Shown: positions 1-64,000 of the stretch, piece after piece
How the letters are laid out: each line of letters begins with the position of its first letter
Numbering within the stretch: the first letter of the stretch is position 1
Assembly: GCF_024168645.1 (NCBI RefSeq)
Contig: NZ_JALJWF010000001.1
Coordinates: 6,389,501-6,453,500 of the forward strand
Origin: Pseudomonas sp. GGS8
GTDB lineage: Bacteria; Pseudomonadota; Gammaproteobacteria; Pseudomonadales; Pseudomonadaceae
Reading direction: 5' to 3'
DNA length: 64,000 nt
The notes under the pieces: model-generated
Databases searched by the model: none
Told to the model about the DNA's origin: nothing
What the model saw: the letters and a program-made list of their open reading frames with translations, nothing else
Position numbers and translations under genes: made by a program

Positions 1-263
1 ATGTTCATGGGGGGCATACCTCAAAAGAGTGTCATATCCTTTATAAAGTCATTCGCCCACGAGGGCTTGCTGTTGATCTAAATCTAATCAAGGCACAACC
101 GGCCTCCCGTTTTGTCTGACGACTCGCCCCCTCGGAGCGAACCACATTGCGCGAAATTGATCTGCATCAGATAGACGATGAACGCTCAATACACACTGGA
201 TGCGTCTGGCTCGCTCTCGCGACAGGCAACGCGAGTGAAAACGGCTTGCGCAGGAGCGCTGAC

Positions 264-1115
264 ATGTGCGGGAAGATCATGGTGTGTATCGGTGGCAGCG
301 TCGCGTTGCGGCTGCTGATCCGCGTCATGTTGGTGTGCGTCTGCGCACTGGCCTGGGGCGCGGACGGCGCCGCACAGAGCGCCGAACCACGCGTCACGAT
401 CCTCGTTTACCACCGGTTCTCGGACACGGCCGACGACTCGATGACCGTGCGCATGAGCACCTTCGAAACCCAGTTGCGCGTCCTGCACGAGCACGGTTAT
501 CACATTGTGTCGCTGCGCGAGGTGGTCGACTGGCTGCGTAATCCCGATGCGACATTAGCGTCGAAGCCGGTGGTGATCACCGTCGACGACGGGCATCGTT
601 CGGTGTTCGACAAACTGCTGCCCGTGGTGCTGCGCGAGCGTTTTCCGGTGACCCTGTTTATCTATCCATCGGCAATCTCGAACGCGTCCTATGCACTGAC
701 CTGGGAGCAATTGCGCACCCTGAAACAGACCGGACTCATCGACATCCAGTCGCATACGTACTGGCATCCCAATTTCAACGTCGAGCGCAGGCACCGCACA
801 CCGGCGGATTTCCAGCAATTCGTCCGTACCCAACTGCAAAAATCACGTCAACGCATCGAGTCGCAAACCGGTGCGCAGCAGGTCGACATGCTCGCGTGGC
901 CGTTCGGTATCTACGACGACGAGTTGATCGCACTCGCCTCCGACGAGGGTTACGCAGTGGCCTTCACACTAGACGCGCGCAAGGCCGATCGGCACGCGCG
1001 ACTACTCGCCCTGCCGCGCTTTCTGATGAGTGACGCCTACGGCGCACGGGCGTTCGCGCAGCTGCTCGGCGAACCGAACACTGCGCCGACACCCGCAGAG
1101 GGGAACCCGCGATGA
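264..1115 (+). CDS. Polysaccharide deacetylase family protein, secreted
   Basis: Carbohydrate esterase 4 / NodB-type deacetylase that probably removes acetyl groups from an envelope or extracellular polysaccharide. From the ATG at 264 (AGGAG at 252-256) the 283-residue protein begins with a hydrophobic signal or anchor segment (about residues 12-34). The metal-binding motifs are visible: TVDDGH with D108/D109, and SHTYWHP with H164 and H168. An in-frame TTG at 147 would add 39 unlikely residues. The stop overlaps the next start (ATGA at 1112-1115), so the two are translationally coupled. The substrate is unknown; the neighbours suggest a cell-wall or exopolysaccharide target. Confidence 0.85.
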   Translation: MCGKIMVCIGGSVALRLLIRVMLVCVCALAWGADGAAQSAEPRVTILVYHRFSDTADDSMTVRMSTFETQLRVLHEHGYHIVSLREVVDWLRNPDATLASKPVVITVDDGHRSVFDKLLPVVLRERFPVTLFIYPSAISNASYALTWEQLRTLKQTGLIDIQSHTYWHPNFNVERRHRTPADFQQFVRTQLQKSRQRIESQTGAQQVDMLAWPFGIYDDELIALASDEGYAVAFTLDARKADRHARLLALPRFLMSDAYGARAFAQLLGEPNTAPTPAEGNPR

Positions 1116-2383
1116 CCTTCATCCGCGCGCTGAGGCGCTATGCGATCCCGGCGCTACTCGCCGTCACTGCCCTGCTGACCGGGCGAGGCGCACTGGCCGT
1201 CACCGGTGTGGTGCTCGACTCGAGCACGCAGAACCCGCTCGCCGACGCAATCATCACGACATCGGCCGGCGTGATGCGTACCGACGAAAACGGACGGTTC
1301 GAGACGGCCGAGGCAGTCGAGAGTGTCGCCGCCCGCGCCCCTGGGTATTTGCGCACCGAGGCCAAAGTGGGCGACGACACGTCCGTGACGCTCGCACTGA
1401 CCCCGTTTCGCCCCAAAGCGGTCTATCTGTCGGTGTTCGGCGTGACCAGTTCGACCCTGCGCAACAACGTTGTCAGCCTTACGGAAAACACCGAGATCAA
1501 TGCATTGGTGATCGACGTCAAGGGTGACCGTGGCCTGACGCCCTATCGCAGTGTGGCGCGCGAGACGATCGGCGCCGCAGCCCATCTGACTACACGGGCA
1601 CCTCAGATGCGCGACTTTCCGGCGTTGCTTGCCAAGCTGCATGCCCAACACCTGTACCTGATCGCACGCATCGTGGTGTTCAAGGACGATCCACTTGCCG
1701 ATGCTCATCCGCAGTGGAGCGTGCACACCGCCGATGGCCAGCCGTGGCGGGATCTCGAAAAGCTGCAATGGATGGATCCGTTTTCGCACGAGGTCTGGCA
1801 GCACAATCTCGATATCGCCGAGGAGGCCGCGCGGATGGGTTTCGACGAGATTCAGTTCGACTATGTGCGTTTTCCCGACAAGAGTGGGCTACGCTTTGCC
1901 CTCCCCAACAACCGCGCCAACCGGACGGCGGCGATCATCGGCTTTCTGCAGGCCGCACACGCGCGGCTCGCGCCCTACAACGTGTTCATCTCCGCAGACA
2001 TCTTCGGCTACGTCTGCTGGAACCTCGACGATACGGCGATCGGGCAACAAATCGAACTGCTGGGCGCGGAGCTCGACTACATTTCTCCGATGTTGTACCC
2101 GTCCGGTTTCACATGGGGGCTGCCGGGCTTTACCAACCCGACAGCCGACCCCGACCAGATTGTCAGGCGTACCCTGACTGAGGCGATGAAGCGCACCCAT
2201 CTGCCGGGCGTGCGCTTTCGTCCTTGGCTCCAGGCCTTTCGCGACTATGCCTTCGATCGTCGCCTGTTTGACGCCGCCGCGATCAGTGCGCAGGTTAACG
2301 CCGCCAATGCAGCCGGCACCGATGGATGGATGTTATGGAACCCACGCAATCACTACGATGCCGCCGATCTGCCACAGCGCTGA
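1112..2383 (+). CDS. DUF4015 putative glycoside hydrolase with carboxypeptidase-regulatory-like domain
   Basis: A secreted protein of 423 residues with a signal peptide (about 1-29, ending near GALA), then a small beta-sandwich of the carboxypeptidase-regulatory type (about 30-95, with GVVLDSSTQNPLADA and TDENGRF), then a DUF4015 TIM-barrel glycosidase-like domain (about 105-420, with VIDVKGDRG, EIQFDYVRFP and YISPMLYPSGF). Family members are predicted glycosidases but the reaction is not established. It overlaps the deacetylase upstream by 4 bases and the next gene by up to 58, so the three are one operon. The deacetylase-plus-glycosidase pairing suggests stepwise attack on an N-acetylated glycan; that is inference. 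Confidence 0.8.
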   Translation: MTFIRALRRYAIPALLAVTALLTGRGALAVTGVVLDSSTQNPLADAIITTSAGVMRTDENGRFETAEAVESVAARAPGYLRTEAKVGDDTSVTLALTPFRPKAVYLSVFGVTSSTLRNNVVSLTENTEINALVIDVKGDRGLTPYRSVARETIGAAAHLTTRAPQMRDFPALLAKLHAQHLYLIARIVVFKDDPLADAHPQWSVHTADGQPWRDLEKLQWMDPFSHEVWQHNLDIAEEAARMGFDEIQFDYVRFPDKSGLRFALPNNRANRTAAIIGFLQAAHARLAPYNVFISADIFGYVCWNLDDTAIGQQIELLGAELDYISPMLYPSGFTWGLPGFTNPTADPDQIVRRTLTEAMKRTHLPGVRFRPWLQAFRDYAFDRRLFDAAAISAQVNAANAAGTDGWMLWNPRNHYDAADLPQR

Positions 2384-4713
2384 AGCGCTGGGCGATGCTG
2401 CTTGGCCTGGCGATGGCGGCGCACATGGCCTGCGCCGCCGATCTCGACGCGACGACGCGCCTGCAAGCCACACAGATCGTCGAGGGCCAGATCGCTGCCG
2501 GACGCGTTCCGGGGGCGGTTGTCCTGATCGGTGACTCCACGCAGGTGTTCTATCGCCAGGCCTTTGGACAACGCACGACGACGCCCCCCCGCGAGCCGAT
2601 GACGCTGGACACCGAGTTCGATCTGGCATCGCTGACCAAGGTCGTCGCGACCACCACGGCCATCCTGCAACTGGCCGAAACGGGCCGCATCAACCTGGAC
2701 GCACCCGTTGCGCGGTATTGGCCGGCCTTTGGGTCGCACGACAAAGCAGCGGTGAAGGTGCGTGACCTGCTTGCGCACACGTCCGGACTGCGGCCAGATT
2801 TACCTGGGCGGCCAACCCGTGCGGGCCGGGAAGCTGTGTTAAGCGCCATCGCGGCGCAGCGGCTGCGCAACGCACCGGGTGCCCAAGTCATTTACAGTGA
2901 CCTGAATTTCGTGGTGCTCGGCGAGCTGGTCGAGCGCATCACCCACAGCCCGCTTGACGTCTATTGTCAGGCTCACATCTTCGGGCCGCTGGGTATGCGC
3001 GACACGGTTTTTCTGCCGGATGCCCAGCGAGCGATACGCAGCGCACCGACACTCGCCACCAAGGCCGGCACGCTCCGGGGGCGCGTGCATGATCCGACGG
3101 CGCAATGGATGGACGGCGTCTCGGGCAACGCCGGGCTGTTTTCCACGGCGGACGATCTCGCGCGTTTCGCACAGATGGTGTTGAACCAGGGGCGCGCAGG
3201 CAGCCGACAGATCCTGCGGCCGGCGAGCATCGCCGCCCTGGCGAGCGCCGCTTCGCCGTTCGACAGCGTGCCGTGGCGCGGCCTTGGCTGGGAACTGGCC
3301 GCACCGTTCGTGCCGAACCATGATCGTCTGCCGCCGATTGGCGTCATCGGCCATACCGGATACACCGGCACGGGGCTGTGGATTGATCTGGTGACCCGCC
3401 AATTCATCGTCATCCTGAGCAACCGGGTGTATCCCGATGACCGCGGTGATGCTCGCCCGCTTCGTGCGCAATTGCTTGCACTGATGGCCAGTCGCGGGGC
3501 AGCTGCAAGCGGCGCGCAAATCGGCCGGTTGCTGCCCTCCGCGTTGCCGGCGCTGCGTGCCGCCGATCGCCTGCCCACCTCGACGGGCCCGGTGCAGACA
3601 GGCATTGACGTGCTTGAGGCACAGCAATTTGCCCCGCTCGCCGGCATGCGCGTGGGCTTGATCACCAATCGCAGCGGATTCGATGCCAAAGGTCGACGCA
3701 CCGTCGACATCCTCGCCCACGCGCCAGGCATCAGGCTGGCGGCGCTGTTTTCGCCGGAACATGGGCTGAACATCGACGTGGACGAGCGGGTCGGTGACAC
3801 CCGCGACCCGGCGACGGGCCTCACCGTGCACAGTCTCTACGGCGCAACGCGGCGCTTCCCGGCCGGTTCGCTCAAAGGGCTGGATGCGCTGATCTTCGAT
3901 ATTCAGGACGCCGGCGTGCGCTTCTTCACCTACGAGACGACACTCGGCTACGCACTCGAAGCCGCCGCAGCACAAGGCATTGCGCTGTACGTACTGGACC
4001 GGCCCAACCCACTCGGCGCACAGCGCTTCGGCGGCCCGGTAATGGACAGTCGCCGCGAATCGTTTACCGGCTATTTCCCTGCACCGCTGCAGCCCGGCAT
4101 GACCGTCGGCGAGCTGGCGCGTCTATTCAACCGCAACAAGCACATTGGTGCGGATCTGCGTGTGGTGCCGATGCAGGGATACCGGCGCGCGATGACCTTT
4201 GCCGACACCGGGTTGGGATGGGTGCCGCTCTCGCCGAACCTGCGCACGCTCTCCCAGCTGGACCTGTACCCGGATATCGGTTTGCTCGAAGGTGCGAATC
4301 TGAGTGTGGGGCGCGGCACACCGCACCCGTTCGAGTGGGTTGGCGCACCGTGGATCGACGCAACCCGGCTCGCCAATGCGCTGAATGCGTTTGATGTCGG
4401 CGCGCATTTCGAGCCGATCGACTTCGTCCCCACCGAATCAAACTGGCACGGTCGGCTCTGCCATGGTGTGAGCATCACCCGCATCCAAACGCCTGCGCAA
4501 CGTCCCGTAGCCAGCCTGGGATTGACGCTACTCGCCACCCTGCACACGCTTTATCCCCACGTACTCGACCTGGTGGCGACCCGCGATTCGATCGGCTCGC
4601 AAAGCGTGTGGCAGGCGATTCGCGACGGCGCGACACCTGACACGGCGCAGGCACTCGACGCGGTGCCGCTTGCGCGCTTCGCACGGTTACGGCAAGAGAG
4701 CTTGCTGTATTGA
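2326..4713 (+). CDS. Serine beta-lactamase-like hydrolase fused to NamZ-type (DUF1343) exo-muramidase
   Basis: A two-domain exported protein of 795 residues. After a signal peptide (KRWAMLLGLAMAAHMACA) comes a class C beta-lactamase/DD-peptidase-like domain (about 45-395) with the SLTK nucleophile motif at S102-K105, a YSD motif at Y190 and a late HTG motif. Residues about 425-795 form a DUF1343 domain, the GH171 NamZ family, with NRSGF, SPEHGL and DIQDAGVRF. NamZ enzymes release N-acetylmuramic acid from the non-reducing end of peptidoglycan chains. The fusion joins a peptide- or ester-cleaving activity to a muramidase. Starts at 2326, 2335 and 2395 are all possible; the first two overlap the upstream gene. 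Confidence 0.85.
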   Translation: MDVMEPTQSLRCRRSATALKRWAMLLGLAMAAHMACAADLDATTRLQATQIVEGQIAAGRVPGAVVLIGDSTQVFYRQAFGQRTTTPPREPMTLDTEFDLASLTKVVATTTAILQLAETGRINLDAPVARYWPAFGSHDKAAVKVRDLLAHTSGLRPDLPGRPTRAGREAVLSAIAAQRLRNAPGAQVIYSDLNFVVLGELVERITHSPLDVYCQAHIFGPLGMRDTVFLPDAQRAIRSAPTLATKAGTLRGRVHDPTAQWMDGVSGNAGLFSTADDLARFAQMVLNQGRAGSRQILRPASIAALASAASPFDSVPWRGLGWELAAPFVPNHDRLPPIGVIGHTGYTGTGLWIDLVTRQFIVILSNRVYPDDRGDARPLRAQLLALMASRGAAASGAQIGRLLPSALPALRAADRLPTSTGPVQTGIDVLEAQQFAPLAGMRVGLITNRSGFDAKGRRTVDILAHAPGIRLAALFSPEHGLNIDVDERVGDTRDPATGLTVHSLYGATRRFPAGSLKGLDALIFDIQDAGVRFFTYETTLGYALEAAAAQGIALYVLDRPNPLGAQRFGGPVMDSRRESFTGYFPAPLQPGMTVGELARLFNRNKHIGADLRVVPMQGYRRAMTFADTGLGWVPLSPNLRTLSQLDLYPDIGLLEGANLSVGRGTPHPFEWVGAPWIDATRLANALNAFDVGAHFEPIDFVPTESNWHGRLCHGVSITRIQTPAQRPVASLGLTLLATLHTLYPHVLDLVATRDSIGSQSVWQAIRDGATPDTAQALDAVPLARFARLRQESLLY

Positions 4714-4841
4714 GCTGCCCGCAACGTCATCCATTGCCGATGGATGGCGCCCTGCGCGAGGGAGACGCTGAAGCAGGCTATCTTTATTAAACGGGTTGGC
4801 CGCTGGCTTACCGATATGCGTTTCCACTCTGAGCCAAGGCC

Positions 4842-6668
4842 ATGAAAAAGAACGACCGGTGGAACCTGTCCTACTTGGCAATCGCTTTTATCGTCATGGG
4901 CCTCATGCAGGTTTTCTTTGTCGAGCGCCAAGCGGTGCAGCCCCTCCCCTACAGCCAGTTCATGCAATTGTTGAACGAGCAGAAAGTCAGTGATTTGCAG
5001 ATCGACAAGGACCGGATCAGCGGCAAATTGGTGGAGCCCATCGACGGACGCGACCGGTTCTCTACGGTGCGGGTCGATCCGTCGCTGGCGACCGAACTCT
5101 CCCAATCGGGCGTCGGCTTTACCGGAGTCAACGAAAACACCTTTATGAACAGCCTGTTGGGCTGGTTGTTGCCGTTCATAATGATCATGGTGTTCTGGCA
5201 TTTCCTGTTTCGCGGGATGGCGGACAAACAAGGCCTTGGCGGGTTGATGAATGTCGGCAAGTCGCGGGCCAGGATCTTTGTCGAACGCGACACTGGGGTG
5301 ACCTTCGCCGATGTCGCGGGCATCGACGAAGCCAAGGCCGAACTGGTGGAAATCGTCTCGTTCCTCAAGGACAAGGCCCGATATGCACGCCTGGGCGCAC
5401 ACATTCCCAAGGGCACCTTGCTGGTCGGCCCACCAGGCACCGGCAAGACCCTGGTGGCCAAAGCCATCGCCGGTGAAGCCGGCGTGCCGTTTTTCTCGAT
5501 TTCGGGGTCCGAATTTGTCGAAATGTTCGTCGGGGTCGGCGCGGCCCGGGTCCGCGACCTGTTCGAGCAGGCACGCCAGGCATCGCCCTGCATCATCTTC
5601 ATCGATGAACTCGACGCGCTGGGCAAGATGCGTGGCGTCGGCGTGTTAGGCGGCAATGACGAAAAAGAACAGACCCTCAACCAGTTACTGGCCGAACTGG
5701 ACGGCTTCGACCCCCGTGAGGGCGTGGTGTTACTGGCCGCGACCAACCGGCCGGAGGTTCTTGATCCGGCGCTGTTGCGGGCCGGGCGCTTCGACCGGCA
5801 GATTCTGATCGACCGCCCCGATCGCAAAGGGCGGCAGTCGATTCTTAAGGTTCATCTGAAGAAAATCACCGTGGAACCAGGCCTCGATAGCGCACGTATC
5901 GCCGAGATCACCACCGGTTTCACCGGCGCCGACCTGGCCAACCTGGTGAACGAAGCGGCCATCGTCGCCACCCGTCGCGCCGCCGAGGCGGTCAGCCTGA
6001 ACGACTTCACCGCCGCGGTAGAGCGCCTTGTCGCAGGGCTCGAACGCAAAAGCAGCCTGCTCGATCCCGACGAGCGCCGGGTGGTGGCCTATCATGAGAT
6101 GGGGCATGCGCTGGCCGCCAGCAGCCTGCCGGCCATGGACCCGGTGCATAAAGTCTCGATCGTGCCCCGCGCCATCGGCTCGCTGGGCTATACCTTGCAG
6201 CGACCGACCGAGGATCATTTCCTGATCAGTTGCCAGACGCTCAAGGACCGGATTGTCGTGCTGATGGCCGGGCGCGCCGCCGAGGACCTTGTCTATGGCC
6301 AGATTTCCACCGGGGCCGCCGACGATCTGGGCCGCGCGACGGATATCGCCCGGCAACTGATCACCCGCTTCGGCATGAGCCCCGAGCTCGGCCAGTCGGT
6401 GCTGGAGAAGCAAACCCCAACGTACCTGGGAGATCGCATGGCCACGATGGGCGAAAAGGATTATTCGGAACAGACCGCTCGGGAAATCGACCTGGGTATT
6501 CGCGCCCTGCTCGATGAAGCCTACCAACGGGCCAAGGCGCTGCTCCAGGGTCGTCGGGCCGACCTGGATGAGGGGGCCCGCCTGTTGCTGGAAAAGGAAA
6601 CCCTCACACCCGAGGAGTTCCCGCCGCTGATGCCATTCAAGCCCACCCCGGCATTACCAGCACCGTGA
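4842..6668 (+). CDS. ftsH: FtsH-family AAA+ membrane metalloprotease (second copy type)
   Basis: ATP-dependent zinc protease of the inner membrane, 608 residues. Two transmembrane segments (about 9-27 and 103-123) flank a short periplasmic FtsH-ext domain. The AAA module has Walker A GPPGTGKT (196-203), pore loop MFVGVGA, Walker B IIFIDE (251-256) and the second region of homology with RAGRFDRQ. The protease site is HEMGH (418-422). It differs from housekeeping FtsH at several conserved places (HEMGH for HEAGH, ALGK for AVGR), and its neighbours are not the usual housekeeping-ftsH neighbours. It is therefore probably a stress-specific accessory copy grouped with the channel and phosphoketolase downstream. 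Confidence 0.9.
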
Positions 6669-6736
6669 CACTGCGATCAATCGCCCGCAGACGGCGCCCT
6701 GCCCTAATTGCCTGCCCCAATCGCTGAAGGCCCATC

Positions 6737-7162
6737 ATGTTCGCAGTCACGCTAATCAACACGTTAGTGGTGATCATCACGGTGGTGATCCACTACGAAT
6801 GCCTGTTGCGCCTGAACGATTGGCTGCCCAGGCTCAAACTCTGGAGCCGCTTTCGGATCGTCGTCGGGGTATTCGGTGCGATGGCGGCCCATGCGATAGA
6901 AGTCTGGTGTTTCGCGCTGGTCTATTACCTGCTGATCCGCTCCGGTGAATGGGGCAGCCTGAGTGGCAATTTCGATGGCTCGTACATGGACTGCGTGTAC
7001 TTTTCCTTCACCACGTTCACCACCATCGGTTTCGGCGACATTTCACCCATGGGCAACCTCAAGTACCTGACCGGGTTGGAGGCACTGACGGGGCTGGTAC
7101 TGATTTCCTGGACCGCCTCGTTTCTGTTTCTGGAGATGCAGAAATACTGGAAGAGCAAATAG
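6737..7162 (+). CDS. Small two-TM potassium-channel-like protein
   Basis: A 141-residue membrane protein with an N-terminal hydrophobic helix (about 3-22), a second (about 41-67), a pore helix and filter reading TIGFGD (96-101), and a last transmembrane helix (about 111-133). This is the Ion_trans_2 (KcsA-like) pore plan; TIGFGD is a normal variant of the potassium filter. No cytoplasmic regulatory (RCK) domain is attached. It lies 68 bases after the ftsH-like gene on the same strand and ends just before the convergent phosphoketolase gene. It may set membrane potential under energy stress; gating and ion are unknown. Confidence 0.8.
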   Translation: MFAVTLINTLVVIITVVIHYECLLRLNDWLPRLKLWSRFRIVVGVFGAMAAHAIEVWCFALVYYLLIRSGEWGSLSGNFDGSYMDCVYFSFTTFTTIGFGDISPMGNLKYLTGLEALTGLVLISWTASFLFLEMQKYWKSK

Positions 7163-7178
7163 CCCCCGGCGCCTTCCA

Positions 7179-9560
7179 TCAACCCTGATTGTCTGGTGCA
7201 GGCGTCCATTGCCACTGCATCACTTCAGGCATGTCCTGCCCGTGCTCGATGAGGTAAAGCTTGTGTTTCTCCATCGTCGCCCAGTAGCGCGCCCGAGCAG
7301 TCTGAAGCTGATCGTGCAACCGGGGCACGCGCTCGATGACATCCAGGGCCAACTGATACCGATCCAGATTATTGAGCACCGCCATGTCGAACGGCGTGGT
7401 GGTGGCCCCCTCGTCCTTGAAGCCGCGAACATGGAAGTTTTCATGATTGGTGCGCTTGTACAGCAGCCGGTGGATCAACGCGGGGTAGCCGTGGAAAGCA
7501 AAAATCACCGGCCGGTCGACGGTAAACAATTCATCGAAAGCGCTGTCGGGCAAACCGTGGGGATGGTGGTACGACGGCTGCAGGACCATCAGGTCGACGA
7601 CATTGATCACCCGCACCCGCAAATCCGGCACGTATTCGCGCAGCAAAGTGACCGCCGCCAGGGTTTCCAGGGTCGGAACGTCGCCGGCACAGGCCATCAC
7701 CACATCCGGATCGCTGTCATCCCGGCAGGCCCAGTCCCAGCGCCCGATACCGACCTGGCAATGACGAATGGCGGCATCGATGTCCAGCCACTGCCACTCC
7801 GGTTGCTTGCCGGCCACGATCACGTTGATGTAGTTGCGGCTCCTGAGGCAGTGATCGGCCACCGACAGCAGGCAATTGGCATCGGGCGGCAGATAGATCC
7901 GGACCACGTCCGCCGTTTTGTTTGCCACCAGATCAATGAACCCCGGATCCTGGTGGGAGAAGCCGTTGTGGTCCTGGCGCCAGACATGGGAGGTGAGCAA
8001 ATAGTTGAGCGAGGCCACGGGTTTGCGCCATGGCACTTCGGCGGCGGTTTTCAGCCATTTGGCATGCTGATTGAACATCGAGTCGACGATGTGGATGAAC
8101 GCCTCATAACAGGAAAACACGCCATGGCGACCCGTCAGCAAATAACCTTCGAGCCAGCCTTCGCACACCTGTTCGCTCAGAATCTCCATGACTCGGCCAT
8201 CGGCCGACAGATTGACATCATCGGGGCCCAGCGGCTCCATCCACGCCTTGGCGCTGACTTCATACACCGCATCCAGCCGGTTCGAGGCGGTTTCGTCCGG
8301 GCCGAACAGGCGAAAATTGCTCGACGTCAGATTGCATTTCATCACGTCGCGCAAAAAACTGCCCAGCACCCGCGTGGCCTCTGCCCGCAGGCCACCGGGC
8401 GCCTCGACGTTCACCGCATATCGGGTGAACCGTGGCAGATCCAGCGAACGCAACAGCAGCCCACCGTTGGCGTGCGGGTTGGCGCTCATCCGCCGGTGGC
8501 CGGTGGGCGCCAACGCGGCGATCTCGGGCAACAAGGCGCCATTGGCGTCAAACAATTCGTCAGGGCGGTAACTGCGGAGCCATTCTTCCAGTTGCCGCAA
8601 ATGTTGCGGCTGCTGGAAGTCGGCCAAGGGCACTTGATGCGCCCGCCAGGTGCCTTCGACCCGCAGGCCATCGACGAACGTCGGCCCCGTCCAGCCCTTG
8701 GGCGTGCGCAAGATCAGCATCGGCCACAGGGGCCGCTCCGGCGTCCGGGACGACGATCGTTGACGCGCGGCCCGCTGAATGTCACGAATCTCCTGCACCA
8801 TGGTGTCCAGCGTGCTGGCCAGGGCTTGATGAACCTCGGCCGGGTCATCGCCTTCGACGAAATACGGGTCATAGCCATAGCCGTACATCAACGCCGACAA
8901 CTCCTCCTCGCTGATGCTGGAGAGCACTGTCGGGTTGGCGATCTTATAGCCGTTCAGGTGCAAAACCGGCAGCACGGCGCCGTCTCGCGCCGGGTTGAGG
9001 AACTTGTTGGAGTGCCAACTGGCCGCCAGCGTCCCGGTTTCCGCCTCGCCGTCGCCTATCACACACGCCACTATCAGGTCCGGGTTGTCGAATGCGGCGC
9101 CGTAGGCGTGGGCCAGACTGTAGCCCAACTCGCCCCCTTCATGGATCGACCCCGGAATCTGCGCCGACACATGGCTGGAAATGCCGTAAGGCCAGGAAAA
9201 CTGCCGAAACAATCGGGCCAGACCGTTGGTATCGCGCCCCACCGACGGGTAGAACTCGGTGTACGTGCCTTCCAGGTAGGTCTGCGCCACGATGGCCGGC
9301 CCGCCATGCCCAGGACCGGCGATGAAGATCATGTTCAGGTCATAGGCCGTGATCAAGCGATTAAGGTGCGTATAAATCAGGTTCAACCCCGGCGTCGTGC
9401 CCCAGTGCCCCAGTAGCCTTGGTTTTACATCCGCCAGCGTCAGCGGCACCTTCATCAGCGGATTGTCCTTGAGGTAGATCTGCCCGACCGCCAGGTAATT
9501 GGACGCCCGCCAGTAGGCATCCAGCCCTTCCAGTTGCTCGGCACTCAGAAAATCGCTCAT
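7179..9560 (-). CDS. xfp: Phosphoketolase (xylulose-5-phosphate/fructose-6-phosphate)
   Basis: Thiamine-diphosphate enzyme splitting xylulose-5-phosphate or fructose-6-phosphate with phosphate to acetyl phosphate and an aldose phosphate. At 793 residues it has the full family length. Family signatures visible include [27 protein letters not shown], the ThDP motif [28 protein letters not shown] and [15 protein letters not shown] strong GGAGGA site precedes the start. Upstream, 71 bases from the start codon, lies a perfect FNR/ANR box, so induction under low oxygen is likely. In Pseudomonas this would give an ATP-yielding route to acetate when respiration is limited. Confidence 0.95.
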
Positions 9561-9631
9561 GAAGTCCTCCGCCAGGGCCTCGGTATACCGATAAACATGC
9601 GTCGATTCTGGGTGTCTGCACCGCCCAGGAC

Positions 9632-9645
9632 TTGATTTACATCAA
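9632..9645. promoter_or_regulatory. FNR/ANR box (TTGAT-TTAC-ATCAA)
   Basis: A perfect inverted repeat TTGAT N4 ATCAA, identical to the FNR/ANR consensus. It lies between the divergent phosphoketolase gene (start 9560) and the FNR-type regulator gene (start 9774). Its centre is about 78 bases from the phosphoketolase start codon, which suits a class II activated promoter with a short leader. It is about 135 bases from the regulator's start. Either ANR or the locally encoded regulator could bind. Confidence 0.85.
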
Positions 9646-9773
9646 GTCTTGGGCCGTCTGTCCCGGCTCAACAGGAACAAGCTTTTCCCCGCTCATCGAC
9701 TCCAGCTGTAAACGCCCGATTGAAACGGGGGATCCGAACTATGCTTTAGGCTCCTATGAGGGGGACTTTTGCA

Positions 9774-10520
9774 ATGCCTGAAACCCGGCCGTATCAACAT
9801 CATTATTTGAAAGCCGCGTGTTCCAATTGCAGCGTTCTGGAATTGTGTTTGCCGATTGGCTTGACCAGCCACGAAGTCGAACGGCTGGATACCCTGATCA
9901 TTCAGCGTGTAAAGGTTAAAAAAGGTGCAGCCCTCTACCGGGCCGGCGATCCGTTGCGCTCGCTTTATGCGGTACGGATCGGCTCATTCAAAACCAGCAT
10001 GCTGTCGGTCGACGGTCGCGAGCAGGTCACCGGTTTTCAGATACCCGGCGAGATGCTCGGACTGGATGCCATCAGCGACGATCGGCACACCTGCAGTGCC
10101 TTTGCCCTGGAGGACAGCGAAGTCTGCCCCTTCAACTTCGCCCAACTGGAGAAGCTCGCTCTGGAACTGCCCTCGTTGCAGCACAACATGAACAAGATCT
10201 TGAGCCGGGAAATCGTGCGTGAGCACAACCTGCTGATGATGATGGGCAACATGAACTCCGATGAACGCCTGGCCGCCTTCCTGCTGAACCTGTCGCAACG
10301 GTTGAGCATTCGGGGTTACTCGTCCCGAGACTTTGTGCTGAAGATGCGGCGCGAAGAGATCGGCTCCTATCTGGGTCTGCGCCTGGAAACCATCTGTCGG
10401 GGCATCGCTCATCTGCGGGACTCGGCCCTGGTCGAGATTTCCGGGCGTAACGTCAAAGTGCTGAATCTGGACGGGCTTAAGCAACTGGTCGCCGGCTGCC
10501 ACCGGGAGCCGCCCCTCTGA
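9774..10520 (+). CDS. FNR/ANR-type Crp-family regulator with [4Fe-4S] cysteines
   Basis: Oxygen-responsive transcription factor, 248 residues from the ATG at 9774; GAGGGGGA just upstream favours this over the ATG at 9756. The N terminus has CSNCSVLELC (C16, C19, C25), and C118 matches the fourth FNR cluster ligand. A cyclic-nucleotide-fold domain (about 30-150) is followed by a helix-turn-helix (about 190-215). The recognition helix reads ETICR where FNR has ETISR, so the serine that touches the operator is a cysteine here. Divergent from phosphoketolase, with alcohol dehydrogenase 33 bases downstream. It is an ANR paralogue or local regulator rather than certainly ANR itself. Confidence 0.88.
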   Translation: MPETRPYQHHYLKAACSNCSVLELCLPIGLTSHEVERLDTLIIQRVKVKKGAALYRAGDPLRSLYAVRIGSFKTSMLSVDGREQVTGFQIPGEMLGLDAISDDRHTCSAFALEDSEVCPFNFAQLEKLALELPSLQHNMNKILSREIVREHNLLMMMGNMNSDERLAAFLLNLSQRLSIRGYSSRDFVLKMRREEIGSYLGLRLETICRGIAHLRDSALVEISGRNVKVLNLDGLKQLVAGCHREPPL

Positions 10521-10553
10521 CGCCTTGCGGTGCATCGGTTTTGGAGAATCGTT

Positions 10554-11537
10554 ATGCGCGCCATGGTTCTGCATGCCCCCGGCCAGCCGCTGCAACGGGA
10601 ACAACGTTCCGTGCCGCAGCCCGGCGCGCAGCAATTGTTGATCAAGGTTTTAGCCTGTGGCGTGTGCCGCACCGACCTGCATTTGGTGGACGGTGAATTG
10701 CCGCAAGCCGTGCTGCCGCGGGTGCCGGGCCATGAAATCGTCGGTGAAGTGACGGCGGTGGGTGCCGATGTCGTGCCCGACTGGGTCGGCAAGCGTGTCG
10801 GGGTTCCCTGGCTCGGCTGGACCTGCGGTGAGTGCACGTTCTGTCGCACAGGCCGGGAAAACCTCTGCGACCGGGCACAGTTCACCGGTTGTCATCTGGA
10901 TGGCGGTTATGCCGACTACACGGTTGCCGACGCGCGCTTCTGTTTCCCCATCCCCGACTCGCTCCCGACCACCGAAGCGGCACCGTTGCTGTGTGCCGGG
11001 TTGATCGGTTTTCGCGCTTTGCAAATGGCCAAAGGCGCACGCTATCTGGGCCTCTATGGCTTCGGCGCGGCGGCGCATCTGGCGATTCAGGTGGCGCGGG
11101 GCCGGGGACAGCAGGTGTATGCCTTCACCCGCCCGGATGACCACGAGGGCCAGGCTTATGCCAGGACGCTGGGCGCCGTGTGGGCAGGCCCCTCGGATCA
11201 GCCGCCGCCACACCCGCTCGACGCCAGCCTGATCTTCGCCCCCGTCGGTGCGCTGGTGCCACTGGCGCTGGAGGCCAGCGTCAAGGGCGGCTGCGTGATT
11301 TGCGCCGGCATCCACATGAGCGACATCCCCAGCTTCCCCTATCGACTGTTGTGGGGCGAACGCAGCATCCGTTCAGTGGCGAACCTGACCCGCGAAGACG
11401 GCATCGCGTTTTTTGCAGAGCTGCGTCACACGCCCGTGCACAGCGACGTCACCTGTTTTGCTCTGGACGATGCCAATCAGGCGCTGGCGAGCCTCAGAGC
11501 CGGTCAGGTCAAAGGAGCGATCGTGCTCGTCCCCTGA
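10554..11537 (+). CDS. Zinc-dependent alcohol dehydrogenase family protein
   Basis: Medium-chain dehydrogenase of 327 residues from the ATG at 10554 (GGAG at 10543-10546). Catalytic zinc ligands are C35 (CGVCRTDLH), H60 with E61 (PGHE) and C147. Structural zinc cysteines are C91, C94, C97 and C105. The Rossmann motif is GLYGFGAAAHLA. This is the AdhA/AdhP-like group that oxidises primary alcohols or reduces aldehydes with NAD(P). It follows the FNR-type regulator by 33 bases and is probably cotranscribed, fitting disposal of reducing power during low-oxygen fermentation. Confidence 0.88.
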   Translation: MRAMVLHAPGQPLQREQRSVPQPGAQQLLIKVLACGVCRTDLHLVDGELPQAVLPRVPGHEIVGEVTAVGADVVPDWVGKRVGVPWLGWTCGECTFCRTGRENLCDRAQFTGCHLDGGYADYTVADARFCFPIPDSLPTTEAAPLLCAGLIGFRALQMAKGARYLGLYGFGAAAHLAIQVARGRGQQVYAFTRPDDHEGQAYARTLGAVWAGPSDQPPPHPLDASLIFAPVGALVPLALEASVKGGCVICAGIHMSDIPSFPYRLLWGERSIRSVANLTREDGIAFFAELRHTPVHSDVTCFALDDANQALASLRAGQVKGAIVLVP

Positions 11538-11708
11538 CGCCCGATCCAGCCATTCGATGTTTTTTCCGGCGCTATCTGCCAATACCGCTAGGCTTACGGA
11601 TAATGTGGCCAATCATTCGCCATTTTGCAGGGAGCGCAAAAATGGAATTAATGAACCGTTGGCAGCCTCTCTCCCTCAGAACGGCCCGTATGAGGGTGGA
11701 ATGCCGTC

Positions 11709-13523
11709 ATGAAAATTTCTAATCATTACAAATGGTCTGCCTTGGCCGCCATTGCGCTGACCCTCTTCAGCGTATTGATATTTTTGCTGATCAAATCCTA
11801 CACGTACGACACATCGACCTACTTCGAGTCGCGCGACTTCGTGCGTCAACTCAAGCAATACGATGCCAACTGGAACGTGAAGATTCTGCGAGCCAAAATC
11901 GGCATGAACAACAACCTGTTGCTGGTGGCGCCTCCTGAAGCGGAAGAGCGCTGGGCACAGCTCGATAGCCTGAATGCGTTCGGCCCTCTCGCTCCCCTTT
12001 GGCAAACCCGACGCCAGGGTTATCTGGATGCGGTAGAAAACAAAACCCGGTTGGTCGAGCAATTCAAACAGCACAACACGGCCTTGCGAACAGCATTCGA
12101 GGCCCTGCCTACGCAGGAAGATGCCATTCGGGTGTTGCTGGAAGATTCCAGCGAAAAACGCCCGTTGGTGGATGCCCGGGCAGCCTCGGTGGTGTTCAAT
12201 CTTACCCTGGACACCCTTGAATACGCCCTCTATGTCACCAGCGAAAGGGCTGATGAAATCTCCGGACATCTGAAATATCTGGATGAATACATCCATCAAC
12301 TGCCGCCGGAACAGCGCCCGTCTTTCACTGCCTTGGTAGATGCTGTAAATGCGATTGTGCGAGAGCAACCCATCGTCAATGACCTGGTCGATCGCATTAG
12401 TGTCATTCCGGTCGCACAACAACTGGACAGCATCAACGAGCTATTGAACGAAACACAACGGCGCACAGGCGCAACAGACCGCCAATACCACCTTTACCTG
12501 GGAGTCTGCGCCGGCATCATGGCGCTGCTGTTGCTGTACCTGGCCACCCGTCTGATTCGCAGTTATGCGCTGATCAACAAGATGAACAACCAATTGCAGA
12601 CCGCCAACGAGCGACTGGAGCAACGCGTCGAGGAACGCACCCGCGAACTGTTGGAAGCCGAACGCGAACTGATTGATGCCGCGCGGATGGCCGGCATGGC
12701 AGAGATCGCGACCAACGTGCTGCACAACGTCGGTAATGTACTGAACAGCGTGAACGTCTCTGCGGAATTGATCACCCGCAAATTATCGACCAGCAAAACC
12801 CTCGGCTTGGGTAAAGCGGTAAAAATGATTAATGAACACGCCGAAGACCTGGGGCAGTTCATGACGCACGATGAAAAAGGCAAACTGCTGCCCCTTTACT
12901 TCAATCAACTGGTCGATTCCATCGCAGCCGAGCAGTCGAGCATCATTGACGAGCTGGCGCAACTCACCAAAAGCATCGATCACATCAAGGACATCGTCGC
13001 CACACAACAGGCCTATGCCGGCGCCGCCAGGCTGGTCGAGCCGTTGAATGTCGTCGATCTGTTCGAAGATGCGTTACGCATGAATTCCGGTGCCTTGAAT
13101 CGGCACCATGTCACAGTCATCAAAGACTACCAGGCCACACCGACCATCATCGGCGACAAACACCGACTGCTGTTGATCCTGATCAACCTGATCAGCAATG
13201 CCAAATATGCGATGTCCAGGGTCTGCGATCATGAGCGCCGCATGACGCTGGGCGTCAGAATTATCGATAACGCAACGCTACGCTTCAGCGTAGAGGATCA
13301 GGGCGAAGGGATCGCCGCCGAGAATATGGCCCGCATCTTCAATCACGGCTTTACCACGCGCAAGGAAGGTCATGGTTTTGGCCTGCACAGTTGCGCACTC
13401 GCCGCGGTGGAAATGAACGGGCACCTTCGCGTCCATAGCGATGGACCCGGCCAGGGAGCGGTTTTTACCCTGGATATTCCGCTGGAGACGGCGAACGCGT
13501 TGCCTACCGCCGTAAGCCTGTAG
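11709..13523 (+). CDS. Orphan membrane sensor histidine kinase, DAHL-like sensor
   Basis: A 604-residue kinase with transmembrane helices at about 8-28 and 262-280. The all-helical periplasmic region between them resembles a DAHL domain (YDANWNVKILRAKIG). A coiled coil (about 285-325) follows without a clear HAMP domain. The kinase core has an unusual H-box NVLHNVGNVLNSV (H339), an N-box NLISNAKYAM, DQGEGI and a HGFGLH glycine box. The asparagine after the phosphoacceptor histidine and the missing E/D are typical of a separate subfamily. No response regulator lies next to it, so its partner is elsewhere. Preceded by 171 bases without a gene. Confidence 0.85.
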   Translation: MKISNHYKWSALAAIALTLFSVLIFLLIKSYTYDTSTYFESRDFVRQLKQYDANWNVKILRAKIGMNNNLLLVAPPEAEERWAQLDSLNAFGPLAPLWQTRRQGYLDAVENKTRLVEQFKQHNTALRTAFEALPTQEDAIRVLLEDSSEKRPLVDARAASVVFNLTLDTLEYALYVTSERADEISGHLKYLDEYIHQLPPEQRPSFTALVDAVNAIVREQPIVNDLVDRISVIPVAQQLDSINELLNETQRRTGATDRQYHLYLGVCAGIMALLLLYLATRLIRSYALINKMNNQLQTANERLEQRVEERTRELLEAERELIDAARMAGMAEIATNVLHNVGNVLNSVNVSAELITRKLSTSKTLGLGKAVKMINEHAEDLGQFMTHDEKGKLLPLYFNQLVDSIAAEQSSIIDELAQLTKSIDHIKDIVATQQAYAGAARLVEPLNVVDLFEDALRMNSGALNRHHVTVIKDYQATPTIIGDKHRLLLILINLISNAKYAMSRVCDHERRMTLGVRIIDNATLRFSVEDQGEGIAAENMARIFNHGFTTRKEGHGFGLHSCALAAVEMNGHLRVHSDGPGQGAVFTLDIPLETANALPTAVSL

Positions 13524-13567
13524 CAGCTGCCGAGCTTGCGTTCGCTTGTAGCAGGTGCCGTCACCTG
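13520..13567. repeat. REP-type palindrome between convergent genes
   Basis: Contains TGTAGCAGCTGCCGAGC, the core of the second REP family in this window, overlapping the kinase stop codon. It is followed by the hairpin CAGGTG-CCGT-CACCTG (13552-13567). It sits between two convergent genes and may serve as a bidirectional transcript end. Confidence 0.6.
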
Positions 13568-13568
13568 A

Positions 13569-14387
13569 CTACCCCACCAAAGCAATCAATTGCTGGCGCT
13601 GCGCATCCGTGAGTATCGGGCCGAAACCGGCACCGGCGTTTTCCGCCATGTAGCGCGGGTTGCCGGTGCCGGGGATGACGCAGGTCACCGCCGGATGAGC
13701 CAGCAGGAACTTGAGCGCCAGCTGCGCCCAGCTGTTGATCCCCACTTGCGCAGCCCATCCCGGTAACGGCTTGCCTTTCAATCGAGCGAGCAAGCCACCG
13801 CCGCCGAAGGGCCGATTGCAGATCACCGCCACACCGCGCTCACGACACAGCGGCAGGATTCGCTTCTCGACAGCGCGGTCGTCCAGGGCATAGTTGATCT
13901 GCAAAAAATCCATTGGTTCGGCTTTCAACACCGCCTCCACTTCGTCGTAAGCCGACGCCGTGTAATGGCTGATGCCGATGTAGCGGATGCGCCCTTCTGC
14001 CTTCCATTGACGCAAGGTCGGCAAATGGGTTTTCCAGTCCAGCAGGTTGTGAATCTGCATCAGGTCGATCCGGTCGGTCTGCAACCGTTTGAACGAGTGC
14101 TCCATCTGCGCGATGCCTTCTTCGCGGCCACGGGTCCAGACCTTGGTGGCCAGGAAGGCCGGCGAACGCGGCCGATGGATCGACAGCAACTCACCGGTCG
14201 TCTGCTCGGCACGACCGTACATAGGCGAACTGTCGATCACCTTTCCCCCCTTCTCGAACAACGCGCTGAGCACCGCGTGCAGTTGTTTGTAAGCGGCATC
14301 GGAAGGCGCGACATCAAAACCGCGATAAGTGCCCAAGCCGACGATGGGCAACGGCTCGTTGCTGGAAGGAATGGCTCGGGTCAGCAT
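13569..14387 (-). CDS. Aldo/keto reductase
   Basis: NADPH-dependent oxidoreductase of 272 residues, starting at 14387 with AGGAGG at 14395-14400 upstream. Family features are the barrel start GLGTYRG, VIDSSPMYGRAE with the catalytic tyrosine, a lysine in ATKVWTRG, IDLMQIHN, and a C-terminal cofactor-binding region with VIPGTGNPR. IDSSPMYG replaces the usual DTAxxYG. The substrate cannot be told. It is divergent from the alpha/beta hydrolase gene, with a long inverted repeat between them. Confidence 0.88.
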   Translation of the reverse strand: MLTRAIPSSNEPLPIVGLGTYRGFDVAPSDAAYKQLHAVLSALFEKGGKVIDSSPMYGRAEQTTGELLSIHRPRSPAFLATKVWTRGREEGIAQMEHSFKRLQTDRIDLMQIHNLLDWKTHLPTLRQWKAEGRIRYIGISHYTASAYDEVEAVLKAEPMDFLQINYALDDRAVEKRILPLCRERGVAVICNRPFGGGGLLARLKGKPLPGWAAQVGINSWAQLALKFLLAHPAVTCVIPGTGNPRYMAENAGAGFGPILTDAQRQQLIALVG

Positions 14388-14424
14388 GTTCTTACCTCCT
14401 GTGTGGCGAGGGGGCTTGTCGGAA

Positions 14425-14541
14425 CGCCGCATCGCCCCGTTCGGCTGCGCAGCAGTCGTAAAACCACTGCATGCGATGTACCTGATACACCGCGACTGCA
14501 GTTTTTGGGGCCGCTTCGCGCCCCAACGGGGCGATGCGGCG
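14425..14541. repeat. REPIN-like long inverted repeat
   Basis: Perfect 17-base arms, CGCCGCATCGCCCCGTT at 14425-14441 and its complement at 14525-14541, about 83 bases apart. A smaller hairpin GGGGC...GCCCC lies at 14507-14524. The element fills most of the divergent region between the aldo/keto reductase and the hydrolase, so their promoters must lie in or next to it. Confidence 0.7.
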
Positions 14542-14618
14542 CTCCTGCACAGCCGAAATTGCTGGACTACACTCTGGCGACGCTCCAGCAATCGCTGTCT
14601 CAAGGCCCGAAGCAGTCC

Positions 14619-15407
14619 ATGTCGTCCACTAAACTTAGCCGAATGTCGCGAACCCTGGTGTCTCTCTTCGCTTTCATTGCCGTTGCATACTTGCTGCTCT
14701 GCGCCGCGCTGTTCGTGTTTCAGCGTGCCCTCATCTACTACCCGCAACCTCGCACCATCGACACACCCGAATCGCTTCTTACCTTGTCAGTCGCCGACGC
14801 GCAGGTGCGGGTGACCGTCAGGCCGCACGACGGGCCAAAGGCGTTGATCTACTTCGGGGGCAATGCCGAGGACGTTTCCCGAAGCCTGCCCGGGTTTTCG
14901 CAGGCGTTTGCGGATCATGCGATCTACTTGCTTCATTACCGAGGCTACGGTGGTAGCACCGGGTCGCCCTCCGAGGAGGCGATTCAGCGTGATGCCATGA
15001 CCTTGTTCGACGTTGTCTACAACACCCACCCCGATATCGCCGTGATCGGGCGCAGCCTCGGTTCGGGCGTTGCCGTGCGCCTGGCCAGCCAACGCCCGGC
15101 CTCGCGGCTGATTCTGATCACGCCCTACAACAGCCTTGAAGACCTCGCCGCCCGCCAGTTTCCTTGGTTCCCGGTGAAATGGCTGTTGCAGGACAAATTC
15201 GAATCCTGGAAATACGCCGCTCACATCACCGTCCCGACGCTGTTGGTTGCGGCCGAGCACGACGAAGTCATACCGCGCGCAAGCACAGACCAGCTCTACA
15301 CGCATTTCGCCAAGGGTGTAGCATCGCTGCAGGTCATACCGGACACGGGCCACAACTCGATCTCCGAGAGCCCCAACTACCTGAAAATGCTAGGCGCCGC
15401 GTTGTGA
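14619..15407 (+). CDS. Alpha/beta hydrolase, membrane-anchored
   Basis: A 262-residue hydrolase with an N-terminal transmembrane anchor (about 12-34), then FQRALIYYPQPR, the start of the BEM46/DUF1749-like alpha/beta fold. Catalytic elements are the nucleophile elbow GRSLGSG (serine), an aspartate in AEHDEVIP and a histidine in DTGHNSI. The oxyanion region YFGGNAED and LLHYRGYGGS are clear. The esterase or peptidase substrate is unknown. A second in-frame ATG at 14643 is possible. The catalytic domain should face the periplasm. Confidence 0.85.
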   Translation: MSSTKLSRMSRTLVSLFAFIAVAYLLLCAALFVFQRALIYYPQPRTIDTPESLLTLSVADAQVRVTVRPHDGPKALIYFGGNAEDVSRSLPGFSQAFADHAIYLLHYRGYGGSTGSPSEEAIQRDAMTLFDVVYNTHPDIAVIGRSLGSGVAVRLASQRPASRLILITPYNSLEDLAARQFPWFPVKWLLQDKFESWKYAAHITVPTLLVAAEHDEVIPRASTDQLYTHFAKGVASLQVIPDTGHNSISESPNYLKMLGAAL

Positions 15408-15686
15408 GCACCCTCACATCAGCACGCCTTTAAGCAGGCGATCAGAAAAACCAAGTAAATACTTAACATTTTTTTTACAATTCAACTGGCAGGGTATACG
15501 GCTGCGAGTTCTGCGGCCCATGATAAGCATTGCCCAGACCTTTAATAGAACAACGGAGCGTGGCATGGAGCCAACGGTGGTATCGACTCAAAAAAATACG
15601 TTGATCAGCAGACACTTACAGGGGGTTGTCATGCAAAGGCGTCCTTTGCGCAGGATGGGAATCAGTCGCACACAGGCCCAGGCCTC

Positions 15687-16664
15687 ATGACGGTTCTGGT
15701 CACTGGCGCCGCCGGTTTCATCGGGTATCACACCGTCAAGCGTTTGTGTCGCGAAGGCCTTGAAGTGGTCGGTATCGACAATCTCAACGACTACTACAGC
15801 GTAGAACTCAAACACGCACGGCTCAAAGAGCTGGAATCCTTGCCGGGCTTTCGTTTCCAGGCTCTGGACATCGTCGACAAACCGGCCTTGATGGCGTTGT
15901 TCCAGGCTCATGCTTTCACCGAGGTTGTGCACCTGGCCGCCCAGGCGGGTGTTCGCTATTCACTGGACAACCCGGACATCTATGCACAGTCCAATCTGGT
16001 GGGCTTTCTGAATGTGCTGGAAGCTTGCCGGCGCCATCGCCCCGCCCATCTGATCTATGCCTCGAGCAGCTCGGTGTATGGCACCAACAGCAAAATGCCG
16101 TTCTGTGTCGAAGACGCCGTCGATCATCCTATTTCGCTGTACGCCGCCAGCAAACGCGCCAATGAACTGCTGGCGCACAGCTATTGCCACCTCTATGGCC
16201 TGAAAGCCAGTGGCCTGCGCTTCTTTACCGTTTACGGACCTTGGGGGCGCCCCGACATGGCACTGTTCAAGTTTACCGAGGCGATCATCAAAGGCTTGCC
16301 GATCGACATCTATAACCATGGCCAGATGTCGCGCGACTTCACCTACGTCGACGACATCGTCGAAAGTGTCGCCCGCCTGCGCTCCAAGCCACCGGTGCCG
16401 AACGAGCCAGGCAATGGCGTAAACCGAATCTTCAACATAGGCCGCGGCCAGCCAGTGCCGCTGCTGGAGTTCGTCGACTGCCTGGAATCGGCGCTGGGCA
16501 TCAAGGCCCAACGCAATTTCATGCCACTACAGGCAGGCGATGTGATAAAGACCTGGGCCGATATTTCGGCACTGGCCGAGTGGGTCGACTTCCGTCCTCA
16601 AGTGACGGTTGAGACCGGTGTGGCAGAATTTGTGAAGTGGTATCGCCACTTCTATCAGATATGA
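15687..16664 (+). CDS. NAD-dependent epimerase, UDP-glucuronate 4-epimerase type
   Basis: Extended short-chain dehydrogenase, 325 residues. It has GAAGFIG (7-13) for NAD, IDNLNDYY, LAAQAGVRYS, YASSSSVYG and the catalytic YAASK. FFTVYGPWGRPDMAL is the hallmark of UDP-glucuronate 4-epimerases (LpsL/WbpP-like), which interconvert UDP-glucuronate and UDP-galacturonate. It opens a five-gene operon with a GT2, a LABN protein and an ArnT-like transferase, so it probably supplies the sugar donor. Galacturonate as the product is inference from family resemblance. The 279-base upstream region carries A/T-rich promoter-like sequence around 15463-15500. Confidence 0.88.
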   Translation: MTVLVTGAAGFIGYHTVKRLCREGLEVVGIDNLNDYYSVELKHARLKELESLPGFRFQALDIVDKPALMALFQAHAFTEVVHLAAQAGVRYSLDNPDIYAQSNLVGFLNVLEACRRHRPAHLIYASSSSVYGTNSKMPFCVEDAVDHPISLYAASKRANELLAHSYCHLYGLKASGLRFFTVYGPWGRPDMALFKFTEAIIKGLPIDIYNHGQMSRDFTYVDDIVESVARLRSKPPVPNEPGNGVNRIFNIGRGQPVPLLEFVDCLESALGIKAQRNFMPLQAGDVIKTWADISALAEWVDFRPQVTVETGVAEFVKWYRHFYQI

Positions 16665-16713
16665 AACGTGAGCCCTTGATAAGTAAAAGACCAAGGAGCA
16701 AGGGGGGGACTCT

Positions 16714-17454
16714 ATGAGCCAAGACATTTTTGTATCTGTACTGATTCCAGCAAAGAACGAAGCGAACAACCTCAAACCATTACTTGAGGAAATCCGCGTC
16801 GCATTGGCCGATGAGGCCTACGAAATCATTGTGGTGGACGATGGCAGCACCGATTCCACCTTGCATGAACTGCGGCAGCTGAAAAACAGCGGCCTGGACG
16901 CGTTGCGCATCCTGCGCCATGAGCGCTCGCTGGGGCAAAGCACCTCGCTCTACCACGCGGCAATCGCCGCCCGGGGGCAATGGCTGGCCACGCTTGATGG
17001 CGACGGTCAAAACGACCCCGCGGACATCCCCGGGATGTTGGCGCTGGTGCGCGGCGAAAAAGGTCTGGTCGACGTTCAGCTGGTGGCCGGCCACCGGGTC
17101 AACCGCCGCGATACCGCGAGCAAACGCTGGGCTTCGCGCTTCGCCAACGGGCTGCGCAGTCGCCTGCTCAATGACTCGACCCCGGACACCGGCTGCGGGC
17201 TGAAGCTGATCGAGCGCGCGGCGTTTCTGCGCCTGCCGTACTTCGACCACATGCATCGGTACATTCCCGCGCTGATCCAGCGGCACAACGGCCGAATGAT
17301 CGTCCACCCGGTCAACCACCGGCCTCGCACCGCCGGGGTGTCCAAATACGGCAATATTGACCGCGCCCTGGTCGGCATTCTCGACCTGTTCGGTGTGTGG
17401 TGGCTGATCAAGCGCACGCGGTTGAACACCAACGCGCAGGAGATCGAAGGATGA
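16714..17454 (+). CDS. Family 2 glycosyltransferase, polyprenyl-phosphate sugar synthase type
   Basis: Cytoplasmic-face transferase of 246 residues resembling ArnC/DPM1: it should load a sugar from UDP onto undecaprenyl phosphate. Seen are IPAKNE, VVDDGSTD, LDGDGQNDP (DxD metal site) and DTGCGLK. It lacks the two C-terminal membrane helices of ArnC, as do DPM1-like short forms, though an amphipathic end (DLFGVWWLIK) could touch the membrane. A GGAG and a G-run precede the start. Its stop overlaps the next start by ATGA. Operon partners suggest it makes undecaprenyl-phosphate-uronate. Confidence 0.88.
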   Translation: MSQDIFVSVLIPAKNEANNLKPLLEEIRVALADEAYEIIVVDDGSTDSTLHELRQLKNSGLDALRILRHERSLGQSTSLYHAAIAARGQWLATLDGDGQNDPADIPGMLALVRGEKGLVDVQLVAGHRVNRRDTASKRWASRFANGLRSRLLNDSTPDTGCGLKLIERAAFLRLPYFDHMHRYIPALIQRHNGRMIVHPVNHRPRTAGVSKYGNIDRALVGILDLFGVWWLIKRTRLNTNAQEIEG

Positions 17455-17729
17455 ACCTCTCCCGCGAAACCCTGTGGCTGGTAGTCGGCTTCGCTGGCCA
17501 GATCGCCTTTACCGGTCGCTTCATCCTGCAGTGGCTGTATAGCGAATACAAAAAACGCAGCGTGATCCCGGTGAGCTTCTGGTACCTGAGCATTGTCGGC
17601 AGCGCCCTGCTGCTCGCTTATGCCATTTACCGGGAAGACCCGGTGTTCATCGCCGGCCAGGCCTTTGGCTCCATCGTCTATCTGCGCAATTTGCAATTGA
17701 TTGCCCGCAGCAAACACCTGAAGGACTGA
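17451..17729 (+). CDS. LABN (lipid-A-disaccharide synthase N-terminal-like) membrane protein
   Basis: A 92-residue protein matching the LABN domain: GFAGQIAFTGRFILQW, SEYKKRSVIPVSFWYLS, then GSALLLAYAIY. It has three hydrophobic helices and no catalytic domain. The domain is found alone beside GT2 and ArnT-like genes, as here, and at the front of some LpxB proteins. Its function is not established; a role in flipping or handling the lipid-linked sugar is possible. It overlaps the GT2 gene by 4 bases and is followed after 3 bases by the ArnT-like gene. Confidence 0.85.
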   Translation: MNLSRETLWLVVGFAGQIAFTGRFILQWLYSEYKKRSVIPVSFWYLSIVGSALLLAYAIYREDPVFIAGQAFGSIVYLRNLQLIARSKHLKD

Positions 17730-17732
17730 GCC

Positions 17733-19253
17733 ATGCGTAAAACCCTGTCGCCTGGCATTGAATGCCTGGGCCTGGTGCTGCTTGCCTTGCTGCTGATCGG
17801 CGCGGGCCTGGGGCTGCGTCAACCGCAAAACGTCGACGAGGAACGCTTCCTCGGCGTAGCGCTGGAAATGCTGCACAACGGCTCATGGTTCATTCCACAC
17901 CGCGCTGCGGAGATCTACGGCGATAAACCGCCGGTCTTCATGTGGATGGTGGCGTTCTTCACGTGGCTCACCGGCCTGCCCGCCCTCGCCCTGTATATTC
18001 CGGGGATGTTGTCGGCCGCGACGGTCACGGCCGTGGTCTACGACTTGGGTCGCCGGCTGTGGAATCAGCGCATTGGTCGAATAGCCGCGCTGTTGTACCT
18101 GGCCACGTACCAGACTTACAGCATCCTGCGTACCGGCCAGATCGACAGCCTGTTGATTCTGTTCACCTCCCTGGGCCTGTACGGGCTGACGCGGCACCTG
18201 CTGCTCGGGCCGGCCTGGCGCTGGTTTTATGTGGGCTGCGCCGCCATGGGCATTGGCGTGATCACCAAAGGGGTCGGCTTCGTCCCGGCCTTGATGCTGA
18301 TTCCATATGCCTATGCGGTGCGCAAAAACTGGTCCGGTGTGGTGGCTATGCCCGGTCAGAAGCGCAAGTGGTTCCTCGGCTTTCTGGTGGCGCTCGGCGC
18401 CATCGCGATCTGGCTGCTGCCCCTGGCACTGTCCATTGTGCTCAATGGCAGCGCGGATGAAATCGCCTATGCGCGAGAAATCCTGCTGCGCCAGACAGCG
18501 GGACGCTATGCCGCCGCGTGGGACCATCGCGAACCGTTCTGGTACTTCTTCGTCAACGTGATCCCGCAATACTGGCTGCCGTTGGTGCTGGCCCTGCCGT
18601 GGCTGGTGCCAGCCTGGCGCAAGCAACTGAGCAAGCACGACGGTCGAGTGCTGGTGCTGCTGAGCTGGGTCGTGCTGGTGGTGTTGTTTTTCTGCCTGAG
18701 CACCGGCAAACGCAAGTTGTACATCTATCCGGCGTTGCCCGGTCTGGTGCTGGTGGCGGCGCCGCTGATTCCCTGGTTGCTCAAGCGCTGGTTCGCCAAG
18801 CGCCCGCGCGGTATGCGGGTATTCCAGGCGCTGGTAGTGAGCTGGTTTGTTTTGTGGTTCGCCCGCGGCTTCATCGAGCCGATCAAGGAAGGCCCCAACC
18901 CCCATGAAGCGATCATGGCGCAGGCGGCAACCATGACCCACGGCGCAGACCTGGTGTTGGTCAACTGGCGCGAGGGCCACTGGTTATTCGCCCGGCAGCC
19001 GATCGTACATTTCGGGATGACCAACTCCACGGTCGAACTGGCGGCGCAGTGGCTGCGCGAGCACCGTGATGCCTACGCCTTGGTTCCGGACGAAGTGCTG
19101 AGCCAGTGCTTCAATCCCCAGGCCGCACATGAGCTCGGCGAAACGTCTCGTGCGCAGTGGTCGATCGTCGGCGCCGATGCCGATAACGGTAAATGCCAGC
19201 CCGGACAACCCGCAAAGGTCTACCGCTTCAGCTGGGACAAGGATAAGTCATGA
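17733..19253 (+). CDS. ArnT-like (GT83/PMT) membrane glycosyltransferase
   Basis: Integral-membrane transferase of 506 residues with about ten to eleven hydrophobic helices. It is of the ArnT family, which moves a sugar from undecaprenyl phosphate to lipid A or another periplasmic acceptor. The N terminus carries NVDEERFLGVALEML and IYGDKPPVFMW, the periplasmic loop with the catalytic acidic residues of this family. The central LSTGKRKLYIYPALPG is also typical. It is not ArnT itself, since the other arn genes are absent and a uronate epimerase opens the operon. The acceptor is probably the lipid A/core region. The stop overlaps the next start by ATGA. Confidence 0.85.
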   Translation: MRKTLSPGIECLGLVLLALLLIGAGLGLRQPQNVDEERFLGVALEMLHNGSWFIPHRAAEIYGDKPPVFMWMVAFFTWLTGLPALALYIPGMLSAATVTAVVYDLGRRLWNQRIGRIAALLYLATYQTYSILRTGQIDSLLILFTSLGLYGLTRHLLLGPAWRWFYVGCAAMGIGVITKGVGFVPALMLIPYAYAVRKNWSGVVAMPGQKRKWFLGFLVALGAIAIWLLPLALSIVLNGSADEIAYAREILLRQTAGRYAAAWDHREPFWYFFVNVIPQYWLPLVLALPWLVPAWRKQLSKHDGRVLVLLSWVVLVVLFFCLSTGKRKLYIYPALPGLVLVAAPLIPWLLKRWFAKRPRGMRVFQALVVSWFVLWFARGFIEPIKEGPNPHEAIMAQAATMTHGADLVLVNWREGHWLFARQPIVHFGMTNSTVELAAQWLREHRDAYALVPDEVLSQCFNPQAAHELGETSRAQWSIVGADADNGKCQPGQPAKVYRFSWDKDKS

Positions 19254-20182
19254 GCAAGAGAGGGAAGCTGGGGATATTTTTCATTGTTGTATTGCTTGGC
19301 GCCTACGCGGTTTCCGCACGTTTCATGGTCCACCAGCAGTTGTACGCGTACTGGAAAAACCTTTGGCATGGCAATCAGGCGCCCGATAACAATATCTGGC
19401 TGCCGGACTATAAAGCGGTGATCCAGGCCAAGCCTGTCGCGGACATCACCAATCTGTCCGGCATCGCCTATGACCCGGAGCACGATCGTCTGCTGGGCAT
19501 CACCAATGGTGCGCCGATGCAGATTGTGGCAATGAGCCGCAACGGCGACCTGCTCGAACGTTACCCGCTGATCGGCTTTCAGGACACCGAAGGCCTTGCT
19601 TACATAGGCAACGGACGCGTAGTGATCGCCGATGAACAGTTGCAGCGACTGTACGTCGTCACCTTGCCGGACAGCCCTGGCCCGATCCATGTGGAGAACG
19701 CCCCGTTTGTTGCCATCGAGATCAACCTGAGCACACACAACAAAGGCTTTGAAGGCGTGACCTATGATGCGGCCAACGATCGTATCTTCGCGATCAAGGA
19801 ACGCGATCCGCGGCAGCTGTTTACGGTCACGGGCATGCTGGCGTCCATCGGCGGCCCGTTGCAGGTCCACATCAAGGACTTGACCCACTGGATCGACCGT
19901 AGCGTCTTCGGCCTGGATCTATCCGAGGGTTACTACGATCCGCGGACCGGTCACTTGCTGTTACTGAGCGAGCAATCCAGCAACGTGACCGAAGTGGACC
20001 AGGACGGCAACTTCGTCAGCTTCCGCTCCCTACTCGGCCTGAATGACCTGAAAAAAACCATACCGCAAGCCGAAGGCATGACCATGGACACTTCCGGCGA
20101 ACTCTACATTGTGAGCGAGCCCAACCTGTTCTACCGGTTCAGTAAATCGAAGGCTGCTGTGGCGGAGAATCAGCAGTACTGA
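19250..20182 (+). CDS. SdiA-regulated domain (PF06977) protein
   Basis: A 310-residue exported beta-propeller-like protein with one N-terminal membrane segment (about 6-24) and repeated motifs such as NLSGIAYDPEHDRLLGITN, GFQDTEGLAYIGNGR and NKGFEGVTYDAANDRIFAIKE. This matches the SdiA-regulated (YjiK-like) family, whose biochemical role is unknown. It overlaps the ArnT-like gene by 4 bases and closes the operon. It may bind or monitor the decorated surface glycan, but nothing in the sequence proves that. A REPIN follows 23 bases after the stop. Confidence 0.85.
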   Translation: MSKRGKLGIFFIVVLLGAYAVSARFMVHQQLYAYWKNLWHGNQAPDNNIWLPDYKAVIQAKPVADITNLSGIAYDPEHDRLLGITNGAPMQIVAMSRNGDLLERYPLIGFQDTEGLAYIGNGRVVIADEQLQRLYVVTLPDSPGPIHVENAPFVAIEINLSTHNKGFEGVTYDAANDRIFAIKERDPRQLFTVTGMLASIGGPLQVHIKDLTHWIDRSVFGLDLSEGYYDPRTGHLLLLSEQSSNVTEVDQDGNFVSFRSLLGLNDLKKTIPQAEGMTMDTSGELYIVSEPNLFYRFSKSKAAVAENQQY

Positions 20183-20205
20183 CGGGTTTTGTGCTGGATG
20201 GAACG

Positions 20206-20307
20206 GCCTCATCGCGGGCAAGCCCGCTCCCACCGTTGATCTGTGCTGGTCACAAATTTCGTGATCACAGCAGCCCTCTGTGGGAGCGGGCTTGCCCGCG
20301 ATGAGGC
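20206..20307. repeat. REPIN (GCGGGCAAGCCCGC type)
   Basis: Two perfect inverted 28-base arms (20206-20233 and 20280-20307), each carrying the palindrome GCGGGC-AA-GCCCGC next to TCCCAC, separated by 46 bases. This is the standard Pseudomonas REP doublet. The remaining intergenic sequence to 20562 shows no gene I can support. Confidence 0.9.
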
Positions 20308-20562
20308 CCGCCCCCCCTCCTCCAACCACCGGCCACACCGCCAGACAAGTAATTTCCCGCGCGTTTGGAGTATCCGTAGCCACCGTGTTAATGGCGCCTG
20401 CGACCACCTATCGGACAACCTCCCGCTCCTTGCACCACTAAGCCGACTCAGGGTCTTTAATGGATGCAGGATTCAAAGCCAGCCCCTCACCCGTCCAGCC
20501 ACACGACGCGCAAGCGGGGCTGACAGTCCGCAACCCACTGCGCACGCATCGGGAGACTCGTC

Positions 20563-21312
20563 ATGAAAATCGTCGTGATTGGCGGTACCGGGCTGATCGG
20601 CAGGCAGCTCTGCAAAAACCTGCAAGACCTGGGGCATGAAACCCTGGCCGCCTCACCCAGCACCGGCGTCAACGCCCTCACCGGCGAAGGCCTGCAAAGC
20701 GCCTTGCAAGGTGCCGACGTGGTGGTCGACGTGGCCAACTCACCCTCCTTCGAAGACGCCGCCGTGCTCGAGTTCTTCGAAACCAGCGGGCGCAACCTGC
20801 TCGCCGCCGAGAAGGCCGCCGGCATCAAACACCATGTCGCGCTGTCGGTGGTAGGCACCGAGCGCATGCTCGACAGCGGCTATTTCCGGGCAAAAATGGC
20901 CCAGGAAACACTCATCAAGGACTCCGGCATTCCTTACACAATCCTGCGGGCGACGCAGTTCTTCGAGTTCATCGGGGCCATTTCCCACTCGGGCGTGCAG
21001 GAAGGCGACACCGTGCACTTGACCTCCGCCGCGTTGCAGCCGATTGCCGCGTTCGATGTCGCGACGGCGCTGGCGAAAGTCGCGGTGCAAACGCCGAGCA
21101 ATAAAACCCTGGAAGTGGCCGGGCCTGAGCGCTGGCCGCTGGTGGAGTTCGTGCGCTTGTTCTTGCAACACACCAATGACCCGCGCCAGGCCCAACCGGA
21201 TGACACGGTCCCCTACTTCGGCGCGCCGATCGATGACCACTCGCTGACGCCGGGAGAACACCCCATCGTCGGGCCGACGCGCTTCGAAACCTGGCTCAAG
21301 AGCACTACTTGA
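20563..21312 (+). CDS. NmrA-like SDR-family NAD(P)-binding protein
   Basis: An atypical short-chain dehydrogenase of 249 residues. VIGGTGLIGRQL (5-16) is the GxxGxxG nucleotide site. Further signs are HHVALSVVGTERM, YFRAKMAQE (Y/K pair shifted as in NmrA-like proteins) and ILRATQFFEF. Such proteins act as redox-sensing or reductase-like proteins and the substrate is unknown. The gene stands alone after a REPIN and converges with the MATE exporter gene. A GGGAGAC site lies just before the start. Confidence 0.82.
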   Translation: MKIVVIGGTGLIGRQLCKNLQDLGHETLAASPSTGVNALTGEGLQSALQGADVVVDVANSPSFEDAAVLEFFETSGRNLLAAEKAAGIKHHVALSVVGTERMLDSGYFRAKMAQETLIKDSGIPYTILRATQFFEFIGAISHSGVQEGDTVHLTSAALQPIAAFDVATALAKVAVQTPSNKTLEVAGPERWPLVEFVRLFLQHTNDPRQAQPDDTVPYFGAPIDDHSLTPGEHPIVGPTRFETWLKSTT

Positions 21313-21327
21313 AGGGCCGTCGAGGGC

Positions 21328-22689
21328 CTACACCAACCGCTCGATCTTCTGATGCTGCCAGACCATTTTGTAGTACAGGGTCTGCAGCATCAGCATGCCC
21401 AGATACGCCACCGGAAACGCCATCCACACCCCAGGCAGCCCGAAGCGCGTATCCAGCCAATAGGCCACCGGCAACTGCACCCCGACCACGCAAACGATCG
21501 ACACCGCCACCGGCACCAACACCGTGCCGCTGGCGCGCATGATGCCGCCGACAATCGCCTGAAAGCCAAACACCAGCAGGCTCCAGAGCATGATGTGCAA
21601 CAGGTGCTCCGCCATCGCCCGGGTGGAATCCTCCGTGAGGAACAACCCCAGCAACCAGTGCGACAGCAGATAACCCAACACCACCAAACCACCGGTCAGG
21701 CACACGTTGATCAACAATCCGGTGCGTAAAATCGCCCCCATGCGCTCAATGCGCCCTGCCCCGATCGCCTGCGCGCCAAGGATCGACGCCGTGATCGCAA
21801 TCGACAACGCCGGGAATTGCACGTAGTTGACGATCTGCGTCACCGCCCCGTACGCCGCCGTCGCCTGGGAACCGTGCTGGTTCACCAGTGCCAGAATCAC
21901 CAACTCCGACAACGACAGCACCACCATCTGCAACCCGGTCGGCAGCCCGATACGCAACACCTTGCCGAGGATGAGCATGTCGAGCCGCATCGCCGCAAAC
22001 ATCTCCCGATCCGGCGCCAACGGATGCCCCTTGCGAATCAACCGCCACGCCAACCACCCCATCGCCGACAAGTTACCCGCCAACCCCGCCCACGCCGCAC
22101 TCTGAATCCCCATCGGCGGCAACCCCAGCCACCCGAGAATCAACGCCGGCGTCAGCGCCAGCCCCACACACGTCGACACCACCAGCGCCAACAACGGCGA
22201 CAGCGTATCGCTCACCCCACGCAGCAACTGCGTGAACAACACAAACACCAACAGCGACGGCAAAATCCACATCATCACATGCGCATACGCCACCGCATCG
22301 TCCAGCACATCCCCCGGCGTGCCCAAACCCTGCAACGCCGGCCGGGCAAACACACTGCCCAACACCGCCGCCACCAACCCGATCATCGCCCCCAACAGCA
22401 ACGTTGAACCGGCGATGGCCTTCACCAGATGCGGCTCACGAGCGCCCCAGGCCTGGCCGATCAACACCCCAGCACCCGCACCGAGGCCAATGACCAGGGC
22501 GATGAAGAAGAACACCACGGGGAACATGCCCGATACCGCCGCTAACGCCTGGGTGCCAAGCAATTGGCCAATGTAGATGCTGTTGACGGTGCCGGACATG
22601 GCCTGGAGAAAGTTGGAGAGGACCATGGGGGCGAGGAACAGGAGGTAGGTTTGCCAGAGGGGGTGTTGGGGTTTGGCTGGGGTTTGCAT
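21328..22689 (-). CDS. MATE-family multidrug exporter
   Basis: Twelve-helix inner-membrane exporter of 453 residues, the usual MATE length, expected to exchange cations (Na+ or H+) for toxic organic compounds. The N-terminal half carries FLAPMVLSNFLQAMSGTVNSIYIGQLLG and VLIGQAWGA, typical of the family. The second half repeats the fold, with GAVTQIVNYVQFPAL and ILGAQAIGAGR. Transcribed alone, convergent with the SDR gene. It is the last typically Pseudomonas G+C-rich gene before the A+T-rich stretch from about 22740. Confidence 0.9.
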   Translation of the reverse strand: MQTPAKPQHPLWQTYLLFLAPMVLSNFLQAMSGTVNSIYIGQLLGTQALAAVSGMFPVVFFFIALVIGLGAGAGVLIGQAWGAREPHLVKAIAGSTLLLGAMIGLVAAVLGSVFARPALQGLGTPGDVLDDAVAYAHVMMWILPSLLVFVLFTQLLRGVSDTLSPLLALVVSTCVGLALTPALILGWLGLPPMGIQSAAWAGLAGNLSAMGWLAWRLIRKGHPLAPDREMFAAMRLDMLILGKVLRIGLPTGLQMVVLSLSELVILALVNQHGSQATAAYGAVTQIVNYVQFPALSIAITASILGAQAIGAGRIERMGAILRTGLLINVCLTGGLVVLGYLLSHWLLGLFLTEDSTRAMAEHLLHIMLWSLLVFGFQAIVGGIMRASGTVLVPVAVSIVCVVGVQLPVAYWLDTRFGLPGVWMAFPVAYLGMLMLQTLYYKMVWQHQKIERLV

Positions 22690-22875
22690 TGAGGGTCCGT
22701 CTCGGGTGGGAATGGGGCGCTATGTGATCGGGAGGATTGTAATGGGATTTGCGTCGGCATGAATAAATGGAAGCAGAAATACGCAGATACATCACTGAAA
22801 TCTCGATAGCGAAAAAGACGCCTACGCTTAATCCACACCTAGTCGAGTTACACAAACAACCAAAGGAAGGTATGC

Positions 22876-23937
22876 ATGCTTTATATACCATGTATGAGGG
22901 TAGGCCAGAACGATGTAAAAGCACTGATAAACTTGGAAGATACTCGTAAAGAATTGGTATCTCCTCTTCTCAACATGAGAGGCATAGAACGCCATCTTAA
23001 TGATTTCCTCACAGGCTGGGGTGACTACCCTTATTTGATGGATCTATCTAGATCTCCGCTTGACATTGCCAGCGACCTGATAGGTGAAAGAGACCTGCAC
23101 AACCCCAACAACCACTTCGAAAATAAGCGAAATTGGTTTGCGGAGGTGAAAGCAAAAAACAATTCATTGATACCAGTCGTATCCTGGCTGGATACTGACA
23201 ATACCCGAGACGTCATACAACTGGCAAATCTATTGCTAGGCAACTTCAACATCATTGCAATCAGGGTTGTTTGCCCCGCTGGAATAGTAGGCCCAAGCTG
23301 GGACAGGGCCATAAACATTCTAGACGCCATATCAGCCCCAGAAAAAATACTTGTCATTTTGGATTTTGGAGATAGGTCTCCAATATCCACTATCAATGGC
23401 GGCACTCTCGATCACATTCTATCCGCCTTAAAAAACTACGAAGTTCACGGCACAACCCTTATCAGTTCATCATTCCCAAGTCAAAAACCTCAATCAGGAA
23501 GCTCCAGCACCGCCATATGTCACGACATTGTTTGGCAAGCTGAGGCCAAACAATTAAATGGCTCAATAAATTTAATCTATGGCGACTATGCGGGCACCAG
23601 CCCTGGCGCCGCAGTAGAGTATATCCAAGGCATGGCCGTCATACCCTTTGCCAGCTATTACACACCTAATGAATGGTGGTTGAAACGTTTGGGAAGAGAT
23701 AAAGAATTCGAAAATTATGTTCAGCTAGCAAGAGATATTCGTCAATTACCCGACTACCACGGCGATGATTTTTGTTGGGCCACCAGAGAATATGGACGTA
23801 TCAGTCAAACCAGTGAGCGATATGGTAACAACGGAGTGTGGAACGGCCTTAGAGCCAACCAACATATTTGTGCGACACTCCAGTTCCTTCAGCACGAAGA
23901 TGATGGCGATAACGTCTCCATCGACGACATATTCTGA
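22876..23937 (+). CDS. Phage-T4-beta-like / sce7725-like protein (putative defence-associated)
   Basis: A 353-residue soluble protein resembling the T4 beta-protein family (Beta_protein, PF14350) and the sce7725 family. It opens with MLYIPCMRVGQNDVKAL, and later has VILDFGDRSP, SSSFPSQKP, LIYGDYAGTSPG, ASYYTPNEWWLKRLG and a C-terminal WNGLRANQHICATLQF. The fold looks like an alpha/beta barrel and no catalytic motif is obvious. AAGGAAGG precedes the ATG. The gene is clearly richer in A+T than its surroundings, suggesting transfer. Its 3' end overlaps by 49 bases the convergent sce7726-like gene. Families of this pair recur as neighbours and their function is undescribed. Confidence 0.75.
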   Translation: MLYIPCMRVGQNDVKALINLEDTRKELVSPLLNMRGIERHLNDFLTGWGDYPYLMDLSRSPLDIASDLIGERDLHNPNNHFENKRNWFAEVKAKNNSLIPVVSWLDTDNTRDVIQLANLLLGNFNIIAIRVVCPAGIVGPSWDRAINILDAISAPEKILVILDFGDRSPISTINGGTLDHILSALKNYEVHGTTLISSSFPSQKPQSGSSSTAICHDIVWQAEAKQLNGSINLIYGDYAGTSPGAAVEYIQGMAVIPFASYYTPNEWWLKRLGRDKEFENYVQLARDIRQLPDYHGDDFCWATREYGRISQTSERYGNNGVWNGLRANQHICATLQFLQHEDDGDNVSIDDIF

Positions 23938-24485
23938 CCTCCAGAGTAACGAATCTTAAGCCTGCTTAAAACCTTATCTCGAATAAGCTCCCACTCTAGC
24001 GCCTCGGCCACTTCGAGGCGCACCTCCTTTATCCTCATAGTATTTTTCGTTTCAAGTTTAAATTCTTTGCAAATCTCATCTAATTCCGACCGCCACAAAA
24101 GCCCTGTGAGAGTAAATTTATCGCGCAATTTATTGTGGGTTGCTTTCCTGACCACGGCGATAGTTCCAAGATCATCAACCACAAGAATTCCGACGCTCCG
24201 ATGAGTTACACCGAATGCTTTCTCTAGGTGTTTGGAATGACAGCAAAGCCAAACCTGGTCAAAACAACTGAGATACGCATCTTGCTGCCCTTGCCATCTG
24301 GACAAACTATCCGAGGCTGATTTTATTTCGAACGCCGTTAGCTGGCCGTTGGCATGCACAAGATCTGCGCGCCTTGCTTTGTTGATGAAGCAAAGCTCCC
24401 CAATGAAGACATCGCCCTCACCATGAGGCATGGTCTTGGCGACCCATTTTTTGAGCAGTTCGCGAATATGATCTGGATTGTGCAT
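23889..24485 (-). CDS. sce7726-family protein, PD-(D/E)xK nuclease-like
   Basis: A 198-residue protein from the ATG at 24485 (MHNPDHIRELL fits the usual family start; an ATG at 24530 is an alternative). It shows a restriction-endonuclease-like core: E30 in FIGELCF, D41 in RRADLV, E53-I-K55 in AFEIKS, and a downstream Q68-x2-Y71 like the RecB/Cas4 QxxxY element. These suggest a PD-(D/E)xK nuclease fold. A C-terminal helical region follows. Low G+C like its partner. It converges on the beta-like gene, with the two 3' ends overlapping 49 bases, so the transcripts are antisense there. Cleavage activity is inference. Confidence 0.75.
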   Translation of the reverse strand: MHNPDHIRELLKKWVAKTMPHGEGDVFIGELCFINKARRADLVHANGQLTAFEIKSASDSLSRWQGQQDAYLSCFDQVWLCCHSKHLEKAFGVTHRSVGILVVDDLGTIAVVRKATHNKLRDKFTLTGLLWRSELDEICKEFKLETKNTMRIKEVRLEVAEALEWELIRDKVLSRLKIRYSGGQNMSSMETLSPSSSC

Positions 24486-24629
24486 GGCGCAGGAGTATAG
24501 CTTCTCTCTTCTCTGAAACCTATGCAGCATATGATTCCAAAAGACGCAAGGAAGGGTATTTCCTACACCAAGCTCAGTCCCTGCACCTTGCCCGCCTAGC
24601 CCAATGATGTTTATAGTCCGCCCGTCGCC

Positions 24630-24859
24630 CAAATGGCGACCAGGTTTGGCGACCTGTTCGATCGGGTGCAAAAGCTCTGTGCTTTATTGCAGACGCTGTT
24701 GCACGCTCGCAAAGCTGTCTTTATGGCAGCTGTGCGCGGGAGACCTTCGGGTCTGCCGGTATTCCGATCCCGGTTCGCCAACCTGCGTACAGCTGTCACC
24801 CACTCGTTTGGCGACGATGGAGGAACAGTCAACCTTTGCATTGATCGGAGTTTTCAAAC
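24630..24859 (+). other. Structured leader-like element upstream of a small Pseudomonas gene
   Basis: A hairpin-rich stretch in front of the 24860 gene. It includes TTTGGCGACC repeats, a GCAAAAGC/GCTTTATTGC-like region, the exact UUCG-tetraloop hairpin AGACC-TTCG-GGTCT (24741-24754) and the pair TTCGCCAA/TTGGCGA near 24775 and 24810. I recall closely similar sequence before other short DUF3077/DUF6124-like genes in Pseudomonas, so it is probably a repeated genomic element rather than unique DNA. The promoter of the sce7726-like gene, on the other strand, should also lie between 24486 and 24650. Confidence 0.5.
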
Positions 24860-25132
24860 ATGGATAGATACATGCCCCTCACCGGAATCGACCTGATCCC
24901 GGCCTCCCTGCTCATCGACACCCAAGCCCCGCTCGACGTCCTGCAAGCCATGGCCGACTACCGCATCCGCACGGTCACGCAGGTGCTGGAAAACATCGCC
25001 TTCCGCGCCGAGATCGGTTGCGACACGGTGGTGTTGTCGGATTTTGCCAAACTGCTGGCCATACCGTTGCGCGATGGTTGTGATTTGATGGATGTGATCG
25101 GCAGACGCTTGCGGGCGCAGGCGGCGGAGTAA
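24860..25132 (+). CDS. Small Pseudomonas protein, DUF3077/DUF6124-like
   Basis: A 90-residue, largely helical protein without signal peptide or membrane segment; a second ATG lies at 24872. It resembles the short DUF3077-type proteins that occur in several copies per Pseudomonas genome (PLDVLQAMADYRIRTV, then two more helices). Function is unknown. The element upstream and the terminator right after the stop make a compact unit. Its last codons (RLRAQAAE) recur as a remnant near 31185, linking it to a repeated family in this window. Confidence 0.6.
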   Translation: MDRYMPLTGIDLIPASLLIDTQAPLDVLQAMADYRIRTVTQVLENIAFRAEIGCDTVVLSDFAKLLAIPLRDGCDLMDVIGRRLRAQAAE

Positions 25133-25135
25133 ATG

Positions 25136-25165
25136 AAAACGGGTGTCTTGCGAGCACCCGTTTTT
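25136..25165 (+). terminator. Rho-independent terminator
   Basis: Stem CGGGTG (25140-25145) and CACCCG (25155-25160) followed by TTTTT, with an A-run before the stem. It lies three bases after the 24860 gene's stop. The same GGAGTAAATGAAAACGGG context occurs twice more in the window (near 30360 and 31200). Confidence 0.85.
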
Positions 25166-25249
25166 CTGTCGGAGAACGCGCAGGCATAGAATCCATCGCT
25201 CACCTCGCTCCCACTTCGCAAGGACCGTGAATGCCTTCCCATAAACGCT

Positions 25250-25601
25250 TTGGTAGCGTGTGTGCTGAAAAGTCTGATCCAGGCACCGGTTCCGGCGCAG
25301 GTCATCGACATGGGTATCCCAACCGCCGGGCTGCTGGCCCATGTGATGATCGCGAAGTTTGCCGACCACTTACCGCCCTATCGCCAGGAATCTATTTTTG
25401 GTCGAGCCGGTTTGGCCATCGCTCGCTCAACCTTGGCGCAATGGGTCGGCAAACGAGCGGGCGATCATGAGTTTAATCCAGTCGGTGCGGCTGAATGGGC
25501 ATGATCCGTATGCTTATTTGAAGAACGTACTCACGCGGCTGCCGACGCAGCTGGCGAGTGAAATCGACCAGTTGTTGCCGCATAAGTGGCAACCTGTTTA
25601 A
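25250..25601 (+). pseudogene. IS66-family transposase (TnpC) remnant
   Basis: The middle of an IS66 TnpC is readable at 25250-25453 (QAPVPAQVIDMGIP, AKFADHLPPYRQ, AIARSTLAQWVG). It then jumps frame directly to the TnpC C terminus at about 25452-25601 (IMSLIQSVRLNGHDPYAYL, RLPTQ, LLPHKW). The catalytic core between them and the N terminus are missing, so it is dead. No terminal inverted repeats were found. Confidence 0.85.
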
Positions 25602-25640
25602 TCACGCAAGGCCTGATGCCCGGGCGCATACAAACGGGCG

Positions 25641-25781
25641 GCGGCAATCATGAGCCTGATGCAGGCTGCGCGCATGAACGGGCACGATCCATACGCCTAT
25701 CTGAAAGACGTCCTCACGCGCTTGCCAACCCAGCGCGCCAGTCAGATTATCGATCTGCTGCCACATAAGTGGGCTCGTTAA
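25641..25781 (+). pseudogene. Second IS66 TnpC C-terminal remnant
   Basis: Another copy of the TnpC tail, reading IMSLMQAARMNGHDPYAYL, DVLTRLPTQRAS and LLPHKWAR and ending in TAA at 25779-25781. It differs from the copy just upstream, so it comes from another insertion or an older duplication. Its stop overlaps the stop of the convergent MFS gene. Confidence 0.8.
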
Positions 25782-26986
25782 GCCTCGCCGTGTGTACGAG
25801 TTTGACTTTGCTTAGGGACGTGCCTCCAATGCTGCATGAGCGCCAAAGAAGCAAGACTCGCGATAATGAGCGCAAGTGAACTTATTCCAATGCTCAGCCC
25901 CCAAAAGTCGATCAAGTAACCTGTTAACACCGGGATCGCCCCGGCGGGCACATACCCCCCCATGTTGAACACTGCGTTGGCTTCGGCTCTGCGCTGCGCA
26001 GGCACGCGGTCAGCAATAAGGGTCAGTCCACCTAACTGGCCCAAGCCTTGACCGGCGCCTGCCAACAGAGCGGAAACGATCAGCCATGGAGCGGAACCGG
26101 TTTCCATCGCGATCCACACGAAAATCATTGAGAAGACAGTACCGATCCCGCTAAGCGAAAACACGGTATGGCTGCTGTATCGCTTCGCCGCAAACTGCAC
26201 GCCCACGGCGACGAGGAACATTGAAAAGGCCATACAACCCGTGACAAGGGGACTATTCACGCCTAGAAAAGTCGCTATCAGCTTGGGGCCGAGCGACAGG
26301 ATGAATGATGTCGAAGTTATTCCAGGGCCGAAGAACGCTATCCCCAAGAGCACGATGCCGAGGTTTTCCTTAGCGACGGTGGGCAAGTGCGGTTTAAACG
26401 TACCGACCCCAAGCTTCTGGTTCTTTTGGTTGAGTAACGCTAGGAGCGCCACGCACAAAATCGCGATCTCCACTCGGAAGACTGTGTGGATCGGGTTCGG
26501 AAGATATTGCGCAACGACCCCTGCCAATAGAGGCCCGGTGCCCGCTCCGGCCACCATCGCGACAGATGCCATTAGCGAAGCAAAATGCTTGCGATGAGGC
26601 TGAGCATGCTCGACGACATTCGCCATCCCCCCAGATACAACGAGGCCCACCGAAACGCCGGTGAGGAAGCGTGCGAGCATCAAGACGCCGATGCTGTGCG
26701 CTTGGTCGAACAGAATCGCTGCAATGATAGCCAGCCCCACACAGGGTAGAAGCAACGCTTTGCGCCCGTAGTGGTCGGACAGCTGCCCAGCGACGGTGAG
26801 CGTTAGAAGAAGACCGATGATGTAGCAGGCAAAAATTACGGTTAGCACCCCCGACGCGAAGTCGAGGGACTGCTGCCAAAAGCTGTAGAGTGGCGTAGCG
26901 GCATTTGAAAGTATAAAAATCGCGGTCACGATCCACGCTGTACGGTACACAGCCTTTGAGCTTTTTATGGGATGGGAACTGCTCAT
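25778..26986 (-). CDS. MFS transporter
   Basis: Twelve-helix major facilitator of 402 residues from the ATG at 26986; a TTG at 27019 would add 11 residues. Helix 2-3 loop signature GQLSDHYGRKALLLP and the motif in helix 4-5 (ARFLTGVSVGLVVSGG) are visible. It looks like a drug or metabolite exporter of the DHA1 type. The next gene upstream on the same strand is a LysR regulator, so they may be linked. Its 3' end abuts IS66 debris, which suggests this group arrived with or was broken into by mobile DNA. Confidence 0.88.
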   Translation of the reverse strand: MSSSHPIKSSKAVYRTAWIVTAIFILSNAATPLYSFWQQSLDFASGVLTVIFACYIIGLLLTLTVAGQLSDHYGRKALLLPCVGLAIIAAILFDQAHSIGVLMLARFLTGVSVGLVVSGGMANVVEHAQPHRKHFASLMASVAMVAGAGTGPLLAGVVAQYLPNPIHTVFRVEIAILCVALLALLNQKNQKLGVGTFKPHLPTVAKENLGIVLLGIAFFGPGITSTSFILSLGPKLIATFLGVNSPLVTGCMAFSMFLVAVGVQFAAKRYSSHTVFSLSGIGTVFSMIFVWIAMETGSAPWLIVSALLAGAGQGLGQLGGLTLIADRVPAQRRAEANAVFNMGGYVPAGAIPVLTGYLIDFWGLSIGISSLALIIASLASLALMQHWRHVPKQSQTRTHGEA

Positions 26987-27091
26987 TGGTGAAGGGCCTC
27001 TCAGTGGGCAGGAATTCAATTCGGAGCCCAGAGTAGAGAAATGTTTCGTGATGGCCCATTCATCAAAGTCACAAACCGGATGTGAAAAAAT

Positions 27092-27958
27092 TCACAGCTC
27101 CTGTGACGGCACTAATCCCTCCATGAGGAAATCAAGCACTGCCCGGATTTTTAGAGAGCTGCGTAAATCTTCATGAAACGCCAACCAGATGGGTAGTTCC
27201 AGAGGTGTGTGATCCATATCAACCCTTGCCAGCCCATATTCTTTGCCTAAAAAATCCGGAAGGAAAACTATGCCAGCATTGCCTACGGCAGCTAATGCCT
27301 GGATGCGCAGGTCGTTGCTGGTGACAGAAAGCGGTCTTCCTTCCAGCCGATCCAGGAGCCATTGCTGCTGTACCGAATCGTCCATGCTACGGTCGTAGCC
27401 TATGAATTCGAACTCTTCAGGTTCACGTTGACTGATGTAGTCCTCGCTAGCATGAGGGTAAAATCGCAAGCAGCCGAGACTTTTGGCGACGACACTCTGT
27501 TCATCCGGCCTGCTGAAGGTAATGGCAATATCGGTTTCTTTCCTTGCCAACGACGCAGTGGACTTGGCTCCGACGAGCGTCAGCTGCAACCGGGGATGAC
27601 GCTCGCGCAATACCCCAAGTCGACGAGCTACCAACGTTCCGAGGTATGCAGGAGGTGCGGACAAGATCACTGCACCCTCAATACGGCTTTCTCCCCCGTC
27701 AGCGAATCGCCTGAGCGCAAGTGACGCAGACTCCATCTGCGCTGCATATTCACCGACCCTCACACCATCCTCGGTCAGTTGGTAGACGCGGCCCCTACGA
27801 TCTACCAGCTTCATGTCCAAAGAGGCTTCAAGGGCAGCTATTCGGCGAGCCACAGTCGCGTGCTCCACCCCCAGCGAGCGAGCCGCAGCGGCTAAGGAGC
27901 CCTCATGAACAAAGGCAAAGAAAAAACGGAGGCTGTCCCAGTCAAGCATATTGGTCAT
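27092..27958 (-). CDS. LysR-family transcriptional regulator
   Basis: A 288-residue regulator with an N-terminal winged helix (about 6-63: WDSLRFFFAFVHEGSLAAAARSLGVEHATVARRIAALE) and a type 2 periplasmic-binding-like effector domain (about 90-285). The HEATVARRI-like helix is of the class that often lies divergent to, or next to, exporter genes. It lies about 105 bases upstream of the MFS gene on the same strand and probably controls it or the PfpI/DUF2867 genes. The inducer is unknown. Confidence 0.9.
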   Translation of the reverse strand: MTNMLDWDSLRFFFAFVHEGSLAAAARSLGVEHATVARRIAALEASLDMKLVDRRGRVYQLTEDGVRVGEYAAQMESASLALRRFADGGESRIEGAVILSAPPAYLGTLVARRLGVLRERHPRLQLTLVGAKSTASLARKETDIAITFSRPDEQSVVAKSLGCLRFYPHASEDYISQREPEEFEFIGYDRSMDDSVQQQWLLDRLEGRPLSVTSNDLRIQALAAVGNAGIVFLPDFLGKEYGLARVDMDHTPLELPIWLAFHEDLRSSLKIRAVLDFLMEGLVPSQEL

Positions 27959-28037
27959 CAGGGTGTGGTTAGGAGGGGATTTACAGCGAGCTAAAAGCGT
28001 AGCTTACCGATAAATCAGGTGGCGTTGCCGCATAAAG

Positions 28038-28688
28038 CTAGGACTTAATTTCGTCCCCACGTTCTGCGCCCCGCAAGAACCGCTTGGCGATTACAGCGAT
28101 CACGACGGGCATGGAATATTCAGTCCCCCCGGGGCCTGTAGAGCAACGGGCAAATTCACGGGTGATATCAGGGAGGCCTTGTCCTTCCATCGGAGCTCCG
28201 ACTTCGGCGCCACGCCGCAGCCCTGCCTGTTGACCACCAATCAGGCACAGATGGGCCACCTGACCAATCACTTCTGCTCCGCCTGGCACATGGACCAAGC
28301 GGCGGCACGTCCGTATCGCGAAGTCCAGTCGCCTTGTGTCGACACGCTGCTGGAACTCGCCTACCAACGGATCGTGCAGCGACCAGGCTCGGATGGAAAC
28401 TTCCCGCCCAGGTTGTTTCTCAGCGGCAATACTCAAGTAGCGTGTCAAGGTTTCGCCCGCGCTACGACCCTGCGTTGCATAGGCGAGCATGCGCTCCGTG
28501 TAGTCTTCTTCCCAAGCGGCCAGCAAGGTGCGGACAAAGTCTTCGCGATTGCGGAAATGGTGATAGAACGATCCGCGGGTCACATTCAATCGGCGCGATA
28601 GACTCTCGGCCGAAACGCCAAGATGCCCTATTTGGTCGAGGGCCTCAAAACCAGCCGCGATCCAATGGTTACGAGTTAGTTTTCTCAC
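28038..28688 (-). CDS. TetR-family transcriptional regulator
   Basis: A 216-residue regulator beginning at a GTG (28688). The N-terminal HTH is clear: ALDQIGHLGVSAESLSRRL, NVTRGSFYHHFRNREDFV. The C-terminal ligand domain is divergent. It is divergently oriented to the PfpI-like gene (start 28803) across 114 bases, so that gene is the likeliest target. The C-terminal end is rich in glycine and may be partly frame-altered compared with relatives, but I cannot prove it. Confidence 0.82.
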   Translation of the reverse strand: MRKLTRNHWIAAGFEALDQIGHLGVSAESLSRRLNVTRGSFYHHFRNREDFVRTLLAAWEEDYTERMLAYATQGRSAGETLTRYLSIAAEKQPGREVSIRAWSLHDPLVGEFQQRVDTRRLDFAIRTCRRLVHVPGGAEVIGQVAHLCLIGGQQAGLRRGAEVGAPMEGQGLPDITREFARCSTGPGGTEYSMPVVIAVIAKRFLRGAERGDEIKS

Positions 28689-28802
28689 CCGTTATTTCGC
28701 TCCATATCTAGCGCCATACAGACTGTGTAGGGTGCGCAACCGATTGATACGCTGCGAACACCAGCAAAGACGGCCGTTGCGTTTTGCACGCCAGCACTTT
28801 TC

Positions 28803-29435
28803 ATGGAGCTCGCCTTGAAGAAAATCGTTCTGGTTGCTTTCGACCAATTCACTGATATCGACCTATTCCTGATGTGGGACATCTTAGGCCGCAACACCGA
28901 GGACTGGCACGTCCGAATATTGGGCTCTAGCTCTATCGTGCGATCGGCGCACGGCCTGCCTGTTTCGGTGCACGGTCCGCTGTCCGAGGCCAATAGTGCC
29001 GACGCGGTATTGTTCGTCAGCGGCAAGGAAGGGATACCCGCTGCACTTGCCGCCCCAGATTTCCTGCCGTCGTTTGAACTTGATTCCAGACGCCAGCGAA
29101 TCGGCTCCATATGCGCCGGAGCTTTCATTCTCGAACGGCTTGGGCTGCTCAGCGGCCAAGCAACTACACACCCGGATGCACGATCAAGCTTGCAAGCTCT
29201 GGGGCTTGAGTCCATGGACCAGCCTCTTGTATGCCAGGGGAACATTGCAACCGCTGGCGGATGTCTTTCGGCGCTCTATCTGGTGGGATGGTTGGTTGAA
29301 TCCTGGTTCGGTGTCGACAAGCGCCGTGCGACGTTGCTCCCTGTTCTGCCAGCTGGGCAGCAAGAGCTCTATGATGCCTTGATCGGGCTCAGTATCCGAC
29401 AAGGTGAAGTTGGCGCCTCAACAACATCCAGTTAA
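28803..29435 (+). CDS. DJ-1/PfpI-family protein
   Basis: A 210-residue class I glutamine-amidotransferase-like protein. The nucleophile elbow GSICAGAFILERLGLL carries the cysteine, and the N terminus VLVAFDQFTDIDLFLMWDIL is that of the isonitrile hydratase/ThiJ group. The motif ATTHPDA follows, as in that group. Possible roles are isonitrile hydration, glyoxal repair or regulation. Divergent from TetR and followed after 184 bases by a DUF2867 gene. A TTG at 28818 is an alternative start. Confidence 0.82.
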   Translation: MELALKKIVLVAFDQFTDIDLFLMWDILGRNTEDWHVRILGSSSIVRSAHGLPVSVHGPLSEANSADAVLFVSGKEGIPAALAAPDFLPSFELDSRRQRIGSICAGAFILERLGLLSGQATTHPDARSSLQALGLESMDQPLVCQGNIATAGGCLSALYLVGWLVESWFGVDKRRATLLPVLPAGQQELYDALIGLSIRQGEVGASTTSS

Positions 29436-29619
29436 TCCATGCTCGCTCAGCGAGGCTCTGGACCTCATCAAGGCGTGGACACTGGTTATCCGGACGGCAT
29501 CGCCACGACCCATGCGAGCTTCGCTGGCGACAAGGAGCGTTGTACGACAAACCATCGCAACAAGAAACGCGACATGGCATGTCGCCTAATTAGTAGTTAG
29601 AACTCAGGAGAGATCCCCG

Positions 29620-30150
29620 ATGCCCCGAGAAGTTGAGCTCATTATGTCCGTGCCAGTCCCCTCGAGGTCCGGCATCACCCACCTTTATAAGCCGATGCAC
29701 CTAGCGGACGCTTTTGCGATCCGGCTCCCTGCGGGCACGTCCAGCAATCCAGCTTTGCTCGCTCGATTCATCCTTTCCCACCAGCCATCCTGGATCGGAT
29801 GGCTCATGAAAGTCCGAGACACTATCGTTGCCTGTTTTGGTCTCAAGACAGCCAGACATTTGGCATCACTTGCTAATCGGATTGGAATCTTCAAGGTCTA
29901 CAGCACGAACCAGACTGAAATCGTGTTGGGAGAGGATGACAAGCACCTCGACTTCCGGATATCGATCCTATGTTCTGGAGAGGCAGAGCCAGAAGGCAGT
30001 CGCCAACTCGTTTTTTCAACCGTGGTCCAGTGCCACAACCGTCTAGGCCGGGCCTACATCTTCGTTATTGCCCCATTTCACCGCTTGGTTGTTAAGGCCA
30101 GCCTCCTCCGTGCAGCGCGCGTCGGTTGGCCTCTGGCTATTTGCCCTTAA
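29620..30150 (+). CDS. DUF2867 family protein
   Basis: A 176-residue protein with CAGGAG nine bases before the start. The pattern HLADAFAIRLP, ARFILSHQPSWIGWLMKVRD, GIFKVYSTNQTEIVLGEDDKHLDFRIS and AYIFVIAPFHRLVVKASL matches DUF2867, a lipid-binding-like fold of unknown function often fused to SDR proteins. It runs on from the PfpI gene on the same strand. Function unknown. Confidence 0.78.
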   Translation: MPREVELIMSVPVPSRSGITHLYKPMHLADAFAIRLPAGTSSNPALLARFILSHQPSWIGWLMKVRDTIVACFGLKTARHLASLANRIGIFKVYSTNQTEIVLGEDDKHLDFRISILCSGEAEPEGSRQLVFSTVVQCHNRLGRAYIFVIAPFHRLVVKASLLRAARVGWPLAICP

Positions 30151-30307
30151 GGCGCTCGATCAGCTCGCTGTCGTGCTTGAAAGCGACGGCGCCACTCACT
30201 GGAGTCAGTGGATGCGCAAAGCGAGAGGACAGCTGAACGAAAAGTTCGATTCACTAAGAGGTGAAACCGCAACGCTCGCCAATGCAATTAAACGTGTTCA
30301 AAACTGA
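30149..30307 (+). pseudogene. Remnant of a small acidic/helical protein gene (DUF6966-like)
   Basis: An open stretch overlapping the DUF2867 stop reads ALDQLAVVLESDGATHWSQW, which resembles the N-terminal part of DUF6966-type proteins, then ends at a stop after 53 residues. It lacks its own start and the rest of the domain. The rest of the gap to 30609 holds a terminator and nothing else I can support. Confidence 0.35.
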
Positions 30308-30371
30308 ATGCAAAAAAGAATTCGTCACCCGCTTCGACTTGGTGCTGCGAGTACATTCCGCGGAATAAATG

Positions 30372-30409
30372 AAAACGGGCGCCTTGCCAGGCGCCCGTTT
30401 TGTTTTTTT
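30372..30409 (+). terminator. Rho-independent terminator
   Basis: Perfect 8-bp stem CGGGCGCC/GGCGCCCG (30376-30383, 30390-30397) with an A-run before and TTTTGTTTTTTT after. Preceded by GCGGAATAAATGAAAACGGG, nearly the same context as the terminator at 25136. It is an orphaned gene end here, behind remnant DNA. Confidence 0.85.
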
Positions 30410-30609
30410 CGAACCTGGCCAACACACAGATGTCGAAACAAGTGATGACATTGCCACTGATCACAGGCCTCTGGCCTGCTTCATTCAAGGGCGAAGCCAG
30501 TAGCTCATATACTTTAGGGTGCGCCGGATAATTTCAGCAGGCTCGGATTCTGCCGAGGGCAGGTGCTGACTGCTGCTCACATCCAATGCTCCCGTATCGG
30601 AGTACTAAC

Positions 30610-31170
30610 ATGACTCAGTCAATGCGGTTCTTCCTATCGATCGTCCTTGCGACAGCCTCACTGGCATCGGCGAGCTTCCTGAACACTGCTGGTGCGGCAA
30701 CCGCCGAGGATCTGAATACCGACTCTCGGCAAGCGTTGCAAACGCTCTACAAGGCCAGGCCAGTTGCCGAAACCATGTCACACAACGCCAAAGCGATTCT
30801 TGTCTTCCCGAAAATCATCAAAGCGGGCCTGGTGTTTGGCGGCAGCTATGGCGAAGGCGAATTGTTGATGGGTAAGAAAGTCGAGGATTATTACAACTCC
30901 GTAACCGGGTCCTGGGGGTTGCAGGCAGGCGCTCAGTCATATGGCTATGCGGTGTTCCTGATGACCGATAAAGCCGTGAACTATTTACGTGAAACCAAGG
31001 GTTGGGAAATTGGCGTAGGCCCCACTGTTGTTGTGGTTGATGAAGGGGTGGCGAAGAATCTGTCCAGCTCGACGCTGAAGGACGATGCTTACGCGTTCAT
31101 TTTCGACCAGCAGGGGTTAATGGCTGGGGTCAGCATCGAAGGAACCAAGATTTCCCGGATCAAGCGCTGA
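30610..31170 (+). CDS. YSC84-related / SYLF lipid-binding domain protein, exported
   Basis: A 186-residue protein from the ATG at 30610 (GGAG at 30599-30602) with a signal peptide ending near NTAGAATA. The mature part is a SYLF domain: AKAILVFPKIIKAGLVFGGSYGEG, SWGLQAGAQSYGYAVFLM, VVDEGVAKNLS. Bacterial relatives are periplasmic or outer-membrane-associated proteins (DUF4422/YSC84 group) of unclear role, sometimes linked to lipid binding. It stands alone and is followed by a borrowed gene end and terminator. Confidence 0.85.
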   Translation: MTQSMRFFLSIVLATASLASASFLNTAGAATAEDLNTDSRQALQTLYKARPVAETMSHNAKAILVFPKIIKAGLVFGGSYGEGELLMGKKVEDYYNSVTGSWGLQAGAQSYGYAVFLMTDKAVNYLRETKGWEIGVGPTVVVVDEGVAKNLSSSTLKDDAYAFIFDQQGLMAGVSIEGTKISRIKR

Positions 31171-31184
31171 AACCGGTCGTTTGG

Positions 31185-31247
31185 CGCTTGCGGGCGCAAG
31201 CGGCGAAGTGAAATGAAAGCGGGCACCCGAGTGGCGCCCGTTTTTTT
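31185..31247 (+). terminator. Gene-end remnant (RLRAQAAK-stop) plus rho-independent terminator
   Basis: The nine codons at 31185-31211 read RLRAQAAK then TGA, matching the last residues of the 24860 gene (RLRAQAAE). Then comes AAATGAAAGCGGGC and a terminator hairpin CGGGC...GCCCG with a run of seven T (31241-31247). It lies 14 bases after the SYLF gene stop and probably ends that transcript. Confidence 0.7.
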
Positions 31248-31266
31248 GTCCGCGATTCGTGATGCA

Positions 31267-32205
31267 TCAGCCACCCTGGAGCGTTACTGCATGCTTTCGA
31301 TCAAGGCTTTCGCCAAAGCCACGGATCAGCTCCAACAACGACTTCACTCGCAGCGGCAGATTCCCGGCCGGGTACACCGCGTGCATCTGCGGGCTCTCAC
31401 CACTGCTGGAGGTAAGCTTGTACTCGGGACAGACCCGGATCAGGCGCCCCGCTTGCACTTCGGGCTCCGCCAGCCAGTCCGCCAGGCGGGCGATGCCAAG
31501 GCCCGCCAGGGCCGCCTGGAACACCGCCGAACCAGAGTTGAAGCGAAACTTGGGATCAGCCCGAAAGCTGATGGCCTGCACCTCACTGCGAAAATTCCAT
31601 TCCTTGAGAATCCGCGGCGCCGTGTGCAGGATCAGCGAGTGCGACTCCAGCGCCTCGATGGAGTCGGGCATTCCGCACCGCTCCAGGTATCCGGGGCTGG
31701 CATACAGGTAACGTGAATAACTCCAGAGCGCAAAGCCGATAAGGTCACTGGATTGCGGATACCCGCCGCGAATCGAGAAGTCCAGCTTGCTCTTGGCCGG
31801 GTCGATGGTCTCATCGGTGAAAATCCCATCGACGTTCACGTCTGGATAACGCTCGGCGTACTGCGCGATCAGCCGGGGCAATACCCCGTGGCCGAGAAAC
31901 TCGGGGGCGGAAAAGCGCACCCAGCCGTAAGCCTGGCCACTGATGCCGGCCAGGTCTTCATCCGCCTCACGTTGCAGATCCAGCATTTTGTAAGCGTGGG
32001 GCAACAAGCGCTCACCCGCCTCGGTCAAGCTCACGGCATTGGAGGAGCGATTGAACAACTTGACCCCGACACTTTCCTCCAGAGCCTGAACGGCGCGGGT
32101 CAGCGAACTGGGAGAGCGCCCCAGCGTACGTGCCGCCGCGACGAAGCTGCGCTTGCGAGCCACCGTCGCGAAGGCTTCAAGTTCCCCCAACATATCCAAT
32201 GCCAT
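31267..32205 (-). CDS. LysR-family transcriptional regulator
   Basis: A 312-residue regulator from the ATG at 32205 (GAGGTG upstream). Its winged helix reads LGELEAFATVARKRSFVAAA, then LGRSPSSLTRAVQALEE, and the effector domain follows from about residue 90 (GWVRFSAPEFLGHGVLPRL). This is the CrgA/DhcR-like group. It is divergent from the TSUP permease gene across 155 bases that hold an inverted repeat GTTGCA...TGCAAC, and probably controls it. Confidence 0.92.
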   Translation of the reverse strand: MALDMLGELEAFATVARKRSFVAAARTLGRSPSSLTRAVQALEESVGVKLFNRSSNAVSLTEAGERLLPHAYKMLDLQREADEDLAGISGQAYGWVRFSAPEFLGHGVLPRLIAQYAERYPDVNVDGIFTDETIDPAKSKLDFSIRGGYPQSSDLIGFALWSYSRYLYASPGYLERCGMPDSIEALESHSLILHTAPRILKEWNFRSEVQAISFRADPKFRFNSGSAVFQAALAGLGIARLADWLAEPEVQAGRLIRVCPEYKLTSSSGESPQMHAVYPAGNLPLRVKSLLELIRGFGESLDRKHAVTLQGG

Positions 32206-32215
32206 GCGCCACCTC

Positions 32216-32245
32216 GTTGCACTTTTCACAACGTGGTATTGCAAC
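32216..32245. promoter_or_regulatory. Inverted repeat GTTGCA-N18-TGCAAC, possible LysR operator
   Basis: Arms at 32216-32221 and 32240-32245 lie just upstream of the LysR start, in the divergent region shared with the permease gene. This placement suits autoregulation and activation by a LysR protein. The spacing is wider than a classical T-N11-A box. Confidence 0.4.
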
Positions 32246-32360
32246 ACATTAAAAGCCCTTCCGTTAACCTTCCTGCTCAAGGACGCAGGCAAGCCGATGC
32301 GATGAAACACGTAGAAGCCGCCGGACGCTCACCCACCCTTCAACGTCAGAGCCTGATTTC

Positions 32361-33119
32361 ATGGTCGATATTGTCATCCTTTGTGTGTTCGCCTTCTCCG
32401 CCGGCCTGATCGATGCGGCGGTCGGCGGCGGTGGACTGATCCAGATTCCCGCGCTGTTCAATGTGCTACCCACGGCACAACCGGCGGCGCTGCTGGGGAC
32501 CAACAAGGTTGCGGCAGCCTGCGGCACCGCGTTCGCGGCCCGGTCCTTCGTGCGCAAGGTGGTGATCAACTGGAGTCTGGTGATCCCCGCCGCCTGTGCG
32601 GCGTTTGTCATGTCCTTCTTTGGAGCGGCCACGGTGTCGTCCGTCCCCCAGTCGGTGATCCGGCCGGCGGTGCTGGTGTTGATCGTGCTGATGGCGATCT
32701 ATACCTTCTGGAAAAAGGACTTCGGCGCCCTGCACAAACCCATGCACATTGGTACCAGGGAGAAACTGCTGGCGATCGTCATTGGCGGTGCCATCGGCTT
32801 CTACGACGGACTGTTCGGCCCCGGCACTGGCAGCTTCCTGATCTTCCTGTTCATCCGCTGCTTCGCCTTCGACTTCCTGCATGCCTCGGCGTCGGCCAAG
32901 CTGGTGAACATCGCGACCAACGTAGCGGCGCTGATGTTCTTCATTCCAACGGGTAACGTGCTCTACCTGATCGCCATCCCCATGGCGGCCTTCAACATCC
33001 TCGGCGCGCTGACCGGCACCTGGCTGGCGGTTCATAAAGGCGTGCCCTTTGTCCGGGCGCTGTTCCTGGTGTTGCTGGTGATCCTGATCGGCAAACTGTC
33101 CTACGACCTGTTCGTGTAA
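32361..33119 (+). CDS. TSUP-family (TauE/SafE) permease
   Basis: A 252-residue membrane protein with about eight hydrophobic helices, of the TauE/SafE family that exports or imports sulfite, sulfonates or related organic anions. Family marks are AGLIDAAVGGGGLIQIPAL, LLGTNKVAAACGTAFAA and GFYDGLFGPGTGSFLIF. The divergent LysR gene is the likely regulator. The transported compound cannot be read from the sequence. Confidence 0.9.
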   Translation: MVDIVILCVFAFSAGLIDAAVGGGGLIQIPALFNVLPTAQPAALLGTNKVAAACGTAFAARSFVRKVVINWSLVIPAACAAFVMSFFGAATVSSVPQSVIRPAVLVLIVLMAIYTFWKKDFGALHKPMHIGTREKLLAIVIGGAIGFYDGLFGPGTGSFLIFLFIRCFAFDFLHASASAKLVNIATNVAALMFFIPTGNVLYLIAIPMAAFNILGALTGTWLAVHKGVPFVRALFLVLLVILIGKLSYDLFV

Positions 33120-33311
33120 ACCTGAGGAAAACAGCCCGCATCCAATGTTCGATAGGTGTGGGCTCATGACGCGTGGACACGGCATTTGCCCACCACGCTT
33201 CAACCATTGCTGGCGTCGATAGTCACCATCATGTCAATGAAGTTCTCATAAAAATTCCTCGGCGTAACATCCGCTCCATACCCAACCAATAACACCCCGG
33301 AGCACACCATC

Positions 33312-33635
33312 ATGAAACGCCAAACCCTTCTCAGCATCGCTTTCTCGGTTTTTGCAGTTAACGCTTTTGCCGCTTCTTCTACTCACCCGGTCGTCGCTGA
33401 AGGCGGCTCGGATCGCCTGATTGAAAGCCGTGTGGCTGAAGGTGGCTCGGATCGTCTGATCGAAAACCGCGTCGCTGAAGGTGGTTCGGATCGTCTGATC
33501 GAAAACCGCGTCGCTGAAGGTGGTTCGGATCGTCTGATCGAAAACCGCGTCGCTGAAGGTGGTTCGGATCGTCTGATCGAGAATCGCGTCGCTGAAGGGG
33601 GTTCGGATCGTCTGATCGAAAACCGCGCCGCATGA
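33312..33635 (+). CDS. Secreted protein of six 13-residue repeats
   Basis: A 107-residue protein with a signal peptide (about 1-20, cleaved near NAFA-AS) followed by six tandem copies of VAEGGSDRLIENR (the first ends ESR) and a final AA. Nothing else is in the mature chain. CGGAG lies nine bases upstream of the start and a terminator follows. Short Pseudomonas proteins with this repeat are annotated only as hypothetical, sometimes as 'phage infection protein'; the role is unknown. Each unit has E, D, R and N, so a repeated metal- or ligand-binding turn is possible. Confidence 0.8.
   Translation: MKRQTLLSIAFSVFAVNAFAASSTHPVVAEGGSDRLIESRVAEGGSDRLIENRVAEGGSDRLIENRVAEGGSDRLIENRVAEGGSDRLIENRVAEGGSDRLIENRAA
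33393..33626 (+). repeat. Six tandem 39-bp repeats in coding sequence
   Basis: Six in-frame 39-base units. Units 3 to 5 are identical or nearly so at the DNA level, while units 1 and 2 carry synonymous changes, pointing to recent expansion from the middle. Copy number is likely to vary between strains. Confidence 0.9.
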
Positions 33636-33667
33636 ATGAGTGGCTTTACCGCAAGACTCGACCAAAG

Positions 33668-33694
33668 AACCCGGCCTCATCAGCCGGGTTTTTT
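33668..33694 (+). terminator. Rho-independent terminator
   Basis: Stem AACCCGGC (33668-33675) with GCCGGGTT (33683-33690), seven-base loop, then TTTT. It ends the repeat-protein transcript. Confidence 0.85.
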
Positions 33695-33952
33695 CATGCT
33701 TTTTTTCTGCCTGACTGGATCTTCAAAGGGGTTATTGTCGAGAATGCAGGCTTGGAGTCTCCATTCTTATGTTCCTGAGCCCGCTTGCTACGATCAATCA
33801 GGTCATTGATAGTTTGCGCAGGACTTTCGAACAGGACGGCAGGTCTGCCCTCCCTGAATCGAAAAACAGACATCCGAGCAAACAACAACCCAATAAAACA
33901 CCCTTATCCATCCAGATTCGCCACCCAAGTGACACGACAAGGAATGCCGCTC

Positions 33953-34345
33953 ATGAAATTTGGCTACATGATCATTTACGTCCCGGACGTTGCTGCCTCG
34001 CTCCAGTTCTTTTCGTCAGCCTTCGGGCTTGGCGTTCGCTTCCTCCATGAATCCAAGACCTATGGCGAACTCGAAACAGGAGAAACCGCGCTGGCATTCG
34101 CCGCCGATGAATTGGCTGCGATGAACTTCAGCACGGGCCATGTCTCGGCGCACTCTTCCGCCAAACCTCTCGGAATCGAAGTCGGCCTGGTGACCGAGGA
34201 CGTTCCGGCGGCGCATGCCAGAGCGTTGAAGGCGGGTGCCACCGAAATTTCCGCGCCAGGCACCAAGCCCTGGGGGCAAACCGTCTCCTACGTTCGATGC
34301 CCTGACGGAACGCTGGTAGAACTCTGCACACCCGTACAGCAGTGA
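33953..34345 (+). CDS. VOC-family (glyoxalase/bleomycin-resistance-like) protein
   Basis: A 130-residue protein from the ATG at 33953 (AAGGA at 33939-33943). It has the two beta-alpha-beta-beta-beta units of the VOC fold: YMIIYVPDVAASLQFFSSAFG and GLVTEDVPAAHARALKAGATE, ending YVRCPDGTLVELCTP. Such proteins are metal-dependent lyases, isomerases or dioxygenases, or resistance proteins. The reaction is unknown. The gap 33695-33952 shows no supported gene. Confidence 0.85.
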   Translation: MKFGYMIIYVPDVAASLQFFSSAFGLGVRFLHESKTYGELETGETALAFAADELAAMNFSTGHVSAHSSAKPLGIEVGLVTEDVPAAHARALKAGATEISAPGTKPWGQTVSYVRCPDGTLVELCTPVQQ

Positions 34346-34522
34346 CTGGAGGATCGGTGAGTCGGCATCGTCTCTGCAGGAGCGACCGTCCGTAACCCCG
34401 CCCCGACGGCCTCTCACCCTTCGCTATTCTTAACCACACACGCCGCGGGCACGGCTTGCGGCATCAAAACCAGGAGTAAGGATCCGGGTAAGGAGTACGC
34501 CACTTCAACAGAGTATCGAATA

Positions 34523-34828
34523 ATGAAAATGCTACTGATGGTCGAGTTTCCCCATGAACCTTTCAACGCGTTTGTCCGGTCCGGGAAGGTCGGCGAAATC
34601 ATGAACCGTATCCTGGACACCATTAAGCCCGAGGCGACTTATTTCACTGAGCAAGATGGCATGCGAAATGGGATTTTTCTGATCGATATCGTGGATCCCT
34701 CCGAGATACCCGGATATGCGGAACCCTTCTTCCTCAACTTCCAGGCCAACTGCAAATTCCGTGTGGTCATGAACCCGCAGGACCTGCAAAACGCCGGTCT
34801 GGAGGAGCTCGGAAAAGCGTGGGCGTGA
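34523..34828 (+). CDS. Conserved hypothetical protein, ferredoxin-like fold likely
   Basis: A 101-residue protein starting MKMLLMVEFPHEPFNAFVR and containing ILDTIKPEATYFTE, FLIDIVDPSEIPGYAEPF and CKFRVVMNPQDL. The pattern (short beta, helix, beta, then beta-helix) suggests an alpha/beta dimer of the type seen in DUF3303-like proteins. Function is not known. It is a single gene between the VOC gene and a REP element. Confidence 0.6.
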   Translation: MKMLLMVEFPHEPFNAFVRSGKVGEIMNRILDTIKPEATYFTEQDGMRNGIFLIDIVDPSEIPGYAEPFFLNFQANCKFRVVMNPQDLQNAGLEELGKAWA

Positions 34829-34904
34829 GGCTAGATCAATGAGCCGGGTGATGGCATCTGGATTTGCCTCACCCTCGGTCGATGTGCTAAGCCGTAATGC
34901 GATC

Positions 34905-34940
34905 TGTAGCAGCTGCCGAGCTCGCGAGGCAGCGGCTACA
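34905..34940. repeat. Single REP palindrome (TGTAGCAGCTGCC type)
   Basis: Inverted arms TGTAGCAGCTGCC (34905-34917) and GGCAGCGGCTACA (34928-34940) around GAGCTCGCGA, one mismatch. A single REP, not a doublet, and on the 3' side of the preceding gene. Confidence 0.8.
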
Positions 34941-34984
34941 AGGAGTGCGCCGCAGCTGAAATGGCTTAAGGCGGCGCACTGCGC

Positions 34985-35206
34985 TTACTGAACGGTTTTC
35001 AGCTTGACCACATCACCGGAGATTTTGGTGGTGTAACCGGTCAGGACCCAGGCCCAGAACCAGTTTTCCTGCACTTGGGTGTTGATCATGGCGTCGCCGC
35101 CCTTGGCTTTGATCGCCGCGTCCTGAGCGCGAATGAAGCGGTTGTTCTGCTGGATCGGGATGACGCCATCACTCAACACTGAAAAAACGGATCGATAAGA
35201 GACCAA
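34985..35206 (-). pseudogene. Probable truncated gene fragment (C-terminal end of an unknown envelope protein)
   Basis: A 73-codon reading frame with no good start: only a TTG (35206), directly behind the cytochrome stop. It reads PIQQNNRFIRAQDAAIKAKG, then GDAMINTQVQENWFWAWVLTG and ends in KLKTVQ. The content looks like the tail of a small lipoprotein-type protein whose first part was lost. Could also be a translationally coupled short gene. Confidence 0.4.
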
Positions 35207-35596
35207 TCATTGCGGCTGAAACGTCTGCAGATAGGCCAACAGGTTTTCGATCTTTTCCGGATCGCTGAGTCCCCAGAAAATCATGCGGGTGCCGGGGACC
35301 ACTTCCTTCGGCGCCTGGATGTAGGCGGTGAGGGTTTCGCGGGTCCAGACGACGCCTGATGATTTCATGGCGGACGAGTACTGGTAGTCCGTCGTGCTGC
35401 CCGCCGGGCGCCCGAAAATCGCATTGAGCTGCGGGCCGAAAGAACCCCGCGCCGAACTCCCCACTTGATGGCAGCCGCCGCAGATTCGCGTGAACAGTTT
35501 CTCACCTGCCTCAGCATCGCCGGCCGCGGCTGCTTGCGTGCTGAATAACCCGGTATTGAGCATCAAGGCGAAGGTGAGTACGGCGGCGTTTTTCAT
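35207..35596 (-). CDS. Periplasmic class I c-type cytochrome
   Basis: A 129-residue protein with a signal peptide (MKNAAVLTFALMLNTGLFSTQAAA cleavage region) and one haem site CGGCH. The axial methionine is in PGTRMIFWG, and the pattern is GDAEAGEKLF at the start and LLAYLQTF at the end. This is a cytochrome c550/c2-like electron carrier. The start at 35596 gives a standard leader; a start at 35626 adds ten residues. Its redox partner is not nearby. Confidence 0.9.
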   Translation of the reverse strand: MKNAAVLTFALMLNTGLFSTQAAAAGDAEAGEKLFTRICGGCHQVGSSARGSFGPQLNAIFGRPAGSTTDYQYSSAMKSSGVVWTRETLTAYIQAPKEVVPGTRMIFWGLSDPEKIENLLAYLQTFQPQ

Positions 35597-35784
35597 GTTC
35601 GGCTCCAAATCAGGTGTTGCGGACAACCAAAGCGGGCGGCTATTTCATCACGACTGGCTGCTACACCGAAGCCTTGAAGCTAATCTATAACTCTCTTTGC
35701 TCCTTTAACGCCGCTGCAGGAGGGCCAGAATGAAACCCATCGAACTGGCGCTGGCTCCCCATGATGATAATTAGAGTGCAAACG

Positions 35785-36252
35785 ATGTCCGTCATACCTG
35801 TTCAAAATCTTCCAGTCATTTTGGTCGCGGCTCAACCCGCCGACCTGGACAATCTTGTGGCCATTCGAATTGAGGCCATGCGCGAAAGTCTTGAACGGAT
35901 TGGGCGATTTGATCCGGTACGTGCACGTGAGCGTTTTCTCAACGGTTTTGATTGCCGCAACACGCATCACATTGAACTGGCCGGTGAGCGAGTCGGTTTT
36001 ATTGTGGTCAAGCCTCACCTGAATGAATTGCTGCTTGACCACTTGTATGTGCGATCGAATGCTCAGGGAACAGGTATAGGCTCTGCTGTCCTCAAACAGA
36101 TTTTCAAAGAAGCGGATGCCGCCGCGCTCCCTCTCAGGGTGGGCGCGCTCAAAGAGAGCGCTTCGAATCGGTTTTACATCCGTCATGGCTTCCAATTCGT
36201 CGAAAGCGGCGAGTTCGACCATTACTATGTTCGTCCGAGCGCTGCGCCTTGA
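35785..36252 (+). CDS. GNAT-family N-acetyltransferase
   Basis: A 155-residue protein from the ATG at 35785; an upstream ATG at 35761 is possible. The acetyl-CoA site shows LLLDHLYVRSNAQGTGIGSAVLKQIF (the R/Q-x-x-G-x-G/A loop), followed by RVGALKESASNRFYIRHGF, the usual end of the GNAT fold. The acceptor is unknown. Antisense frames across it are noise. It faces the GlxA-like gene convergently. Confidence 0.85.
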   Translation: MSVIPVQNLPVILVAAQPADLDNLVAIRIEAMRESLERIGRFDPVRARERFLNGFDCRNTHHIELAGERVGFIVVKPHLNELLLDHLYVRSNAQGTGIGSAVLKQIFKEADAAALPLRVGALKESASNRFYIRHGFQFVESGEFDHYYVRPSAAP

Positions 36253-36293
36253 CCCAGTTTTTTTACACCGCCTCGATCAGGAGCGGATGTCAC

Positions 36294-37298
36294 TCAACCT
36301 CCACTCGCTTGAAACTTCTTCCGGTAAGCCGCCGGTAGCAGGCCCACGCGCTGCCGAAAAAGCCGGCGAAACGAGTTGCCATCCTCATAACCCACTTTGT
36401 AAGTGATGCTGTCCAGAGTCATTCGTGTGGATTCGAGCAGCTGCTTTGCCTTTTCCAGACGCAGCGTTTGCAGGTAGGTCAGCGGCGTGTAACCGGTGGC
36501 TTCCTTGAAACGCCTTTTGAAGTTCCTGACGCCGAATCCGAATCGCTCGGCCATGTCATTGATCAGCAGCGGTTGATGGAAGTGATCTTCCAGCCACGCT
36601 TGAACCCGCAAGATTTCGCCATCCCCATGGTTCTTCGGCATCGACCACATGACATAGACCGATTGCTCGCTGCGTACGTTGTCGGCCAGCAAGTATTTGC
36701 CGCACTTCTGCGCCAGCTCCAGTGAAGCGAAGCGGCGGATCAGATGCAGCAACAGATCCATGGCAGCCGTCGCGCCACCGCAGGTGATCACGCGATTGTC
36801 TTCACAGAGGATCTGCGCCTCTTCCAGACAGGCTTCTGAATACCGGCGCCGAAAAAAATCGGCGAAGGCCCAGTGCGTGGTGGCACGAATGCCGTCCAGC
36901 ATTCCCGCTTCGGCGAGCATGAACGCCGCCGTACACATGGAAGCCACGACGGCACCTTGGGCGTGCTGTTGACGCAGCCACGGCCCATAACCGGGAAATG
37001 CCGGCAAGGCGTCCTTCAATGTGAAGAGAAACCCCGGGATCACCACCAGATCGGTTCGGGGGATGTCGACGATGGATCGTTCCACGCGCAGCGTTTGCCC
37101 TCCCCATGCGGCGACATTGGCGCCATCCAGTGAGGCGGCAACCACCTCAAACGGCGCGCTGGTGGTATCGGCGAACAGGTTGGCGGCACTGAGCACCTCC
37201 AACGCCAGGGTGGCGCTGGCGGCGGAGCATTGATCAGCCAGTAGCAGGGTGACGTGCATGAATGATCCGGATTGCGCTTTTCGCATGAAAAAAGTCAT
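36294..37298 (-). CDS. GlxA-type AraC regulator with DJ-1/PfpI sensor domain
   Basis: A 334-residue regulator from the ATG at 37298 (AAGGTAGG upstream). It has an N-terminal PfpI-like domain (about 14-185, elbow VASMCTAAFMLAEAG) and a C-terminal AraC double HTH (about 235-330, with FGFGVRNFKRRFKEATGYTP and the LDSITYKVGYEDGNSFRRLF signature). Relatives sense amino-acid-like compounds. It is divergent from the thioesterase gene, 67 bases away, and is its likely regulator. Confidence 0.9.
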   Translation of the reverse strand: MTFFMRKAQSGSFMHVTLLLADQCSAASATLALEVLSAANLFADTTSAPFEVVAASLDGANVAAWGGQTLRVERSIVDIPRTDLVVIPGFLFTLKDALPAFPGYGPWLRQQHAQGAVVASMCTAAFMLAEAGMLDGIRATTHWAFADFFRRRYSEACLEEAQILCEDNRVITCGGATAAMDLLLHLIRRFASLELAQKCGKYLLADNVRSEQSVYVMWSMPKNHGDGEILRVQAWLEDHFHQPLLINDMAERFGFGVRNFKRRFKEATGYTPLTYLQTLRLEKAKQLLESTRMTLDSITYKVGYEDGNSFRRLFRQRVGLLPAAYRKKFQASGG

Positions 37299-37365
37299 TT
37301 GTGCACCTACCTTATCTGATTTCTCCCCCCTAAAGTGCACCGGTCATTCAATCCTCGGCGTACTT

Positions 37366-37926
37366 ATGAATCTCTGGTTCCGACTTCTCCTCATGCTGTT
37401 CCGTCGCCCGTGGCGCAAACCGGTTGACGGCCTGGCCACCACCGTCATCCGCCTGCGCGTCTGGCCGCTCGACCTCGACCTCAACCGGCACGTCACCAAT
37501 GGCCGCTATTTCACCCTGGCCGACATAGGTCGCATGGATTTTGTGCTACGCAGCGGCGCCTTTCGAGTAGCCTTGCGCAACAAGGCCGTGCCGATCGTTG
37601 GCGATACCTGGGGCAAGTTTCGTCGTGAGCTGAAGCTGTTCGAATCGTTCGAGATTCATACCCGCATACTCGGCTGGGACGATAAATGGAGCTTTATGGA
37701 ACACCGCTTCGTGAGCAAAGGACGAGTGATTGGCGTCGTCATCATGCGGGGTCTGTTCCGCTCGGCCAAAGGCACGGTTGCACCGGTCGAGTTCGTCCGC
37801 GAGTTGGGATTGGCCGAACAGTCACCCGAGATGTCGATGTGGCTGACGGCCTGGTCGCAAAGCTGCGACGACATGAGCCGTCAGCTGCGAGGGGAAGAAG
37901 GCCTGGTTGCCCAAGCGCCCCTCTGA
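37366..37926 (+). CDS. Acyl-CoA thioesterase family protein (hotdog fold)
   Basis: A 186-residue protein with hydrophobic N-terminal helix MNLWFRLLLMLFRRPW, then the 4HBT-like core LDLDLNRHVTNGRYFTLADIGRMDFVL and IHTRILGWDDKWSFMEHRFV. Similar Pseudomonas proteins are annotated as thioesterases. It should hydrolyse a fatty acyl-CoA or acyl-ACP at the membrane. Divergent from the GlxA regulator, 67 bases apart; no operon partners downstream. Confidence 0.8.
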   Translation: MNLWFRLLLMLFRRPWRKPVDGLATTVIRLRVWPLDLDLNRHVTNGRYFTLADIGRMDFVLRSGAFRVALRNKAVPIVGDTWGKFRRELKLFESFEIHTRILGWDDKWSFMEHRFVSKGRVIGVVIMRGLFRSAKGTVAPVEFVRELGLAEQSPEMSMWLTAWSQSCDDMSRQLRGEEGLVAQAPL

Positions 37927-37940
37927 TCAAACGCAATCCC

Positions 37941-38050
37941 TTGTAGGAGCGAGCGATGCGGCGACCCGACTTGCCCGCGAAAAGGCCATCACCTTCAACA
38001 TCAATATCGCCTGCCAGACCGCTATCGCGGGCAAGCCCGCTCCCACAGGT
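37941..38050. repeat. REPIN (GCGGGCAAGCCCGCTCCCAC type)
   Basis: Left arm TTGTAGGAGCGAGCG...CTTGCCCGCGA (37941-37980) is a degraded partner. The right arm GCGGGCAAGCCCGCTCCCAC (38027-38046) is intact. The element separates the thioesterase gene from a LysR remnant. Confidence 0.75.
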
Positions 38051-38098
38051 TCCGCGCCTGACTGACTGGCATTGCGCTTCAGGGTTTGTTTCTAACAG

Positions 38099-38197
38099 TT
38101 GCACCTGTCGGCGCGAGTGCGCAGCCTGATCGACTTTCTGGGCGAGCGCTTCAAGCACATCGATCATCTGGAAGAACCGCAATCTGTGCTCGACTGA
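38099..38197 (+). pseudogene. C-terminal fragment of a LysR-family regulator gene
   Basis: Thirty-two codons ending in TGA at 38195-38197 read LSARVRSLIDFLGERF, then KHIDHLEEPQSVLD. ARVRSLIDFLGERF is the standard end of the LysR effector domain. Nothing of the rest of the gene remains; the fragment begins 49 bases after a REPIN, which probably marks the deletion edge. Confidence 0.7.
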
Positions 38198-38203
38198 ACA
38201 GAG

Positions 38204-38605
38204 CTACGACAGATTGAGCGCCACGGCGGCGCGAATCAGCGCCTTCAAGGCTGTCTCATCAATGCTGTCGCCCTCATGAATATCGATGGCGCGCCGGGTG
38301 TTGCCATCAAGGCTGGCGTTGAACAGTCCTGAAGGGTCTTCCAGCGAGGCGCCTTTGGCGAACGTCATCTTTACGGCATTCTTGTACGTCTCGCCGGTGC
38401 AGAGGATGCCGGCATGGGACCACACCGGAACGCCCCGCCACTTCAGTTCCTCGACCACGTCGGGGTCGGCCTGCTTGATGAGCGTTCGAACCCGGGCGAG
38501 CGTCTCGCCCCGCCAATCATCCAGCGCCTTGATTTTCGCCTCGATCAGCGCAGAGGCAGAGCTTTGCCCCTCAGTTTCCGTTGAACCGGCCGTCCCCTTG
38601 CTCAT
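38204..38605 (-). CDS. DUF1801 / YdhG-like family protein
   Basis: A 133-residue protein with the DUF1801 pattern LDDWRGETLARVRTLIKQADPDVVEELKWRG, then VPVWSHAGILCTGETYKNAVKMTF and a C-terminal ETALKALIRAAV. Structures of the family suggest an iron-citrate-carrier-like (frataxin-like) fold, but function is unproved. It lies next to a GST gene on the same strand with 61 bases between. Possibly cotranscribed. Confidence 0.85.
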   Translation of the reverse strand: MSKGTAGSTETEGQSSASALIEAKIKALDDWRGETLARVRTLIKQADPDVVEELKWRGVPVWSHAGILCTGETYKNAVKMTFAKGASLEDPSGLFNASLDGNTRRAIDIHEGDSIDETALKALIRAAVALNLS

Positions 38606-38666
38606 GGTGGTTATCCCTCCTCATGATGATTGTCGTTCACCCGCCTCTTGAGTATCGCTGACTGGA

Positions 38667-39299
38667 CTACAACGCAGGGCGTTGCAGTTTGACCCACTCC
38701 TGAACGGTAGGTCGCAGCCATTGGCGCTGTGCGTATTCAACCAACGCCGGTGGCACGGAGTCACCATTGAGGATCAGCCGGTTGAGCATCAAGGCCAGAT
38801 CCACATCAGCGATAGACCATTGCCCGAACAGGTACTCGGGGCTGTCAGCCAGCAACGCTTGTGCGGCGCCGAACAACTTGCGCTTCGCCGCCTCGGCCGC
38901 CGGCGACAGAGGCTCCGACTTGAGGCCATAAAACACCACCAGTGTGGACCGCTCCTGCCGAATGGGCAGCAGGTCACTGCGCAGCCATGCCTGGACTTGC
39001 CGTGCCTTCGCACGCAGCTTCAAGTCTTGCGGGTAAACCGGCGTCTGCGGGAAAACGTCTTCCAGGTATTCGGTGATCGCCGACGATTCAGACAAAGCGA
39101 AGTCGCCGTGCATGAGGGTTGGTACACGCTGGGTCAGTGAGAGGCTGGCATAGTCCGCCGCCTGGTTTTCGGCCGTTTCGAGGTTGAGCGGGCTCATCTC
39201 GAATTCGATGCCTTTTTCGCGAAGTACCACGAAGGCCGACATGGCATAGGGGCTGGTGAATTGAGCGTCAACGTATAGACGCAGGCGGGCATTGTTCAT
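38667..39299 (-). CDS. yfcF: Glutathione S-transferase, YfcF type
   Basis: A 210-residue GST with a thioredoxin-like N-terminal domain (DAQFTSPYAMSAFVVLREKG; RVPTLMHGDFALSESSAI) and an all-helical C-terminal domain (QVQAWLRSDLLPIRQERST, LFGQWSIADVDLALMLNRLIL). The match in length and motif spacing to E. coli YfcF is close, and that enzyme has glutathione peroxidase activity and protects from oxidative stress. Stands ahead of the DUF1801 gene on the same strand. Confidence 0.88.
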   Translation of the reverse strand: MNNARLRLYVDAQFTSPYAMSAFVVLREKGIEFEMSPLNLETAENQAADYASLSLTQRVPTLMHGDFALSESSAITEYLEDVFPQTPVYPQDLKLRAKARQVQAWLRSDLLPIRQERSTLVVFYGLKSEPLSPAAEAAKRKLFGAAQALLADSPEYLFGQWSIADVDLALMLNRLILNGDSVPPALVEYAQRQWLRPTVQEWVKLQRPAL

Positions 39300-39499
39300 G
39301 GGTGATCTCCATATGCTTGAGCAGACACCCTACGAGATCCATAGCGATAAATGAAATGGATGATTTTTATGGGCACATTCCTCGGCGGAATACTTGATTC
39401 GCCGATGGACCGCCCTCTATTAATGGGGCGTTTGTCTTCAAATCGCCGATGGGTGCATCCTGTGTACTCACGAAAGGGAAAAACAAGGACGTAACAACA

Positions 39500-40063
39500 G
39501 TGGACAAGGAAATCATCTTGATGCGTCATGGCCAGCCAAATCTGGCCGTGCAAGACAAAGTTTCAGCGCGCGATATGAAACGCTGGATCGAGCAATACGA
39601 CCTATCAGAAGTCATCGACCAACCCGCCCCGCAGGCGAGTGTGGCGCTGGCGCTTACCGCCAGAACGATCGTGTCGAGCAGTGCGCCCCGGGCGCTGACG
39701 TCTGTTCGAGCGCTAGGCCTTCAAGCCAGCCTTGTCGATGATATTTTCTGCGAAGCGCAACTCCCCCATGGACGATGGACACTGCCGCGCCTTTCACCGT
39801 TTACGTGGGCATTTATTCTTCGTGTTTTATGGTTGTGCGGTTTCTCGGGGAAGGTCGAGTCTGCCAGTAAGGCCAGAATGCGGGCCAATACGGCAGCTCA
39901 ACGACTGCAATCCCTTGCCGACGAAGGACCCGTTCTACTGCTCGGTCATGGACTGATGAATCGAATGATTGCCAAGCACTTGGAAGCTACCGGATGGACT
40001 CGCCATATAAGCAATGGCAATCGGTACTGGAGCGCGACAGCCTATCGAATGAGTCAGCGTTAA
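39500..40063 (+). CDS. Histidine phosphatase superfamily protein
   Basis: A 187-residue protein with a GTG start at 39500 and AAGGA upstream. The catalytic RHG motif is in EIILMRHGQPNL, the second conserved arginine in SSSAPRALTSV, and the late histidine in VLLLGHGLMNRMIAKHLE. Members remove or move phosphate from sugars, proteins or small signals. A hydrophobic stretch (LSPFTWAFILRVLWLCGF) in the middle is uncommon and may bind membrane. Substrate unknown. Confidence 0.82.
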   Translation: MDKEIILMRHGQPNLAVQDKVSARDMKRWIEQYDLSEVIDQPAPQASVALALTARTIVSSSAPRALTSVRALGLQASLVDDIFCEAQLPHGRWTLPRLSPFTWAFILRVLWLCGFSGKVESASKARMRANTAAQRLQSLADEGPVLLLGHGLMNRMIAKHLEATGWTRHISNGNRYWSATAYRMSQR

Positions 40064-40160
40064 GGCACGACGACAGCCCACAGACTGAATCCCGTCGCCC
40101 TGGCTGGTGGTCAAATAGGAGCTAATATTCATCTGTATTCCTCTGCAAAGGACTGCAACC

Positions 40161-40418
40161 ATGAGCCGGCTCGAGTTACTGACCAAATGGAATCGCATGA
40201 TCATACGGTTGCAGATCGAGCACGAAATCAGTGCCCGGGATTTCGAGAAATTCAGCTGGAAGCTGGGCATCCCTTGCGTGGTGCTGTCGGCGGTCGTCAG
40301 CGCCAGCGTCTTCGGCTCTATCAGTGACGCATCGCCCGTATGGCTCCAATATGCAGCCGGTATCCTGTCACTGCTGACCTTGGTGTTGAGCTCGGTTCAG
40401 ACATCCCGGCTCGGATAA
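40161..40418 (+). CDS. Truncated SLATT-domain protein
   Basis: An 85-residue protein with a leading soluble segment (LLTKWNRMIIRLQIEHEISARDF) and two hydrophobic helices (about 35-52 and 60-78). It matches the SLATT family used as pore-forming effectors in nucleotide-activated defence systems. LGIPCVVLSAVVSASVFGS and WLQYAAGILSLLTLVLSSVQT are the signature helices. A full SLATT protein goes on for 60 or more residues after the second helix, but this one stops at TSRLG. It is probably a decayed or trimmed gene. No nucleotide cyclase gene lies nearby. Confidence 0.6.
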   Translation: MSRLELLTKWNRMIIRLQIEHEISARDFEKFSWKLGIPCVVLSAVVSASVFGSISDASPVWLQYAAGILSLLTLVLSSVQTSRLG

Positions 40419-40451
40419 AGATCGCAGACTTCATGAGAGGAGGCGCTCGAG

Positions 40452-40937
40452 ATGCAGCTCATCGCGCTGAAAATCGATAAGCCGGAAGCGACGAACTTCA
40501 TTTTGGGTCAGACGCACTTCGTCAAATCCGTTGAAGACCTCCACGAAGCGTTGATAAACGCCGTGCCAGGTATCCAGTTTGGCGTGGCTTTTTGTGAAGC
40601 CTCCGGCAAATGCCTGGTGCGATGGTCTGGCACCGACACCGCCATGATCGAGCTTGCCCAGAAAAACGCGCAAGCCATTGGCGCCGGCCATAGCTTCATC
40701 ATTTTCCTCGGAGACGGTTTCTATCCGCTGAATGTGTTGAACGCCGTCAAAATGGTGCCAGAGGTGTGCCGTATTTTTTGTGCGACCGCCAATCCAACCG
40801 AAGTGATTCTCGCGGAGACAGAACAGGGGCGCGCGATCCTGGGCGTCGTGGATGGCTTCTGTGCCAATGGCATTGAAGGCGACGAAGACATCCTGTGGCG
40901 CAGGAATCTGTTGCGGCAGATCGGCTACAAGCTGTGA
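40452..40937 (+). CDS. Adenosine-specific kinase family (DUF355) protein
   Basis: A 161-residue protein of the Ado-specific kinase family (PF04008), known from Archaea and some bacteria. It starts QLIALKIDKPEATNFILGQTHF and contains GIQFGVAFCEASGKCLVRWSG, SFIIFLGDGFYPLNVLNAV and CRIFCATANPTEVILAE. The archaeal protein's crystal structure gave the name; activity in bacteria is not firmly shown. It follows the SLATT fragment by 34 bases on the same strand. Confidence 0.88.
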   Translation: MQLIALKIDKPEATNFILGQTHFVKSVEDLHEALINAVPGIQFGVAFCEASGKCLVRWSGTDTAMIELAQKNAQAIGAGHSFIIFLGDGFYPLNVLNAVKMVPEVCRIFCATANPTEVILAETEQGRAILGVVDGFCANGIEGDEDILWRRNLLRQIGYKL

Positions 40938-40985
40938 AACACGTTTCGCTGCTGAGCTAACGATGGGCTGCCGCCGTCGACAACC

Positions 40986-41807
40986 TCACCTGCCTGAATT
41001 CTGCACAAGTTGCTCAACGAAGAACTCCACATGCCCTCTCGGATGAGTCGGCAATGGCCAGGAGTCGACGTTGTGAGCAAGTGCCTGGAAAGCTTGAGCA
41101 CACCTGGAACGAGGGAAGGCTTCCAATACTGCACGCCCCTTCTGCACAGCTTTGTGCGCACTTTCGTCGTTCGGCACCGCGCCAACGTATTGCAACGAGA
41201 CATCCAGGAACATTTCGGTAATCTTTTCCAGCTTGGCAAACAGATTGCGGCCTTCCGCCGGACTGCCCGTCATGTTGGCCAGCACGCGAAAACGGTGCAG
41301 ACCGTAGCTCAGGTTGAGCAATTTGATCAGCCCGTAGGCGCCGCTGATCGAGGTGGGTTCATCGCACACCACCACCATCACTTCCTGCGCTGCGCGGATG
41401 AAATTGATCACCGAGCCACCGATACCGGCGGCTGTATCGATGATCAGTACATCCAGTTTGTCGCCGATATCGCTAAAGGAGTGGATCAGCGCACGGTATT
41501 GCGCAGGTTCCAGATGAATCATGCTCTGCAAACCGGAAGCGGCCGGAGCCACTCGAATGCCTCCAGGCCCCGGCACCAGCGCCTCGGACAATTCGCAACG
41601 CCCTTCAATAACATCGGCCAGCGTGTAGCGCGGGGACAGCCCTAACAGAATATCGATATTGGCCAGGCCAAGATCAGCATCCAGCAGTACGACGCGCCGC
41701 CCCATTTTCGCCAATGCCAACGAAAGGTTAACCGCCACCGTGGTCTTGCCCACGCCACCCTTGCCGCCGGTCACAGCGATAACTTGCACGCAATGCTCAT
41801 CATCCAT
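40986..41807 (-). CDS. FleN-like MinD/ParA-family ATPase, orphan
   Basis: A 273-residue deviant-Walker P-loop ATPase from the ATG at 41807 (AAGGGA upstream). It has VTGGKGGVGKTTVAVNLSLAL (signature lysine and Walker A), VVLLDADLGLANIDILLG and VLIIDTAAGIGGSVINF. Over the full length it resembles Pseudomonas FleN, which limits flagellar number by binding FleQ, and it shares the C-terminal PRGHVEFFVEQLVQ. No flagellar gene is near, so it is a second copy that may regulate FleQ or another bEBP, or place a different structure. Confidence 0.85.
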   Translation of the reverse strand: MDDEHCVQVIAVTGGKGGVGKTTVAVNLSLALAKMGRRVVLLDADLGLANIDILLGLSPRYTLADVIEGRCELSEALVPGPGGIRVAPAASGLQSMIHLEPAQYRALIHSFSDIGDKLDVLIIDTAAGIGGSVINFIRAAQEVMVVVCDEPTSISGAYGLIKLLNLSYGLHRFRVLANMTGSPAEGRNLFAKLEKITEMFLDVSLQYVGAVPNDESAHKAVQKGRAVLEAFPRSRCAQAFQALAHNVDSWPLPTHPRGHVEFFVEQLVQNSGR

Positions 41808-41978
41808 TTTGTCTTTCCCTTCCTTGCGCATCGTGTGCCAGTAAGTAATGGCACTCTCCAGATGCCGCAAGAATAGCTGAAAAGCACGAAATAGCAGCCT
41901 TATCTCCCGACGAGAGGCATTTAGCCACCCTCCATTGAATCGTTTCAATAAAAAGGCCGACAACAACCACCGAAGCGT

Positions 41979-42353
41979 CTAAATCCAGACATCATTGATT
42001 GCGGTTCTTTCTCCGTCCTGATCGCCGGTATTGAGCACACCGCGCGGCTCGATCAGCAACAGCTTCACCTCGCGTTCAGCGTAAGGCTTGTGTTCGACGC
42101 CCTTGGGGACGACGTACATTTCTCCCTGCCCAACCACGATGGCACCCTCCCGAAGATCGATGCGAAGCTCACCGTCAAGGACGATGAAGGCTTCATCGGT
42201 ATCGGCATGGGAATGCCAGACAAAGTCGCCTTCGATTTTCACCACCTTGAACTGATAGTCGTTCATTTCGGCAATGACCTTGGGCGCCCATTGCTCGCTG
42301 AACAACGCAAATTTATCGGCAAAGTTAATCGTGGTGCAGGCCTTGGAATTCAT
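41979..42353 (-). CDS. Cupin-domain protein
   Basis: A 124-residue single-domain cupin. Motif 1 reads GDFVWHSHADTDEAFIVLDGEL with the two histidines and glutamate of the metal site, and motif 2 is GEMYVVPKGVEHKPYAE with the last histidine. Members range from isomerases to dioxygenases. A weak leader precedes the start. Preceded by an AraC-family gene on the same strand that may control it. Confidence 0.88.
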   Translation of the reverse strand: MNSKACTTINFADKFALFSEQWAPKVIAEMNDYQFKVVKIEGDFVWHSHADTDEAFIVLDGELRIDLREGAIVVGQGEMYVVPKGVEHKPYAEREVKLLLIEPRGVLNTGDQDGERTAINDVWI

Positions 42354-42449
42354 TTAAGTCACCCTCACTGGACAAGATATCGAGCCCTGACTCTAGGGAT
42401 GACCTAACGCTGCGTATTGCATGATTGTGCAAGTTGGCCGGGACCATTC

Positions 42450-43262
42450 TCAGCCAAGGCCCAACCTCTTCAGCCACCGGCCAGGGGAGACGCCGTAGGT
42501 CTGGACGAATTGACGCGTCATGTGGCTTTGATCGAAAAAACCTGCGAATACGGCCGCCTCTGCCATCGAGTGGCCGCCGAACATCAATGCTCTTGCCAGA
42601 TCGAGCCGGCGTTGAGTCATGTACCGATAGGGGCTGGTGCCGTACAGCGCCCGAAAATCACGGCTCAGGCTCCAGCGGTCTCGACCACTCGCCAGGGATA
42701 ATTCATCCAGGGTAATGACTCGATCCAGCGAGTCATGAATCAGCGCACGCGCGCGCTCGGCCGCTGCAAAATCAAACGACTTGCGTCGCCCACGCTGACC
42801 AGAGAGCGCATCCAGCGCTTGTGCGAGATCGTAAATGGCATCGTCTTCTTCCAGGGGCTCGATGCAAGCGTCGAGATTTTGCAGCAGCACCTGGGTGGCG
42901 GCAAAAAGCCGTGGGTCGCTCGATAAGCCCCCCTCGATGAAGGGCAAGGGTTTGCCGTCCAGCACCTGCTGAATCAAGGCCGGTTCGATGTAGATCATCC
43001 GGTAATGAAAGCCCGCTTCGGTACCGGCCTCACCGTCATGCACCTCGTCCGGGTGCAAGACGATGGTTTTCCCGGGCAGACCGTGGCGCTGGGATTTGCG
43101 GTACTGGAAACTTTGTACACCCGACAGCGTCCGCCCGATGGCGTAAGTGTCGTGACGATGTGGCGTAAAGCCATGGCCACCAAAAAAGGCTTCGATGCGC
43201 TCCATCTTCAGCGGCTGCGCCGAACACTTGACCCAGTCCTTGTCGCCCTTGGTGTTAGTCAT
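42450..43262 (-). CDS. AraC-family regulator with cupin-type sensor
   Basis: A 270-residue regulator starting at 43262. The N-terminal AraC_binding domain (about 20-150) begins GFTPHRHDTYAIGRTLSGVQSF and has HPDEVHDGEAGTEAGF. The C-terminal HTH pair (about 165-268) has ITLDELSLASGRDRWSLSRDFRALYGTSPYRYM and AAVFAGFFDQSHMTRQFVQTYG. Upstream of, and on the same strand as, the cupin gene. The effector is unknown. Confidence 0.9.
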   Translation of the reverse strand: MTNTKGDKDWVKCSAQPLKMERIEAFFGGHGFTPHRHDTYAIGRTLSGVQSFQYRKSQRHGLPGKTIVLHPDEVHDGEAGTEAGFHYRMIYIEPALIQQVLDGKPLPFIEGGLSSDPRLFAATQVLLQNLDACIEPLEEDDAIYDLAQALDALSGQRGRRKSFDFAAAERARALIHDSLDRVITLDELSLASGRDRWSLSRDFRALYGTSPYRYMTQRRLDLARALMFGGHSMAEAAVFAGFFDQSHMTRQFVQTYGVSPGRWLKRLGLG

Positions 43263-43510
43263 GTCCCGATACCGCCCGAATGATGTCAGTACGTTACCAG
43301 TGCGAACGTCTGCTGTCCCAGGCTCGTGACCCGCCTGAATCAACCCTCTTGGCGGCGCCACCAAATTTGTCCGTTGCCCTCGTGAACCAGTTTTGAGACC
43401 CGCAGTCATAGCCGTGCCGTAAAAGAAGCTCGCCCAACGAAGCGCTCGTGCGGTTGTTGTTCATCTTTATCCCACCCTTATCGTCGTAAACTCATCAGAG
43501 CTGTCTGTTC

Positions 43511-44371
43511 ATGCGCCCAACCGTCCGCTGCCGCCGCTTTATCCCGCTGTGCCTGATGCCTTTATTTGCGCTGTTCGCCAGCCCCGCCCCTGCCAGCGGG
43601 GAGCGGCAACTGGTGGAAGTCATCAACGATTACCGCGCCGATCCCGACCGCTGCGCGGGGCGTGCGGTCAAGCCGTTGCGGCCGTTGTCGCTGAAATCGG
43701 ACCTGTCCTTGCCGATCGGCTATGGCGGTGGTTTGCGGGATGGTTTGAAGGCTAACGGCTATCAGGCGGTGACAGTGCGGACCATCCGCCTGGTCGGCGC
43801 GCAAGACGCCGATGAGGCGTTCGACATGCTTCAGAGCGACTACTGCGGGGCACTGCTCGATACTCAATACGCCGACATCGGCGTTACTCGCGCCCGCAGC
43901 GAATGGCGGGTGGTGCTGGCGCAACCGGTGCTCGATGGGCGTATCGGCGATTCGCGCGCTGCGGGCAAGACGTTGCTGGCACAGGTCAACGCAGCACGGG
44001 CCAGGCCACGCATGTGTGGGCGCCAACGCTTCGCAGCCGCACGGCCATTAACCTGGAACGCCGCCCTGGGCGCCGCCGCGCAAGGCCACAGCAAGGCAAT
44101 GGCCTACGGCAACTATTTCGCCCACCAGGACCCCGACGGTGATATGCCAGCGGATCGCGCCAGAGCCGCCGGTTACCGCGGCCGGCAGATCGGCGAGAAC
44201 ATCGCCGCCGGGCAAGGCTCACCCAGCCAGGCGATGGCCGGCTGGCTGGCCAGCCCCGGGCACTGCGCCAACCTGATGAATCCGATGTTTACCCAGGTCG
44301 GCGCGGCGTATGCCGCCGAGTCGCGCAGCAACAAAGGGGTGTATTGGACGATGCTGTTTGGCGCGCCTTGA
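43511..44371 (+). CDS. CAP/SCP-domain secreted protein
   Basis: A 286-residue exported protein: a signal peptide (about 1-29), an N-terminal region of about 120 residues with no family I recognise (SLKSDLSLPIGYGGGLRDGLKA), then a CAP domain (about 150-285). The latter shows QGHSKAMAYGNYFAHQDPDG, GENIAAGQGSPSQAMAGWLASPGHCANLMNP and the end FTQVGAAYA. CAP proteins are secreted and bind or cut varied targets. Single gene. The two-part layout is unusual; the N-terminal half could be a degenerate CAP repeat. Confidence 0.85.
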   Translation: MRPTVRCRRFIPLCLMPLFALFASPAPASGERQLVEVINDYRADPDRCAGRAVKPLRPLSLKSDLSLPIGYGGGLRDGLKANGYQAVTVRTIRLVGAQDADEAFDMLQSDYCGALLDTQYADIGVTRARSEWRVVLAQPVLDGRIGDSRAAGKTLLAQVNAARARPRMCGRQRFAAARPLTWNAALGAAAQGHSKAMAYGNYFAHQDPDGDMPADRARAAGYRGRQIGENIAAGQGSPSQAMAGWLASPGHCANLMNPMFTQVGAAYAAESRSNKGVYWTMLFGAP

Positions 44372-44395
44372 AGTGAGACCTGCTGTAGAACAGGG

Positions 44396-45250
44396 TCAGA
44401 CGGTCCTGTTCTCAAACCCGAATAACGCTTGAGGCGCCTCCACCAGCAACGAATGCATCAGCGGCGCTGAACACCCCAGTGCTTGCAGTTGTTCGATCAC
44501 CGTACCGAAACCGACGCTGTCTTCATGTTGTGTATGGGGCCAATCGCTGCCCCACACCAATCGGCGTCGGCCGAAGCTCTGCTCCAGCAGCGGCAATGCC
44601 GCCCTGGCGAATCCGAGATTCTGTTGGGGGGTACCGGCCAAACGATAGATACCCGACACCTTCATCCAGATCTGCCCGCTCAGCCCCAGCTCCAGTAACT
44701 CGACAAATCCTGGCTGATCGATGCCGGAACGGGCGTCCGGACGACCGAAGTGATCGATTACAAGCTTGATACCGAACGGGATCAGCTGGCGAATCAGCTG
44801 CGGCAAATCCTCCACATGACGATGCAACTCGACATGCCAGCCCAGTTCAGCGAGATGGCCAAAAAAGTCTCGCCAGCCTGAGTCGCGAAAGTCGGGTAAC
44901 GCTTTGCCCATCAGGTTCAAACGAACGCCAACCACACCCACTCGGTCCATGTCGTTCAACAGGTCGCGACTGACCTCTCGCTCCAGCACCACCACCCCAC
45001 GCAACTGCGCTGGCGCCTGTTGCAGCGCCGCCAGCAAATAACGGTTGTCGGTGCCGAGAAAACTCGGCTGCACCAACACGCCATGACTCAAGCCGTGGGC
45101 TTGCAAGTGCTTTAAATACTCGCCAAGCGTGGCGTCATACCCTGGGGTATAGCGCCGCACAGAGGCCAGGTTCAGCGCACGGCTGAACACATGAGCGTGG
45201 GAATCAATGCCGGTGATCGGCGCAGAACAGGTTTCAGACATGGTTTTCAT
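44396..45250 (-). CDS. Amidohydrolase-related protein (PDC hydrolase-like)
   Basis: A 284-residue TIM-barrel hydrolase of the amidohydrolase_2 type. Metal motif GIDSHAHVFSR begins it, then VLVQPSFLGTDNRYLL, a distant histidine in WHVELHRHVEDL, LVIDHFGRPD and a final LVWGSDWPHT. It looks like a lactonase or 2-pyrone-4,6-dicarboxylate hydrolase. An ATG at 45241 is a second possible start. It lies 19 bases after the MFS gene, which suggests a GntR-controlled uptake and hydrolysis operon. Confidence 0.85.
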   Translation of the reverse strand: MKTMSETCSAPITGIDSHAHVFSRALNLASVRRYTPGYDATLGEYLKHLQAHGLSHGVLVQPSFLGTDNRYLLAALQQAPAQLRGVVVLEREVSRDLLNDMDRVGVVGVRLNLMGKALPDFRDSGWRDFFGHLAELGWHVELHRHVEDLPQLIRQLIPFGIKLVIDHFGRPDARSGIDQPGFVELLELGLSGQIWMKVSGIYRLAGTPQQNLGFARAALPLLEQSFGRRRLVWGSDWPHTQHEDSVGFGTVIEQLQALGCSAPLMHSLLVEAPQALFGFENRTV

Positions 45251-45269
45251 CTATTGAAAGTAATGATCA

Positions 45270-46559
45270 TCAGGCCCGGGCGCGTTCGTTGCCATTGACG
45301 CTGACAGGCGCTGCCGTGCTCGCGGCTTCAAGGCTGCGACCACGGGTTTCCGGCAGGCAAAGGGCTGCGATCACCGCCACACCATAGGCGATCCCGGCAT
45401 CGATGCCGATCGCCGACCCCAAGGACATGGAATCGCTCATGTGGCCGACCAGGAACGGGAACACCGCCGAGAGCACTCGGCCAAAGTTGTAGCAGAACCC
45501 CACACCGGCGCCACGAACGTCCGCCGGGTACAACTCGTTGAACAGCGCACCGAGGCTCGCCGGAATGCCCGCCGCAAAGAAGCCCAAGGGGAAACCGAGA
45601 AACAGCATTTGCGTGTTGGTCAGCGGCAGAAACACGTAGCACTGCACGGTGACAACGCAGCACAACGCGAACAACACGATGTTTTTGCGACGGCCAATAC
45701 GGTCGATCAAGAATCCGCTAACCACACAGCCGCACCAGAACGCAAAAATGATTACCGCCAGGTAGCCGCCGGAGTTCAGCACCGACAGGTTGCGTTCGGT
45801 TTTGAGGAACGTTGGCAGCCAGGTCATCACGGCGTGATAACCGCCGTGCGCGCCCAGGCCCAGCAGACCGCCGAACAGCGTTACGCGCAGCAGTTCGGGG
45901 CGGAAGATGCCGGCCAGGGATTTGAAGAAGCTTTGCGGGATGGCTTGTTCTTTTTGCAGACGCTGGAAACTATCGGGCTCCTGAACATTACGGCGCACCC
46001 AGATGATCAGGAACGACGGCAACAAGCCAACAATGAACATCACCCGCCAGGCCATGTCTTGCGGCACGAAGGTATAGATCAGCGCGAACACGCCGACCGC
46101 CAGGCCCCAACCCACGGCCCAGGCGCTTTGCACAGTGCCCATGACCTTGCCACGGTATTTCGGGTTGATGGTTTCGGCCATCAGCACCGCGCCGGCCGCC
46201 CACTCACCGCCAATGCCAAAACCTTGCATCGCCTTGACGATCAGCAACTGATGGAAACCGGTGACAAACGCAGACAAAAAGGTGAAGAACGAGAACCACA
46301 CGATCATCCACTGCAGCGTGCGCACCCGGCCATAGCGGTCGGACAACGTCCCCCCTACCCAGCCGCCGATGGCCGAGGTAACCAGCGTGACGCCACTGAT
46401 CAGTCCCGCATCGCCCTTGGTCAAGGCGAACGCGGCGATCAGCGCCGGAATCGCCAGGCCGAACATTTGCACTTCCAGTGCGTCGAGCGACCATCCGCCG
46501 AAGCAGGCCCAAAACGTTTTGCGCTCTCGAGGAGTGACTTGGCGATACCAGCTGAACAT
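45270..46559 (-). CDS. MFS transporter, aromatic-acid/sugar-acid type
   Basis: A 429-residue MFS permease from the ATG at 46559 (AAGGATAAG upstream). It starts PRERKTFWACFGGWSLDALEVQMF, then IGGWVGGTLSDRYGRVRTLQ and GFGIGGEWAAGAVLMAETI, the AAHS or sialate family signature. Its partner hydrolase implies uptake of an organic acid. It sits between the GntR regulator and the amidohydrolase gene. Confidence 0.9.
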   Translation of the reverse strand: MFSWYRQVTPRERKTFWACFGGWSLDALEVQMFGLAIPALIAAFALTKGDAGLISGVTLVTSAIGGWVGGTLSDRYGRVRTLQWMIVWFSFFTFLSAFVTGFHQLLIVKAMQGFGIGGEWAAGAVLMAETINPKYRGKVMGTVQSAWAVGWGLAVGVFALIYTFVPQDMAWRVMFIVGLLPSFLIIWVRRNVQEPDSFQRLQKEQAIPQSFFKSLAGIFRPELLRVTLFGGLLGLGAHGGYHAVMTWLPTFLKTERNLSVLNSGGYLAVIIFAFWCGCVVSGFLIDRIGRRKNIVLFALCCVVTVQCYVFLPLTNTQMLFLGFPLGFFAAGIPASLGALFNELYPADVRGAGVGFCYNFGRVLSAVFPFLVGHMSDSMSLGSAIGIDAGIAYGVAVIAALCLPETRGRSLEAASTAAPVSVNGNERARA

Positions 46560-46686
46560 GATTCTTATCCTTATAAGTGGAACATGAGGCAGCCGAGAGC
46601 GAACCGCACCGCTACAGGGCCAGTTTGAAAACACATCGAATTGAAATCAGAGGCGCGCATCTCGCCCCTTTTTCAGCTGCGGGAAG

Positions 46687-47418
46687 TCAGCGAATGTCCA
46701 CGCTGTAGCGGAAGTGCTCGGCGTGCCCTCGCGAGCGACGCCACTCCAATGGCTGACCGGCGTAGTCCCGCGCCAAACGCTCGATCACCACCACCGGGCT
46801 ATTGACCGGTACTTGCAACAACCGCGCTTGCACCTCATTCACCGATTCGGCGGTCAGGGTTTCTTCGGCAGAAGCGACGACCTGACCGCACACCTCTTCG
46901 TAGATCGGATACAGCAATGGCCCCTTGCTGCTCAGGTCGACGTCCAGCAACGCCTGGAAACGACTGCGCGGCAGCCAGATTTCTTCGGCCAGCACCGGCT
47001 TAACGTCGAGCAGACGCAGGCGGACAATGCGAATCACCGGGGCATCGAGCGGCAGCCCCAACGCCTCCGCCACCGCCGACGGCGCGGTCACCGGTTCGAT
47101 GGACAGGATGCGACTCTCCGGCACCTGACGTTCGCCGGCAGCGGTTTGAAAACGGAAGAACCGGAACAGTGACGACTGAAACTGAGGCCGACGAATGAAA
47201 GTACCGCGCCCTTGTTGACGCTCAAGAATGCCTTCGCTGACCAATGCGTCGACCGCTTTGCGCACGGTGCCGGTGGACAGTTGGTATTCCGCCGAGAGCG
47301 CGGCTTCGGTAGGAATAGCCTCCCCCGGGCGCCAGCGATTATTGGCGATCTGCTCAGCCAAGTGGTCACGCAGGCGTTGGTAAAGCGGTAGGCGAACATC
47401 ACTGGAAAGAGCATTCAT
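46687..47418 (-). CDS. GntR-family regulator, HutC/UTRA type
   Basis: A 243-residue regulator: winged helix (about 8-72: YQRLRDHLAEQIANNRWRPGEAIPTE, LSTGTVRKAVDALVSEGILERQQGRGTFI) plus a UTRA effector domain (about 95-240, beginning near QVPESRILSIEPV). It heads the MFS/amidohydrolase set on the same strand and probably represses it until the substrate binds. A very A/T-rich stretch with TATCTAGTCATATATATGA lies just upstream near 47437 and may hold the promoter. Confidence 0.9.
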   Translation of the reverse strand: MNALSSDVRLPLYQRLRDHLAEQIANNRWRPGEAIPTEAALSAEYQLSTGTVRKAVDALVSEGILERQQGRGTFIRRPQFQSSLFRFFRFQTAAGERQVPESRILSIEPVTAPSAVAEALGLPLDAPVIRIVRLRLLDVKPVLAEEIWLPRSRFQALLDVDLSSKGPLLYPIYEEVCGQVVASAEETLTAESVNEVQARLLQVPVNSPVVVIERLARDYAGQPLEWRRSRGHAEHFRYSVDIR

Positions 47419-47569
47419 CGACTTTATTCACCTTGTTATCTAGTCATATATATGAATATTGTGGCGAGTATTTCCCCAGACAGGTTGGCTGTCAAGGTGC
47501 GGTATGACACCTGACTGACGAATGGTGGGCAGCGCCGGGCATTTGCGCCAATCGGATGCTGACCTAGGA

Positions 47570-48028
47570 TCAGCCCTGCCTCAAGTCGAGACAGTAGGTG
47601 CAGTAACCCGTATCGCGCACATAGCCCAATGACTCATACAACCGTTGCGCGAGGTGATTGTCCGTAGCCGTTTCCAGCACCATGCCCTTGGCGCCGGTCA
47701 ACAGCGCAAAGGCTCGGGCGGTGTTCATCAGCAACGTCCCCACCCCTCTGCCTCGGGCAGCCGGCGTGGTGAAAAGGTCGCTGAGCAGCCAGGTACGGTG
47801 GGCGTCGATGGAGGAGAACGTCGGGTACAACTGGACAAAGCCGAGCGCTTCGCCCGGGGAGTCCTCGGCGAAGAAAATCACCGATTCGTCCCTGGCGATG
47901 CGCTCGGCGATGAAATCGCGGGACTGCATCAGGTTCGAGGGTTGGCCGTAAAAGCCTCGATAGGCGTCGAAGAGGCTGGCGACTTTGTCGATGTGGGTTG
48001 CATCAACGCGCAGGACCTGGACGGCCAT
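47570..48028 (-). CDS. GNAT-family N-acetyltransferase
   Basis: A 152-residue acetyltransferase. It has EALGFVQLYPTFSSIDAHRTWLLSDLF then TTPAARGRGVGTLLMNTARAFA (acetyl-CoA loop) and ETATDNHLAQRLYESLGY. The acceptor is unknown. It is 24 bases downstream of the peroxiredoxin gene's stop on the same strand, so the two may form an operon. Confidence 0.88.
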   Translation of the reverse strand: MAVQVLRVDATHIDKVASLFDAYRGFYGQPSNLMQSRDFIAERIARDESVIFFAEDSPGEALGFVQLYPTFSSIDAHRTWLLSDLFTTPAARGRGVGTLLMNTARAFALLTGAKGMVLETATDNHLAQRLYESLGYVRDTGYCTYCLDLRQG

Positions 48029-48052
48029 GTGGGTGGTCTCCGAACAGAGGGG

Positions 48053-48706
48053 TTACTTCGGTTGCGCCACCGTGCGCAAATAAGGCTTCAGCGTCTTGAA
48101 GCCATCCGGGTATTTCTTCTTGGCGTCTTCATCGGAAACCGACGTGGGAATGATGACGTCCTCACCCGGACGCCAGTTCACCGGCGTGGCAACGGTGTGC
48201 TTGGCGTTCAGTTGCAGAGAATCGAGCAGACGCAGCACTTCATCGAAGTTGCGCCCGGCGCTCATCGGGTAGATCAGCATCGCCTTGACCTTTTTGTCCG
48301 GGCCGATGATGAACACTGAACGCACCGTGGCATTGTCCACGGCAGTCCGTGCGCCGCCACTGGCATTGGGATGAATCATGTCATAGAGCTTCGCCACCAC
48401 TAGGTTCTCGTCGCCGATCATCGGGTAGTTGACCGCATGCCCCTGGGTCTCTTCGATGTCTTTGGCCCAGGTCTTATGGTTACTGACAGGGTCGACGCTG
48501 AGCCCGACGATTTTGGTGTTGCGCTTATCGAACTCCGGCTTGAGACCCGCCATATAGCCGAGCTCAGTAGTGCACACCGGGGTGAAGTCCTTGGGATGCG
48601 AGAACAGAATCGCCCACTTGTCACCGATCCATTCATGGAAATGCAGCGGGCCTTCGGTACTTTCAGCGGTAAAGTCCGGTGCTTCGTCGCCAATACGGAT
48701 TGCCAT
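48053..48706 (-). CDS. 1-Cys peroxiredoxin (Prx6/LsfA-like)
   Basis: A 217-residue peroxidase from the ATG at 48706 (AAGGAG upstream). It has the peroxidatic cysteine in DFTPVCTTELG (C45) and no resolving cysteine in the usual place, as in the Prx6 subfamily. SVDPVSNHKTWAKDIEE and a long C-terminal region with NWRPGEDVIIP complete the family pattern. Related to, but not the same as, Pseudomonas LsfA. It reduces peroxides using thiol or ascorbate donors. Likely cotranscribed with the GNAT gene. Confidence 0.92.
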   Translation of the reverse strand: MAIRIGDEAPDFTAESTEGPLHFHEWIGDKWAILFSHPKDFTPVCTTELGYMAGLKPEFDKRNTKIVGLSVDPVSNHKTWAKDIEETQGHAVNYPMIGDENLVVAKLYDMIHPNASGGARTAVDNATVRSVFIIGPDKKVKAMLIYPMSAGRNFDEVLRLLDSLQLNAKHTVATPVNWRPGEDVIIPTSVSDEDAKKKYPDGFKTLKPYLRTVAQPK

Positions 48707-48899
48707 GTTCGTTCTCCTTACAGTTGAGTCGTAGGGAAGCCGCCGGAACGCTGGCTGCTGTTCCGGTGGCCTTCGGTGTCTGTGTTGAACCGTCAACGCG
48801 GATCAGTATAGGAGACGCTTGAGGACCCGGTAGTTAGCCGCGCGCCTGCTCCGCCCTGCTTGGATGACCGGGCATTCAAGCCGGCGAACGGCGCTCGTA

Positions 48900-49931
48900 T
48901 TAAGGCATCAGATCCAATGGCATCACCTGGCCTTTCGTTCGCTCGTCATACCAACGCTGCAGCACATCGGGTAAATGCCCTTTCCAGCCCGACACGTTGG
49001 TGTAGTAACGGGCCCGGGAATGGTTCTGCTCATCGAACACCAGCAGCACCAGCCAAAATCGTGCGTCTGCTGCACGCATGAGAATGGCGGCATTGGTATT
49101 GCCCAGCCCGCGTACCCACATTTCAGTCACTTCGGCGCCTGGCAGGTCATTCGACTCGTCGCCGATCAGCCTGGAACTGCTGCTGTCCACCAGCGTCTGG
49201 TAATCGCCCTTGAGCAATTGCCGCAACGCATCATCTTCCTGCTGCGTATGCGCCAACCCCAGACTCAGCAAGTCGTTGTCCAGAGCCAAGGGCTGTTCCG
49301 ACGCGATATAGCGCCCCGCATAGAACACGCCCATGCCCGCACCACAATCGGCATCATCGCCGTCCTGGGTGACATCAAGCACGCCGTTGACGGCTTGGAA
49401 GGTCAACGCGCATGCACCTTCGACGTAATGCGCCTGAGCGCCGTCGAGTGTGGCGACGCCATCCAGGTCGCCAGAGTTGGCGCCGCTCGCCGCAGAAACT
49501 TCGAAGCCGACATGCGTCGAGTCCCGGCGCTTTGTCTTCAACTCAGCTCCCGTCGAAACGCCCCAGGGAATGCGCTGCCAAGTGGCGTCCCAGGTAAACG
49601 GAATGGCCGCGTGCTCAAGCTCAGTGATGCGCATCAAGTACTGTTGGCGCAGGCAATCGATTTGGCCTGCACAGCGATTGCGTTGTTTCAGCCACTGACG
49701 TTGGTCTGCTTTTAACGCTTTAGGGTCGGTGACTTTTTCCAGCGTCGAGCGCCAGACCGTGCCCAGTTTTTGGTCCAGCTTCGACGTGTAAGGGTCGGCG
49801 CAAATGGCTTTTTCACTGGGGCTGGCAGCACTTGTGCAATCGAAGCTACTGGCGTGGGCTACGGCAGAGAATGCGAGAAACACCAGCAGTAAAGCGCAGC
49901 GAACGTTAGAGCAGAACAAGGTCGGGGGCAT
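48900..49931 (-). CDS. Secreted protein with LprI-like (DUF1311) N-terminal domain
   Basis: A 343-residue exported protein with a signal peptide (about 8-28) and then FDCTSAASPSEKAICADPYTSKLD, DPKALKADQRQWLKQRNRC and DCLRQQYLMRITELE, the four-cysteine DUF1311 domain known from LprI. LprI is a lysozyme inhibitor in mycobacteria. The rest (about 120-340) is not recognised and holds a cysteine pair near DDADCGAGMG. It may bind a hydrolase or a ligand. Single gene. Confidence 0.8.
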   Translation of the reverse strand: MPPTLFCSNVRCALLLVFLAFSAVAHASSFDCTSAASPSEKAICADPYTSKLDQKLGTVWRSTLEKVTDPKALKADQRQWLKQRNRCAGQIDCLRQQYLMRITELEHAAIPFTWDATWQRIPWGVSTGAELKTKRRDSTHVGFEVSAASGANSGDLDGVATLDGAQAHYVEGACALTFQAVNGVLDVTQDGDDADCGAGMGVFYAGRYIASEQPLALDNDLLSLGLAHTQQEDDALRQLLKGDYQTLVDSSSSRLIGDESNDLPGAEVTEMWVRGLGNTNAAILMRAADARFWLVLLVFDEQNHSRARYYTNVSGWKGHLPDVLQRWYDERTKGQVMPLDLMP

Positions 49932-50053
49932 GGGCAGATTCCATTCTTTGAGCGCGCCAGTATGCCGAGACACGCGCGAAAAGGCGCTTGTTTTGGTGTG
50001 GCCACAGATCTCGCAGAACGCGTAAAGTCACGTTCATCCTTAAGGAGCAAAAC

Positions 50054-50344
50054 ATGGCTCATCCGTCGCCCTCACCGCTACGGGAGATTTATCTCTCGGA
50101 GACCTCCGACCCGGCACTGTTCAATCGCCTTGCCAGTGAACTGGCACAAGGGCTGGGCGGGACCTGGACGGCACAGATCAATGGGTTGGACCAGCGTTAT
50201 TGGGACCTGGCCGTCGAAGGGCAGACGATTACGCTGCATCTGGAACATTATCTGGGGATCATGCTGCTGGTGGAGGATGCGGATCCGGACTGGATCGCGT
50301 CGGAGCGTTTTCAGGCGGTGGTGCGGCGGTTACAGACGGATTGA
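50054..50344 (+). CDS. Conserved hypothetical protein
   Basis: A 96-residue soluble protein from the ATG at 50054, with TAAGGAG before it. Readable parts are LREIYLSETSDPALFNRLASELAQGLGGTW, LDQRYWDLAVEGQTITLHLEHYLGIMLLVED and DADPDWIASERFQAVV. I do not know the family. The pattern of alternating beta strands and helices is compact and acidic. It is followed by a REPIN. Confidence 0.7.
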   Translation: MAHPSPSPLREIYLSETSDPALFNRLASELAQGLGGTWTAQINGLDQRYWDLAVEGQTITLHLEHYLGIMLLVEDADPDWIASERFQAVVRRLQTD

Positions 50345-50380
50345 TAAAGGCCCCACTGCCAGTCAATCAAAACGCAGAAT

Positions 50381-50462
50381 CTGTGGGAGCGAGCCTGCTC
50401 GCGATAGCGACGCGTCAGACCAATATTGATTCTGAATGTACCGCCGGGCTCGCTCCCACAGG
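50381..50462. repeat. REPIN (CTGTGGGAGCGAGCCTGCTCGC type)
   Basis: Left arm CTGTGGGAGCGAGC-CTGCTCGCGATAGCG at 50381-50409, right arm GGGCTCGCTCCCACAG at 50446-50461, in inverted order. A variant of the same family as at 20206 and 37941. Confidence 0.85.
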
Positions 50463-50491
50463 TCTTGCGCCTTAACTGACTGACATCGCCC

Positions 50492-51025
50492 CTAGATATT
50501 GATTTCGCTGGCCGGCACGACATCGACCCGTGCCACGGAACCGGTCAGATGCGCCAGATCCTTGTTGTGTTCGGCGATGATGTCTTCGGCGCTCATCGTG
50601 CCATTGTCGATAGTGGAATGGGCGTCGGCCGCCAGCACGACGTCGTAGCCCAATTGATGCGCCTGGCGCACGGTGGCGTTGACGCAGTAGTCGGTTTGCA
50701 GGCCGCAGATGATCAGGCGGTCGACGTCCAGCTCTTGCAGCTGCTCATGCAGGTGCGTCTGGTAGAACGAATCCGGGGTTATTTTGCGCAGCCGCAGGTC
50801 TTGGGGTGACGTCTTCAAGCCCTCGGCCAGTTGCCAGCCTTCACCACCGTATTGCAGCAGGTCGCCCTCTTCTTCGTGCTGGATCAGGATCACCGGAATA
50901 TTGGCGGTTCGGGCTTTGGTGCTGAGGCCGTTGATGGTGTCGATGACGCGCTGGATGTCGAAGCATTCATACTCACCGGTGCACAGCGCGCGTTGGACAT
51001 CGATGATCAGGAGTGCGGTGCTCAT
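50492..51025 (-). CDS. Cysteine hydrolase (isochorismatase-like)
   Basis: A 177-residue hydrolase from the ATG at 51025. It has the catalytic triad of the family: D in LLIIDVQRAL, K in LRLRKITPDSFY and C in LIICGLQTDYCVNATVRQA. Members hydrolyse amides such as nicotinamide, or isochorismate. The substrate is not evident. Bordered by REPINs on both sides, so it is a single-gene unit. Confidence 0.88.
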   Translation of the reverse strand: MSTALLIIDVQRALCTGEYECFDIQRVIDTINGLSTKARTANIPVILIQHEEEGDLLQYGGEGWQLAEGLKTSPQDLRLRKITPDSFYQTHLHEQLQELDVDRLIICGLQTDYCVNATVRQAHQLGYDVVLAADAHSTIDNGTMSAEDIIAEHNKDLAHLTGSVARVDVVPASEINI

Positions 51026-51080
51026 GGCTTCCTTCCTTAGAGAGGTCGCTGGAACGATGGATTTCAACTCCCTTTTAGCC

Positions 51081-51192
51081 TGTAGCAGCTGTCGAGCTTG
51101 CGAGGCTGCGTTCGAGTGCGCAGCGCTCGCCATATCAGCGAATGCGGTTTGCCTGAATGAACGCGGCTAACCGACTTTACGGCTGCTGCTAC
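51081..51192. repeat. REPIN (TGTAGCAGCT type), degenerate right arm
   Basis: Left arm TGTAGCAGCTGTCGAGCTTG followed by CGAGGCTGCG (51081-51110); right arm degraded, ending GGCTGCTGCTAC (51181-51192). Same family as at 63136. Confidence 0.7.
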
Positions 51193-51241
51193 CCGGGATC
51201 GAGGCCATCCAGGGAGTCGGGGTGGCCGTTGATCACCTGTT

Positions 51242-52969
51242 TCAATAACCGAGTGACAACCCGGTATTACGCCGTGGATCGTTCGCCCCATAAAAGCGAT
51301 TCTTGCCCACAGGTTTGCCTTCCAGCGAAGGCGCCCCTACCAGAATAGCTGCTATATGGTTGGGGTCCTGCGGCTTGGCAAATTTGTGCCCCCAACTTTC
51401 GAGCATTTTCCTGGTGTCCGGGCTGATGGCGAAGTTCTCCAGGTTGGTTTCTTCCGGCAACCATTGCTGATGGAAGCGCGGCGCATCCACCGCTTCCTGG
51501 ATGTTCATGCCGTAGTCGATCACGTTGAGGATGGTCAGCAAGGTGGCGGTGATGATGCGACTGCCACCGGGCGTGCCGACGACCATGACGACTTTGCCAT
51601 CCTTGGTGACGATGGTCGGACTCATGGACGACAGCGGTGCCTTGCCGGGCGCGATGGCGTTGGCCTCCCCTTGTACCAGGCCGTACATGTTCGGCACGCC
51701 GATTTTCGAGGTGAAATCGTCCATTTCGTCGTTGAGGATGACCCCGGTTTTGCTCGCCATCACGCCGGCGCCGAACCAGTCATTGAGGGTGTAAGTCACC
51801 GACACCGCGTTGCCCCACTTGTCGACGATCGAGTAATGGGTGGTGTTGCTGCCTTCGTGGGGCGCTACACCGGGTTTGAGCTCGCGGGACACGCCGGCCT
51901 TTTGCGGATCGATGGCGGTACGGATTTTGGTCGCGTAGTTTTTATCCAGCAAATGGGCGATCGGATTTTTCACGAAGTCCGGGTCGCCGAGGTAGCTGTT
52001 GCGGTCCACATACGCATGGCGCATTGCTTCGATCTGGTAGTGCATGGCCTGCGCCGAGCGGTAGCCGAGTTCTTTCATCGGGTAGCCGTCGAGGATGTTC
52101 ATGATCTCGCAGATCACCACCCCGCCGGAGCTTGGCGGCGGCGCCGAGACCACGTGGTAGCCGCGGTAGTCGCACTCGATGGGTGCCAGTTCGCGGGTCT
52201 GGTATTTGTCGAGGTCGGCCTGGGTAATGATGCCCTTGTTGGCCTGACTGGAGGTGACAATGGCGTCGGCCACCCAGCCTTTATAGAAGCCGTCAGCGCC
52301 CTTCTCGGAAATTTCCCGCAGGGTTTTGCTCAGGTCTTTTTGTACGAGTTTCTGCCCGACCTGCATCGGCTCGCCGTTGCTCAGGAAGATCGAGCCCGAG
52401 TCGCGCATGTCTTTCTTGAACACGTCTGTGGCGTACTCCAGCAAATCGACATCGCCCTGCTCCAGCACAAAACCGTCTTCGGCAAGCTTGATCGCCGGGG
52501 CGATCACTTCCTTGCGGGGTTTGGTGCCGTATTTCTTCAGCGCCAACTCCATGCCAGACACGGTGCCCGGCACGCCAACGGCCAGGTGCCCACGGGTGCT
52601 GAGATCTGGGATGACGTTGCCCTGCTTGTCGAGGTACATGTCGGCCGTGGCGGCCAGCGGGGCTTTTTCACGGAAATCGAGGAAGGTCTTGCGCCCGTCC
52701 GCCAATTGAATCGTCATGAAACCGCCGCCGCCCAGATTACCTGCCGCGGGGTACACCACCGCCAGCGCATAACCCACCGCGACTGCGGCATCGACCGCGT
52801 TGCCGCCATTCTTGAGAACATCGACGCCGACGTGGCTGGCCAGATGCTGGGCGGTGACGACCATGCCGTTTTCGGCCGCAACCGGAGCAACGGAGGCCGC
52901 ATGGGCCATCAGGCAGCTCAGCGCCAACGTGGTCGCCATGAGCGATTTGGCAAAAGGTTCGAACTTCAT
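51242..52969 (-). CDS. ggt: Gamma-glutamyltransferase
   Basis: A 575-residue periplasmic enzyme with a signal peptide (about 1-25). It is made as one chain that cuts itself before T376, in NTTHYSIVDKWGNAVS, giving large and small subunits. Other conserved parts are AVGYALAVVYPAAGNLGGGGFM, PPPSSGGVV and, in the small subunit, LSSMSPTIV and GTPGGSRIITA. It cleaves glutathione and transfers the gamma-glutamyl group. The start follows the usual length. Alone on its strand. Confidence 0.95.
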   Translation of the reverse strand: MKFEPFAKSLMATTLALSCLMAHAASVAPVAAENGMVVTAQHLASHVGVDVLKNGGNAVDAAVAVGYALAVVYPAAGNLGGGGFMTIQLADGRKTFLDFREKAPLAATADMYLDKQGNVIPDLSTRGHLAVGVPGTVSGMELALKKYGTKPRKEVIAPAIKLAEDGFVLEQGDVDLLEYATDVFKKDMRDSGSIFLSNGEPMQVGQKLVQKDLSKTLREISEKGADGFYKGWVADAIVTSSQANKGIITQADLDKYQTRELAPIECDYRGYHVVSAPPPSSGGVVICEIMNILDGYPMKELGYRSAQAMHYQIEAMRHAYVDRNSYLGDPDFVKNPIAHLLDKNYATKIRTAIDPQKAGVSRELKPGVAPHEGSNTTHYSIVDKWGNAVSVTYTLNDWFGAGVMASKTGVILNDEMDDFTSKIGVPNMYGLVQGEANAIAPGKAPLSSMSPTIVTKDGKVVMVVGTPGGSRIITATLLTILNVIDYGMNIQEAVDAPRFHQQWLPEETNLENFAISPDTRKMLESWGHKFAKPQDPNHIAAILVGAPSLEGKPVGKNRFYGANDPRRNTGLSLGY

Positions 52970-53122
52970 GAGTCGGTCTCTTTTTTGTTTTTAGGCTCTG
53001 TGCAGAAACAGAGGGAACGGTTCAAAAGCAGTAGGCAAGTATGGCTGCAATTGCGTATTGCGCCTCCCCGGCGAGGCAGTATGCTGGGCCCCCTGTTCAG
53101 CACATGTGCGGAGTCCGCCGGC

Positions 53123-53644
53123 ATGACCTACACCTTCACCACCCTGGCGTCGCCGATCGGCGAGTTGAAGCTGGTCGCGAAAGGCTCGCGTCTGGCGGCT
53201 ATTCTCTGGGAAAACGACAAACCTGGCCGGGTAAGGCTGGGGCCGATGAGTGAAGCGGCGGACACCCCGATCCTGATTCGCGCCTCACAGCAGTTGCAGG
53301 AATACTTTGCCGGCACGCGTAATCGTTTTGAGTTGGATCTGGACTTTGCCGGCACGGATTTTCAGAAGCAGGTGTGGCAGGCGCTGCTGACGATTCCGTT
53401 TGGCGAGACGCGCAGCTACAGCGAAATAGCGCGGCAGATCGGCAATCCCAGCGCGGTTCGGGCGGTGGGCGCGGCCAACGGCAAAAATCCGCTATCGATT
53501 GTCGCGCCGTGTCATCGGGTGATTGGGGCGTCGGGGAAATTGACGGGGTTTGCCGGAGGGCTCGAGGCGAAAGAGAGGTTGCTGACGCTGGAGGGCTGTG
53601 AGTGGTCGGGGGCCGGCAGGATGGGGGATTTGTTTCTGAGCTAA
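53123..53644 (+). CDS. ogt: Methylated-DNA-protein cysteine methyltransferase (Ogt type)
   Basis: A 173-residue DNA repair protein from the ATG at 53123. The acceptor cysteine lies in IVAPCHRVIGASG. The preceding helix-turn-helix reads FGETRSYSEIARQIGNP then SAVRAVGAANGKNP. The short N terminus and lack of an Ada regulatory half make it an Ogt. It removes O6-methylguanine and O4-methylthymine. Divergent from ggt. Confidence 0.94.
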   Translation: MTYTFTTLASPIGELKLVAKGSRLAAILWENDKPGRVRLGPMSEAADTPILIRASQQLQEYFAGTRNRFELDLDFAGTDFQKQVWQALLTIPFGETRSYSEIARQIGNPSAVRAVGAANGKNPLSIVAPCHRVIGASGKLTGFAGGLEAKERLLTLEGCEWSGAGRMGDLFLS

Positions 53645-53652
53645 TGGGCCTT

Positions 53653-53747
53653 CCGGTAGCAAGGGGGCTTGCCCACGAAGAATGCGTCACGGTTTTTTCA
53701 GGTATTACGCGTCATCGTTCTTCGCGGGCAAGCCACGCTCCCACAGG
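53653..53747. repeat. REPIN
   Basis: Left arm around CAAGGGGGCTTGCCCACGAAGAATG (53660-53683), right arm around TTCTTCGCGGGCAAGCCACGCTCCCAC (53719-53745), inverted with several mismatches. It lies between the ogt stop and the convergent LysR gene. Confidence 0.7.
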
Positions 53748-53776
53748 GGATTTGAGTTGCCTTTCGGATCTATGAT

Positions 53777-54652
53777 TTATTCATTCTCCAGCGCAAACGC
53801 CTCGACAATCTGCTCAATCACCGCCCGCACCCGTGCGGTGTGACGCAGGTCCGCATGGGTCACCAGCCATACTTCATACGGCAGCGGGCGCGTGCGTTCC
53901 GGCCAGAGCCTGACCAGCCCATCGCGCTCGCCCATGTACACCGGGATCTCCCCCACCCCAAGACCTGCGGCAATCGAACGACGCACCAGCAGGCTGGAAC
54001 TCAGGCTGGCGACAATCCGCCCGCGGCTCAGTGGTTCCGAGACCAGCGTCATGTTCTTGTTGCCCTGCAAGTACGGCTGATACACCACCAGATCATGCCC
54101 CTCGAAGGCCGAGCCCGGTTTCGGCATGCCGTTGGCCTCGACATAACTTCGCGAGGCGAACAGCCCCACCGACCAGCGCGCGATGCGCCGGGCGATCAGG
54201 TCGGGGTTGTCCGGCCGGGTGTTACGCACGGCGATGTCGGCTTCACGCTTGGCCAGGCTGAGTATCTGCGTGGAGGCGTCCAGCTGCACCCGCACGTCGG
54301 GGTGCACGGCATGCAAACGGGCAATGGCCGGGATCAAAAAATCGACGGCCAGAGAATCGGTGGTGCTGACGCGCACATTGCCAATCAATCGTTCGTCGAG
54401 GCCCTGAATCTGCCGCTCCAGCTCAAGCGCCGAATGCTCCATCTTTTCCACGGACTGCAACGCTGCTTCGCCGACGGCTGTCAGCGCATAGCCCTCGGAG
54501 GTGCGCAGGAACAGAGTCGCGCTCAACGACTTTTCCAGCGCCGCGATGCGCCGGCCGACGGTGGCCTGATCGACCTTCAGCACCCGCGCGGCACCACGTA
54601 ATGTCGATTCGCGACAAACCGCCAAAAACACTCGCGCATCATCCCAATTCAT
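53777..54652 (-). CDS. LysR-family transcriptional regulator
   Basis: A 291-residue regulator from the ATG at 54652. It has the winged helix NWDDARVFLAVCRESTLRGAARVLKVDQATVGRRIAALE and the effector domain starting about residue 90 (GNVRVSTTDSLAVDFLIPAI). The type with MNWDDARVF start is common near MFS exporters. Divergent from the MFS gene (start 54767), over a region with two short palindromes that may be its operators. Confidence 0.93.
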   Translation of the reverse strand: MNWDDARVFLAVCRESTLRGAARVLKVDQATVGRRIAALEKSLSATLFLRTSEGYALTAVGEAALQSVEKMEHSALELERQIQGLDERLIGNVRVSTTDSLAVDFLIPAIARLHAVHPDVRVQLDASTQILSLAKREADIAVRNTRPDNPDLIARRIARWSVGLFASRSYVEANGMPKPGSAFEGHDLVVYQPYLQGNKNMTLVSEPLSRGRIVASLSSSLLVRRSIAAGLGVGEIPVYMGERDGLVRLWPERTRPLPYEVWLVTHADLRHTARVRAVIEQIVEAFALENE

Positions 54653-54667
54653 AGCGTTTCCTGTAGC

Positions 54668-54702
54668 GATGCATATACGCATCATCATAGTGCGAAATCG
54701 CA
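54668..54702. promoter_or_regulatory. Two short inverted repeats between divergent LysR and MFS genes
   Basis: GATGC-ATATAC-GCATC at 54668-54683 and TGCGA-AA-TCGCA at 54691-54702. Both lie in the 114-base shared promoter region. Placement suggests LysR binding sites; sequence alone cannot say. Confidence 0.45.
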
Positions 54703-54766
54703 GCATTATTGCATCAGTGTTCCCCGATATGCTGGAGGCCAAGCGTAAATCTACAGGACCGTTCCC

Positions 54767-55984
54767 ATGCACAGCACATCCCTTGATACTGGGCGCAACG
54801 CAATCTGGCTGCCGATCTTCGCCGGCCTCTGCGCCAGCCTGGTCAGCATTGGTCTGGCGCGTTTTGCCTACACGCCATTGATTCCGTCGTTGATTCAAGC
54901 CCAGTGGTTTTCCGCCAGCGACGTGGTGTACCTCGGCGCCGCCAATCTGGTGGGCTACCTGATCGGCGCACTGATCGGTCATCCGCTGGCCCGTCGCACC
55001 TCCAACAAAACCGCTTTGCGGCTGATGATGCTGGCGGTGACACTGGCATTTTTTGCCTGTGCCTTTCCGTTATCGGTGAGCTGGTTCTTCGGTTGGCGAT
55101 TGCTGTCGGGGATTGCCGGTGGCGCGATCATGGTCCTGGTGGCGGCGACCGTGTTGCCCCATGTGCCGGCCTCGCGCCGAGGCCTGGCGAGCGGTGCTAT
55201 TTTCCTCGGCATCGGCTTGGGCATTGCCGGCTCGGGCACCCTCGTTCCGCCGCTGCTGAGCCTTGGTCTGCAGAACACTTGGCTTGGGCTCGGCGCCTTG
55301 GCCTTGATTCTGACCGCCGCCAGCTGGTTTGGCTGGCCGTCATCCGTTGCCAATGAAACGGCTGCACCGCACGCTCAGCACACCAAATCGCCATTTGATC
55401 CCAACCTTTATCTGCTGTTTGCGCAGTACGCGTTCATGGCTGCCGGGCTGGTGCCGGCCATGGTGTTTCTGGTGGATTACGTGGCACGCGGCCTCGGTGC
55501 CGGGCCCCATGTCGGTGCACTGATCTGGGTGATGTACGGCCTCGGCGCGATAGTCGGGCCGGTGAGTTATGGCTTTCTGGCCGATCAACTGGGGGCGAAG
55601 CTGAGCATCCGCCTGGTGCTGGTGGTGCAGGCGATTGCCGTCGGCCTGCTGGCTATATCGAGTTCGTTCACCGCCCTGGCCCTGCTGGCAGTAATCCTCG
55701 GTTCGTTCCCGCCGGGCATCGTGCCGCTGGCGCTGGCCCGGGTGCATGAGCTCGTACCGCAACACCATCAGCAGCAAGTAGCCTGGAGCCGCGCCACGGT
55801 TTCATTCGCAACCTTTCAGGCCATCGCCGGGTTTGCCTACTCGGCGCTGTTCAACGCCAGCGGCGGTCATCACGGGTTGCTGTTCGTCATCGCCGCGGGG
55901 GCCATCGTCGTCGCGCTCTTGCTGGAACAGGCCTTGCGCTTGCTGGACCGCCGCGACCGGATGGTGCCGGTGAGTTGTTCATGA
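54767..55984 (+). CDS. YbfB/YjiJ-family MFS transporter
   Basis: A 405-residue twelve-helix transporter of the YbfB/YjiJ group. It opens GLCASLVSIGLARFAYTPLIP, the family hallmark, followed by SASDVVYLGAANLVGYLIGAL and MVLVAATVLPHVP. Substrate unknown. Divergent from the LysR gene, its likely regulator. Ends 22 bases before the convergent ABC transporter stop. Confidence 0.9.
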   Translation: MHSTSLDTGRNAIWLPIFAGLCASLVSIGLARFAYTPLIPSLIQAQWFSASDVVYLGAANLVGYLIGALIGHPLARRTSNKTALRLMMLAVTLAFFACAFPLSVSWFFGWRLLSGIAGGAIMVLVAATVLPHVPASRRGLASGAIFLGIGLGIAGSGTLVPPLLSLGLQNTWLGLGALALILTAASWFGWPSSVANETAAPHAQHTKSPFDPNLYLLFAQYAFMAAGLVPAMVFLVDYVARGLGAGPHVGALIWVMYGLGAIVGPVSYGFLADQLGAKLSIRLVLVVQAIAVGLLAISSSFTALALLAVILGSFPPGIVPLALARVHELVPQHHQQQVAWSRATVSFATFQAIAGFAYSALFNASGGHHGLLFVIAAGAIVVALLLEQALRLLDRRDRMVPVSCS

Positions 55985-56006
55985 TTGCGCAACACCACGT
56001 TTGCGG

Positions 56007-57818
56007 CTATCGATAACCACGAGCCTGCACATTGAACAACTGCGCATAGCGCCCACCCGCCGCGACCAGGCTATCGTGATCGCCCCGCTCAAGGATCGAG
56101 CCCTGGTCCAGCACGATGATGTGGTCGGCATTGCGCACGCTGGAGAAGCGGTGAGAAATCAGCAACGTCATGCGCCCTTCGGTGTGCTGGCTGAAATGCT
56201 CGAACACCGCCGCTTCCGCCGCCGGGTCCAGGGCCGAGGTCGGTTCATCCAGAATCAGGATATCGGCGTCACGGCGCATGTAAGCGCGAGACAAGGCGAT
56301 CTTTTGCCATTGCCCCCCGGACAGTTCCTGCCCACCAGCAAACCACCGCCCCAATTGCGTGGCGTAACCGCGATCCAGACGCTCGATGAAAGGCGCAGCC
56401 ATCCCTTCGGCGGCGGCTTGCTGCCAACGGGTTTCATCGTTGAACGCCAGGGTGTCGCCCACACCGATGTTCTCACCGACGGAGAACTGGTAGCGAATGT
56501 AATCCTGGAAGATCACGCCGATGCGTCGTCTCAGCGCCTCTTCTTCCCAGGCTTGTAAATCGCTGCCGTCCAGCAGAATGCGGCCCTGATCAGGGCGATA
56601 CAGCCGCGTCAGCAACTTGATCAGCGTGGTTTTGCCCGAGCCGTTTTCCCCCACCAGCGCGACACTGTGTCCGGGCAACAGGTGCAAATTGATGCCCTGC
56701 AACGCGGCGCGGCTCGCCTCCGGATAACGGAAACCGACATTCTCGAAACGCAAGCCATCGCCGGGCACCGCGCCCACGGTAAGGCTTCCGTTATCGACCA
56801 CCACCGGCTCGGCCAGATACTCATAGAGGCTCGACAGGTAAAGGCCATCCTCATAGAGACCGCTGATCGCGCTCAAGCTGCTGCTCACCGCCGTCTGCCC
56901 CTGCTTGAACAGCACCAGGTACATGGTCATTTGCCCGAGGCTGATGCTGCCATGAACGGTATCGACCACGACCCACGCATAGGCCAGATAAAACGCCGCG
57001 GTGCCCAGCAGTCCCAGCACAAATCCCCAGCCATCGCGACGCAACGTCAGGCGCCGGTCTTCGGCGTAGAGACGAGCAAACGTGTCCCGATAACGCTGCA
57101 ACAACAGCGGCGCGAAGCCGAACAGTTTCACCTCTTTGATGTAGCCCTCATGGGAGAGCAGTGTCTCGATGTAGTTCTGCTGCCGACTCTCCGGTGCCCG
57201 GCGCGTGAACAGCCGAAAGGCATCTCCGGAAAAATGCGCTTCGGCAAAGAACACCGGCAACGCCCCGACCACCAGCAGCACCAGCGCCCAGGGCGAAAAA
57301 TGCACCAGCAACACGCCGAAACTGATCAACACGATCAGGTTCTGGATCAGCCCCAGCGATTTCATCACCAGCGCCAACGGTCGGGTCGATGCCTCGCGCC
57401 GCACCCGAACCAGCTTGTCGTAGAACTCGGAATTCTCGAACTGCACCAACGATAACGTCTGGGCCTTCTCCAGAATCATCGTGTTGACCTTCTGTCCCAA
57501 CTGCACCCGCAACAGCGACTGCTGCACTGACAGGGCGCGTTGCGTCCCGGACAGCAACGCAAGCACGCCCGCTTCAAACAGCACATAGCGCACGACCGGC
57601 CACAACGGCGCGCTGCCCTGTTGCGCGTGCAACTGCATTGCGGTAACTACCGCGTCGACAATCCGCTGCCCCAACCAGGCCGCGAGTGCCGGCAGCACAC
57701 CAGCGATCAGCGTCGCCAGCACCAACCCCAGAAACAGCCCGCGGGACGTTCCCCAGACCAGCAGCAAGGCACGCCTCGCCTGGTCGAGCAAAGAGGCGAA
57801 ACGGGTAAGGACAGGCAT
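56007..57818 (-). CDS. ABC transporter, fused permease and ATPase
   Basis: A 603-residue half-transporter: six-helix type 1 exporter domain (about 20-330) then the ATPase (about 350-600). The ATPase has Walker A GENGSGKTT, signature LSGGQWQK, Walker B ILILDEPTSALDP and the H-loop ISHRFSSVRNADHI. Works as a homodimer to export a lipid, peptide or drug. The exporter domain has fewer charged residues than MsbA. Divergent from the VOC gene. Confidence 0.9.
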   Translation of the reverse strand: MPVLTRFASLLDQARRALLLVWGTSRGLFLGLVLATLIAGVLPALAAWLGQRIVDAVVTAMQLHAQQGSAPLWPVVRYVLFEAGVLALLSGTQRALSVQQSLLRVQLGQKVNTMILEKAQTLSLVQFENSEFYDKLVRVRREASTRPLALVMKSLGLIQNLIVLISFGVLLVHFSPWALVLLVVGALPVFFAEAHFSGDAFRLFTRRAPESRQQNYIETLLSHEGYIKEVKLFGFAPLLLQRYRDTFARLYAEDRRLTLRRDGWGFVLGLLGTAAFYLAYAWVVVDTVHGSISLGQMTMYLVLFKQGQTAVSSSLSAISGLYEDGLYLSSLYEYLAEPVVVDNGSLTVGAVPGDGLRFENVGFRYPEASRAALQGINLHLLPGHSVALVGENGSGKTTLIKLLTRLYRPDQGRILLDGSDLQAWEEEALRRRIGVIFQDYIRYQFSVGENIGVGDTLAFNDETRWQQAAAEGMAAPFIERLDRGYATQLGRWFAGGQELSGGQWQKIALSRAYMRRDADILILDEPTSALDPAAEAAVFEHFSQHTEGRMTLLISHRFSSVRNADHIIVLDQGSILERGDHDSLVAAGGRYAQLFNVQARGYR

Positions 57819-57905
57819 AGGGCGATGAACTCGGTGGCGGATGTAGAGGGGCGCGGCAGGTCATACGGTACCCGATGTGCACCACTCCATCACCGGGAGC
57901 AGAAC

Positions 57906-58319
57906 ATGAAAATCACCCCGTACCTGATCTTCAACGGCGACTGCCAGGATGCCTTCAACTTCTACGCCAAAAACCTGCCAGGCCAGATCGAAGTCATGAT
58001 GACCTTCGGCGAAACCCCGGCTCGCGACCATGTGCCGGCGGACTGCCACAACCTGATCATTCATACGCGCCTGCTGGTCGGGGATCAGTCGATCATGGGG
58101 TCGGATACCACACCTGATCGCCCCAGCGCCGGCATGAGTGGTTGTTCGGTGTCGTTGAATGTCGACAGTGTGGTTGAGGCGCAGCGAGTGTTTGCGGGAT
58201 TGGCGCAAGGCGGGAGTATTCAAATGCCATTGGAGACGACGTTCTGGGCGGCGCGCTTCGGGATGCTGGTCGATCGGTTTGGCGTGTCATGGATGATTAA
58301 TTGCGAAAAGGACCGATGA
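57906..58319 (+). CDS. PhnB-like VOC-family protein
   Basis: A 137-residue protein with the PhnB/3-demethylubiquinone-methyltransferase-like VOC fold: MKITPYLIFNGDCQDAFNFYAK, DHVPADCHNLIIHTRLLVGDQSIMGSD and a final TTFWAARFGMLVDRFGVSWMIN. The exact reaction is not known. Divergent from the ABC gene, which starts 87 bases away. Confidence 0.88.
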   Translation: MKITPYLIFNGDCQDAFNFYAKNLPGQIEVMMTFGETPARDHVPADCHNLIIHTRLLVGDQSIMGSDTTPDRPSAGMSGCSVSLNVDSVVEAQRVFAGLAQGGSIQMPLETTFWAARFGMLVDRFGVSWMINCEKDR

Positions 58320-58919
58320 CGGGCCCATGACTAATACTTAAGTATAATGGCCCCCTGATATCAACTTTAGCTTTTTCTATTCAATAACCAGACAGAACAA
58401 CTACATCGTTCAAAAAATCAGCTCTTGACATAAAATATTACGAATACAATGCAAAAGGAGTCAATTAATATGCCCCCCCCGCTCTCATTCGCCCTAAAAA
58501 GAGGCAACAGTTGAACTGGCGCCTTTCGAGCGCGCACCTACACCGCCATAGAACACCGTGGAATATCCTTATAAATCAACTCCAGATATCAAAAATGCGG
58601 ACTTTCGCACAATTTATACGCAAGACTTCTCAGTGACGCCTCGTTCTGTAGCCTGATCTGCGGATCAGCCACGCTTCTGTGTTGTTCAAAGAAAAGTCAA
58701 CCGAAAGGCTCTAGTCCGATACCATGGCGCCCACCAACTAAGTCCGATATCAGAAAATCAAATTGGCTAAAGCCGACACAGTTGGCTATGTCATTGATCA
58801 GCTGAAACTACTGACGATGGAATGACACCTGTTGACAAGCTCAAAATGTTATAAAAAGTCAGATAACTTCAGTATTTTGTGTATTAAGATTGCAACGCCA
58901 GCACATATGAGTAATTTGC
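58320..58919. other. 600-base A+T-rich intergenic region
   Basis: No gene is supported here. It includes a hairpin CTGATC-TGCG-GATCAG (58653-58668) with no T-run, a repeated AGTCCGATA (58711 and 58740), and an A/T-rich stretch (58848-58900) just before the regulator trio that should hold its promoter. The low G+C matches the following genes. Confidence 0.5.
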
Positions 58920-59651
58920 ATGATGAGTACTGAGAGCAAAATCGAAAATAGCCAGAGGGGTATTCTCGCTATTGGGCGCACTTGGCGCTCGACAGAGAAA
59001 CTTCGGCAGTTATTTGTACCTAATCGCACGTATGTTTATACATTAGACTACACAAACCCGTCAAACTCAGATAGCGAAGTTCAAGCCCACGACGCCGTAC
59101 TAATTGATATTGAAAGCCCCTCCATTCTTAATGACTGTCTGGCACTCATCAAAAAGTTACGTGCAACTCCACTGGAACTGTCCATTATCGTTGCAATCAA
59201 TTTTCGTGCTCCGCAAACCAAAATTGAATGTTACTTGGCCGGCGCCGATCACTGTATCAATGTACCTAACGACCAGGATGAAAAAGCCAGGTTAATTTCA
59301 GAGCTGCTCGAAACACCTGAATGGCAGCCTGCCGTTAAGTTGACCTTGGACCAAACATGCCTGCACTTATACAACGATGAGTTCAAACTGGATCTGGCCT
59401 ATCAGGAAATGAAAGCATTGGATGCACTCATTAATGCAGAAGGTAATATTCTGCACCACGATTGCATGGCCGAATCCATGGGTTTGAATATCAAGCTCTA
59501 TGACTCACGTGTTCTGGAGAAATCCATAAGCCGCCTTCGAAACAAAATCAAAAAACACTTCGGCATTAACATCATTCACAGCGTTCGCGGTTATGGCTAT
59601 CGATTGCTTCGAGGGATCGTTTCAGTAAAGCAAACAAACTTTCATTCTTAA
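58920..59651 (+). CDS. Response-regulator-like winged-helix protein (OmpR type)
   Basis: A 243-residue protein. The N-terminal half (about 12-130) resembles a receiver but lacks the usual acidic pair near the start; the DAVLIDIES region could hold the phosphate site. The C-terminal half (about 140-235) is an OmpR/PhoB winged helix ending VLEKSISRLRNKIKKHF and HSVRGYGYRLL. It probably binds DNA without classical phosphorylation. It starts a three-gene set with an EAL-like protein and a second similar regulator, before a polysaccharide gene. Start codons at 58920 and 58923 are both possible. Confidence 0.75.
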   Translation: MMSTESKIENSQRGILAIGRTWRSTEKLRQLFVPNRTYVYTLDYTNPSNSDSEVQAHDAVLIDIESPSILNDCLALIKKLRATPLELSIIVAINFRAPQTKIECYLAGADHCINVPNDQDEKARLISELLETPEWQPAVKLTLDQTCLHLYNDEFKLDLAYQEMKALDALINAEGNILHHDCMAESMGLNIKLYDSRVLEKSISRLRNKIKKHFGINIIHSVRGYGYRLLRGIVSVKQTNFHS

Positions 59652-59663
59652 AGGGACTAAACA

Positions 59664-60419
59664 ATGGAGTCCAGCAGGCAATATACCGTGCAAGATAACT
59701 TCGCATTGGTTTTCTTCAGGCAATCAATTCTCAAACGAAACGATGAATTGTTCGGCAGTGAGATTTATGCCAAAGCGACCAAACAGCAGACACCTCTGAA
59801 CAAGGGGTATCAACCACTGCATCCCGATCACCCGCTGGCGATTTATCGTGAAGTACTGATGCGGATCCAATTAAATGCCCTTTCACAGATCGAGGCCACG
59901 TCGTCCCCATCCGTACAGATACCCAATAAATTATTCGTGACCATGAACCAATCCGCGTTATTGGATAAAGCGTTCATCCGAGAACTGAACGACGCTCAAA
60001 CGACACTCAAGAAGCATGAACAACAGTTAATCCCCAGCATTAACGGCGGTTCGCTCCTTTCGTTCAATCTCAAAGAAAAAAGAACCATTATCAATCACAT
60101 CCATTTATTGAAGGACAACGGGATCGAGATTGCTTTCGATGGCTATGACTTAAGCGATGACAGCGCTGAAAAACTGATCAGCCCGAAGCTGTTCGATTAC
60201 ATAAAAGTGGACCTGACCCGATCCAATTTCGACATCATGGTCGACAACAGCCAGGACTTTTTCAACAGATCTTACGACTGCCTGAGCGGCATGATCCATG
60301 ACAGCAAGATCAAGTTCATCGCGGACCGGGTCGAGCACAAAGCACTGCACACACTGGCCCGCAGCATGCCTTTCGATTTTTTCCAGGGGAGATATTACTC
60401 TCCGACCGAGGTTATTTAA
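59664..60419 (+). CDS. Degenerate EAL-domain protein
   Basis: A 251-residue protein of the EAL family, 12 bases after the regulator gene. Conserved marks remain: GSEIYAK (E33) for the EAL motif, TMNQSAL, KVDL (K181, D183), DRVEHKAL (E224) and FFQGRYYSP. But the DDFG motif reads DGYD (D159-D162), so one of the two metal aspartates is missing. It probably binds rather than cuts cyclic di-GMP, or is a protein-binding relay. It likely links the two DNA-binding proteins around it. Confidence 0.7.
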   Translation: MESSRQYTVQDNFALVFFRQSILKRNDELFGSEIYAKATKQQTPLNKGYQPLHPDHPLAIYREVLMRIQLNALSQIEATSSPSVQIPNKLFVTMNQSALLDKAFIRELNDAQTTLKKHEQQLIPSINGGSLLSFNLKEKRTIINHIHLLKDNGIEIAFDGYDLSDDSAEKLISPKLFDYIKVDLTRSNFDIMVDNSQDFFNRSYDCLSGMIHDSKIKFIADRVEHKALHTLARSMPFDFFQGRYYSPTEVI

Positions 60420-60457
60420 GCTTTAAAAATTTCACCAAACTAGGAAGGAGCCTTATT

Positions 60458-61126
60458 GTGAATACGTCAAACAACAGCTTTTTAATTTTCACCCGAGATC
60501 AACTGGCACGACAAGCAATAGAATCGCTTCTCGCACAACGCCTGCATTTATCTTTTGAAATCGAATCTGGCAAACTCAGCAGTGAACGCATCCGAAAGAA
60601 TCGATTCACGCACATCCTGCTCGACCAGGCCGATATCTCGCTGAGCGATGTCAGCTTTATCCGCAAGAATCAAAAAGATGCGGAAATCATACTCATAACT
60701 CCCAACTCGGAGCATTCAGAACTCCATCACTTCTCGCACTTCGGGGTTGATGGCTTTCTCAAAAAACCGGTGGCAGACGAAGAGTTCATCTCTGCCGTCA
60801 GCCGGGTTAAAGAGTCGCAGGGCAACCCCGACATCTGGTGGTTTAATGCCGACGACAGAACATTAATCAAGGAGGATATAACCATCCCATTGACCGGCAC
60901 CGAATCGTTAATGCTCACCCAACTGGTCATCAGTGATCGACGGGTCCTCAGCAAAAACGATCTTATTCTACGCATCGATAAAGATCCGGAGAATTACAGC
61001 GGCCTTGAAATGTGCTTGAGCCGGCTGCAGAAAAAATTCAAGACTGCCGCCAACGGAGAACGACTGATTCGCTCGGTCAGAAACCGTGGTTATTGCCTGG
61101 CGCAAAGGATAAGAATCGCTTACTGA
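60458..61126 (+). CDS. Response-regulator-like winged-helix protein (second)
   Basis: A 222-residue protein with a GTG start (60458) behind AGGAAGGAG. The receiver-like half (about 7-115) has HILLDQADISL and FGVDGFLKKPVADEEF, where KKP keeps the conserved lysine of receivers, but the N-terminal acidic pair is absent. The C-terminal half (about 130-220) is a winged helix ending IRSVRNRGYCLA. It looks related to the 58920 protein. Paired around an EAL-like gene, it suggests a heteromeric switch for polysaccharide genes. Confidence 0.75.
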   Translation: MNTSNNSFLIFTRDQLARQAIESLLAQRLHLSFEIESGKLSSERIRKNRFTHILLDQADISLSDVSFIRKNQKDAEIILITPNSEHSELHHFSHFGVDGFLKKPVADEEFISAVSRVKESQGNPDIWWFNADDRTLIKEDITIPLTGTESLMLTQLVISDRRVLSKNDLILRIDKDPENYSGLEMCLSRLQKKFKTAANGERLIRSVRNRGYCLAQRIRIAY

Positions 61127-61616
61127 GCGAAATCGCAAAAAATAACAACAATAAATGCGATTTCCCACCTCACCCGATACCGCTTGACTGCCTAGCCACC
61201 TCGCCTTGCACTTCCTCCGCCTGTCCCTTGCACATCCTGCCCTCCATAATTCCCGCCGAGTTTCCTCCCATGGCGGGCAAGCGCTTAACGGAATGCTGCA
61301 ATTATATAGGCGATTTAGCGATGCCCTCCTAATAAAAGAGCACGACCTTTTATAACAGGAGCACCGAAAGTGGCGCCCGTTATAATTCGTCAGACACCCA
61401 CAAAGATTAAGGTACTAGTATAAAAGCCGGACACTGAGACAACCGTATCAGCTGACTTTAAACAACATTCGGACGGCCAGCGATAGCCCGCGTTATTCCC
61501 TTCCAATAATAAAAACAACTTCTGACCGAACTGCGCTCGCTCAGCCTTTGCGCGCGGCTGCCATTTATTAACCGTCGACTGATACACAACGTGGCGCACG
61601 CCCGAGGGACACCGCG
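61127..61616. other. 490-base intergenic region before the polysaccharide gene
   Basis: No gene is supported. The region is rich in A/T in its second half (61290-61470) and holds no JUMPstart or other known motif I can see. It should hold the promoter of the glycosyltransferase at 61617 and possibly targets of the regulators upstream. Confidence 0.5.
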
Positions 61617-63011
61617 ATGGTACATAATCGTATTAATCGAAACAGCATCTCCAAAGGACTGACCTTCTGGGGGCAATGGATAATTGCCATCACGTCGGTC
61701 ACTGCATTGTTATTTGCTCTGGCGCTGTACCAGACAGGAGAAATCGAAGCTCGTTATCGTGTGCTTGCAGTGCTGACTTTCCTGGGCTCGGTGCCTTCTT
61801 ACTCCCTGCTGCTGGTTTATCACAAGCAACATGGTTATCTCTCCGGCCTGGGTCGACTGCTGCTGGGGTGGCTGTTGACACTGACCGGCCTGACCAGCAT
61901 CGGCTTTCTCAGCAAGACCAGCGAATTGTTCTCCCGGGAAATCATTCTGGTCTGGGCCATCGCCGGTTATTGCGTACAGGCCTTGCTGTACCTGCCTTTG
62001 CACAGCTTTTCCAGGCACTACCATCGGCAACTGCACAGTCAATACAACACCCTGATCATCGGCACCGACCAACTGGCGGTGAATCTGGCGGATAAACTGG
62101 CCAAAACCGAGTTTCCACCGCTGGTCGGCCTGATCAGCTCAAAACCCAACGAGCTGTCGACCAACCTCAATACCCACCGGATCGTGGGCCAGTTGCAAGA
62201 ACTGCGCGAGCTGATCCGGGTGCACGATGTCCGGCGGTTGTACATCGCGCTGCCCTTGAGCGAAGCCAAACAGGTCGAAGCGCTGTACATCGACCTTCTC
62301 GATTCGAATGTGGATGTAGTCTGGGTTCCCGACCTGGGCAGCATGACGTTGCTCAATCACTCCGTCAGCGAGCTGGATGGCCTGCCCGCCATCCACCTCA
62401 ATGAAAGCCCGCTGACCAGTTACCCGACTGCGGCACTGAGCAAGACCCTGCTGGACAGAAGCCTCGCCGCCCTCGCGCTGATCGGCTTCAGCCCACTGCT
62501 GCTGGTGATCGCCGTCGCAGTGAAGATTTCCTCCCCGGGGCCGATCATTTTCAAACAGGAACGGCACGGCTGGAACGGCAAGATCATCAAGGTCTGGAAG
62601 TTCCGCTCCATGCGCCTGCACGACGACCATCAAGTCCGCCAGGCCGGCCGTGAAGACCCACGCATTACCCCGGTTGGCCGCTTCATTCGACGCACGTCCA
62701 TCGATGAACTGCCGCAGTTCTTCAACGTGCTGCAAGGCCATATGGCGCTGGTCGGGCCGCGGCCACATGCAATTGCCCATAACGACTACTACACCGGCAA
62801 GATCCAGGCCTACATGGCCCGCCATCGAATCAAACCGGGCATCACCGGGCTGGCGCAGATCAGTGGCTGCCGTGGCGAAACCGAGACCCTCGACAAGATG
62901 CAAAAGCGTGTGGAGATCGACCTCAACTACATCAACAACTGGTCGTTGTGGCTTGATATCAAGATTCTGATCAAGACTCCTTTCACGCTGTTTTCCAAGG
63001 ACATCTATTAA
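61617..63011 (+). CDS. Undecaprenyl-phosphate sugar phosphotransferase (WcaJ/PslA type)
   Basis: A 464-residue polyprenyl phosphotransferase that starts a polysaccharide repeat unit by moving sugar-1-phosphate onto undecaprenyl phosphate. N-terminal helices (about 15-130), a CoA-binding-like domain (about 140-260) and the C-terminal catalytic domain (about 275-464) follow the usual order. Marks are SPGPIIFKQERHGWNGK, KFRSMR, RRTSIDELPQFFNVLQG, LVGPRPHA and GITGLAQISGCRGET. GAGGG precedes the ATG. First gene of an exopolysaccharide operon; its partners lie beyond the window or on the other strand. Confidence 0.9.
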   Translation: MVHNRINRNSISKGLTFWGQWIIAITSVTALLFALALYQTGEIEARYRVLAVLTFLGSVPSYSLLLVYHKQHGYLSGLGRLLLGWLLTLTGLTSIGFLSKTSELFSREIILVWAIAGYCVQALLYLPLHSFSRHYHRQLHSQYNTLIIGTDQLAVNLADKLAKTEFPPLVGLISSKPNELSTNLNTHRIVGQLQELRELIRVHDVRRLYIALPLSEAKQVEALYIDLLDSNVDVVWVPDLGSMTLLNHSVSELDGLPAIHLNESPLTSYPTAALSKTLLDRSLAALALIGFSPLLLVIAVAVKISSPGPIIFKQERHGWNGKIIKVWKFRSMRLHDDHQVRQAGREDPRITPVGRFIRRTSIDELPQFFNVLQGHMALVGPRPHAIAHNDYYTGKIQAYMARHRIKPGITGLAQISGCRGETETLDKMQKRVEIDLNYINNWSLWLDIKILIKTPFTLFSKDIY

Positions 63012-63135
63012 CTGCTGCGATTCGCCCCCCCCCGCCTGTTCTTCAGCTTGCGGCTAACAAAGCCGCAGTCCGGGCAGTCAGATCTCTGACTGCCCGAGCC
63101 TCTCTCCCCGCCTCCCCCCCATTCGCCCTCTGTTT

Positions 63136-63272
63136 TGTAGCAGCTGCCGAGCCTGCGAGGCTGCGCAGCAGTCGTGCATCCGGCTGACGCAGTTTGCCTG
63201 ATGCACCACAAGTTCTGGTTGGACGACCGCTGCGCAGCCGAACGCAACCTCGCAGGCTAGGCAGCTGCTACA
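63136..63272. repeat. REPIN (TGTAGCAGCTGCCGAGCCTGCGAGG type)
   Basis: Left arm 63136-63175 (TGTAGCAGCTGCCGAGCC, then TGCGAGGCTGCGCAGC), right arm 63222-63271 in reverse orientation ending AGCAGCTGCCTAGC on the complement. The intact doublet of the second REP family. Confidence 0.85.
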
Positions 63273-63400
63273 GGTTGCATTACGGATTAACTGACTGACA
63301 TGTGCCGGATGGAGTGGCAAAAGAGGTGTTGCTGGAGGGAGATGTAGCGAGGATCAACGGTTACAACATGCCGACAAACTGCCAGGGTGCCTCATGCCTT

Positions 63401-63760
63401 TCAACGCACCCAGCACCTTGAAATCAATAACCCCATGAACACGCCGACACTATTTGCCAGCATGTCGTAGGGCGAAGCCGTGCGCAGCGGCATCAAACCT
63501 TGCGCGAGCTCAATGAGTACGCCAGTGAGCAAACACCCCAAGGCTGTCCAGACAAACTTCACATTGGGGAAAGCCAGACGGCAGCTGCACGTGAATACCA
63601 GAAAGCCGATCCAGTGATGGAGCTTGTCCTCTTCGACGAACAGCTCCGGGATCGGCTGAGGACGCAAACCTGCGTAGAGCAGAATCACAGTCACCGCGGC
63701 AAAGACCAAGCCCCGCAACCAGAATGGCAACTCGACCAAGCCTTTGAGCCACGTGATCAT
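63401..63760 (-). CDS. VanZ-like family membrane protein
   Basis: A 119-residue membrane protein with four hydrophobic helices and the VanZ-like signature: VEEDKLHHWIGFLVFT, GVLIELAQGLMPLRTASPYDMLANSVG. Its start overlaps the stop of the YjbH-like gene by four bases (63757-63760), so they are cotranscribed. VanZ-like proteins are often part of polysaccharide operons, where their function is unproved. Confidence 0.85.
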   Translation of the reverse strand: MITWLKGLVELPFWLRGLVFAAVTVILLYAGLRPQPIPELFVEEDKLHHWIGFLVFTCSCRLAFPNVKFVWTALGCLLTGVLIELAQGLMPLRTASPYDMLANSVGVFMGLLISRCWVR

Positions 63761-64000
63761 TCGGTAATTTTCTCGAAGTTGTTGTAGAACAAGCTGCTGT
63801 CACGCCCGTCGGTCATGGTCTGCAATGAGTAGGCACGGTTCAGGCGCGCACCGCCATCGCGAGTCAGCGGAGCCCAGACGATACTGGCACGGCGCATGGT
63901 CGAGGTACTCAACAGCTCGTCGAACGGAATGGAAATGTAGATGCCTTTGTCAAAGCTGCCCTCGCCATATTCCGCCTTCGACGCAGTGGTCAAGGTGACC
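63757..64000 (-). CDS. YjbH-domain protein, partial (C-terminal end)
   Basis: The last 81 or so residues of a protein continuing past the window end. SKAEYGEGSFDKGIYISIPFD and PLTRDGGARLNRAY match the C-terminal end of YjbH-type outer-membrane-associated proteins of exopolysaccharide loci. An ATG at 63993 opens within the window but is surely internal. Its stop overlaps the VanZ-like start by ATGA. Confidence 0.8.
   Translation of the reverse strand, partial: VTLTTASKAEYGEGSFDKGIYISIPFDELLSTSTMRRASIVWAPLTRDGGARLNRAYSLQTMTDGRDSSLFYNNFEKITE

Follow-up and report, generated by a model that had tools for sequence, protein, structure and literature searches.

A convergent beta and sce7726 gene pair in Pseudomonas sp. 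GGS8 as a candidate gop-less form of the P4 gop-β-cII core

Two genes converge and overlap at their 3′ ends in the 64,000-nt stretch of Pseudomonas sp. GGS8 DNA analyzed here (the window). The initial annotation had described them as convergent ORFs with a 49-base 3′ overlap, and the positions proved exact. The features of the locus are as follows.

21328..22689, minus strand: MATE transporter gene, left flank
22705..24609, approximate edges: stretch of about 1.9 kb missing from the relative G021 (blastn of the window against L210)
22876..23937, plus strand: beta gene, 353 aa, matching PF14350 and the PADLOC beta model
23889..24485, minus strand: sce7726 or cII-like gene, 198 aa, start codon ATG at 24485
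23889..23937: 49-nt 3′-to-3′ overlap of beta and sce7726, encoding the tails of both proteins, acidic in Beta and modeled with low confidence in sce7726
24611..24660, plus strand: c4-a1b1 target, right of the pair
24719..24803, plus strand: C4 antisense RNA, right of the pair
25250..25601: IS66 fragments, right flank

A Shine-Dalgarno-like sequence, AAGGAAGG, lies immediately 5′ of the beta start at 22876. Both genes are A+T-rich, as first described, with a G+C content of 44.9% for beta and 46.9% for sce7726, whereas the remaining 1-kb bins of the 20–28 kb region have 53–63%, or 52% in the case of 24001–25000. Both genes are under purifying selection: in one group of 4 loci and another of 9, dN/dS is approximately 0.05–0.07 for each gene, the value for the window's own group of 4 being rough because dS exceeds 1 there. 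We conclude from these ratios that both ORFs are real genes. The MATE gene and the IS66 debris named as flanks were also found in place, and the neighbors of the window locus are MATE and MFS transporters, with no defense genes. In G021 about 175 nt separate the MATE flank from the c4-a1b1 element, and the stretch with the pair is missing. C4 antisense RNAs are of the kind that controls immunity in P1/P4-type phages. A specific link between the pair and the C4 RNA was rejected: the genome contains 34 C4 elements above the cut-off, and C4 was found at one of ten other pair loci (L092). The product of 24860–25132, a possible DUF3077-like protein, had no Pfam match. Elsewhere in the window there is a second A+T-rich stretch (58001–61000, 44–48% G+C), where two ORFs of response-regulator-type DNA-binding proteins flank an EAL-domain ORF and a sugar transferase gene adjoins.

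The Beta protein belongs to PF14350 (Beta_protein, E 5.7e-28) and matches two PADLOC models, beta (1.3e-24) and PD-Lambda-2_C (4.5e-12). Its AF2 model (pLDDT 88, pTM 0.89) predicts a (β/α)8 TIM barrel followed by an acidic tail at the C-terminus, and the best structural matches of the model in the PDB are TIM barrels. Three invariant aspartates lie at strand ends of the modeled barrel, which suggests a ligand-binding or catalytic site. Beta had been likened to a phage T4 protein, but a T4 origin was rejected: of 50,697 phage records searched by tblastn with the window Beta, three matched, and all three are the satellite P4. Nor is the gene an sce7725 as first named, for neither the window Beta nor any other protein of its genome matched the sce7725 family model NF033831. 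Searches of PDB sequences with Beta and with sce7726 gave nothing below 0.001, the two best values being 0.0098 and 0.21.

The second gene matches NCBIfam NF033832 (sce7726) with 146 bits against a cut-off of 70, and the PADLOC model cll, for cII, at 2.1e-33. The nuclease motif that had been read from its translation was confirmed for E30, D41 and E53-x-K55, which are invariant across an alignment of 29 sequences; Q67 is invariant too, but the element given as Q-x2-Y is actually Q67-x3-Y71. The structural model has an α-β-β-β-α-β core, that of a predicted PD-(D/E)XK nuclease. With VIA-align, the model had restriction-enzyme-like structural matches, the best being 3dnx, a protein of unknown function, and further ones including the Holliday-junction resolvase Hjc and a repair endonuclease; Foldseek alone gave weak matches, the best with an E value of 0.021. 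Conserved residues, model and structural matches thus bear out the PD-(D/E)XK core that was proposed, and sce7726 is a predicted nuclease whose motif residues are kept, as expected of a working enzyme.

Both proteins have counterparts in satellite P4, where the order is gop (247–648, plus strand), beta (651–1718, plus strand) and cII (1746–2540, minus strand), and where cII is annotated as "sce7726 family protein". By tblastn the window Beta is 23% identical to P4 beta over 97% of the query, and the window sce7726 is 29% identical to P4 cII over 88% of the query. Two of the three parts of the PADLOC system gop_beta_cll (beta and cll) were matched at the window. The two loci are alike in having Beta and cII/sce7726 homologs in convergent, 3′-to-3′ order. 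They differ in that gop is present in P4 and was not found at the window, in that the P4 genes are separated by a 27-nt gap that holds most of the annotated cII terminator whereas the window genes overlap by 49 nt, in the length of cII (264 aa in P4, 198 aa for the window sce7726), and in that P4 is a satellite whereas the window pair occupies a chromosomal site. Protection against λ and P1 by gop-β-cII is reported by Rousset et al. 2022 (PMC9122126), who cite Ghisotti 1990 for the toxicity of Gop without β in P4.

The sole codirectional ORF between the MATE gene and beta encodes 60 aa (22767–22949). Inspected by eye, its product lacks any hydrophobic stretch and is not Gop-like; in two of three same-site relatives the frame contains stops, and in the third it lacks an ATG. 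The PADLOC gop model, which detects P4 Gop at 2.9e-71, reached at best a non-significant E of 0.119 across the 28 Pseudomonas genomes with a pair, and gave nothing even at E ≤ 1 in the window's own genome. At E ≤ 1 it had matches in 12/28 of these genomes and in 5/14 control genomes, which were taken as chance; since the model missed the Gop-like gene of G140, absence by model alone is not proof. That gene (locus L101) encodes a Gop-like two-helix protein directly 5′ of beta and was linked by pairwise comparison to L158 (E 1e-8). Pairwise comparison also ties P4 Gop to Gop-like proteins of Aquabacterium, Massilia and others, and a second Gop-like group (L175, L177, L179, L184) is weakly tied to the first.

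Fifty-nine representatives at 70% identity were sorted by the gene coupled to the start of beta, which encodes an HExxH protein in 22, a small hydrophobic-helix protein in 10 and another ORF in 3, so that a third gene is coupled in 35/59; the remaining 24 are bare pairs, a class that depends on the thresholds (at least 100 aa, stop between −60 and +45 nt from the beta start) and may include missed genes. All eight HExxH proteins compared with Pfam are Peptidase_M78 (ImmA/IrrE-like), one just below the cut-off. Among the 28 Pseudomonas pairs, 11 have the HExxH gene, one has the Gop-like gene and 16, including the window, have none. The trees require at least 11–12 changes in third-gene class, compared with about 28 in shuffles, and we conclude that the class is inherited within clades with occasional swaps. 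Three Algoriphagus pairs (L181, L187, L189) have a coupled gene of about 261 aa 5′ of beta, without a Pfam match in the one tested (L181), which is possibly an unknown effector class. About 170 nt 5′ of the beta gene of one bare pair, on the other strand, there is a match to the ROSE_3 RNA thermometer (L096:5758-5825, minus strand).

The initial annotation described the two families as recurring neighbors, and the genome survey agrees. Of 398 Pseudomonas genomes, 41 carry sce7726 and 37 carry Beta (at 39 places). There are 28 adjacent pairs, all 28 convergent, compared with approximately 3.8 genomes (41×37/398) expected to contain both by chance. The other 13 genomes with sce7726 are exactly the 13 with sce7725, where the two genes are always in tandem on the same strand; in this genus sce7726 was partnered by Beta or sce7725 in 41/41 genomes. 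In a scan of named-species genomes, 60/67 sce7726 loci have Beta immediately 3′ on the opposite strand, some Beta matches of the scan being weak at 28–32 bits (L159, L181, L187, L189, L197); three further loci have a tandem sce7725, and at four no partner was found (L136, L163, L196, L200). Record titles place convergent Beta genes in Acidobacteria, Roseivirga and Algoriphagus (Bacteroidota), Elusimicrobia, Verrucomicrobiaceae, Actinomycetota and Levilactobacillus. A class-wide draw of 369 genomes contained sce7726 in 8, the window's own included, and the seven others comprise four with convergent Beta and three with tandem sce7725. On plasmids, sce7726 was found in 20 of 72,556 records and a window-like Beta in one, P. 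putida NZ_CP061724, where the genes are convergent.

Pooled with P4, 93/93 Beta and sce7726 pairs are convergent, a count that includes genomes met twice. For clustering and trees, four of the 93 with incomplete Beta reads (L135, L139, L159, L197) were left out, and at 90, 70 and 50% Beta identity there are 70, 59 and 47 clusters, all convergent. Convergence had been described as a special feature, replacing an operon; for neighboring Beta and sce7726 it is the rule. The genes overlap in 55, 47 and 39 of these clusters, respectively, and are separated by a gap of 0–40 nt in 14, 12 and 7, with a full range from a 137-nt overlap to a 129-nt gap. What is kept across the pairs is their orientation and tightness, not one particular overlap. 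The Beta and sce7726 trees agree, with a Mantel r of 0.70 that was reached in 0 of 2000 permutations.

Convergence might be mere compact packing of a transferable cassette, without regulatory meaning, a reading to which we give a substantial chance, though one short of even. It is favored by the variable junction, in which no particular overlap is conserved, and by the terminators. A strong hairpin plus T-run lies within 200 nt on either strand in 18/59 representatives (on both strands in 3). Counted past the stops, strong terminators occur on the beta side in 12 and on the sce7726 side in 9 of the 59, compared with 2 and 2 in a control inside beta; this enrichment makes free read-through less likely for part of the family. 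Against packing stands the orientation itself, since packing alone would permit tandem or divergent forms and all 47 clusters at 50% identity are convergent, whereas sce7725 was in tandem with sce7726 in 13/13 cases in the genus survey.

At the window, a simple scan found no strong intrinsic terminator on either strand, as at 41/59 junctions in all, and overlapping transcription of the pair is plausible as judged from the sequence. A promoter scan found no more sites than in shuffled sequences. The overlapping 3′ ends may render the two mRNAs mutually antisense, in the manner of an excludon, and keep the pair low and balanced. According to excerpts of a published account (PMC7154746), convergent genes without a terminator are one route to excludon control. 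The window pair shares with excludons the convergent orientation and the lack of a clear intervening terminator; it differs in that its overlapping transcripts are putative and that the examples in the published excerpts are not phage-defense pairs. A bolder proposal makes the tail-to-tail arrangement the control mechanism. Through their overlapping 3′ ends, the genes of a TIM-barrel sensor and of a PD-(D/E)XK nuclease would restrain each other's mRNA, and a phage-induced change in transcription would unleash the nuclease or a toxin, the whole forming one effector-swapping superfamily. The triggers could be antitermination, host RNA decay or inhibition of RNase III. We regard this as rather unlikely; if true, gop-β-cII, the Beta-peptidase loci and, by homology, the sce7725-RES loci would be one superfamily.

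Beta also occurs without a neighboring sce7726, in 11 of the 39 Pseudomonas places, and in three of these it stands alone. In the other eight (L106–L113) an ORF of about 400 aa with HExxH lies directly upstream, preceded by a small HigB-like ORF in seven, an arrangement labeled PD-λ-2-like by eye, not by model. Two genomes with such loci (G229, G299) carry a beta-sce7726 pair elsewhere. PD-λ-2 is similar to the window locus in that its component C is a Beta-family protein, and differs in having a HigB-like component A and an HTH-peptidase component B upstream of beta; no such ORF lies 5′ of 22876. Excerpts of Vassallo 2022 (PMC9519451) report that the Beta-family component C is dispensable for toxin neutralization and needed for defense, which fits a role of Beta as a sensor or regulator.

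The loci with sce7726 and sce7725 share the identical sce7726 motif residues with the window and differ from it in that the genes are in tandem on the same strand and sce7726 is 235–303 aa long. From sequence comparison, sce7725 and Beta look remotely homologous. The diverse Beta alignment A4 matched sce7725 with an hhalign probability of 95.6%, the narrow Beta alignment A1 gave no match (0.6%), and Beta against sce7726, as a negative control, gave 0.2%. In a small set, a beta HMM detected 11/13 sce7725 proteins at E < 0.002, the best reversed control scoring 0.072; the reciprocal direction found 17/70 sequences, likewise in a small set, and one sce7725 touches PF14350 at 6.7e-4, below the PF14350 cut-off. 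In 8/13 loci (L114–L121) sce7725 is directly followed by a gene of about 340 aa with a Cys-rich N-terminus, and Pfam RES was found in 4/4 of these genes tested, which makes sce7726-sce7725-RES a candidate three-gene defense operon. Passing mentions in excerpted papers place RES, sce7725 and sce7726 together in a P. aeruginosa mobile element (PMC9394441) and RES with sce7726 in a Delftia island (PMC8248536), and in a further excerpt sce7726 and a "beta family protein" are listed together among the unknowns of strain-specific loci (PMC13414232).

Neighboring ORFs of the pair loci alone, 103 drawn from 158 with very long ones and some loci left out, were compared with PADLOC at 1e-10, and 61 families had matches among them. 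Among the matches listed (25 of the 61 families, one member each) were GajB many times, a DRT helicase-RT and a type IIG enzyme, as well as SoFic, PDC-S29 and PDC-S70. With Pfam, the 25 of 93 families listed for the same ORFs ranged from metabolic and transporter families to resolvase/integrase and MazG-like ones.

The pair lies at the same site in L091/L138 (one genome), L135, L137, L139 and L140, each with the identical 49-nt overlap, and L136 has the sce7726 gene there. In P. lini (L135) and P. fluorescens HK44 (L139) beta is split between reading frames while sce7726 is full-length; both are draft sequences, in which a split could be a sequencing error. In P. brassicacearum 48H11 (L136) beta is absent and sce7726 again full-length. 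A split or absent beta with full-length sce7726 is thus found at 3/7 same-site loci, from which we conclude that the two genes are not strictly dependent on each other. In beta's place, L136 has a 136-aa ORF (L136:6615-7025, minus strand), convergent to sce7726 and about 6 nt from it. The encoded protein has a hydrophobic stretch at its N-terminus and a SHOCT domain, and it weakly matches EAD11 (effector-associated domain); this ORF is possibly a partner replacement that preserves convergence.

We read the window pair as a gop-less, two-gene form of the beta-cII core of the P4 gop-β-cII anti-phage system, with a probability of about 0.5. The comparison of layouts and companions suggests that the constant part of gop-β-cII is the convergent beta-sce7726 pair, the toxin-like gene being exchangeable or absent. 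Beta, as a TIM barrel, would be the regulatory or sensing subunit and sce7726, as a predicted nuclease, the subunit acting on nucleic acid, and phage infection would turn on a putative Beta-sce7726 complex. Elsewhere the core would be joined by a toxin-like gene, encoding Gop or an ImmA/IrrE-type peptidase, or a RES-domain protein in the sce7725 branch. In the bare form the nuclease itself, with Beta, would most likely execute defense; it is the likely output here because the pair stands alone. The bare pair would probably have anti-phage activity. Weighing against this reading are the transporter neighbors of the window locus in place of defense genes, the weak Foldseek matches of sce7726 and the three same-site loci that keep sce7726 with a split or lost beta. 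The proposal of a new anti-phage or toxin module survives in its link to anti-phage and toxin-type systems and loses its newness, the pair being a gop-less relative of gop-β-cII.

The pair might instead be an orphan regulatory remnant or "immunity" pair that has lost its effector and restrains incoming relatives of that effector or P4-like elements. A third gene is coupled in 35/59 representatives and none was seen at the window, and the repeated changes of third-gene class (at least 11–12 on the trees) would suit such a loss. Bare pairs are common, however (24/59), the classes cluster on the trees, both genes have a dN/dS of 0.05–0.07 and the sce7726 motif residues are intact, and we consider a remnant unlikely.

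A toxin-antitoxin pair, with sce7726 as the toxic nuclease and Beta as its antidote, appears still less probable. The predicted nuclease fold of sce7726 and its near-obligate pairing with Beta or sce7725 (41/41 in the genus survey) speak for it. So does P4, where Gop is toxic without β according to the excerpted citation of Ghisotti 1990 (PMC9122126), but the known toxin there is Gop, not cII. Full-length sce7726 persists beside a split (L135, L139) or absent (L136) beta, at 3/7 same-site loci, which speaks against the plain nuclease-toxin and Beta-antitoxin first suggested. Toxin-antitoxin genes are normally co-transcribed, and this pair is convergent. Least probable of all, and very unlikely in our view, is a DNA repair or processing pair with no phage connection, for which the structural matches (3dnx of unknown function, Hjc, the repair endonuclease) can be cited and which fits poorly with a patchy distribution (41/398 Pseudomonas and 8/369 class-wide genomes), an empty site in the relative G021, presence in P4 and toxin-like companions.

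Beta and cII are already known to PADLOC as parts of gop_beta_cll; what appears new is that the convergent arrangement is so deeply conserved and that the pair occurs without gop. In the accessible text of the open-licence PMC literature (no preprints), no description of the bare pair or its convergence was found, nor of the TIM-barrel assignment or the homology between Beta and sce7725. The gop-β-cII system has been catalogued as one three-gene system of P4, and its convergent pair now appears as the constant part across several phyla. The pair would tie together gop-β-cII, PD-λ-2 (via Beta) and sce7726-sce7725-RES (via sce7726 and a remote Beta homolog), and the predicted folds of both core proteins come with conserved residues that are open to mutation. 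Convergence kept throughout 47 diverged clusters is unusual for a gene pair, and a regulatory role of the 3′ overlap is directly testable.
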